In this document: positions 1 through 33,195 of the stretch, piece by piece
Position numbering within the stretch: position 1 is the stretch's first letter
Layout of the letters: every line of letters begins with the position of its first letter
NCBI GenBank assembly: GCA_009928985.1
Contig: SABL01000018.1
Span: 1 to 33,195, forward strand
Origin: Clostridia bacterium
GTDB lineage: Bacteria; Bacillota; Clostridia; Saccharofermentanales; UBA5734
Reading direction: 5' to 3'
Length of the DNA stretch: 33,195 nucleotides
Position numbers and translations under genes: made by a program
The notes under the pieces: generated by a model
Seen by the model: only the letters and a program-made list of their open reading frames with translations
Databases searched by the model: none
What the model was told of the DNA's origin: nothing

Positions 1-505
1 CAAGAATCGCAGGTGCTGGCGCGGCGAAGGATTTGAGGATCGAGACCGGCGTAGCCGCAGTACTGCCGGGCGTATAGAGAGCAAATTCGGCCGCTTGCTG
101 GAGCCGGCGGATGCGCTCGCCGTCCTGGCCCCAGTCCTTAAGGCCTTGGCGCCAGAGGCTGGCCTGGCCCTCCGCATACGCTTCAACTGTCTGGCCTTTG
201 CGCTGGGCATCGGCAGCCTGGACCCAGGGCAGGAAATCATCTGCTTTCAGGTCGGGAAAAGTCAGAAGCAAATTAGACATGTCACCTTTGGGATCGATGA
301 TGATCGCCGGAACCTGGTCAAGGGCTGCTTCTTCCAGAAGGCTGATGCACAGGCCGGTCTTGCCGCTGCCGGTCATGCCGACACAGACCGCATGGGTGGT
401 CAAATCCTTGGCATCATAAAGCAGATAGCCCTCCTGGGGTGCCATCGTCTCGGGATCACAGGGTCTGCCCAGGTAAAACGCGCCTAATTTCTCAAAAGAA
501 TCCAT
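1..505 (-). CDS. HerA/DUF87-type ATP-binding protein, N-terminal part (runs off the window)
   Basis: This is the N-terminal 168 residues of a P-loop ATPase whose remainder lies beyond the left edge. A Walker A motif GMTGSGKT lies at about residues 43-50, and a hydrophobic strand leading into IIIDPKGD lies at about 68-75. That layout is typical of the bacterial HerA-like/DUF87 ATP-binding family, large hexameric DNA-translocase-like ATPases whose exact cellular role is mostly unknown. The ATG at 505 is chosen because AGCGAGG lies a few bases upstream. The gene is divergent from the HbpS-like/mntP pair. The leader carries an inverted repeat at 523-547. Family assignment is fairly sure; function is not inferred further. 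Confidence 0.75.
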
Positions 506-522
506 TCACAGCCTCGCTTTCC

Positions 523-547
523 GCCACTGGCCAACCAGACCAGTGGC
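523..547 (-). repeat. 8-bp inverted repeat in the leader of the ATPase gene
   Basis: GCCACTGG (523-530) and CCAGTGGC (540-547) form a perfect 8-bp hairpin with a 9-base loop, just upstream of the ribosome binding site of the leftward ATPase gene. No T-run follows on either strand, so it does not look like a terminator. It could be an operator or a leader hairpin. Confidence 0.45.
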
Positions 548-634
548 CAGCTCTATCGTGACAATCACAATCCATGATCTGTTTCTGTTCTTTCTTGATT
601 TTAAGCTTCTCACTGCGCCCGGACAAGGATGCTG

Positions 635-643
635 TGCTATAAT
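635..643 (+). promoter_or_regulatory. Extended -10 promoter for the HbpS-like/mntP pair
   Basis: TGCTATAAT is a perfect extended -10 element (TGnTATAAT) about 36 bases before the ATG at 679. No good -35 is visible, as expected for extended -10 promoters. The same 9-mer occurs at two other promoters in this window. Confidence 0.65.
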
Positions 644-678
644 CGAGTCACTTGTGCGCCAATCGGAGGTCTCGTCTC

Positions 679-1173
679 ATGAAAATTGTCAACTATGAAG
701 CTCATGCTGACTACCAGCGCCTGTCAGACCAGGAGAAAGAGCTTGTTTTCACATCCTTTTCCCGCGCCGATGCCCTGGCCCTGGGCCTTCTCATGCTTGA
801 GCATGCAAAATCCTATCCGGATCCTGTTGCCGTCGAAATCACGATCAATGGCCTGGTTGTTTTCCGTCATTTCAGCGATGGTTCGCTTCTGGACAGCGAG
901 CTCTGGCTCCAGCGCAAGCGCAATTCGGTCGACCTGATGGCGATGTCGTCCTTGCGTTTCAGGCATTGGCTGGACATGTCTGGCAAAGAGCTTGGCGACC
1001 GCAAGCTCGATCCGGCTGAGTATGCCTCGTACGGCGGCGGTTTCCCGATCGTGCTCGCGGGCACTGGCATGATCGGATCGATCTGTATATCCGGTCTGCC
1101 CAACCATATCGAAGATCACCAGATCGTGGTGGATGCCCTGACCGCCTTGAAAGCCCGGAAAGCAGGGCTCTGA
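679..1173 (+). CDS. HbpS-like (DUF336/UPF0303) heme-binding domain protein
   Basis: A 164-residue protein of the UPF0303/HbpS-like family (GlcG/HbpS fold). The conserved C-terminal part reads YGGGFPIVLAGTGMIGSICI and then NHIEDHQIVVDAL, matching the family's glycine-rich core and terminal helix. Members are small cytosolic proteins; some bind or degrade heme, but for UPF0303 the reaction is not established. The ATG at 679 has GGAGGT about 9 bases upstream and is preferred over a TTG at 652. Four bases separate its stop from mntP, so the two are probably co-transcribed from the extended -10 at 635. Confidence 0.8.
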   Translation: MKIVNYEAHADYQRLSDQEKELVFTSFSRADALALGLLMLEHAKSYPDPVAVEITINGLVVFRHFSDGSLLDSELWLQRKRNSVDLMAMSSLRFRHWLDMSGKELGDRKLDPAEYASYGGGFPIVLAGTGMIGSICISGLPNHIEDHQIVVDALTALKARKAGL

Positions 1174-1177
1174 CGTC

Positions 1178-1750
1178 ATGACTTTGCTGGAACTTTTCCT
1201 GATTGCAGTCGGCCTGTCCATGGATGCTTTTGCCGTGGCCCTGTGCAAGGGTTTGTGCATGAAACGGCTGGACTATCGCCAGGGTCTGACGATTGCAGGC
1301 TTTTTCGGTTTTTTCCAGGGCGCCATGCCCCTGCTGGGCTGGCTTCTGGGCCGCCAGTTTTCTGTCTACATCACCAGCTTCGACCATTGGCTGGCCTTCA
1401 TCCTGCTTTCATTGATTGGGGCCAAAATGATCCACGAAGCGTTCAAAAAGGATGCCGAAGACCCACATTGCGAGATCAAACTCGATCTTCGCGAGTTGAC
1501 TGTCCTGGCCATTGCGACCAGCATCGATGCCCTGGCAGTGGGGATCACCTTCGCCTTCCTGGCCGTCGACATCCTGCCAGCCGTCAACTTCATCGGCCTG
1601 ACCACATTGGTCCTTTCTTTCTTCGGTGTCGTGATCGGCAACCGTTTTGGCCTGGCACTGAAAAACAAGGCCGAGATCGCCGGCGGCAGCGTGCTGATCC
1701 TGATCGGCCTGAAGATCCTGTTCGAACACTTGGGTCTCCTGGTGCTCTAA
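1178..1750 (+). CDS. mntP: Manganese efflux pump MntP
   Basis: A 190-residue polytopic protein of the MntP (DUF204) family that exports Mn(II) across the cytoplasmic membrane. It shows the duplicated three-helix architecture: GLSMDAFAVALCKG near residue 12 and a matching SIDALAVGITFAF in the second half. The Asp residues of these repeated helices are the known functional acidic positions. Length matches the family (about 185-190). The ATG lies four bases after the HbpS-like stop. I saw no yybP-ykoY riboswitch-like structure in the short leader, so manganese control, if any, is not evident. Confidence 0.93.
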   Translation: MTLLELFLIAVGLSMDAFAVALCKGLCMKRLDYRQGLTIAGFFGFFQGAMPLLGWLLGRQFSVYITSFDHWLAFILLSLIGAKMIHEAFKKDAEDPHCEIKLDLRELTVLAIATSIDALAVGITFAFLAVDILPAVNFIGLTTLVLSFFGVVIGNRFGLALKNKAEIAGGSVLILIGLKILFEHLGLLVL

Positions 1751-1805
1751 ACGTCATTGAACCCAGATGCTTTGAGCGCCCTCGGAATCCTGGTCTTCTG
1801 AGTGC

Positions 1806-3023
1806 CTAGCAAACGGTCTCTTGTTCCCCATTGCCGTGTCCTGCTTCGGCGGATGCGGCATTTTTTTGCGCTGTCTGGCGCGCCATTTCCCGGGCCACCA
1901 CCCACTGGCGGACCAGCGCGTAGGCGACTGACATGAACGGGATGAACAGGATCATGCCCAGGACACCCAGCAGACCGCCACCGATTACGACGGCAGTCAA
2001 GACCCACAGGGCGGGCAGTCCGATCGAGCTGCCAACCACTCGCGGATAGATCAGGTTGTTTTCCAGTTGCTGGATGACCAGGAAGAGGATGACAAAGGCC
2101 AGGGCTTGCCAGGGGTTGATCAAGAGGATCAGGAAAGCTCCGACGACCAGAGCGATGTACGCGCCCACCATCGGAATCAGGGCCGTGACAGCGATCAGGA
2201 CGGCAATCAGGAGCGCATAGGGGAACTGGAACACGGCCAGAATCACCAGGAAAATGACGCCCAGGATGATTGCCTCCAGGAACTGGCCGGCAAAGAAGGC
2301 GCTGAAGGTCTGGTGGGTCAATGCCAGGACCGCACGGATCCGGTTGCTGGCCTTGGGTGTGAAAATGGCATCAAGCAGTCTCAGGCTCTGGCGCTGAAGT
2401 TTTTCCTTGGCCAGCAGCAGATAGATGGCAAAGATCAGGCTGAGAACGAGTGATACAACCCAGCCAAACGCCGAAGCCAGCCAGTTGACCGTCGAGTTGA
2501 GCCAGCTGCCCCCCTGACCTTGCAGCAAGGCTAAAGCCCAATTGAGAAGATCAGCCGTGCTGAGTTTGAGGGTGCTGGCCAAGTCTTTGAGCCAGGGGTT
2601 GTCCGTCGTGGTCTGGTTGATCCAGGCTTCGGACTGCGCCAAAAGACTGGGCAGGCGGCTGGAGAGATCCGAAATGCTGGCGATGACCTGCGGCACAACG
2701 AGGGCCAGAATCCCTGCCGAGACCAAGAGGGTCCCCAGCAAGGTCAGGACCAGGCTTAGCGGGCGCAGCCATTTGCCAGTCCGGCTGTCAGCCCGGTGAC
2801 CTGGCCGGTGCCGTCCCACGAAACGCTCGATGGCCCGCATCGGCAAGTTCATAAGATACGCAATGGCCATGCCCAAAAGCAAGGGCATGGCCACAGCGAG
2901 AACATGTTCCAGATAAGCAAGGACTTCGGCCGCGCGATCGAGTGCAAAATACACACTCACGACAGCAACCAGGGACAAGGTCAAAGTGCGGGGGGTGAAG
3001 CGTCTGGTTTCTGGTTTTTCCAT
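1806..3023 (-). CDS. AI-2E family transporter (YhhT/TqsA-type permease)
   Basis: A 405-residue integral membrane protein of the AI-2 exporter (AI-2E) superfamily. Paired N-terminal helices (residues about 14-60) are followed by a hydrophilic segment. A long membrane core contains ILGVIFLVILAVFQFPYALL and the conserved stretch LIPMVGAYIALV, and then QQLENNLIYPRVVGSSIGLP, the most diagnostic family motif. Substrates vary: autoinducer-2 for TqsA, Na+/H+ antiport for others. None can be chosen here. The ATG at 3023 is preceded by GAGGGAATC. It lies 63 bases downstream of the hydrogenase gene on the same strand. Confidence 0.9.
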   Translation of the reverse strand: MEKPETRRFTPRTLTLSLVAVVSVYFALDRAAEVLAYLEHVLAVAMPLLLGMAIAYLMNLPMRAIERFVGRHRPGHRADSRTGKWLRPLSLVLTLLGTLLVSAGILALVVPQVIASISDLSSRLPSLLAQSEAWINQTTTDNPWLKDLASTLKLSTADLLNWALALLQGQGGSWLNSTVNWLASAFGWVVSLVLSLIFAIYLLLAKEKLQRQSLRLLDAIFTPKASNRIRAVLALTHQTFSAFFAGQFLEAIILGVIFLVILAVFQFPYALLIAVLIAVTALIPMVGAYIALVVGAFLILLINPWQALAFVILFLVIQQLENNLIYPRVVGSSIGLPALWVLTAVVIGGGLLGVLGMILFIPFMSVAYALVRQWVVAREMARQTAQKNAASAEAGHGNGEQETVC

Positions 3024-3085
3024 GATTCCCTCGCCAGGGCGCGGCTGAATTGCTTGTTCCAGCTGACCGCACCCTGTGCGGAATC

Positions 3086-3091
3086 ATTATA
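3086..3091 (-). promoter_or_regulatory. Possible -10 element for the AI-2E gene
   Basis: Read leftwards this is a perfect TATAAT overlapping the stop codon region of the hydrogenase gene. It is about 65 bases before the AI-2E start. No convincing -35 is visible, so the AI-2E gene may have its own weak promoter as well as read-through. Confidence 0.3.
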
Positions 3092-6000
3092 CCTGATGAA
3101 CGATGGTTTTTTCTTTTTTGAACTTCCGAAGCTCATGCTGCAGTTTGGCATCATCGACGGTCAGGCCATCGAGGGTCATGAAAATGTCCTCCGTCGGGTG
3201 ATTGCCTTTGAGACGGATGGCCTTGACATCGACAAAAGAATCCATCTTGTCCTTGCTGATCTGAGCCAGAAGGCTGTTGTACGTCTCACGCGAACCTTTG
3301 CCGGCACAGGTGTCACAGAAGCAGACGGTCAGCTCATGGGTCATGAAGGCTGAGTTGCCCTTGTTTCTGACCATGCTGGTGACTCCATCGCCAAGGCGGG
3401 CGTGATAATGGGTGTGCAACAGCTCGTGAGCCAGCTCGGAATTGGGTTCGCCATAGAACTCCTCATACAGGCGCAAGATATCGGGATTTTCCTGGGACTT
3501 GCGGTAGGTCGAGGTCTTGTCGATGTTAACCAGGACAGCCTGGCGGTTGTCGAGCGCGTCGATCTTCTCCGGAACGGGATGGCCGGCGCCGCAGATGCAG
3601 CCGCCCGGGCAGGCCATGACTTCGATCAGGTCATAGCCGACATCAATGCCCTGGATGATCTTGTGGATGATCGGCTCGGCATTGTGCAGGCCGGAGATGA
3701 CGGCGACGCGGACATTCGTGCCATTGGCATCGATCGTGGCTTCCTTGACGCCCTCGAAACCGCGGATGGTCTCGAAATCGAGGTGATCGGTCAGCGGCTT
3801 GTTGGTCAGTTTCTCGACCGCCATGCGCAGGGCTGCCTCGGCCACACCACCGGACGCACCAAAGAGGATGCCGGCGCCGGTGACCTGCTTGTAAGGTTCG
3901 TCAAATTCGCAGGGCACGATCTCGGAGGCTTCGATGCGGGCCTGATGCTTCATCTCCAACAGCTCGGTCGTGGTCAGGACGGCATCGACATCACGGTTCT
4001 TGCCAACGGCAAATTCCGGACGCGCTGCTTCGTATTTCTTGGCCAGGCAGGGAACGACTGAAACGACGAAAAGGTCCTTGCGATCGATGCCGGCGATCTT
4101 GCCACCGAAGTGGTTCTTGACCGTGGCACCCATCATCTGCTGCGGGCTCTTGGCTGTTGACAGGTGCGGGATCAGCTCGGGGTAGCGGCGCTCGACGAGG
4201 TTGACCCAGCCAGGGCAACAGGAGGTGAACTGGGGCATCACGCCGCCACTATTGACGCGGTTCAGGAATTCGGTGGTTTCTTCGACAATCGTCAGGTCAG
4301 CGGCGAAGGTGAAGTCGAAGACCTTGTCAAAGCCCAGGCTCTTGAGCATGCCGGCTGTAAAAGGAGCCGCTTCATTGAAGGTCTTGCCATAATGCTGGGA
4401 AATGACGCTGCGGACAGCCGGGGCAACGAAAGCCACGACGGTCTTTTTCGGATTGTGGATGGCGCGGAAAACACGGTCACGTTCGCGCTTGTAATCCAGC
4501 GCCCCGCAAGGACAGGCATTGACACACTGGCCGCAGCTGACGCAGTCGGTCTGGTCCAAAGGCAGTCCACTCTTGGTGCCGACCAGCTGGCGGCCATGCT
4601 TGATGTAGAAGGTCAGGATGTCCGGGCCTTCGATTTCGGCGCAGGCCGCGATGCAACGGCCGCAGGAAATGCACTTGTTATGGTCGCGGATGATGAACGG
4701 GTGGTCTTCGACGATCGGGATGTAGGGACGGTCATGGACGGGCTCACGGTACTCGATGCCATGGTTGGTCGCCTCATTTCTGAGGTTGCAGTCATAGCGC
4801 TCGGCGCAGCCGCATTTGAGGCAGCGGCGAGCTTCGGTGACAGCAGCCTCCTCGGACAGACCAAGCTCAACTTCGACGAAATTGTCCTTGCGCGCATCGA
4901 TCGAGATCGCCGGCATGGCGGCGCGGCGGAATTTCGGACGTTCTTCGAATTCCCAGCGCGGCAGGTCTTCCATCGAGCCACGGCTGCAGCTGTAGTCGAC
5001 ATTGGATTCGCGGACATAACCGATGTTGAGGTAGTTGTTCATGGCTTCAGCCGCACGGCGGCCGGCGGCGACGGCCTGGATAACCGTGGCCGGACCGGTG
5101 ACACAGTCACCACCCGCGAAGATATTGTCCTCAGATGTCTGGGAGGTCTTGCCATTGATTTCGATGTCGCCCCATTTGTTGAGCTTGACCGGCAAGTCAT
5201 TGTAAAGGAACTGGGTATTGGTGCTCTGGCCGATGGCACCGATGATGGTGTCGGCTTCGATGAACGTATCGCTGCCTTCGATCGGGACCGGGCGGCGGCG
5301 GCCGGAACGGTCGGGCTCACCGAGCTGCATGCGGATGCATTCGAGGCGTTTCTTGCCGTTATCGCCCATGGAAATTTTCGTCGGGGCCATCAGGAAAATC
5401 ATTTCGACGCCTTCGTGCAGGGCTTCTTCCACTTCATAGGCTTCGGCGGGCATCTCTTCCTGGGTGCGACGATAGACCAGCTTGACCGACTTGGCACCTT
5501 TGCGGAGAGCGGTACGGGCACAGTCAATGGCGGTGTTGCCGCCGCCGACGATCACGGCGTCGCCGAGCTCGATCTCACGGCCGCGGGTGACCTGCTCGAG
5601 GTAATTGATGCCGAGCATGACGCCGGCAAGGTTTTCACCTTCGATCGACATCGGTGTGGCACGCCAGGAACCGATCGCCAGGTAAACGGCATCGAAATCT
5701 TTGTGCAGGTCTTCGAGGCTGATATGGGTGCCGAGCGTCTTGCCCGTGACAATCTTGACCCCAAGCGAACGCATGGTGTCGATTTCCTTGTCCAGGGTGG
5801 CCTTGGGCAGGCGGTATTCCGGGATACCGTAGCGCATCATGCCGCCGGCAAACTGCTGGCGTTCAAAGACGGTGACTTCATGGCCATTGATGGCACTGTA
5901 GTAGGCTGCGGCCAGACCAGACGGGCCGGCACCGACGACAGCAACTTTTTTGCCAGTGGGCTCCTCCTTGGAGGGCAGCCAGGCCTGCTCACGATTCATG

Positions 6001-6557
6001 TCCCAGTCAGCAGCGAAACGCTTGACATGGTTGATGGCAACCGGTGAATCAACCAGGCTGCGGCGGCACTGGGCTTCGCAAGGGTGTGGGCAGACGCGGC
6101 CGCAAACAATCGGGAAGGGGTTTTTGTCCTTGATGATGCGGACGGCAGCTTCGTAATTGCCGTTGCTGACCTGGGCCAGGTAGCCCTGGATATCGATATT
6201 GGCCGGGCAGGTCTGGACGCATGGGGCGACGCAGTCAGCGTTGTGGTCGCTCAGCAACTGCTCCAGGCGGATCCGGCGGTAGCCTTCCAGCTTGGGGCTG
6301 TTGGTGGTGATCACCATGCCTTCTTTGATCGGGGTCTGGCAAGCCTTGACATCGCGTTCCTTGCCCTTGTCGCCGAGTTCAACGACACACAGGCCGCAGT
6401 TGCCATTAGCCCGGTCCAGGCGGATGTCATAGCACAAATGTGGAATATTGACGTCCTCCTGCAGCAGCGACTGCAGGATGGTCAGATTGTCATAGACTTC
6501 CATCTCGCGGCCGTTGACACTGACCTTGATGCGTTTCTGATTGGATATTGATTTCAT
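3087..6557 (-). CDS. Multidomain [FeFe]-hydrogenase fused to a GltD-like NAD(P)/flavin oxidoreductase
   Basis: A 1156-residue soluble iron-sulfur flavoenzyme predicted to couple H2 turnover to pyridine nucleotide. Domains in order: NuoG-type [2Fe-2S] (Cys42, 54, 57, 73); GltD-type Fe-S module (Cys109/113/117 and 152/156/160/164); two Rossmann folds (GAGPSG at 209-214 and GGGNTA near 337) ending in GGDCVTGPATV; a CLKCGC segment; two [4Fe-4S] clusters (CISCGRC near 632, CVSCGQC near 673); and the H-cluster domain with TSCCPGW, VPCLAKKYE and CPGGCICGAGHP. A roughly 100-residue C-terminal extension carries CFCDTC. The usual L2 and L3 motifs read MPC and GGGxP; here they are VPC and GAGHP. The ATG at 6557 follows AAGGTGAGGGAG and is preferred over TTG at 6584. 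A separate NADH/NADPH specificity cannot be read from sequence. Confidence 0.9.
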   Translation of the reverse strand: MKSISNQKRIKVSVNGREMEVYDNLTILQSLLQEDVNIPHLCYDIRLDRANGNCGLCVVELGDKGKERDVKACQTPIKEGMVITTNSPKLEGYRRIRLEQLLSDHNADCVAPCVQTCPANIDIQGYLAQVSNGNYEAAVRIIKDKNPFPIVCGRVCPHPCEAQCRRSLVDSPVAINHVKRFAADWDMNREQAWLPSKEEPTGKKVAVVGAGPSGLAAAYYSAINGHEVTVFERQQFAGGMMRYGIPEYRLPKATLDKEIDTMRSLGVKIVTGKTLGTHISLEDLHKDFDAVYLAIGSWRATPMSIEGENLAGVMLGINYLEQVTRGREIELGDAVIVGGGNTAIDCARTALRKGAKSVKLVYRRTQEEMPAEAYEVEEALHEGVEMIFLMAPTKISMGDNGKKRLECIRMQLGEPDRSGRRRPVPIEGSDTFIEADTIIGAIGQSTNTQFLYNDLPVKLNKWGDIEINGKTSQTSEDNIFAGGDCVTGPATVIQAVAAGRRAAEAMNNYLNIGYVRESNVDYSCSRGSMEDLPRWEFEERPKFRRAAMPAISIDARKDNFVEVELGLSEEAAVTEARRCLKCGCAERYDCNLRNEATNHGIEYREPVHDRPYIPIVEDHPFIIRDHNKCISCGRCIAACAEIEGPDILTFYIKHGRQLVGTKSGLPLDQTDCVSCGQCVNACPCGALDYKRERDRVFRAIHNPKKTVVAFVAPAVRSVISQHYGKTFNEAAPFTAGMLKSLGFDKVFDFTFAADLTIVEETTEFLNRVNSGGVMPQFTSCCPGWVNLVERRYPELIPHLSTAKSPQQMMGATVKNHFGGKIAGIDRKDLFVVSVVPCLAKKYEAARPEFAVGKNRDVDAVLTTTELLEMKHQARIEASEIVPCEFDEPYKQVTGAGILFGASGGVAEAALRMAVEKLTNKPLTDHLDFETIRGFEGVKEATIDANGTNVRVAVISGLHNAEPIIHKIIQGIDVGYDLIEVMACPGGCICGAGHPVPEKIDALDNRQAVLVNIDKTSTYRKSQENPDILRLYEEFYGEPNSELAHELLHTHYHARLGDGVTSMVRNKGNSAFMTHELTVCFCDTCAGKGSRETYNSLLAQISKDKMDSFVDVKAIRLKGNHPTEDIFMTLDGLTVDDAKLQHELRKFKKEKTIVHQV

Positions 6558-6641
6558 GCTCTCCCTCACCTTGCAATGTGGCAAACAACTGGCTGCCTCA
6601 GAAACAAGCCGGTATTTGTCACGTATGTTACCAACAAATCC

Positions 6642-6669
6642 ATTATAGCGAAAAGGACATTATATGCAA
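6642..6669 (-). promoter_or_regulatory. Promoter of the hydrogenase gene
   Basis: Read leftwards, TTGCAT (6669-6664), a 16-base spacer and GCTATAAT (6649-6642, -10 hexamer perfect) lie about 85 bases before the ATG at 6557. The -35 matches only the TTG. The GCTATAAT core recurs at other promoters in the window. Confidence 0.55.
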
Positions 6670-6684
6670 TCCAAAACCGCTCAT

Positions 6685-6702
6685 TTGTGCAATATTTCTG
6701 AG
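6685..6702. promoter_or_regulatory. Possible Rex-like redox operator
   Basis: TTGTGCAATATTTCTGAG matches the Rex consensus TTGTGAAATATTTCACAA at 13 of 18 positions; nearly all mismatches are in the right arm. It sits just upstream of the hydrogenase promoter. Rex senses NADH/NAD+ and commonly controls hydrogenases, so the position is sensible. The right half is poor and no Rex gene is in the window. Confidence 0.3.
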
Positions 6703-6804
6703 CAAATATGGTCTATTTAAGTGCGACTTCCGGTCTTTCATTGACCATTGTGATCAAGACACACCAATAACCTCTCCAAAATAGACCACTTCTTGTTGCG
6801 AAGT

Positions 6805-6818
6805 TGAAAACGTTTTCG
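6805..6818. promoter_or_regulatory. cre-like palindrome (possible CcpA site)
   Basis: TGAAAACGTTTTCG contains the perfect 12-base palindrome GAAAACGTTTTC. It fits the catabolite-responsive element consensus TGWNANCGNTNWCA except for the last base. It lies between the divergent hydrogenase and LtaS-like genes. Binding by CcpA is only inferred. Confidence 0.35.
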
Positions 6819-6942
6819 ATCATGATTCTTGCCAGCCGGTCCTGGTCTGGGTTGCGCGAGAGGGCCTGTGGTGGTGCGAAAGGTGGTCCCGAATGCGGCA
6901 ATTGGCGTTCCCTGCCGCATTGCCTCAGGCCCTGTCTTTGCG

Positions 6943-6971
6943 TTGACAGGACTTCAAGGCTGAATCAGAAT
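6943..6971 (+). promoter_or_regulatory. Promoter of the LtaS-like gene
   Basis: A perfect -35 TTGACA (6943-6948), a 17-base spacer and CAGAAT (6966-6971, 4/6 to TATAAT) predict a start near 6978. That leaves a leader of about 33 bases containing GGAGAGG before the GTG at 7011. This supports the GTG as the true start. Confidence 0.55.
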
Positions 6972-7010
6972 GGACGAGGACACGAAATCCACCGGAGAGG
7001 TTCTATCAAC

Positions 7011-8882
7011 GTGACGATGCTACGCCTGGCCGCCAGCGGCTTTTCACCTTTGCCCCGGACCCTGATTTTCCTGGTTTTTGCAGGCATGTTCTCAATTTTT
7101 TCAGCCCAATGGGTCGCTACAGGCACCCTGTACGGGGCTATGCGCTGGGTGCGGCGCCAGTTCCCTGCTTTCCTGCTTTCCGTCCCGGCTGCTGCCGCGA
7201 TCCCGCTCCTGACAGCAGCCTTGACCAATCGCCTGTGGCCCGGTTTCACCCTGGGTTATTTACTCGTTTATATTGTGGCCAAAGCCGACCAGGTCAAGTA
7301 TGAGACGGCTTTGACCCATTTCCTCTGGTCCGATTTGTTCAAAACCTCTGATCCGGGCAAGTTCCGCGAGTTGATCGGACATTATATCCGGCCGGCTTTT
7401 TTCCTGCCGATGCTTTTAGGCCAATTGCTGGGCAATGGACTGCTCCACCTGTTGACCGGCGGGATCTTCCTGTCCGGGCCATCAGCTGCCAGTGGACGCT
7501 GGCTGGCCGCATTCGCCGGGGCCAGTCTCCTGGCCTTGTTCTGGCGCTACGGACTTTGGGTGCAGAACAAATGGCTCCACAGGTGGCTGCATGTGCCTGT
7601 CTTGTCGAGCCAAAACTACGACCAGAATGTCCGATTGCATGGATCTTGGCTGGCTTTTTTCGCGCACATCCATCTGGTGTCGATCGACCAGGACATACCA
7701 GACACCTACTCGCCTGAACGGACAGAGCAGATCCAGAGTCACCTGCTGGCCAACGCCGGGCAGATGGCGCAGTCGCCTGCAAAAACCAAGCCAACCATCA
7801 TCGTCCTCGCGATCGAGGCCCTGTGGGATATCACGCGGATCCAGGGACTGGAATTTGCCGAAGATCCTTTGCAGGCTTTCCGGGCCGATTATGCCGGCGA
7901 TGTCACGGCCAGCTGTTTTGCCGGACTGACGGCCAATTCCGAATTTGAATTTTTGACCGGACTTTCCATCTCGCTGCTGCACGACTCAGCCTGTCCTTTT
8001 ATCAAGATCAACCGTCCTTTGCCAGCACTTCCTTCTCATCTGAGGCAGCTAGGTTACCTGACGACCGCCATCCACAGTTACACCCGCACCTTCTACGATC
8101 GTGACAAAGTCTACCCACTGCTTGGTTTCGAACAATTCATCGGCCTCGAGGAATTGACGGCCCAGGGATTTGCCCGGCAAAAGGGCTGGTACATGGCTGA
8201 TGAGGCTCTGCTTGAACCCATCCTGGCGCAGCTGCACCAGACAGAGAATCCCCAGTTGATCTACACCCTGACCATGCAGAACCATGGGCCTTATGCACCG
8301 GACCGCTACGCCGAAGGGGCAATCGATCCCGAAGCCAGACCCCGGTTTGCCTCCAAACTCAACGTGTCAGATGGCGACCGCCATGCCGTGATCAATTATA
8401 CCCAGGGGGTTCGCGATGCCGGGCACCTGTACGCAAAGCTCTGTCAGCAAATCGAGCAGCTGGACCGGCCTGTGCTGCTTTGCGCCTTTGGCGACCATCT
8501 GCCAGGGATCGGCGAGCATTCCGGCTATCGCATGATGGTGGATGCCGGGATGGCTGCCACAGCGCAAGATCCAGCCTTGTACCAGGTACCGGTTTTTTAT
8601 CATGCCAACCAGGCAGCTCGAAAGGCCGGATTGTCTGGGAAGCTGGCCCTGGACCATGCCCACCACAGCCAGTGGCCCGGTTTCAATGTCCTGGGGGCCA
8701 GGCTGCTCGAGGCAGCAGGCCTGCCATTGCCACCGCTGCAGCGGCTGGTTCTGGAGCTGGAAAAGATGGGGGACGCAGACGAAAACAACACCTCGAACCA
8801 GTCCCGCAAGGACCTGCTCGAGGTGTATGAATGGATCCAGTATGACTGGCTCTGGGGGCAAGGCTACACCCTGCCACACTAA
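7011..8882 (+). CDS. LTA synthase family protein (membrane sulfatase-fold glycerophosphate transferase)
   Basis: A 623-residue membrane enzyme of the LtaS/alkaline-phosphatase superfamily. About five N-terminal transmembrane helices (residues to about 185) anchor an extracellular sulfatase domain. Catalytic elements are intact: metal-binding Glu in IIVLAIEALW (about 269), the Thr nucleophile in GLTANSEFEFLTG (about 306), TMQNHGPY (about 423) and FGDHLPG (about 494). Family members polymerise or transfer glycerophosphate from phosphatidylglycerol to cell-envelope polymers. GTG at 7011 (with GGAGAGG 10 bases upstream) is favoured; ATG at 7017 is the alternative. The gene converges on the potassium channel gene with three bases between stops. 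Whether it makes lipoteichoic acid or modifies another glycan is open. Confidence 0.88.
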   Translation: MTMLRLAASGFSPLPRTLIFLVFAGMFSIFSAQWVATGTLYGAMRWVRRQFPAFLLSVPAAAAIPLLTAALTNRLWPGFTLGYLLVYIVAKADQVKYETALTHFLWSDLFKTSDPGKFRELIGHYIRPAFFLPMLLGQLLGNGLLHLLTGGIFLSGPSAASGRWLAAFAGASLLALFWRYGLWVQNKWLHRWLHVPVLSSQNYDQNVRLHGSWLAFFAHIHLVSIDQDIPDTYSPERTEQIQSHLLANAGQMAQSPAKTKPTIIVLAIEALWDITRIQGLEFAEDPLQAFRADYAGDVTASCFAGLTANSEFEFLTGLSISLLHDSACPFIKINRPLPALPSHLRQLGYLTTAIHSYTRTFYDRDKVYPLLGFEQFIGLEELTAQGFARQKGWYMADEALLEPILAQLHQTENPQLIYTLTMQNHGPYAPDRYAEGAIDPEARPRFASKLNVSDGDRHAVINYTQGVRDAGHLYAKLCQQIEQLDRPVLLCAFGDHLPGIGEHSGYRMMVDAGMAATAQDPALYQVPVFYHANQAARKAGLSGKLALDHAHHSQWPGFNVLGARLLEAAGLPLPPLQRLVLELEKMGDADENNTSNQSRKDLLEVYEWIQYDWLWGQGYTLPH

Positions 8883-8885
8883 TCA

Positions 8886-9911
8886 TCAAAGGTGGAGGCG
8901 AATCCCCTCGTCTTTGGCCAGATTTTTCAGCTTGTCAACATTTTCCGGATTGCCCAGGACGATCAAGGAGTCCCCTGTCGCCAAGTTTTCGCTGGCCTGC
9001 GGATTGAAGACCATGGTCCGGCTGCCGGATTTCTTGATCGCCATGACGATCAGGCCCGTGCGCTCAGGGATTCTAGCCTCGCGCAGGGTCTTGTCTTTGA
9101 GTTCTGATCCATCACCCAGCAGGACTTCTTCCAAATTGAAAACCTCATCACCGGCATACGTCACGACGTCCAGAAATGAGAAAATCGAAGGCCGCAGGAC
9201 CATGGCTGCCATGCGTCTCCCGCCGATCTCATTGGGCGAAATCGTCCGGTCCGCCCCAGCCATGCGCAATTTTTCGTGCGCATGGGGCTCGATCGCGCGG
9301 GAAATAATGTAGAGATTGGGGTTGAGATATCGTGCGGTCAGAATGGTGAAAACATTTTCCGTATCCGAGGATAACGCGCAGATCAGGCCCTCGGCGTTGT
9401 GGATATTAGCCTGCTCGAGGGCCGATTCATGGGTCGGATCGCCGTGGATGGCCAGGATCCCGCGGTTGTGGAACTCATGGATTTTCTCCTCGCGCAGATC
9501 GACGACGACAAACGGCACTTTGCCGGCTGACAGCTGGGACATGACATTCTGCGCCGTCTCGCCGGCGCCGCAGACGATGTAGTGTTTGTGCAAGGCTCTG
9601 ATCCGGTTATCCATGCGACGCCTCCGCCAGACTGTCTGGAGCTGGCCCTCTGTCAGGAATGCCACCAGGCTGGTCAGGGCATAACCGACAAAACCCAACC
9701 CGGCGAAAATGATGAAAACGGTAAAGATCTTGGCCGCTTCGGAAAGCTCGGCCACTTCTTTGAATCCAACCGTGGCGATCGTGATCACCGTCATGTAGAA
9801 CGCATCGAGAACACTGACCTGCAGCAACGCGACATAGCCGATGGTTCCGAGGATCATCAGAAGCAAAAAAAAGATCAGGACCAGAATCAAGCTCTTATGC
9901 TCTCGCACCAT
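8886..9911 (-). CDS. Potassium channel with TrkA-N/TrkA-C (RCK) domains
   Basis: A 341-residue two-helix ion channel of the MthK/Kch class. TM1 spans about residues 7-30, the pore helix and filter are ITIATVGFKEV (TVGFK at 47-51), and TM2 spans about 61-86. The RCK (TrkA-N) Rossmann domain starts at HYIVCGAGETAQNV, and a TrkA-C domain begins near DEVFNLEEVLLGDGSEL. The canonical filter is TVGYG or TVGFG; here the last Gly is Lys, a variation also known in some two-TM prokaryotic homologues. The ATG at 9911 has GGAG seven bases upstream and is preferred over GTG at 9956, whose Shine-Dalgarno would be too close. It is probably ligand-gated through the RCK ring. Confidence 0.88.
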   Translation of the reverse strand: MVREHKSLILVLIFFLLLMILGTIGYVALLQVSVLDAFYMTVITIATVGFKEVAELSEAAKIFTVFIIFAGLGFVGYALTSLVAFLTEGQLQTVWRRRRMDNRIRALHKHYIVCGAGETAQNVMSQLSAGKVPFVVVDLREEKIHEFHNRGILAIHGDPTHESALEQANIHNAEGLICALSSDTENVFTILTARYLNPNLYIISRAIEPHAHEKLRMAGADRTISPNEIGGRRMAAMVLRPSIFSFLDVVTYAGDEVFNLEEVLLGDGSELKDKTLREARIPERTGLIVMAIKKSGSRTMVFNPQASENLATGDSLIVLGNPENVDKLKNLAKDEGIRLHL

Positions 9912-9963
9912 ACATACACTCCATGCCTGATGAAAGGTCCTGACAGAAGCTTGCACTCCTAGG

Positions 9964-9993
9964 AAAAATCCCTCCGGCCCTAAGGTCGGAGGG
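9964..9993 (-). terminator. Rho-independent terminator after the DUF1858 gene
   Basis: Read leftwards, CCCTCCG (9993-9987) pairs with CGGAGGG (9976-9970) and is followed by ATTTTTCC. A 7-bp GC-rich stem with a T-run is a standard intrinsic terminator. It closes the fumarase/DUF1858 unit and insulates the channel gene. Confidence 0.8.
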
Positions 9994-10042
9994 ACTCGTC
10001 TAAACCATTACAGTCGTCAACATCTGCAATCCAGGCGAACAA

Positions 10043-10264
10043 TCAGAATGAAGCTTCCGGCAGATCCCTGACTTCAAAAAAGCTGTTCAGCTCAAAGAGC
10101 AGTTTCTCGACATCAAGACCGTGGACCATGCAGGCTTCTTCAATCGTTTCACCGGAAGCCATGGCACAGCCGAGGCAATGCAGGCCATTTTTGAAGAAAA
10201 TCGGCACCGTGCCCCGGTCAAGGTTCAGCACATCCGAAATGATCATATCTTTGTTAATTTCCAT
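10043..10264 (-). CDS. DUF1858 domain protein (hybrid-cluster-protein-associated redox disulfide family)
   Basis: A 73-residue cytosolic protein that is entirely a DUF1858 domain: MIISDVLNLDRGTVPIFFKN, then GLHCLGCAMASGETIEEAC and a C-terminal helix. The CLGC pair is the conserved redox or metal-binding motif. Related proteins accompany prismane/hybrid-cluster proteins and other anaerobic redox enzymes; a precise role is unknown. AGGAGG lies seven bases before the ATG. It is the last gene of a probable three-gene unit with the fumarase subunits (30-base gap), followed by the terminator at 9964-9993. Confidence 0.88.
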   Translation of the reverse strand: MEINKDMIISDVLNLDRGTVPIFFKNGLHCLGCAMASGETIEEACMVHGLDVEKLLFELNSFFEVRDLPEASF

Positions 10265-10294
10265 GGGTAATCCTCCTGTGCTTCGTGCACGCCG

Positions 10295-10879
10295 TCATTT
10301 TACACCAGCAACAGGCTCACTGGCAACCGGCAGAGCCCAGTTTGCAGGACCGCTCTCATAGAGATTGTTACCCTGGGTATCGATCAGGACAACGACCGGA
10401 AAATCAAGAACCTCAAGCCGGCGGATGGCTTCAGCTCCAAGATCGTCGTAGGCGATGACCTCGGCCTTTTTGATCCGCTGAGCCAGGAGCGCACCTGCTC
10501 CGCCTGTGGCTCCCAGGTAAATCGCACCATATTGCTTCATCACCTCGATCACAGCCGGCGACCGGGCGCCTTTGCCGATCATGCCGACGAGGCCTTGCTC
10601 GATCAGGCGCGGGGCATAGGCATCCATGCGGCCACTCGTCGTTGGACCCGCCGAACCGACTGGCAAGCCGGGGCGGCCCGGGCAGGGTCCGGCGTAATAA
10701 ATCGTCTGTCCGGACAGCTCAAGTGGCAATGGCTCGTTCTGGTCAAGGGCCATGATCAGTCTTTTATGGGCTGCATCGCGGGCTGTATACAGGACACCCG
10801 ACAAAGAAAGCAAATCCCCTGCTTTGAGGGACAGGACTGTTTTCCGGTCGAGGGGCAATTGGAGGTGGATCCGTTCCAT
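10295..10879 (-). CDS. Class I fumarate hydratase, beta (C-terminal) subunit
   Basis: A 194-residue beta subunit of the [4Fe-4S] fumarase/tartrate dehydratase family. It contains YYAGPCPGRPGLPVGSAGPT, the GRMDAY motif, GMIGKGARS and YLGATGGAGALLAQRI, all diagnostic of this swivelling domain. Together with the alpha subunit it would interconvert fumarate and malate in the cytosol. Length is normal. It follows the alpha gene after 43 bases. L-tartrate dehydratase is the alternative substrate class, but without other tartrate genes fumarase is preferred. The Shine-Dalgarno (CGGAG) is weak. Confidence 0.88.
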   Translation of the reverse strand: MERIHLQLPLDRKTVLSLKAGDLLSLSGVLYTARDAAHKRLIMALDQNEPLPLELSGQTIYYAGPCPGRPGLPVGSAGPTTSGRMDAYAPRLIEQGLVGMIGKGARSPAVIEVMKQYGAIYLGATGGAGALLAQRIKKAEVIAYDDLGAEAIRRLEVLDFPVVVLIDTQGNNLYESGPANWALPVASEPVAGVK

Positions 10880-10922
10880 GTGTGAAGCTCCGTATTCTTG
10901 GCAATCTGCGTGAGAGGTCCGG

Positions 10923-11768
10923 TTAAAGAGTCAGCGAGGCATGTCGGGTGGCATGGCAGCTCATGTTGACTGCCACCGGCAGGCCGGCGATGTGTGTCGG
11001 ATAGGCTTGCACGTGGATCGCCAGGGCTGTCATCCGGCCACCGAGGCCGCCCGGGCCGATCCCAGTGGCATTGGCAGCCGCCAGGAGTTCTTGTTCCAGC
11101 TGGTGCAGGTGAGGCTGGGGATTGGCACTGCCGACCGGGCGAAGCAGGGCTTCCTTGGCTATCTCGGTCACTTTCTCCAGTGTGCCACCGAGGCCGACTC
11201 CAACAATGATCGGCGGGCAGGGGTTCGGTCCGGCGGCGCGGATGGTGTCGATCACAAACTGGCGCACACCGTCAATGCCGGCAGAAGGGCTGAACATCTT
11301 GACTGCTGACATGTTTTCGCTGCCAAAACCCTTGGGGGCCACGGTGATCTCCAGCTCATCGCCGGGTACGATGTCATAATGGATCACGGCTGGCGTATTG
11401 TCTCCGGTATTGACCCGCAGGATCGGGTCTGAAACGACCGATGCCCGCAGATAGCCATCGCGGTATCCCTTGGCCACACCGGCGTGGATGGACTCGGTCA
11501 GGGAACCACCCACAACCTGGACATCCTGGCCGATTCGGACAAAGACAACCGCCATGCCGGTGTCCTGGCAGATCGCCAGGCGTTGCTGCCGGGCCAGGGC
11601 AGCATTCTCGATCAGTTCCTCGAGGATCGCCTGGCCAGCCGGTGATGGTTCGGCCTTGCGGGCTGCCTCGAGGGCTTGCTGGATATCCGGGCTCAGCTCT
11701 ATGTTGGCTTGCTGGCACAAAGAAGCGACCGCTTCGGTGACCTTCTGGCATTCAATCTGTCTGGACAT
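10923..11768 (-). CDS. Class I fumarate hydratase, alpha (Fe-S) subunit
   Basis: A 281-residue catalytic subunit carrying the oxygen-labile [4Fe-4S] cluster. Three cysteine regions fit the family's cluster ligands: LAICQDTGMAVVFV, GPNPCPPIIVGVGLGG and NMSCHATRHASLTL at the C terminus. It acts with the downstream beta subunit. The ATG at 11768 with AGAGGAAC just upstream is preferred over a longer reading to 11804. A good promoter lies at 11810-11838. Class I two-subunit fumarase is typical of anaerobes, in line with the hydrogenase nearby. Confidence 0.9.
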   Translation of the reverse strand: MSRQIECQKVTEAVASLCQQANIELSPDIQQALEAARKAEPSPAGQAILEELIENAALARQQRLAICQDTGMAVVFVRIGQDVQVVGGSLTESIHAGVAKGYRDGYLRASVVSDPILRVNTGDNTPAVIHYDIVPGDELEITVAPKGFGSENMSAVKMFSPSAGIDGVRQFVIDTIRAAGPNPCPPIIVGVGLGGTLEKVTEIAKEALLRPVGSANPQPHLHQLEQELLAAANATGIGPGGLGGRMTALAIHVQAYPTHIAGLPVAVNMSCHATRHASLTL

Positions 11769-11809
11769 GTTCCTCTTCTTCCTTGCAATGGATGGACTGT
11801 GCAAATCAG

Positions 11810-11838
11810 ATTATAGCGGACGAGCTGCAATTTGTCAG
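11810..11838 (-). promoter_or_regulatory. Promoter of the fumarase operon
   Basis: Read leftwards, CTGACA (11838-11833, 5/6), a 17-base spacer and TATAAT (11815-11810, 6/6, preceded by CGC) give a strong sigma-A promoter about 42 bases before the alpha-subunit ATG. Confidence 0.75.
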
Positions 11839-11918
11839 TCCTGACCAAGAATGACGCATTTTTTCCATAACTTCCTGTAAATAGTGTTCATTTGGATCCT
11901 TAAAACCCTGGTCATGGC

Positions 11919-11948
11919 TTGACACTTGAATTCATTGCGTACGATAAT
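11919..11948 (+). promoter_or_regulatory. Promoter of the HU gene
   Basis: TTGACA (11919-11924, 6/6), an 18-base spacer and GATAAT (11943-11948, 5/6) lie 35 bases before the HU ATG. This fits a highly expressed gene. It is divergent from the fumarase promoter about 80 bases away. Confidence 0.75.
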
Positions 11949-11982
11949 ATCAGAAGAAAAAACTGCCTGAAGGAGGCTCCAA

Positions 11983-12258
11983 ATGAACAAGACTGATCTG
12001 ATCGATGCCGTCGCTAAATCAACTAAGCTGAGCAAAAAGGACAGCGAAAATGCCATCACTGCCGTCCTTGACTCCATTTCGGATGCTTTGTCCAAGGATG
12101 ACAAAGTCGTGCTTGTTGGTTTCGGAACCTTTGAGGTGAGGAAGCGCGCTGCCCGCAAGGGACGCAACCCCAGCACCAAGCAGGAGATCAAGATCCCCGA
12201 GTCCAAAGCCCCCGTTTTCAAGGCTGGCAAGGGCCTCAAGGACAAAGTCAACGGCTGA
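11983..12258 (+). CDS. hup: HU family DNA-binding protein
   Basis: A 91-residue nucleoid protein of the HU/IHF family. It starts [13 protein letters not shown], has the dimer core [17 protein letters not shown], and the DNA-grasping arm containing [13 protein letters not shown]. The C terminus is [13 protein letters not shown], a textbook HU ending. It binds DNA non-specifically as a dimer and compacts the chromosome. AAGGAGG lies about eight bases before the ATG. It has its own strong promoter and a UUCG-loop terminator located inside the convergent gene. Confidence 0.97.
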
Positions 12259-12302
12259 TTCACCGGACTCACACCTTCTGAACCCAGTTCCATATAAGGA
12301 GT

Positions 12303-12941
12303 TCATTCTCCAGGCACAGGATAGCCGCCCATGGTTGCTTCGGCGACCATGGGTGGTTTTATTTGCCGCGTCCATTGGATCACCAGATCAGTCACTTCAT
12401 CACACATCATGCTGATGGCTGCAGTATTGGAAACAGCTGGACCTGGACTGTTCTTGGTCTTGAGGCAATAGCGGATGTCTCGCTCAATCTGGCTGATCGG
12501 GACCTTGAATTCCTCGGCCACGAGCGGGTAGAGCATTTTGCTCACCGGACGCAACATGCGGTCATTGCCTGCCGCCACAACCAGCATGTAACGCAAATAG
12601 CGATATCCCTTGAGACGGGGCATCAACTGCCAGCGCCTCATGACCTCATCGACAGCCAGAACCCGCAAGGGTTTGAGCTCGTCCGGGTCCATGATCATGT
12701 CCCGGACCAGTTTCTGGGTCGTATCCATGATGCGCCGGGCCGCCAGCGGTGTACCTTTGCGCCCATCCACCAGATATTGCATCCGGCCCGCTGTATCCAT
12801 CATGCCGACCATGCCCTGCCGCTTGATCATCCGCGAAACGTGATTGAGCAAGTCAAAATCCGAAGCCGCGATAAAAAAACCGGTCTGGTCAGCCGGCGCG
12901 AGTCGGGAAATTTTCCGCTGGATCGATTCCTCTCGTCCCAT
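12303..12941 (-). CDS. Spo0A C-terminal (Spo0A_C) domain protein with a truncated receiver-like N terminus
   Basis: A 212-residue putative DNA-binding protein. Residues about 94-165 resemble the Spo0A effector domain, with GYRYLRYMLVVAAGND, then SKMLYPLVAEEFKVPISQIE and RDIRYCLKT. That is the helix-turn-helix fold that reads 0A boxes. Residues about 18-60 look like only the first part of a response-regulator receiver (GFFIAASDFDLLNHVSRMIK, then a hydrophobic strand). A phosphoacceptor Asp in its normal context is absent. It is therefore unlikely to be a phosphorelay output like Spo0A itself. The ATG has AAGGAGG 10 bases upstream, behind a hairpin leader. The HU terminator lies within its last codons. 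The target genes are unknown. Confidence 0.72.
   Translation of the reverse strand: MGREESIQRKISRLAPADQTGFFIAASDFDLLNHVSRMIKRQGMVGMMDTAGRMQYLVDGRKGTPLAARRIMDTTQKLVRDMIMDPDELKPLRVLAVDEVMRRWQLMPRLKGYRYLRYMLVVAAGNDRMLRPVSKMLYPLVAEEFKVPISQIERDIRYCLKTKNSPGPAVSNTAAISMMCDEVTDLVIQWTRQIKPPMVAEATMGGYPVPGE
12325..12364 (+). terminator. UUCG-tetraloop terminator of the HU gene
   Basis: CCGCCCATGGT (12325-12335) pairs with ACCATGGGTGG (12346-12356). The stem continues as GC-TTCG-GC, closing on a UUCG tetraloop, and TTTTATTT follows. It is a very stable intrinsic terminator in the + direction. It lies inside the 3' end of the convergent Spo0A_C gene; leftwards there is no T-run. Confidence 0.88.
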
Positions 12942-12966
12942 ACTAGTATGACCTCCTTGACACCTG

Positions 12967-13000
12967 ACCTGCTTCTATCGTCCTGGCAATAGAAACAGGT
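12967..13000 (-). promoter_or_regulatory. Leader hairpin upstream of the Spo0A_C gene
   Basis: On the leftward transcript, ACCTGTTTCTAT (13000-12989) pairs with ATAGAAGCAGGT (12978-12967) over 12 pairs including one G-U, with a 10-base loop. A competing 7-bp pairing, ACACCTG (13002-12996) with CAGGTGT (12966-12960), ends beside the AAGGAGG site. No U-run follows. It may be a leader regulatory structure rather than a terminator. Confidence 0.45.
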
Positions 13001-13093
13001 GTTTGATCATTGTGCCAGCAGGGGTCATGCCCTGTGAATCAACTGGTCCAGAAATTTTTGTCGAGCGCTGAGCTTCGACAGGATCCACAGTCC

Positions 13094-13354
13094 CTATTCT
13101 GTGAGACTGGTCAAAAAAGCCACCAGATCAGCGAGAGCCCATGCCTCATCCTCGCCTTCACAGTGGATCGTGATGCACTGGCCCTGGCGAATGTTGGCAG
13201 CCATCATGTCCAGGATGTTGCGGGCAGGAATGTACTGGCGTCCGGCCCGGACCACAATCTGGCAGCGATACTGCTTGGCTTTGGCACAAAAAAGGCTCGC
13301 CAGGCGAGCATGCAAACCCGATGGATTCTCGATGCAGACCGTGCGGACAATCAT
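13094..13354 (-). CDS. HPr-family phosphocarrier with His15 but Asn at position 46
   Basis: An 86-residue HPr-fold protein. The PTS active site SGLHAR is present with His at exactly position 15, although the usual Pro18 is Leu. The regulatory site, normally KSI with Ser46, reads RNI with Asn46. It could accept phosphate from enzyme I but could not be phosphorylated by HPr kinase at the usual serine. Enzyme I and HPr kinase are not in the window. Its ATG overlaps the stop of the upstream membrane protein gene (ATGA), which implies translational coupling. GCGAGG lies eight bases upstream. It is probably not the housekeeping HPr. Confidence 0.82.
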   Translation of the reverse strand: MIVRTVCIENPSGLHARLASLFCAKAKQYRCQIVVRAGRQYIPARNILDMMAANIRQGQCITIHCEGEDEAWALADLVAFLTSLTE

Positions 13355-13830
13355 GGCACATCCTCGCCAGTCGCTTCTCTGATCGCCAGGCCCCTCGAAT
13401 TGACAACGGTTGTTTCGATCAAGGTGGCCCGGACGAGATAGCCGCTCCTGGGCGTGTATTCGATCCGGTATTGGCTGCCAGGTTCCAGCGTGATCTGCCA
13501 CTGATTGTAGAAATACCGCCGCCCTTCAGTTGTCAGGCTGTTCCAGCCCAGATTCTGCCGGTCGACTTGCACCTCCTCGATCGCATAAGTTTCGGTCAGC
13601 AAATTCACCGTGTCGAGCAGGCGGGGTACGGTCATGGAGAGCATCAAAGCCAAAAACAGCCCAGTCAGCGCGACCGGAGCCAGATAACCCAGGGAAATTC
13701 GGTTGCGCCGTTCCTGATTGACCCTCAGGGCCTTGAACAGCAAAACAAGGACTACCAGGCTCATGATGGTGGATAAGAACAAGCTCCAAAAAAAGAAGAT
13801 CAAATCCAGGCCCCCACTTTTTACCTGCAC
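13351..13830 (-). CDS. Small membrane protein of unknown function, coupled to HPr
   Basis: Not recognised as a named family. The 159-residue product has a hydrophobic helix at about residues 9-31 and a second at about 48-70. A soluble C-terminal part of about 85 residues follows, rich in beta-prone and aromatic residues (for example YFYNQWQITLEPGSQYRIEY), probably extracytoplasmic. The GTG at 13830 lacks a clear ribosome site; TTG at 13803, behind GGGGG, is an alternative that removes nine residues. An extended -10 promoter lies at 13857-13865. The stop overlaps the HPr start by four bases. A function tied to HPr is suggested only by this coupling. Confidence 0.6.
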   Translation of the reverse strand: MQVKSGGLDLIFFFWSLFLSTIMSLVVLVLLFKALRVNQERRNRISLGYLAPVALTGLFLALMLSMTVPRLLDTVNLLTETYAIEEVQVDRQNLGWNSLTTEGRRYFYNQWQITLEPGSQYRIEYTPRSGYLVRATLIETTVVNSRGLAIREATGEDVP

Positions 13831-13856
13831 AAAACAGCAGGCTTGCGATTGGCCTC

Positions 13857-13865
13857 ATTATAGCA
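13857..13865 (-). promoter_or_regulatory. Extended -10 promoter of the membrane protein/HPr pair
   Basis: Read leftwards this is TGCTATAAT, a perfect extended -10. TTCACC lies 17 bases upstream as a 4/6 -35. The transcript would start near 13850, only about 20 bases before the GTG at 13830. Confidence 0.65.
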
Positions 13866-13890
13866 TGATGTTAATTTCTGGTGAATGAGC

Positions 13891-13919
13891 TCGACCGGGC
13901 TTCCATCTGGGTGTACAAT
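13891..13919 (+). promoter_or_regulatory. Promoter of the HPr-like gene
   Basis: TCGACC (13891-13896, 4/6), a 17-base spacer and TACAAT (13914-13919, 5/6) point rightwards. The leader to the ATG at 13998 is about 72 bases. It is divergent from the 13857 promoter. Confidence 0.45.
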
Positions 13920-13997
13920 AAGCACGCCAGATGCAAATCGGCAACAAATAGCAATTAAGCTTTCGGGCTTTGCATAGATAATGAGGTACATACAGAC

Positions 13998-14249
13998 ATG
14001 AACAACTTTGATACAGTCAAAGAATTTACAGATATTCTGGTAAACTGCCAGGGAAAAGTCACATTTATCACAGCCCAGGGCGATCGCCTGGTCACTGACA
14101 GCATGCTCTCCGCCCTGGTCGGTTTTGCCTCCCTGATTTCTGTCGCCGAATCGATGGATGTCCGTTTCGAGTGTGAGCACCCGGCTGATTGTGAAAAATT
14201 GCACCATTTCATGCGCAAATACAAATTAAGCATCTATCGCAGCGCATGA
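13998..14249 (+). CDS. HPr-like protein lacking the active-site histidine
   Basis: An 83-residue protein. My alignment by eye places it in the degenerate HPr-like family of Clostridia: VKEFTDIL, a central VTFITAQGDRLVTDSMLSAL and a C-terminal helix PADCEKLHHFMRKY. There is no GLHAR motif. Ser35 falls where DAKSI of HPr carries regulatory Ser46. It is thus the mirror image of the neighbouring HPr (His kept, Ser lost). A small regulatory or scaffold role is plausible; biochemical activity is unknown. GAGG lies about 11 bases before the ATG. The fold assignment is moderate because similarity is weak. Confidence 0.6.
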   Translation: MNNFDTVKEFTDILVNCQGKVTFITAQGDRLVTDSMLSALVGFASLISVAESMDVRFECEHPADCEKLHHFMRKYKLSIYRSA

Positions 14250-14300
14250 TAAAAAACCCAATCAGTAAAAAAACGCCCGCATCGAGTCCAAAAAACCAGC

Positions 14301-14346
14301 TTGACTATCCTTTTCAGTGCGTTAAAATGTTAACCGAAGTTAACAT
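14301..14346 (+). promoter_or_regulatory. feoAB promoter with a DtxR/MntR-type palindromic operator
   Basis: TTGACT (14301-14306), a 16-base spacer and TAAAAT (14323-14328) form the promoter. A perfect palindrome with 8-base arms ATGTTAAC and GTTAACAT around CGAA (14327-14346) overlaps the -10 and the start point. Binding would block transcription. The operon's own last gene encodes a DtxR-family regulator, so metal-dependent autorepression is the natural reading, though inferred. Confidence 0.7.
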
Positions 14347-14421
14347 CAGGCCAGCGTCCTGAGCTGGCTGCGGCGGCCCCGCATGCCACAACAGGTTTGG
14401 AGCGGGCGAAAGGATCCAGTC

Positions 14422-14661
14422 ATGCCTGTACCGCTTTCAGAGTTCAAACCCGGAGAGAGCGGGACCATTGTCTCCATCCAGGGTACCGGTGCTTTGCGCC
14501 AGCGCCTGATTGCCATGGGCGTCACCCCGGGCACCTGGCTGATTGTCAGAAAATTTGCCCCCTTGGGTGATCCCATGGAAATTCGCCTGCGCAACTATAA
14601 CCTGTCCATCAGGAAGCGCGACGCAGCCATGATTGCAATGGTGCGGGAGGACCGCCTGTGA
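14422..14661 (+). CDS. feoA: Ferrous iron transport protein FeoA
   Basis: A 79-residue SH3-like cytosolic protein. It contains LSEFKPGESGTIVSI, then LRQRLIAMGVTPGTWLIV, AP.GDPMEIRLRNYNLSIRK and a terminal A.MI.V, the full FeoA domain. FeoA assists the FeoB transporter. The ATG at 14422 has AAAGGA upstream and is preferred over in-frame starts further left. Its stop overlaps the feoB start as GTGA, giving translational coupling. The promoter with palindromic operator is at 14301-14346. Confidence 0.93.
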   Translation: MPVPLSEFKPGESGTIVSIQGTGALRQRLIAMGVTPGTWLIVRKFAPLGDPMEIRLRNYNLSIRKRDAAMIAMVREDRL

Positions 14662-16808
14662 ACATCCATCTGGCGCTGGCTGGCAACCCCAACTGTGGCA
14701 AAACAACCCTATTCAATCGTCTGACAGGCACGCGCCAGACAACGGGCAACTGGCCCGGTGTAACCGTCGAGAAAAAAGTCGGTGTGATCCGGCGCGGGCC
14801 CAATCTGTTCACCCTGGTCGATTTGCCCGGGATCTATTCCCTGTCCCCCTATTCGATCGAGGAAATTGTCACCCGCAACTACATCCTCGAAGACCAGCCG
14901 GACGTGATCGTCAATATTATCGACGCCAGCAACCTCGAGCGCAACTTGTACCTGACTTTGCAGCTGAAAAAGCTCGGCCGGCCGATGATTGTGGCTCTGA
15001 ACATGATGGACGAGATCGAGCAACGAGGCGACCTATTGCACTTGGAACGCCTTGAGGCCCTGCTCGGCATGCCAGTCGTGCCCATATCTGCCAAACTAAA
15101 CCAAGGCATCCTCGAGTTGATCGATGCGGTCAGGACCCTGGCTATTTCAATCGGACACAAGGATGGCGACCACCACCACATCCTGTCAGAGCGGCCCTTT
15201 GGCAACGAAGCGATCCCACCTGTTCCTGCGTTGGGCCACGGTCGCGAGCCAGGACCGGCCGGGCAGCCCCTTCATCATCCCATCCATCCTGCTGCCAGTC
15301 CCATCCATCCCAGGGGCAAAGGCAAACCTGCCCAGCCCTTCGGGCCCGGTCACAAGCCACATTCTCCTCATGGACCTGGACGAGGCATCGGCCACGGACA
15401 AGGACCTGGCCCCGGTCACGGGCCCGGCCAGGGAGCTGGCATCGGCCGTGCCCTGCAGGCAGAACACGACCACACCAGCGATCAACCGGAAACCATGGCC
15501 CGATTGCCGCTCGATTTTCAGCCAGAGTCCGATGAGGAAACCCAGATCCTGTACCAGGAAGCAGCCCGCATCACCCGACAGGTCCTCGAGCATCGCCTGC
15601 ACCCAGCTGACCTGACCCGTTCCGACCGGATCGACCAGGTCCTGACCCACCGCATCTGGGCGCTGCCGATCTTCCTTTTGATTTTGTTCCTGGTCTTCCA
15701 GCTCACCTTCCATGAAAACCTGGGCGGCCGCCTGACCGGCTGGCTGGACCTCTTTTTCAGTGAAACCCTGAGTGGATGGGTCCGGACCGGTCTTGGCCTT
15801 GCCGGAGCGTCGCCTTGGATCAGCTCCCTTGTGGTCGATGGCATCATCGCCGGGGTCGGCGGTGTCCTGACGTTCCTGCCCCAGATCGCCCTGCTGTTCA
15901 TGTTCCTGTCCGTGCTCGAAGACACCGGCTACATGGCCCGGGCCGCCTTCATGGTCGACAAGGTTTTCCTCAAATTCGGCCTGTCCGGACGCAGTTTCAT
16001 CCCGATGCTGATGGGGTTTGGCTGCACCGTACCAGCCATCATGGCCGCCCGTTCCCTGGAAAACCAGCGCGACCGGCGCCTGACCATCATGATCACGCCC
16101 TTCATGTCATGTGGCGCGCGCATGCCGATCTATGCCTTTTTTGCCGCCATCTTCTTCCCCACCCATAAAGGCCTGGTGACTTTCTCGATGTATGTGCTCG
16201 GCGTCATCGTCGCCATCCTCTCGGCGGTCCTCCTGAGCAAGACCGTCCTGCGCGGCAGTGAGGCTCCCTTTATCATCGAACTGCCCCCTTACCGGTTACC
16301 TGATACCAAATCCTTGTTCCTGCACATCTGGGACAAGGTCAAAGACTTCATGGTCCGAGCTGGCACCCTGATTTTTGCCATGTCGGTTGTGATCTGGATT
16401 TTCAGGACCTTCACACTGACCTTTTCCGTCGCCACGGACAGCTCACAAAGCATTTTCGGCCTTCTGGGCAGCCAGATCGCACCCTTGCTTTCGCCCCTGG
16501 GCTTCGGCAACTGGCAGTCCAGCGTAGCTCTTCTGACAGGCCTGATCGCCAAGGAAGCCGTCGTAGCCTCGCTGGGCATCCTGTTCACCCCGGAACAGAT
16601 CGCTATGACCTTCACCCCGCTCGCAGCCTATGCGTTCATGACCTTCACGTTGCTCTACACGCCCTGTGTCGCAGCGCTGGGCGCACTGGCCCGCGAAATG
16701 CAAAGCTGGCGCTGGACACTGGCAGCCATCCTCTACCAGATCGGCGTGGCCTACCTGATCTCCCTGCTGATTTTCCAGGGCGGCCTTCTGCTCGGCCTGG
16801 CTGCCTGA
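14658..16808 (+). CDS. feoB: Ferrous iron transporter FeoB with a His/Gly/Pro-rich insert
   Basis: A 716-residue Fe(II) importer. The cytosolic G domain has G1 GNPNCGKTT, G3 DLPGIYSL, G4 NMMD and G5 SAK (to about residue 150). The membrane domain begins near residue 330 and carries GFGCTVPAIMAAR and ITPFMSCGARMPIYAFF, the conserved gate motifs. Between them, residues about 166-276 contain a low-complexity insert with sixteen His plus many Gly and Pro, absent from ordinary FeoB. It could bind metal. Translation starts at GTG 14658 inside the feoA stop. A DtxR-type gene follows after 25 bases. Confidence 0.95.
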   Translation: MNIHLALAGNPNCGKTTLFNRLTGTRQTTGNWPGVTVEKKVGVIRRGPNLFTLVDLPGIYSLSPYSIEEIVTRNYILEDQPDVIVNIIDASNLERNLYLTLQLKKLGRPMIVALNMMDEIEQRGDLLHLERLEALLGMPVVPISAKLNQGILELIDAVRTLAISIGHKDGDHHHILSERPFGNEAIPPVPALGHGREPGPAGQPLHHPIHPAASPIHPRGKGKPAQPFGPGHKPHSPHGPGRGIGHGQGPGPGHGPGQGAGIGRALQAEHDHTSDQPETMARLPLDFQPESDEETQILYQEAARITRQVLEHRLHPADLTRSDRIDQVLTHRIWALPIFLLILFLVFQLTFHENLGGRLTGWLDLFFSETLSGWVRTGLGLAGASPWISSLVVDGIIAGVGGVLTFLPQIALLFMFLSVLEDTGYMARAAFMVDKVFLKFGLSGRSFIPMLMGFGCTVPAIMAARSLENQRDRRLTIMITPFMSCGARMPIYAFFAAIFFPTHKGLVTFSMYVLGVIVAILSAVLLSKTVLRGSEAPFIIELPPYRLPDTKSLFLHIWDKVKDFMVRAGTLIFAMSVVIWIFRTFTLTFSVATDSSQSIFGLLGSQIAPLLSPLGFGNWQSSVALLTGLIAKEAVVASLGILFTPEQIAMTFTPLAAYAFMTFTLLYTPCVAALGALAREMQSWRWTLAAILYQIGVAYLISLLIFQGGLLLGLAA

Positions 16809-16833
16809 ACGTTTTGGAATTTGGGACGGTCGT

Positions 16834-19256
<2,423 letters not shown>

Positions 19257-19886
19257 TCAGCCCTTGGTCCGGCCCTGCGAAAGCAGGATCTGTGGCAGCA
19301 AGGCCAGGATCACAAGCAGCACCGACCAGATCAGCATCGGCAGCGAGAGCCAGCCGGCCAGATTCTGGGCCAGACTGCCTGAAGGCACGATCAACATCGG
19401 ACCGAGCAGGTCATAGGGCCAGTCCAGGGCTGAAAACAAGCCGGTGAAAAAGCCTTCGACAATGATCAGGGCTGGCAAAGAAACGATGAAAGCATCCGAC
19501 AGCCACAGACCCGGTGATCGGGCAGGAATAAGCAAGAATAGCAGGGCCAGGGCCAGGCCGATTGTGATCGGCAATGAAACATCATACACCCGGTTGTTTT
19601 CGATGCAGATCCAGAGGTGGTAGATGACCTCGGACAAGGATGCAAACCCGGCGATGTACAGACGCTGGCGGCTCTTGCCGATCCAGAACAGCAACGCGAC
19701 AATAATCGCCACGATCAGGTAGGTCAGCCACGCTGCCAAGGCATCGGAAGCCCGGGTCAGGCCAGCCAGAAACTCGGCTCCGGTCCGGATCATGGTGGCG
19801 AAATAGCGGAAAGGCGCTGCCAATGGGGTCGACCAGGCGAACAATAAAACCGCCAGGACAATCCCGGCGCGTGTCTGGCTTTTCAT
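19257..19886 (-). CDS. Polytopic membrane protein of unknown function
   Basis: Not recognised. The 209-residue product has about five or six hydrophobic segments: near residues 8-28, 52-70, 75-95, 103-121, 130-152 and 175-205. It ends in a short basic tail. No catalytic motif or repeat is visible. AGGAGT lies nine bases before the ATG, and an extended -10 promoter lies at 19916-19924. LigA follows after 24 bases on the same strand, so the two probably share a transcript. Nothing visible links its role to DNA ligation. Confidence 0.65.
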   Translation of the reverse strand: MKSQTRAGIVLAVLLFAWSTPLAAPFRYFATMIRTGAEFLAGLTRASDALAAWLTYLIVAIIVALLFWIGKSRQRLYIAGFASLSEVIYHLWICIENNRVYDVSLPITIGLALALLFLLIPARSPGLWLSDAFIVSLPALIIVEGFFTGLFSALDWPYDLLGPMLIVPSGSLAQNLAGWLSLPMLIWSVLLVILALLPQILLSQGRTKG

Positions 19887-19915
19887 CGTGAAGACTCCTG
19901 AAAATTTTTGCTATT

Positions 19916-19924
19916 ATTATAGCA
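19916..19924 (-). promoter_or_regulatory. Extended -10 promoter of the membrane protein/ligA unit
   Basis: Read leftwards, TGCTATAAT is a perfect extended -10, about 30 bases before the ATG at 19886. No -35 is evident. Confidence 0.65.
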
Positions 19925-19991
19925 TAGCTCGGGCGCTGGAAAATCGTTGGTCAACCGATGTTCGCTGTCCCGGGGAAAGGTGGAAAAACGC

Positions 19992-21008
19992 TTGCTGCCT
20001 GGCCTGACACTCGTCTCTGCTATTCAACTTTCGCTGAGCATTGCCCTGATCCGGGATCTCCTTTGGGGCTTGGTCTTCTTTCTCGTTGCGATCCTGCTGC
20101 TAAGGGCGCTCTACGAGCCGACTCAGCTGGAAGTCACACGGCAGATTCTTCTAACTGCAAAGCCTGATAACGGCTCATCAAAAGCACCCCATGAAGGCAT
20201 CGTGCCCGATCTGATCCCTGACAACGAACCTGGCCAGGACATGCCAGCCCCGAGCGGCCTGCGCATTGCCTTGATTTCGGACTTGCACGCCGAATGGCTG
20301 CGCCTCAGGCCGGAGCGCATCGCCCAGGCCCTCGCAGCGGAAGATGTTGACCTGCTGCTTTTTGCCGGTGATCTGACGGGGCGCCATCATCGACCCGAAC
20401 TGGCCAAACCCTGGCTCGATGCTCTGACAGTCATTTGCCAGCGAATGGGAAATGCCTGCTATGCCGTCCCTGGCAACCATGATTCACCAGCATCACTCAA
20501 CTTGCTGCGCCAGGCTGGCTTCACCATGCTCATAAACGAAAGCCGGGAGGTCCGGGAACGATCCGGTCGGGACTGGCTCCTGGTCGGTCTCGACATCCTG
20601 AAAAAAGGCCAGCCTGACTTTGAGCTGGCAGTCAGGAATGCATCGTCCCCCGGGGCAGATTCGAGGGCAACAATCCCGCCAGAGCGTCGCCTGGTCCTGG
20701 CCCACAATCCAGACACATTTTTTCTGGTTCCACCCGGTCAAGCTGGGTTCTTTCTGGCTGGACATTTCCACGGCGGCCAGATCTACCTGCCCTTTCATCT
20801 GGAATTTTTCCTTTTAAGGCGGGAAAAATTGGGCCGGATGGGTTATCATAAGGGAAGTTTTGCCTTGAACGGAATGTCCGGATACATCAGCCGCGGTCTC
20901 GGCTCCGTATTGTTCCCGCTGCGGTTGGGATCCATCCCCGAACTGCCGATCCTGGAGCTTCGACCTGACACACAGTCCAGCGCGGTCCCAAAAAAGGTTG
21001 AGCAGTAA
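19992..21008 (+). CDS. Membrane-anchored metallophosphoesterase (YkuE/YaeI type)
   Basis: A calcineurin-fold phosphoesterase of about 338 residues. A hydrophobic N-terminal anchor is followed by the metal-binding motifs in order: LISDLHAE, FAGDLTGR, VPGNHDSP, then LAHNPD and GHFHGGQIY. These are the full set of di-metal ligands. YaeI and its relatives hydrolyse lipid or small phosphoesters at the membrane; the substrate here is unknown. The start is uncertain: TTG at 19992 with AGGTGG eight bases upstream is chosen; GTG at 19980 and TTG at 19947 are alternatives. The COG2426 gene follows after 33 bases. Confidence 0.85.
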   Translation: MLPGLTLVSAIQLSLSIALIRDLLWGLVFFLVAILLLRALYEPTQLEVTRQILLTAKPDNGSSKAPHEGIVPDLIPDNEPGQDMPAPSGLRIALISDLHAEWLRLRPERIAQALAAEDVDLLLFAGDLTGRHHRPELAKPWLDALTVICQRMGNACYAVPGNHDSPASLNLLRQAGFTMLINESREVRERSGRDWLLVGLDILKKGQPDFELAVRNASSPGADSRATIPPERRLVLAHNPDTFFLVPPGQAGFFLAGHFHGGQIYLPFHLEFFLLRREKLGRMGYHKGSFALNGMSGYISRGLGSVLFPLRLGSIPELPILELRPDTQSSAVPKKVEQ

Positions 21009-21041
21009 AATACAACTTGAACCATTGGAGGTCATACGACT

Positions 21042-21536
21042 TTGAAAGAATCCATCATGCAGCTACTCGAAGCCTGGTTTGGCAATTCCCATGCCCTGGT
21101 CGTCCTGATCGGCTCCGCCATCCCGATCACGGAAATGCGCGCCACCATCCCCGCCGGCATCCTGGTCTGGGGCCTGAACCCGTGGCTGGTCATGCTGCTA
21201 GGCTTTGTCGGCGCCCTGCTGCCCGTTCCTTTCCTGCTCCTGTTTTTCTCCAGCGTCCTCAAATGGCTGCACCAGTTCCCATCCCTCAAAGGCCTGACCC
21301 AGTTCATCGACAACAAGATCCAGAAAAATGTCCACCATTTTGAGAAATCCTCCGAAGCTGCCCTGATCATTTTTGTCGCGATCCCTCTGCCCGGCACCGG
21401 CCTGTGGACTGGCAGTGCCGTCGCCTCCTTCCTTGGCTTCAAATTCTGGCGTTCCTTCGCCTGCGTCGCAGCCGGCGGCGCACTGTCGGCCATCGTTCTG
21501 ACCGTTCTATCTGTATTTTTTTCAGCAGTCCTCTAA
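21042..21536 (+). CDS. Small multidrug export family protein (COG2426)
   Basis: A 164-residue membrane protein of the Sm_multidrug_ex (PF06695/COG2426) family. Conserved segments are GSAIPITEMRATIPAGI near the N terminus, the central PVPFLLLFF, and IPLPGTGLWTGSAVASFLG in the second half. Despite the family name, transport activity is poorly documented. The start is TTG at 21042 with GGAGG 10 bases upstream; ATG at 21057 has no ribosome site of its own. It is probably in an operon with the phosphoesterase gene. Confidence 0.85.
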   Translation: MKESIMQLLEAWFGNSHALVVLIGSAIPITEMRATIPAGILVWGLNPWLVMLLGFVGALLPVPFLLLFFSSVLKWLHQFPSLKGLTQFIDNKIQKNVHHFEKSSEAALIIFVAIPLPGTGLWTGSAVASFLGFKFWRSFACVAAGGALSAIVLTVLSVFFSAVL

Positions 21537-21602
21537 AATGTTGGACCGGCAAGCCCATCAAGAAATTCACTGAAGATCGATCCTCCAGCATTTCATATCA
21601 AT

Positions 21603-21620
21603 AAGTTTCCATGGTAACTT
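21603..21620. promoter_or_regulatory. Near-perfect palindrome upstream of the split permease genes
   Basis: AAGTTTCCATGGTAACTT is self-complementary except at one symmetric pair. It abuts a possible promoter TTCAAA (21619-21624), a 16-base spacer and TATACT (21641-21646) that would serve the permease pair. Position over the -35 suggests a repressor operator; the regulator is unknown. Confidence 0.4.
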
Positions 21621-21672
21621 CAAATGGCTTGACTCCTGTCTATACTGGAGCCATCACGCCAAGGAGGCACGC

Positions 21673-22155
21673 ATGGATATATTCACACTACTTTTCTGGG
21701 CCATTGCCGTTGTTCTAACGGTCGTATCGCTGGTCCGCAACCGGGCCAAGACATTCGCGGCCATGAAAAAATCAAAAGGCATGATGGGCAGCATGCTGAG
21801 CGAAATCCTGGCCATCATCTTTTTGATCGGCCTGGTTTTGACCTACATTCCACCGGAGAGCATACAGTCCGTCCTGGGCTCGGCTAACGTTTACCTGGCC
21901 ACTTTCATAGCGGCTTTGACTGGTAGTGTCACCCTGATCCCGGCGTTTGTCGCTTTCCCTCTGGTCGGATCCCTCGTCAATGCTGGCGCCAGCATCGTGC
22001 CCGCGGTGGCCTTTTTAACCACCCTGACCATGGTTGGAATCGTCACCTTTCCCCTGGAGAAAAAAGAGTTCGGCAAGAAATTTGCCTTGACCAGAAATTT
22101 GATGAGTTTTGGGTTTGCCATAGTGATCGCTTTGGCGATGGGGGTTGTGTTATGA
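21673..22155 (+). CDS. ArsP/YraQ-like permease, first half
   Basis: A 160-residue membrane protein resembling the first half of the predicted permease family PF03773 (ArsP/YraQ/DUF318). There is an N-terminal helix, then LSEILAIIFLIGLVLTYIPP, and the conserved LTGSVTLIPAFVAFPLVGSL loop-helix. Full-length family members are about 300 residues and include exporters of trivalent organoarsenicals. Here two half-proteins are encoded by genes overlapping as ATGA, so both halves are probably made stoichiometrically. AAGGAGG lies upstream of the ATG. The substrate cannot be deduced. Confidence 0.75.
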   Translation: MDIFTLLFWAIAVVLTVVSLVRNRAKTFAAMKKSKGMMGSMLSEILAIIFLIGLVLTYIPPESIQSVLGSANVYLATFIAALTGSVTLIPAFVAFPLVGSLVNAGASIVPAVAFLTTLTMVGIVTFPLEKKEFGKKFALTRNLMSFGFAIVIALAMGVVL

Positions 22156-22877
22156 CTGCTGTATTAAATGGAATCAAGAAAAACCGTCTACTGGCTCTGG
22201 TGGCCCTAGCTTATCTCGTCCTGTTTATCGTAGCTCCGGGCAAGGCATCGTCATCCGTCCAGAACAGTGTCTACTACCTGGTTGAAATGTTGCAGGTATT
22301 GCCCGTCATCTTCCTGTTGACCGTTGTCATCGAAGCCTGGATTCCCAAGGAAACCATCATTTTGCACATGGGTGACAAGTCCGGCCTGTGGGGCAATTTC
22401 CTTTCCCTGGCCCTTGGCAGCCTGTCAGCCGGGCCCATCTATGCAGCATTTCCGATCAGCAAGACACTGCTCGGCAAAGGTGCCAGCATCACCAATATCG
22501 TGATCATCCTGAGCTCCTGGGCTGTCATCAAAGTCCCGATGCTGGCCAACGAGGCCAAGTTCCTTGGACCGGACTTCATGGCTGTCCGCTGGGTCCTGAC
22601 CGTGGCAGCCATCTTGGTCATGGGGGCCCTGATGGGGAAAATCGTCAAGAAAAAGGATCTTCCAGCTGACGATGCGGATGAAAAAGCGACCCTGACCATC
22701 CAGCAGGAATACTGTGTCGGTTGTGGTGTCTGTGTCAAAATGATGCCTGGCCTGTACGCAATGAAAGATAACAAAGCGGTCGTGCAGTTTGAACCAGGGC
22801 CCGGTGTGCCGAGCGAAAAGATCCGCCAGACCGTGCAAAAATGCCCGACCAAAGCGATCGTCTATTTGCCCGAGTAA
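22152..22877 (+). CDS. ArsP/YraQ-like permease, second half fused to a ferredoxin-like domain
   Basis: A 241-residue protein. Residues about 10-170 are four to five helices of the permease family, including the conserved LSLALGSLSAGPIYAAFPIS and SSWAVIKVPML. After a charged linker (KKKDLPADDADEK), residues about 175-241 form a single [4Fe-4S] ferredoxin-like domain with YCVGCGVCVKMMPG and a later KCPTKAI. Cys spacing C-x2-C-x2-C...CP fits a cluster, although the third and fourth ligands need checking. An Fe-S tail on a transporter suggests redox coupling or gating at the cytosolic face. The start overlaps the first half's stop (ATGA). Confidence 0.77.
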   Translation: MTAVLNGIKKNRLLALVALAYLVLFIVAPGKASSSVQNSVYYLVEMLQVLPVIFLLTVVIEAWIPKETIILHMGDKSGLWGNFLSLALGSLSAGPIYAAFPISKTLLGKGASITNIVIILSSWAVIKVPMLANEAKFLGPDFMAVRWVLTVAAILVMGALMGKIVKKKDLPADDADEKATLTIQQEYCVGCGVCVKMMPGLYAMKDNKAVVQFEPGPGVPSEKIRQTVQKCPTKAIVYLPE

Positions 22878-22960
22878 GCCGGCCGGAAAGATCCGGGTTT
22901 GAATCGCATTATTTAACATAGCTGTAACACAAACCCGAACAGACTTTATTTCCACGCGGT

Positions 22961-22996
22961 ATAAATGCCCCAGATCAAATGATCAGGGGCATTTAT
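22961..22996 (+). promoter_or_regulatory. Hairpin spanning the ribosome site and start codon of the ABC transporter gene
   Basis: ATAAATGCCCC (22961-22971) pairs with GGGGCATTTAT (22986-22996), and an inner GATCA/TGATC stem extends it. The AGGGG ribosome site and the first two bases of the ATG at 22995 are in the right arm. It has no T-run. If the transcript starts upstream of it, translation would be masked until the stem melts. TATAAA at 22960-22965 could instead be a -10, which would remove the left arm. Confidence 0.6.
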
Positions 22997-25900
22997 GCGT
23001 ATTCAGTTAAGCAAAACCAATCCTCAGCTTATCCGTTCATTCAGCTTGCTAGTGATTGTCCTGGCAAGCACGTGTCTCTTGCTGGCAGGCTGCCAAAGCA
23101 CCGCCGGGCCGGTCGAGACAGCAGTCCCGTCCAGCACGGTCGTCACCGTGCAAGACCTGGCGCAAACTCAAGCCATCATCGCCGTGGAAAGCGGAACCAT
23201 CGCGGAAAAAGAAATGCTGGCAGCGTGGCCCCAGGCCAGATACCTGTATGTCAACAGCCCGACAGATGGTTACCTGGCGGTCCAGACGGGCAAGGCCGCG
23301 GCCTATGCCGGTGACCAGGCCATCTTTGACAGCGCCAGGCGCGCTGGATTATCTGGGCTGGCCGCTTTGCCTGAAAAGATCGGACAGGATGGTAAAGTTG
23401 CGGTCGGGATCAGCCCGGTCAGCAGCATTCCTGATTTGACCGGTCTGATCAATGCCTTCCTGGCAGAAATGGAATCGGATGGTGTTCTGGCGGATATGTA
23501 CCAGCGCTGGGTGGTCGAAGGTGACTATGCCATTCCTGAGATTCCCGAACCTGCCAATCCGGAACGCACGGTGCGCATTGGTACGACCGGACTGCTCGAG
23601 CCTTACACCTTTTACCAGGGAACCGGCCTGACCGGCTATGAAATTGAAATGATGCGTCGCTTTGCACACTGGGCCAATGTCCGTTACGAGATCCAGACCT
23701 ATGATTGGGGTGGGATCATCCCCGCCTGCGCCAGTGGCAAAGTCGACCTGATCATGAGCAACCTCTTTGACACCGACGAACGCGATGAAACGATCCTTTT
23801 CTCGGATCCATACATTCGCGTGACCACAGCCCTGATCATCCCAGATGATCCCGCAGGAACTAAGCCAGCGAATCTCCAGCCCGATTCCGACACTGGTCCA
23901 GCAACAGGACCGGCTTTGCCCACCCTGCAGGAACTGAATGGCCAGCGCTTTGCTGTTGTCACGGGTACCTTGCTGGACGACTATGCCCGGACCTATTTCC
24001 CGCAGAGTGAAATCATCTCTTTCAATCATGTCACGGACATGGTGACAGCGGTGATCAGCCAGAAAGCAGCAGCCTGCCTGCTGGATGAGCCCGTGGCGCA
24101 GTTGGTGGTGCAAAAGAATCCCGGTCTGGCGATCGTCGAGGAACTTGTCTTGGCAGACGACTATGCCTATGCCGCAGCCAAGACCGAATTCGGAGCCCAG
24201 CTGGCGACCCAGCTCAGTGACTTCATCGCCGCAAGTGACGCCAATGGCACGCTGGACGAGCTCAAAGCCATCTGGCTGGGCAGGGATGAAACGGCCAAAG
24301 TTTTAAGTGACTGGACCTTGTTACCTGAGACCAATGGCACCATTCGGTTTGTCACCGTGGCCCAAGCCGAACCTTTCAGCTACTATCGGGGATCTGAAAT
24401 GGTTGGCTATGACCTTGATCTTCTGGTTCGTTTTTGCGCGACCTATGGGTATGGCCTCGAGATCACCGACACAGCAGCAGGCACGTGGATGGCGGGACTG
24501 GCCAGCGGCAAATACGATCTGGCTGCGGCAGCAATATCCGTCACGCCTGAACGCAGCCAGGCGGTTTATTTTTCGACGCCGAATTACCACGGCGGCATCG
24601 TCGCCGTGGTCGCCACGCCGGCAGGAGAACAACCCTCAGGGCAAGGCCAGGCAAGTGGCCAGGGCAACCGTTCCGCCCGGTTCCAGAGCCTCGCCGATTT
24701 TTCCGGATCGGTCACCGGGACTCAAACCGGCACCGTTTTCGACCAGATTCTTTCTGGCCATATCCCCGGTCTGACCTTCCAATATTTTGATGACATCAGC
24801 TCCATGGTCCTGGCCCTCCAGAGCGGCCGGGTCGAAGCGATTGGTCTCGATGAACCGGTCGCCCGCCTGGTCACGGCCCAGATGGCTGATTTGACGATTT
24901 TCCCCCAGACCGTGGAAACTGACCAGTATGGTTTTGCCCTGGCTAAAGGCAGCCCGCTGACCAGTCAAATCAGTACCCTGGTCGAAGAATTTGCCGCAGA
25001 CGGCACACTGGAAGCCCTTAAGGAAAAATGGTTCGGGGCCGACGAGTCAAAGAAAACCATTCTGGTCAAGCCAGCAGAAAATCCTGTTGGAACGCTGCGC
25101 TACGCCCACGATTCGACCCTCGCTCCGATGGCCTACATCGGCAAAGCAGGTGAATCCCTGGGCTACGAAGTCGAACTGGCTGCTCTGTTTGCCCAGCGCC
25201 TTGATCTGAAGCTGGAAATCACCCAGACCAGCTTTTCGTCTCTTTTGAGCATGCTCAGCAGCAACAAGGCTGATCTGGTCTCAGGGGCGATGTCGATCAC
25301 AGATGAACGCCGCGAAAGTGTCGATTTCCCCGCCTCCCACTACACGGGTGGCATCGTCCTGGTGGTGCGCAAAGCTGATTTATCCGGAACCGAGGCAGCC
25401 GTCGCCAGCTCGAGCGAATTTGAACCAGAACAAGGATTCTGGCGCAGTACAGGACAGCAGCTTGCCAGCAGCTTCCACAAAAACTTCATCAAGGAAAACC
25501 GCTGGCAGCTGGTCTTGTCCGGAATCTGGATCACCCTGGTGATCTCGCTCCTGTCAGCCCTGGCTGGAACAATTTTTGGTTTTGGTGTCTGCCTGTTGCG
25601 CCTGAGCCAGCGCCGCCCAGTGGCTCTGATGGCCAAAGCCTTCATCCGCCTGGTCCAGGGCGTTCCGCTTGTAGTTCTGCTGATGATCCTCTATTATGTC
25701 GTCTTCGGTTCGGTCGACATCAGTGCCATCCTGGTCGCTGTCATCGGGATCGCGATCAATTTTGGCGTCTATGTCAGTGAAATGATGCGGACCGGGATCG
25801 AAGCCGTCGAAAAAGGCCAGATCGAAGCCGCCCTCGCGCTCGGCTACTCCAGGATCCAGACCTTTCGCAAGATCACCTTCCCGCAGGCAGCGCGTCATTT

Positions 25901-26174
25901 TCTACCCGTCTACAAAGGCGAATTCATTGCAATGGTCAAAATGACCTCAATCGTCGGCTACATCGCGATCCAGGACCTGACCAAAGTGACCGACATCATC
26001 CGCAGCCGGACGTATGAAGCCTTCTTCCCGCTGGTGATCACCGCGGCCATTTATTTCTTGCTCGCCTTCGTCTTGACGGCCCTGCTGGACCAGATCGAAA
26101 TCCAGGTCGATCCACGGCGCCGGTCGCGCAAGGTCAGAGGCGTGAAGCAGCAGACAAAAGGGGCAGAGTCATGA
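22995..26174 (+). CDS. Polar amino-acid ABC transporter: multi-SBP lipoprotein fused to permease
   Basis: A 1059-residue fusion related to GlnP-type importers. A lipobox LLLAGC predicts lipidation at Cys33. Then come: residues about 46-180, the second half of an SBP_bac_3 domain; about 190-430, a full SBP; about 446-692, a second full SBP; about 697-800, only the first half of an SBP. The permease (about 833-1038) follows, with the EAA loop GIEAVEKGQIEAALALGYSR. The two end halves could assemble into a third binding domain. It imports polar amino acids or similar solutes, energised by the next gene's ATPase (ATGA overlap). The ATG sits inside a hairpin. Substrate is unknown. Confidence 0.88.
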   Translation: MRIQLSKTNPQLIRSFSLLVIVLASTCLLLAGCQSTAGPVETAVPSSTVVTVQDLAQTQAIIAVESGTIAEKEMLAAWPQARYLYVNSPTDGYLAVQTGKAAAYAGDQAIFDSARRAGLSGLAALPEKIGQDGKVAVGISPVSSIPDLTGLINAFLAEMESDGVLADMYQRWVVEGDYAIPEIPEPANPERTVRIGTTGLLEPYTFYQGTGLTGYEIEMMRRFAHWANVRYEIQTYDWGGIIPACASGKVDLIMSNLFDTDERDETILFSDPYIRVTTALIIPDDPAGTKPANLQPDSDTGPATGPALPTLQELNGQRFAVVTGTLLDDYARTYFPQSEIISFNHVTDMVTAVISQKAAACLLDEPVAQLVVQKNPGLAIVEELVLADDYAYAAAKTEFGAQLATQLSDFIAASDANGTLDELKAIWLGRDETAKVLSDWTLLPETNGTIRFVTVAQAEPFSYYRGSEMVGYDLDLLVRFCATYGYGLEITDTAAGTWMAGLASGKYDLAAAAISVTPERSQAVYFSTPNYHGGIVAVVATPAGEQPSGQGQASGQGNRSARFQSLADFSGSVTGTQTGTVFDQILSGHIPGLTFQYFDDISSMVLALQSGRVEAIGLDEPVARLVTAQMADLTIFPQTVETDQYGFALAKGSPLTSQISTLVEEFAADGTLEALKEKWFGADESKKTILVKPAENPVGTLRYAHDSTLAPMAYIGKAGESLGYEVELAALFAQRLDLKLEITQTSFSSLLSMLSSNKADLVSGAMSITDERRESVDFPASHYTGGIVLVVRKADLSGTEAAVASSSEFEPEQGFWRSTGQQLASSFHKNFIKENRWQLVLSGIWITLVISLLSALAGTIFGFGVCLLRLSQRRPVALMAKAFIRLVQGVPLVVLLMILYYVVFGSVDISAILVAVIGIAINFGVYVSEMMRTGIEAVEKGQIEAALALGYSRIQTFRKITFPQAARHFLPVYKGEFIAMVKMTSIVGYIAIQDLTKVTDIIRSRTYEAFFPLVITAAIYFLLAFVLTALLDQIEIQVDPRRRSRKVRGVKQQTKGAES

Positions 26175-27283
26175 TTGAGGTCAAAAACCTGAGCAAAACC
26201 TATGCCAATGCCACACCCCTGACCGCGGCCTGTGCCACCATTGCCAAGGGCGAAATCATCTCGATCATTGGTCCATCTGGCACGGGGAAAAGCACGTTCT
26301 TGCGCTGCCTCAACGGGCTCGAGACACCGACTTCCGGTGAAATCTGGATCGACGGTGTCAAGCTGGGTGAAAAAGGCACCAACCTTTCCCAGATCCGCCA
26401 GAAAATGGGCATGGTTTTCCAGTCTTTCAACTTGTTCTCACATTTGACCGTCGTTGAAAATATCATGCTGGCACCGGTCGACCTCCTGGGGCTGAGTCGT
26501 CAGGACGCCTACAACGAAGCCCTGCGGCTGCTGAGAACAGTCGGACTGGCAGAAAAGGCGCACCATTACCCCGACGAACTCTCCGGCGGCCAGAAGCAGC
26601 GGGTGGCCATTGTCCGCGCCCTAGCCATGCACCCGGACATCCTGCTCTTTGATGAGCCCACCAGCGCTCTGGATCCAACCATGGTAGGAGAAGTACTCAC
26701 CGTCATCCGTTATTTGGCCAAGGCAGGGCTGACGATGTTGATCGTGACCCATGAAATGAAATTTGCCCGTGATGTATCAACACGCATTTTCTACATGGAT
26801 GAGGGCATCATCTACGAAGAAGGTCCACCCAGCCAGATCTTTGATCATCCTCAGAAGAACCGGACACGCGTCTTTGTCAACCGCCTGAAACTGTTCCAGC
26901 GCCAGATCACCGCCCGAGATTTCGACTTTGTCGCCATGGTCAATGACCTGACCGAATTCGCCCACCGGCATGCCTTGCCTGCCGCAAAGACCCTCAAATT
27001 TCAGCAGATATTCGAAGAAATCTGCGTCGCGGTGATTTTGCCTGTCCTGCCGGACACTGGATTTGTGCTTGAATTCATGGCGACAGCCAGTGAGGACCAT
27101 GCACACTGCGAAGTCGAACTGAGCTGGATGGGTGAGCGGTTCCATCCCTTCGAGCAAGGGGATCACCTGGCCATCAAGATCGCACTGGCCATGACACAGA
27201 AAGCCGAATACACGTTTACCCGCGACAAGGATTTGGATGCAACGACAGTCTGGGGGGAAAACAGACTCAAGATCGAATTTTAG
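26171..27283 (+). CDS. Amino-acid ABC transporter ATPase (GlnQ type) with a C-terminal extension
   Basis: A 370-residue protein. The first 245 residues or so are a canonical GlnQ/HisP ATPase: Walker A GPSGTGKST, Q-loop FQSFNLF, signature LSGGQKQR, Walker B ILLFDEP and VTHEM. It powers the SBP-permease fusion encoded immediately upstream. The last 125 residues are extra. They include KFQQIFEEICVAVI and later RFHPFEQGDHLAIKIALAM and ENRLKIEF, which resemble a degenerate RsbW/HATPase_c fold (N-box and G-box regions) without clear ATP motifs. The extension may regulate transport. A double-glycine peptide gene lies 41 bases downstream. Confidence 0.88.
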   Translation: MIEVKNLSKTYANATPLTAACATIAKGEIISIIGPSGTGKSTFLRCLNGLETPTSGEIWIDGVKLGEKGTNLSQIRQKMGMVFQSFNLFSHLTVVENIMLAPVDLLGLSRQDAYNEALRLLRTVGLAEKAHHYPDELSGGQKQRVAIVRALAMHPDILLFDEPTSALDPTMVGEVLTVIRYLAKAGLTMLIVTHEMKFARDVSTRIFYMDEGIIYEEGPPSQIFDHPQKNRTRVFVNRLKLFQRQITARDFDFVAMVNDLTEFAHRHALPAAKTLKFQQIFEEICVAVILPVLPDTGFVLEFMATASEDHAHCEVELSWMGERFHPFEQGDHLAIKIALAMTQKAEYTFTRDKDLDATTVWGENRLKIEF

Positions 27284-27324
27284 CTAGATCAATTCTGGAT
27301 TGCAATTAATCAGGAGGATATACC

Positions 27325-27561
27325 ATGAACGACGATTCTCAACCGAATGAAAAGGACAACCGGCTCAACGAAGATGAGCTCGATCAGGCAACGGGAGGAT
27401 TCAATCTCTATCACCCCAAGTCCGGGCTGCCAATCGTAACACCAGCCACACCAGCCTGTGCTCATTATGAAAGTAACAGTTATCTCCCTGTTAAAGTATG
27501 TTCGACCTGTGCCCATATGGGGGATATCCAGGGCATTCCAGTTTGCAAAAACCCCCTGTAG
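27325..27561 (+). CDS. Double-glycine leader, Cys-containing small peptide (putative secreted or modified peptide)
   Basis: A 78-residue peptide gene with AGGAGG seven bases before the ATG. Residues 1-25 look like a bacteriocin-type leader: acidic, with LNEDELDQATGG ending in Gly24-Gly25. The remaining 53 residues contain four Cys (45, 59, 62, 74) as CAH, CSTCAH and VCKN, which could form disulfides, thioethers or a zinc site. No peptidase-containing exporter or modifying enzyme is in the window. It follows the ABC ATPase gene by 41 bases, perhaps on the same transcript. A cytosolic zinc-ribbon protein is the alternative reading. Confidence 0.68.
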   Translation: MNDDSQPNEKDNRLNEDELDQATGGFNLYHPKSGLPIVTPATPACAHYESNSYLPVKVCSTCAHMGDIQGIPVCKNPL

Positions 27562-27620
27562 GGGATCTTTACTCATCCATGGTATCATCCTAGCATCAGA
27601 AGAATTTGCTGGAGGCTACC

Positions 27621-28682
27621 ATGGATACGGTCCGGGCATTTTTAAATCGCAAGAACATCATTTTTTCCGCGCATCGCTACGGCGTCGATGCCATGGGGGC
27701 TATGGCGCTGGGCCTATTCTGTTCGCTCCTGATCGGCACCATCCTCAATACGATCGGCACCCAGACAGGTTTTGCAGCTTTGAATACGATCGGCGGCTAT
27801 GCCAGTGCGATGTCAGGTCCGGCGATGGCGGTTGCGATCGGTTACGCCCTGCAGGCACCGCCGCTGGTCCTGTTCTCGCTGGCTACCGTCGGTCATGCGT
27901 CCAACCAGCTCGGCGGTGCGGGTGGACCGTTGGCGGTCCTGGTCATTGCCATCCTGGCCGCCGAATGTGGCAAAGCTGTCGCCAAGGAAACCAGGATCGA
28001 TATCCTGGTCACGCCGCTGGTCACCATCCTCGTCGGTGTTGGCTTGGCGGCCTGGTGGGCACCAGCAATCGGTGCAGCGGCAGCATCGGTTGGTCATTTC
28101 ATCATGTGGGCGACCGAGCTGCAACCGCTGGTGATGGGCGTCCTCGTTTCCGTCGCGGTCGGCATCGCCCTGACTCTACCGATATCCAGCGCGGCGATCT
28201 GCGCTGCCCTGGGCCTGACCGGCCTCGCCGGTGGAGCCGCCCTGGCTGGCTGCAGTGCCCAGATGGTCGGTTTTGCCGTCCTCTCCTTCCGCGACAACAA
28301 TTGGGGCGGCTTTTTCGCCCAGAGCCTGGGCACCTCGATGCTCCAGATGGGCAACATCGTCCGCAATCCACGCGTCTGGCTGCCAGCGATCCTGACATCT
28401 GCCATCACCGGTCCGATCGCGACCGTAATCTTCAAATTGCAGCAAAACGGCCCTGCTATCGCCTCAGGCATGGGAACCTGTGGCCTGGTCGGGCCGATCG
28501 GTGTCTACACCGGCTGGATTTCCGATATCGCTGCTGGCAGCAAGACTGCGATCATCGCCCTGGACTGGCTCGCCCTGGTCCTGGTCGTTCTCGTCCTGCC
28601 TGCCCTCCTCACCTGGGTCTTCGGCCTCTATTTCCGCAAAATCGGCTGGATCCGGGAAGGTGACCTCAAACTGGGTGCTTAA
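27621..28682 (+). CDS. PTS_EIIC_2-type membrane protein
   Basis: A 353-residue polytopic protein of the PF13303 EIIC-like family. It contains AHRYGVDAMGAMALGLFCSL, the long conserved GPAMAVAIGYALQAPPLVLF, then GGAGGPLAVLVIAILAAE, and a repeated GMGTCGLVGPIGVYTGW near the C terminus. Homologues are annotated as PTS sugar permeases, but no EIIA or EIIB is nearby and PTS coupling is unproven for this family. GGAGG lies five bases before the ATG. A weak promoter TTTACT-17-TAGCAT precedes it at 27568-27596. HPr-like proteins elsewhere in the window give only a loose PTS link. Confidence 0.85.
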   Translation: MDTVRAFLNRKNIIFSAHRYGVDAMGAMALGLFCSLLIGTILNTIGTQTGFAALNTIGGYASAMSGPAMAVAIGYALQAPPLVLFSLATVGHASNQLGGAGGPLAVLVIAILAAECGKAVAKETRIDILVTPLVTILVGVGLAAWWAPAIGAAAASVGHFIMWATELQPLVMGVLVSVAVGIALTLPISSAAICAALGLTGLAGGAALAGCSAQMVGFAVLSFRDNNWGGFFAQSLGTSMLQMGNIVRNPRVWLPAILTSAITGPIATVIFKLQQNGPAIASGMGTCGLVGPIGVYTGWISDIAAGSKTAIIALDWLALVLVVLVLPALLTWVFGLYFRKIGWIREGDLKLGA

Positions 28683-28806
28683 GAAAACACATGTTAATTC
28701 AGATTGACGGACTGTTTATGGCATTCGTCGCCGTCTCAGGATGAAGGATTGGCGGCTGGTATTTTTTGCATCGTGGTGGATGCAGCACCACTGATTTCAG
28801 TTCGGT

Positions 28807-28992
28807 TCAAACCCGAATCAAGGTGACGCCTTGGAGAGCTGTCAGCGACACATCAAATGAAACCTCGCCTTCCGGTTGTTGCTGCATAATGTGTATCAGC
28901 CTGAGCGGTTCCATCCTGTGTGGCATATTGAATGCTCACGGATGCTTCCGAACCGTTGGCTCTTGCTATGGTCACACTGCCTTGACCCATAT
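28807..28992 (-). pseudogene. Calx-beta domain remnant, frameshifted
   Basis: Leftward translation from 28992 gives a fragment with GSVTIARANGSEASVSIQYA followed by TQDGTAQADTHYAATTG. This strongly resembles the first strands of a Calx-beta repeat (typically VSV.YAT.DGTA.AG.DY). It then hits a stop at 28853. In another frame the sequence continues as EGEVSFDVSLTALQGVTL, which fits the next strands, before a stop at 28809-28807. No start codon context or ribosome site is present. It looks like a decayed piece of a large surface protein gene. Confidence 0.6.
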
Positions 28993-29119
28993 TTCATTTG
29001 AAAAAGCGTCTGCTCATCTAACTATACCCCTGCTTTTTTGACGATCCATAATGCTATTTAACAAAAAAATTACCGCACGCTAATCTGCTGCCAATCTTTT
29101 GCTGAAATAATGTTAATGA

Positions 29120-29148
29120 ATTTACAGTCGTTCGATTTTTTGTAAATA
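29120..29148 (+). promoter_or_regulatory. arsC promoter flanked by an inverted repeat
   Basis: TTTACA (29121-29126), a 16-base spacer and TAAATA (29143-29148) make a plausible promoter. ATTTACA (29120-29126) and TGTAAAT (29141-29147) are perfect inverted copies, lying on the -35 and -10. This arrangement would suit an ArsR-type repressor, but no regulator gene is adjacent. Confidence 0.45.
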
Positions 29149-29168
29149 GATTCTGGAGGAACTGTCTC

Positions 29169-29597
29169 ATGTTAAAAGTCCTCTTTGTCTGTCTTCACAA
29201 CTCGGCTCGAAGCCAGATGGCGCAGGAATTTCTCAATGATCTGGGCAAAGGCAAATTTATCGCTGAAAGCGCCGGTCTCGAACCAGGCGTGCTCAATCCG
29301 AGAGTCGTTCAAGTGATGCAGGAAATCGGCTATGACATCTCGGGTAATCCATGCAATTCGGCGTTCGATTTTTTCAAGCAGGATCGTCGGTACGAACTCG
29401 TGATCACTGTTTGTGACCAGGCCAGTGGTCAGCGCTGCCCGGTCTTCCCTTCTGCAAAAGCCACCCTGAATTGGAGTTTCGAAGACCCCTCCAGCTTGAT
29501 TGGCAGCGAGGCGGAAGTCCTTCAGCAGACGCGCAAGATACGTGACCAGATCAAGACTCGCATCGAAGAATTCATTCGCGTCTACAACGTCGGTTAA
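29169..29597 (+). CDS. arsC: Thioredoxin-coupled arsenate reductase (low-molecular-weight PTPase family)
   Basis: A 142-residue cytosolic enzyme of the LMW-PTPase/ArsC family. The P-loop CLHNSAR gives nucleophile Cys8. The redox pair is within [13 protein letters not shown] (Cys about 82 and 90), the hallmark of ArsC over tyrosine phosphatases. The general-acid region is WSFEDPS. It reduces arsenate to arsenite using thioredoxin. GGAGG lies eight to nine bases upstream of the ATG. It is alone in its transcript, converging on the phosphatase gene; no arsenite efflux gene is adjacent, though the ArsP-like permease lies 7 kb away. Confidence 0.9.
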
Positions 29598-29650
29598 TCC
29601 GTCTGCTTTTTAACCGATCCGTCTGCTTCTCTAATCATCGGTACGACTTG

Positions 29651-31375
29651 TTATCGGCGCGCTTTTATTTTCAGCGCCAACATGGTGATGTCATCGGCCT
29701 GCGGCGCCTCCTGGACGAAGGCATCAATGTCGATCTGGATCCGTTTCAAAAAGCCATCCAGAGCAGTAACAGCCACCTGATTAGCGAGAGTGATCAGCCG
29801 GTCATCACCATAGAGCTCATTGTCGGCATTGGTGGCTTCCGTCACCCCATCCGTGTACAAATACAGGACATCCCCCGCACCCAGCAAGATCTCGCTCTGC
29901 CGGTAGACAATGCCTTCCATGCCGGCCAACACGAAGCCGGGAATCGACTTCAGGTAAGTGAAAGCGCTGCCACCGGTCTTGAGCAATGGTGGATTGTGGC
30001 CAGCGTTGACATAGGTCAGCTTGCCGGTCGAGAGTTCCAGCAGTCCCATCCAGGCAGTGACGAACAAGTTGCCACCATTGCCCTCGCAGAGCTGTTCATT
30101 GGTCACAGTGAAAACCTCAGCCGGCGACTTGCCGCTCAGGACATTCTGTTTAATCAATGCTTTGGCAATGGCCATGAAAAGGGCTGCAGGGACACCCTTG
30201 CCGGAAACATCGGCAACAACCACGCATAAATGGTCTGCGTCTGGTTGGAAAAAGTCGTAGAAATCGCCACCGACTTCCTTGGCCGGCAACATGGAGGCCT
30301 GGATTTCATACTCATGGACAGCGGGAAATACCTGCGGCAGCATCGAGGCCTGGATCTCGCGCGCAACATTGAGTTCGGCGCTGATTCGTTCCTTCTCCCC
30401 CGTGATGGTCTTCAAATTGATCATATAGCTTTTCAGCCCGCTGGTCATGTCACTGATGCTTTCGGACAGCAGCTCGATCTCATCTTTCGTGTGAACCGGA
30501 ACCGGTTTGAACAGCAATTGCGTCGGATCATCCTGGGCACGATCGCTCTGGGCCACGAAATCCCGGGCACTGTGCGAAAGGTTGCGGATCGGACTGATCA
30601 CAAAGCGATTGAGGAAATAAATGAAGCCCAAAAGGAAAACTGCGAGAATCAGGATCGTGCCCAGCGCAACAGAAATTAGGTAGCCGCGCATCGTCTCCCG
30701 GATCTCTTCCATCGACAGATCGAGGGCCAGGATACTGACCACCTGGCTATCCGAATCAAAAACCGGCACATAGGCGGTCAGGACATAACCGTAGAGTTCC
30801 GTATCATTGGCGATGAACTGGACCGTGGCTGTTTCTGGCTGGTCTTGCATGCTCGAGGCGATCAAGCTGGCGGTCTCCAAGTCATAGTCAGCATCTGCTG
30901 CATCGCCGATCACCCCAGGTGTGTTGACCGCCGTAAAAAAGTCCGGATCCTCTGCCAGGATATCGGAACTCGTGGCACTGATGACATAGTACATGGTCTG
31001 GAAATCGGCCGGATCCGGAAAATAAACCACATAGAGCGACCGGATCTCAGAATATTCCAAAAACAGGTCCAGCGCTGCTTTCTGGTTGTAATAGGCCTCC
31101 GACATCTCCCCGGTGGCAATGCTCAGGGCCAGCTCATCCCCGTTCAGCCAGCTGAGGGCCTGGTACAGCTGGGTTTCTGCATAGACATAATAGCGCTCCA
31201 TCATACTGGTGGTATGGACGTAATAGCCATACCCACCGATGAAGGTTGCCAGCAGCAGCGCAAACAGAGTGCAAAACAGGATCAGCCGGGTCTGCAATTT
31301 CCTGCGCTTGTTGTGAGCCGATTTCACGAGTGGGCGAGTATTTTCTCCAATAGCCGGTGCCTTGCTGTCAGCCAT
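29651..31375 (-). CDS. Membrane sensor PP2C-type serine phosphatase (RsbU/SpoIIE domain)
   Basis: A 574-residue sensor phosphatase. TM1 lies at about residues 29-52, an extracytoplasmic sensor region (Cache-like by size) at about 55-230, and TM2 at about 232-255. A HAMP linker spans about 256-320. The SpoIIE/RsbU PP2C domain is at about 360-572, with metal-binding Asp motifs GGDFYDFF, VADVSGKGVPAALF, LYTDGVTEA and QADDITML. It would dephosphorylate an anti-anti-sigma-type Ser/Thr-phosphoprotein in response to an outside cue. No partner switch protein is in the window. It lacks its own good ribosome site; its start overlaps the 38-codon peptide gene by eight bases, implying coupling. Confidence 0.9.
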   Translation of the reverse strand: MADSKAPAIGENTRPLVKSAHNKRRKLQTRLILFCTLFALLLATFIGGYGYYVHTTSMMERYYVYAETQLYQALSWLNGDELALSIATGEMSEAYYNQKAALDLFLEYSEIRSLYVVYFPDPADFQTMYYVISATSSDILAEDPDFFTAVNTPGVIGDAADADYDLETASLIASSMQDQPETATVQFIANDTELYGYVLTAYVPVFDSDSQVVSILALDLSMEEIRETMRGYLISVALGTILILAVFLLGFIYFLNRFVISPIRNLSHSARDFVAQSDRAQDDPTQLLFKPVPVHTKDEIELLSESISDMTSGLKSYMINLKTITGEKERISAELNVAREIQASMLPQVFPAVHEYEIQASMLPAKEVGGDFYDFFQPDADHLCVVVADVSGKGVPAALFMAIAKALIKQNVLSGKSPAEVFTVTNEQLCEGNGGNLFVTAWMGLLELSTGKLTYVNAGHNPPLLKTGGSAFTYLKSIPGFVLAGMEGIVYRQSEILLGAGDVLYLYTDGVTEATNADNELYGDDRLITLANQVAVTALDGFLKRIQIDIDAFVQEAPQADDITMLALKIKARR

Positions 31376-31484
31376 ATCTTTCAGTCACACCGGTATCATC
31401 ATTGACAATTTCAAGCAGGCCACCATTGACATGCTCGAGCTCTTCGTCCGTCTTTTTCTCGACTGACTTTTTATCGTCGTCCAT
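31368..31484 (-). CDS. 38-residue double-glycine peptide, translationally coupled to the phosphatase gene
   Basis: A small gene read leftwards from ATG at 31484 with GGGGG eight bases upstream. The peptide begins MDDDKKSVEKKTDEELEHVN and then Gly21-Gly22, a typical bacteriocin-type leader (acidic, EL..VNGG). It ends with a 16-residue tail starting LLEIVNDD and ending TERYG. Its stop overlaps the phosphatase start by eight bases (ATG at 31375). The tail has no Cys. It may be a peptide signal whose mature form is sensed by the downstream phosphatase; this is inference. The leader resembles that of the 27325 peptide (DEL..ATGG). Confidence 0.68.
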   Translation of the reverse strand: MDDDKKSVEKKTDEELEHVNGGLLEIVNDDTGVTERYG

Positions 31485-31749
31485 CTGTCGTTCCCCCTTT
31501 TACCCCTGCAATCACCTGGCTGACTTAAGCTTGACAGTCATTTATTAAATCAAACAGGGTCTCTGTTACAATCGTGTTAACCAAGGCAAAATCCAGAGGC
31601 ATTGGATCCGTTCCAAACGATAGCGCAGCGTCCCATTTCCAGCACTGGTAACGCATGTTCATAAAAAGACCGGGGTGATTGCCTATACTGAACGCATCAT
31701 AATAACGCCGCAAAGTCTGCAGATAGCATTAGAGTCTAAGGGGAACACC

Positions 31750-32373
31750 ATGACTGAATCTAACCATCATCACGGGCATCATCACGCACACCATCATGTC
31801 CATCAGCATACGCCTGAACGGCTGGAACAGCCTGAGCGCGTCCGTGAGCTCAATCCAGCCGGAACTCTGGAGCGGTTGAATTTTAATCCGAACGAAGTCC
31901 TGTGTGATATCGGTGCCGGCAGCGGACTTTTCACCCTGGCGGCCGCCCGCATCAGCCAGCAAACGGTCTATGCAATCGATATCAACCCGCGCATGCTCGA
32001 GGCAATCGAAGCCAAAGCCGCGGCTGCGGGCATTCAAACCATCGAAACGCGCCTGGTCAGCGATGACACGCTACCAGTACCAGACCATGCCGCAGACCTG
32101 GCCCTGGTCGCCACGGTGCTCCATGAAATTCCTGACAAACCGTCCTTCATCTCCGAGATCCGCCGCCTGTTAAAACCCTCCGGCCGCCTGGCCGTCATCG
32201 AATTTCACGCAGCTGAAACACCCATGGGACCGCCGGTCAGCGAACGCCTTGGCTCGGAAGAAGTCACCGCTTTGATGATCTCGCAAGGATTTAAACCCCT
32301 CGACCAGTTCGACCTCAGTCGCAATCTCTATTGCCTGGTCTTTTCGCCCCCGGCAGCCGCTGCCAGCGTTTGA
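31750..32373 (+). CDS. Class I SAM-dependent methyltransferase with His-rich N terminus
   Basis: A 207-residue methyltransferase. The SAM-binding motif I is VLCDIGAGSGLFT, followed by AIDINPRML, then LALVATVLHEIPDKPSF and LLKPSGRLAVIEFH. The first 20 residues contain eleven His in HHH-type clusters, likely metal-binding, and then ERVRELNPAGTL, a family-typical region. It lacks the three conserved Cys of arsenite methyltransferase ArsM, so arsenic methylation is not supported. AAGGGG lies seven bases before the ATG. It ends in a strong terminator at 32401-32443. The substrate is unknown. Confidence 0.85.
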   Translation: MTESNHHHGHHHAHHHVHQHTPERLEQPERVRELNPAGTLERLNFNPNEVLCDIGAGSGLFTLAAARISQQTVYAIDINPRMLEAIEAKAAAAGIQTIETRLVSDDTLPVPDHAADLALVATVLHEIPDKPSFISEIRRLLKPSGRLAVIEFHAAETPMGPPVSERLGSEEVTALMISQGFKPLDQFDLSRNLYCLVFSPPAAAASV

Positions 32374-32400
32374 TGAATCATCCCCATCAGTGACTGAGTG

Positions 32401-32443
32401 GAGCTGTTTCAAAACTAGTTCGTTTTGAGACAGCTCTTTTTTT
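32401..32443 (+). terminator. Intrinsic terminator of the methyltransferase gene
   Basis: GAGCTGTTTCAAAAC (32401-32415) pairs with GTTTTGAGACAGCTC (32422-32436) over 15 pairs including one G-U, with a 6-base loop. A run of seven T follows. It is very strong. Confidence 0.9.
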
Positions 32444-32480
32444 GTGTTTTGGCACGCCTCCCATAGGTTAGTGGATCAGG

Positions 32481-32552
32481 ATCCCTACGCAAACTGGCCT
32501 TATCGAAATACATGATTTTAATCCATTTGATAAGGCCAGTTTGCGTAGGGAT
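32481..32552. repeat. Perfect 24-bp inverted repeat with a 24-base spacer
   Basis: The left arm 32481-32504 (starting ATCCCTACGCAAACTGG) and the right arm 32529-32552 are exact reverse complements. No T-run follows, and no terminal target duplication is obvious. It could be a miniature transposable element, a recombination site or a structured RNA. It sits between a terminator and the MarR promoter. Confidence 0.85.
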
Positions 32553-32623
32553 TGGAACAGCCAGCCAGAAAAGTTCTTTTTGGAGGAGCCAAAAAATCAA
32601 GCTGTAACACTGGTGCCCCTTTT

Positions 32624-32671
32624 TATCTTGATTTCAAGATATTTCTTGGGTATTATCTTGATATCGAGATA
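32624..32671 (+). promoter_or_regulatory. MarR gene promoter with two tandem palindromic operators
   Basis: TTGATT (32628-32633), a 17-base spacer and TATTAT (32651-32656) form the promoter. Palindrome one, TATCTTGATTTCAAGATA (32624-32641), covers the -35. Palindrome two, TATCTTGATATCGAGATA (32654-32671), covers the -10 end and start point. Their starts are 30 bases apart, near three helical turns. The motif resembles, from memory, the MhqR-type operator of Bacillus (TATCTCGA-TCGAGATA). Confidence 0.75.
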
Positions 32672-32709
32672 AACACCTTGCACGAAGTACAGGTTACGGA
32701 GGTTGACCC

Positions 32710-33165
32710 ATGAGTCAAGACAGTCTCAAGCTGGTCATTGCACTGGCCCGGGCACACACAGCATTATTTACTCGGATCGAGAAAAATGTGCAGCAGTTTG
32801 GCCTCACGACCAGCGAATTTGGCGTTCTGGAGCTGCTGTATCACAAGGGTGACCAGGCTGTCCAGGCTGTGGCGGATAAAATCCTCGTGACCAGTGGCAC
32901 CGTGACTTATGTGATCGATAAGCTGCAAAAAAAGGGCCTGGTCTTGCGCCGGCAATGCGAAACCGATCGTCGTGTGTTCTATGTCACCCTGACCGATGCT
33001 GGCCACAAGCTGATCGCCAACAGTTTCCCCCAGCACGAACAATTTCTGGATGACCTGTTCCAAGGCGTTGCAGCCGACGACAAGCAGCTGCTGATCCGCC
33101 AATTGGTGCAGGTCAAGACAGCGATTGACCGCAAGGAGGCATCCCCCGATGATCCGGAAAATTGA
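32710..33165 (+). CDS. MarR-family transcriptional regulator
   Basis: A 151-residue winged-helix repressor. It has an N-terminal dimer helix, then LTTSEFGVLELLYHKGDQAV, the recognition region ADKILVTSGTVTYVIDKLQKKG, and the wing LRRQCETDRRVFYVTLTDAG. This is a full MarR domain of normal length. GGAGG lies eight bases before the ATG. The twin palindromes over its promoter suggest autorepression. Its end overlaps the start of a pirin gene by 17 bases. By analogy with MhqR, quinone or other electrophile response is possible but inferred. Confidence 0.93.
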   Translation: MSQDSLKLVIALARAHTALFTRIEKNVQQFGLTTSEFGVLELLYHKGDQAVQAVADKILVTSGTVTYVIDKLQKKGLVLRRQCETDRRVFYVTLTDAGHKLIANSFPQHEQFLDDLFQGVAADDKQLLIRQLVQVKTAIDRKEASPDDPEN

Positions 33166-33195
33166 CCACCAGAACATGGGCCGCAGCAATCTCGG
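33149..33195 (+). CDS. Pirin family protein, N-terminal start only
   Basis: The window ends after 15 codons reading MIRKIDHQNMGRSNL. This matches the beginning of Bacillota pirins (MIRKI...MGRSNLGWL), cupin-fold proteins with quercetinase or regulatory roles. AAGGAGG lies nine bases before the ATG, inside the MarR gene. The overlap implies translational coupling and joint control by the MarR operators. Confidence 0.7.
   Translation, partial: MIRKIDHQNMGRSNL

Follow-up and report, generated by a model that had tools for sequence, protein, structure and literature searches.

A 38-residue double-glycine peptide gene overlaps a sensor SpoIIE-type phosphatase gene in a Clostridia bacterium: a candidate precursor for export in trans

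In this work, we describe a short gene, missed by the annotation, that overlaps the start of a membrane phosphatase gene in a Clostridia bacterium. The window, that is, the whole stretch of DNA analysed, comprises 33,195 nucleotides (contig SABL01000018.1 of assembly GCA_009928985.1). The features of main concern are listed below, G002 and G003 being the genomes of two sister species from the same genus.

31368-31484, minus strand: gene of a 38-aa peptide with a double-glycine (GG) leader, with orthologous frames in G003 and G002 (dN/dS 0.11-0.16)
31368-31375, minus strand: 8-base overlap of the peptide stop and the phosphatase start, at the same position in G003
29651-31375, minus strand: gene of a membrane sensor phosphatase of 574 aa (Pfam PF07228, 2.6e-45; HAMP weak)
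31559-31581, minus strand: element of 23 bases, GTTAACACGATTGTAACAGAGAC, ahead of the peptide gene and also conserved in G002 and G003
27325-27561, plus strand: second double-glycine peptide, 78 aa, with leader end DQATGG and a CxxC-containing tail, matching a G003 peptide (E 3.9e-6)

The peptide frame runs from ATG to TGA over 38 codons and encodes a 22-residue leader, MDDDKKSVEKKTDEELEHVNGG, which ends in VNGG (DEELEHVNGG), followed by a 16-residue tail, LLEIVNDDTGVTERYG. Both the frame and its 8-base overlap with the phosphatase, whose ATG lies at 31375, are as an earlier sequence-only reading had described them. The ribosome site proposed in that reading was found as well, as the SD-like AAAAGGGGGAA ahead of the peptide ATG and, in both G002 and G003, as a perfect AAGGAGG six bases 5' of it. 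The phosphatase start is preceded by weak SD-like bases. G003 has the overlap at the same place, with an intact phosphatase (83-84% identical) whose start codon is GTG. Such an overlap likely serves translational coupling, and the suggested co-translation with the membrane sensor phosphatase is therefore probable. Short ATG frames with a leader of the form [ED][LM]xx[VAI]xGG occurred at a rate of 0.11 per shuffled window; the real window contains two, a number reached by none of 100 shuffled windows.

Upstream of the peptide, only 59 of 100 alignment columns are identical between our genome and G003. Amid this diverged region the element at 31559-31581 is kept as GTTAACAMGATYGTAAYAGAGAC, suggesting a candidate promoter or operator. 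A search for a sigma-70-type promoter before the peptide-phosphatase operon found none. Further upstream, a 27-base inverted repeat (32481-32552; 96% complementary, 18-base loop) precedes a MarR-type gene, and G002 and G003 have versions of this repeat between their peptide and MarR genes. The gene at 31675-32373 (plus strand), whose product is methyltransferase-like and has an N-terminus rich in histidine, HHHGHHHAHHHVHQH, is absent from the corresponding place in these two genomes.

A search of 58 related genomes, four of them from other members of the genus, found the peptide frame in two of these four, G003 (MDEGKPSIEKKSDEELDKVSGGMIEIVNDQTGITEISG) and G002 (MDEGKPSIEKKSDEELDKVSGGVIEIVNDQTGLSE). 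The two remaining members, G001 and G004, lack both the peptide and the phosphatase genes. Weak matches inside large frames were discarded from this search. For the three pairs formed by our genome, G003 and G002, dS was 1.57, 1.67 and 0.40 against a dN of 0.24, 0.23 and 0.04, giving dN/dS ratios of 0.16, 0.14 and 0.11 (Nei-Gojobori), with dS near saturation in the comparisons with our genome. Most differences fall at third positions (20 of 34 between our genome and G003) and the excess of synonymous changes gave binomial p values of 0.001-0.007; a third-position bias was looked for in the other two frames of the strand and none was seen. The three species share an invariant tail core, EIVNDxTG, which is as conserved as the leader. 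Because selection keeps the frame, and with it the GG motif, in two sister species, we regard the peptide gene as real on this comparative evidence, as had been proposed.

The conservation does not extend far. A profile made from the three peptides was run, with a cut-off of E 0.001, against 188 genomes of the order and matched nothing beyond the three frames of the same genus. Distant homologues of the phosphatase (32-43% identical) show no peptide frame at their start, and no GG frame overlaps the distant phosphatases of three related genomes (G033, G044 and G048) or those of 80 GTDB loci. As far as searched, the overlapping arrangement is thus confined to one genus: the prediction of a conserved frame upstream of homologous phosphatases held in G003, where frame and GG are kept, and failed among the distant homologues. 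In G002, moreover, the peptide is intact and the phosphatase is a pseudogene, with a stop near codon 16 and large deletions, which shows that the two genes are not strictly interdependent. Along the G002 branch we counted two synonymous and one non-synonymous changes in the peptide versus 13 and 16 in the phosphatase relic, numbers too small to decide whether selection on the peptide outlived the phosphatase.

The leader bears most of the marks of substrates of C39 peptidases. The C39 peptidases of exporters recognise GG together with hydrophobic residues at -4, -7, -12 and -15 (PMC7018657), and structure and mutants of LahT indicated that most substitutions at -12 leave the substrate unprocessed (PMC6363468). 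Our leader has Gly at -1 and -2, Val at -4, Leu at -7, Glu at -8 and Val or Ile at -15, as in C39 substrates, and the GG end and the hydrophobic residues at -4 and -7 are found in all three orthologues. At -12, however, all three have Lys instead of a hydrophobic residue, where fourteen other GG leaders that we compared have Leu, Ile or Val, with Leu in the other GG peptides of the genus. By sequence, the leader would follow the main C39 rules and break one of them; the fit at -1, -2, -4 and -7 favours the earlier assignment of the VNGG ending to the double-glycine type. Known double-glycine peptides of C39 ABC transporters, such as ComC and LahA (the latter cut by LahT), are alike in their short acidic leader (EL..V.GG), short tail and lack of an N-terminal hydrophobic signal, but differ from our peptide, which has Lys at -12, overlaps a phosphatase and has no exporter adjoining it or found in its genome. 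The 38-aa frame thus looks like a peptide-export precursor.

Profiles of NHLP and Nif11 leader domains, searched for in Pfam and NCBIfam up to E 10, did not match the peptide, and no maturase gene was recognised near it. The bacteriocin-leader matches that appeared in these databases were below threshold (Lactococcin 0.059, cerein 0.016) and were set aside. In comparison with NHLP and Nif11 precursors, therefore, the peptide shares the GG end only.

At least four GG peptides are encoded in our genome, two of them in the window and two on contig C191. The second peptide of the window (27325-27561) is homologous to one encoded beside an NHLM exporter in G003 (L020/L046). The leader of the 38-aa peptide, together with the following IEIV, is similar to the beginning of a longer GG peptide on C191, EKLSDDALDTVAGGFFGIEIVD. 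The two C191 peptides (L076; 9680-9979 and about 10013-10240) are arranged in tandem; one is Cys-rich with a G003 orthologue (L077), and the other has two CxxC pairs and is zinc-ribbon-like.

The phosphatase starts with a transmembrane segment (about residues 27-52), followed by a PAS/Cache-like sensor (about 53-228), a second transmembrane segment (about 229-258), a HAMP domain and a SpoIIE/PP2C domain (380-570). The catalytic motifs GGDFYD, DVSGKG, TDG and DD are invariant in 25 homologues, as expected for a SpoIIE/PP2C catalytic domain. An AlphaFold model of the full-length protein (pTM 0.45) placed two transmembrane helices around the sensor, with HAMP and PP2C behind them, and Foldseek comparisons with Rv1364c, RssB and SiaA confirmed the PP2C fold. 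Modelled alone (pLDDT 81), the sensor gave weak matches to the PAS/Cache-like domains of CitA, Tlp3 and KinD (TM about 0.4), and dCache_1 was matched in 2 of 25 relatives of the phosphatase, so the sensor looks PAS/Cache-like in its predicted structure. Domains of this type usually bind small molecules. Sensor identity between our genome and G003 is 86%, at least as high as that of the catalytic domain.

With the partner-switch phosphatases SpoIIE, RsbU and SiaA the protein shares the SpoIIE catalytic residues, HAMP and a membrane sensor (the NCBIfam match to SiaA, at 1.9e-25, is below cut-off). It differs from them in having an overlapping peptide gene on its 5' side and no STAS antagonist or kinase adjoining it or identified in the genome. 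In our draft genome we found no stand-alone STAS antagonist, the sole PF01740/PF13466 match lying in a 552-aa frame on C167 that is probably a transporter, and no dedicated anti-sigma kinase. The only stand-alone small kinase of the HATPase_c_2 type (PF13581) belongs to a hydrogenase operon, with a ferredoxin-hydrogenase-like gene next to it, and occurs in all five members of the genus, including those devoid of the phosphatase. A partner-switch pathway fed by this phosphatase, as proposed earlier, would thus lack its usual partners in this draft.

Nor did we find the expected exporter in our genome, a draft of 433 contigs that is 96.9% complete: neither PF03412 nor a query with the G003 exporter detected a C39 exporter there. 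No C39/NHLM exporter was found in the draft assembly of G002 either; both drafts are 95-97% complete, and the exporter may be unassembled or absent. In G003, by contrast, the exporter sought by the sequence-only reading is present as an NHLM ABC1 protein with a C39 domain (TIGR03796, 935.9 bits, cut-off 853.3) and an NHLM ABC2 protein (TIGR03797, 734.5 bits, cut-off 709.4), accompanied by three GG peptides and a short HlyD-like protein (below cut-off). With these, G003 resembles the NHLM/NHLP and Nif11 clusters of Clostridia (TIGR03794, TIGR03796 and TIGR03797), which in related genomes also include sensor-SpoIIE phosphatases. Beside the exporter, on G003 contig C216 (L046, 8838-18544), lie the genes of a 1027-aa MFS/HEAT/cyclic-nucleotide-binding protein and a 1955-aa kinase-AAA-GAF-histidine-kinase-receiver protein, followed by that of a SpoIIE phosphatase.

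Six full-length C39-ABC exporters were found in the 58 related genomes, four of which (one in G033, two in G044 and one in G048) have a full-length phosphatase homologue no more than 10 kb away. This proximity is far above chance by a rough estimate that assumes a 2.5-Mb genome to have one or two such phosphatases and has no matched control. A fifth exporter, that of G003, shares a 20-kb contig with a SpoIIE paralogue. Among 80 phosphatase loci in GTDB, the flanks held an NHLM C39 exporter in 8, a STAS gene in 42 and a HATPase kinase in 52, all lower bounds owing to the many incomplete flanks; of the eight loci with an exporter, five also contain GG peptides. NHLM exporters repeatedly have a sensor-SpoIIE phosphatase as neighbour, although most SpoIIE loci are without an exporter. 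This recurring neighbourhood in Clostridia points to a class of exported peptides that may be under the control of partner switching. A literature search that paired SpoIIE with NHLP or C39, or double-glycine peptides with partner switching, returned nothing relevant describing such a link. In a Lachnospiraceae locus (L111, 19549-20095), an NHLM exporter is accompanied by GG peptides with two tandem leader-like GG motifs and very short tails.

We favour, with a probability of roughly 0.5, the reading that the peptide is a precursor of the double-glycine (C39/NHLM) type, exported in trans, and that the phosphatase controls the same programme. An operon of two genes would begin with that of the peptide and end with that of the sensor SpoIIE-type phosphatase, the latter protein being translated by coupling from the peptide and made in proportion to it. 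The leader would direct the peptide to an NHLM-type C39 exporter encoded elsewhere, since the genome has its GG peptides in scattered places and an exporter of this kind is present in G003. Cleavage after GG would then release a tail of 13-16 residues. The phosphatase, finally, would control this export and peptide programme, as the sensor phosphatases in the NHLM clusters of related Clostridia probably do in theirs.

A direct relation of ligand and receptor, as modelled by the sequence-only reading, in which the exported 16-residue tail binds the sensor, switches the PP2C domain and feeds a partner-switch pathway, seems to us rather unlikely. It would agree with the overlap of the genes, repeated in G003, with a tail core as conserved as the leader and with a sensor that has not diverged faster than the catalytic domain. 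The resemblance of the sensor, in weak matches, to the small-ligand domains of CitA, Tlp3 and KinD speaks against it, and so do the failure to find exporter or partner-switch partners in our genome, the retention of the peptide in G002 with a dead phosphatase and the lack of the peptide from distant homologues of the same architecture. Its most compact version, a minimal signalling unit made up of an exported double-glycine peptide as ligand and the co-translated SpoIIE-type sensor phosphatase as its receptor, is a shade more doubtful still. Peptide signalling through the phosphatase is nonetheless possible. If the phosphatase answers to the peptide, the signal would travel by protein dephosphorylation and not by the usual kinases or cytoplasmic receptors; if the tail is the ligand itself, a peptide pheromone would be read by a PP2C phosphatase instead of a histidine kinase or an RRNPP regulator.

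It is also unlikely, to nearly the same degree as the ligand-receptor relation, that the frame is a leader frame or encodes a small cytoplasmic protein. In that case the peptide would stay inside the cell and would set the translation level of the phosphatase or attach to its cytoplasmic part, with a GG inherited from an export-type ancestor. The overlap with weak SD-like bases ahead of the phosphatase would suit such a role, as would Lys at -12, which counts against C39 recognition, and the failure to find an exporter in two of the three peptide-bearing genomes. Mere coupling, however, needs none of the GG, Val -4 and Leu -7 that have survived near-saturated synonymous divergence, and the G002 peptide remained intact after its phosphatase was lost. 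That the peptide is a remnant of an export cluster, a truncated GG precursor drifting to decay after loss of its exporter, is very improbable given the low dN/dS and intact frames in three species, the strong SD retained in two of them and the other GG peptides, which are intact too (one conserved between our genome and G003), even though no exporter was found in our genome or in G002, the G002 phosphatase is broken and the peptide is similar to the beginning of a larger GG peptide.

Elsewhere in the window, the gene at 22995-26174 (plus strand) encodes a 1059-aa fusion of several solute-binding-like domains with an amino-acid-type ABC permease, and that at 14658-16808 (plus strand) a FeoB-like protein with a long Gly/Pro/His-rich insertion.
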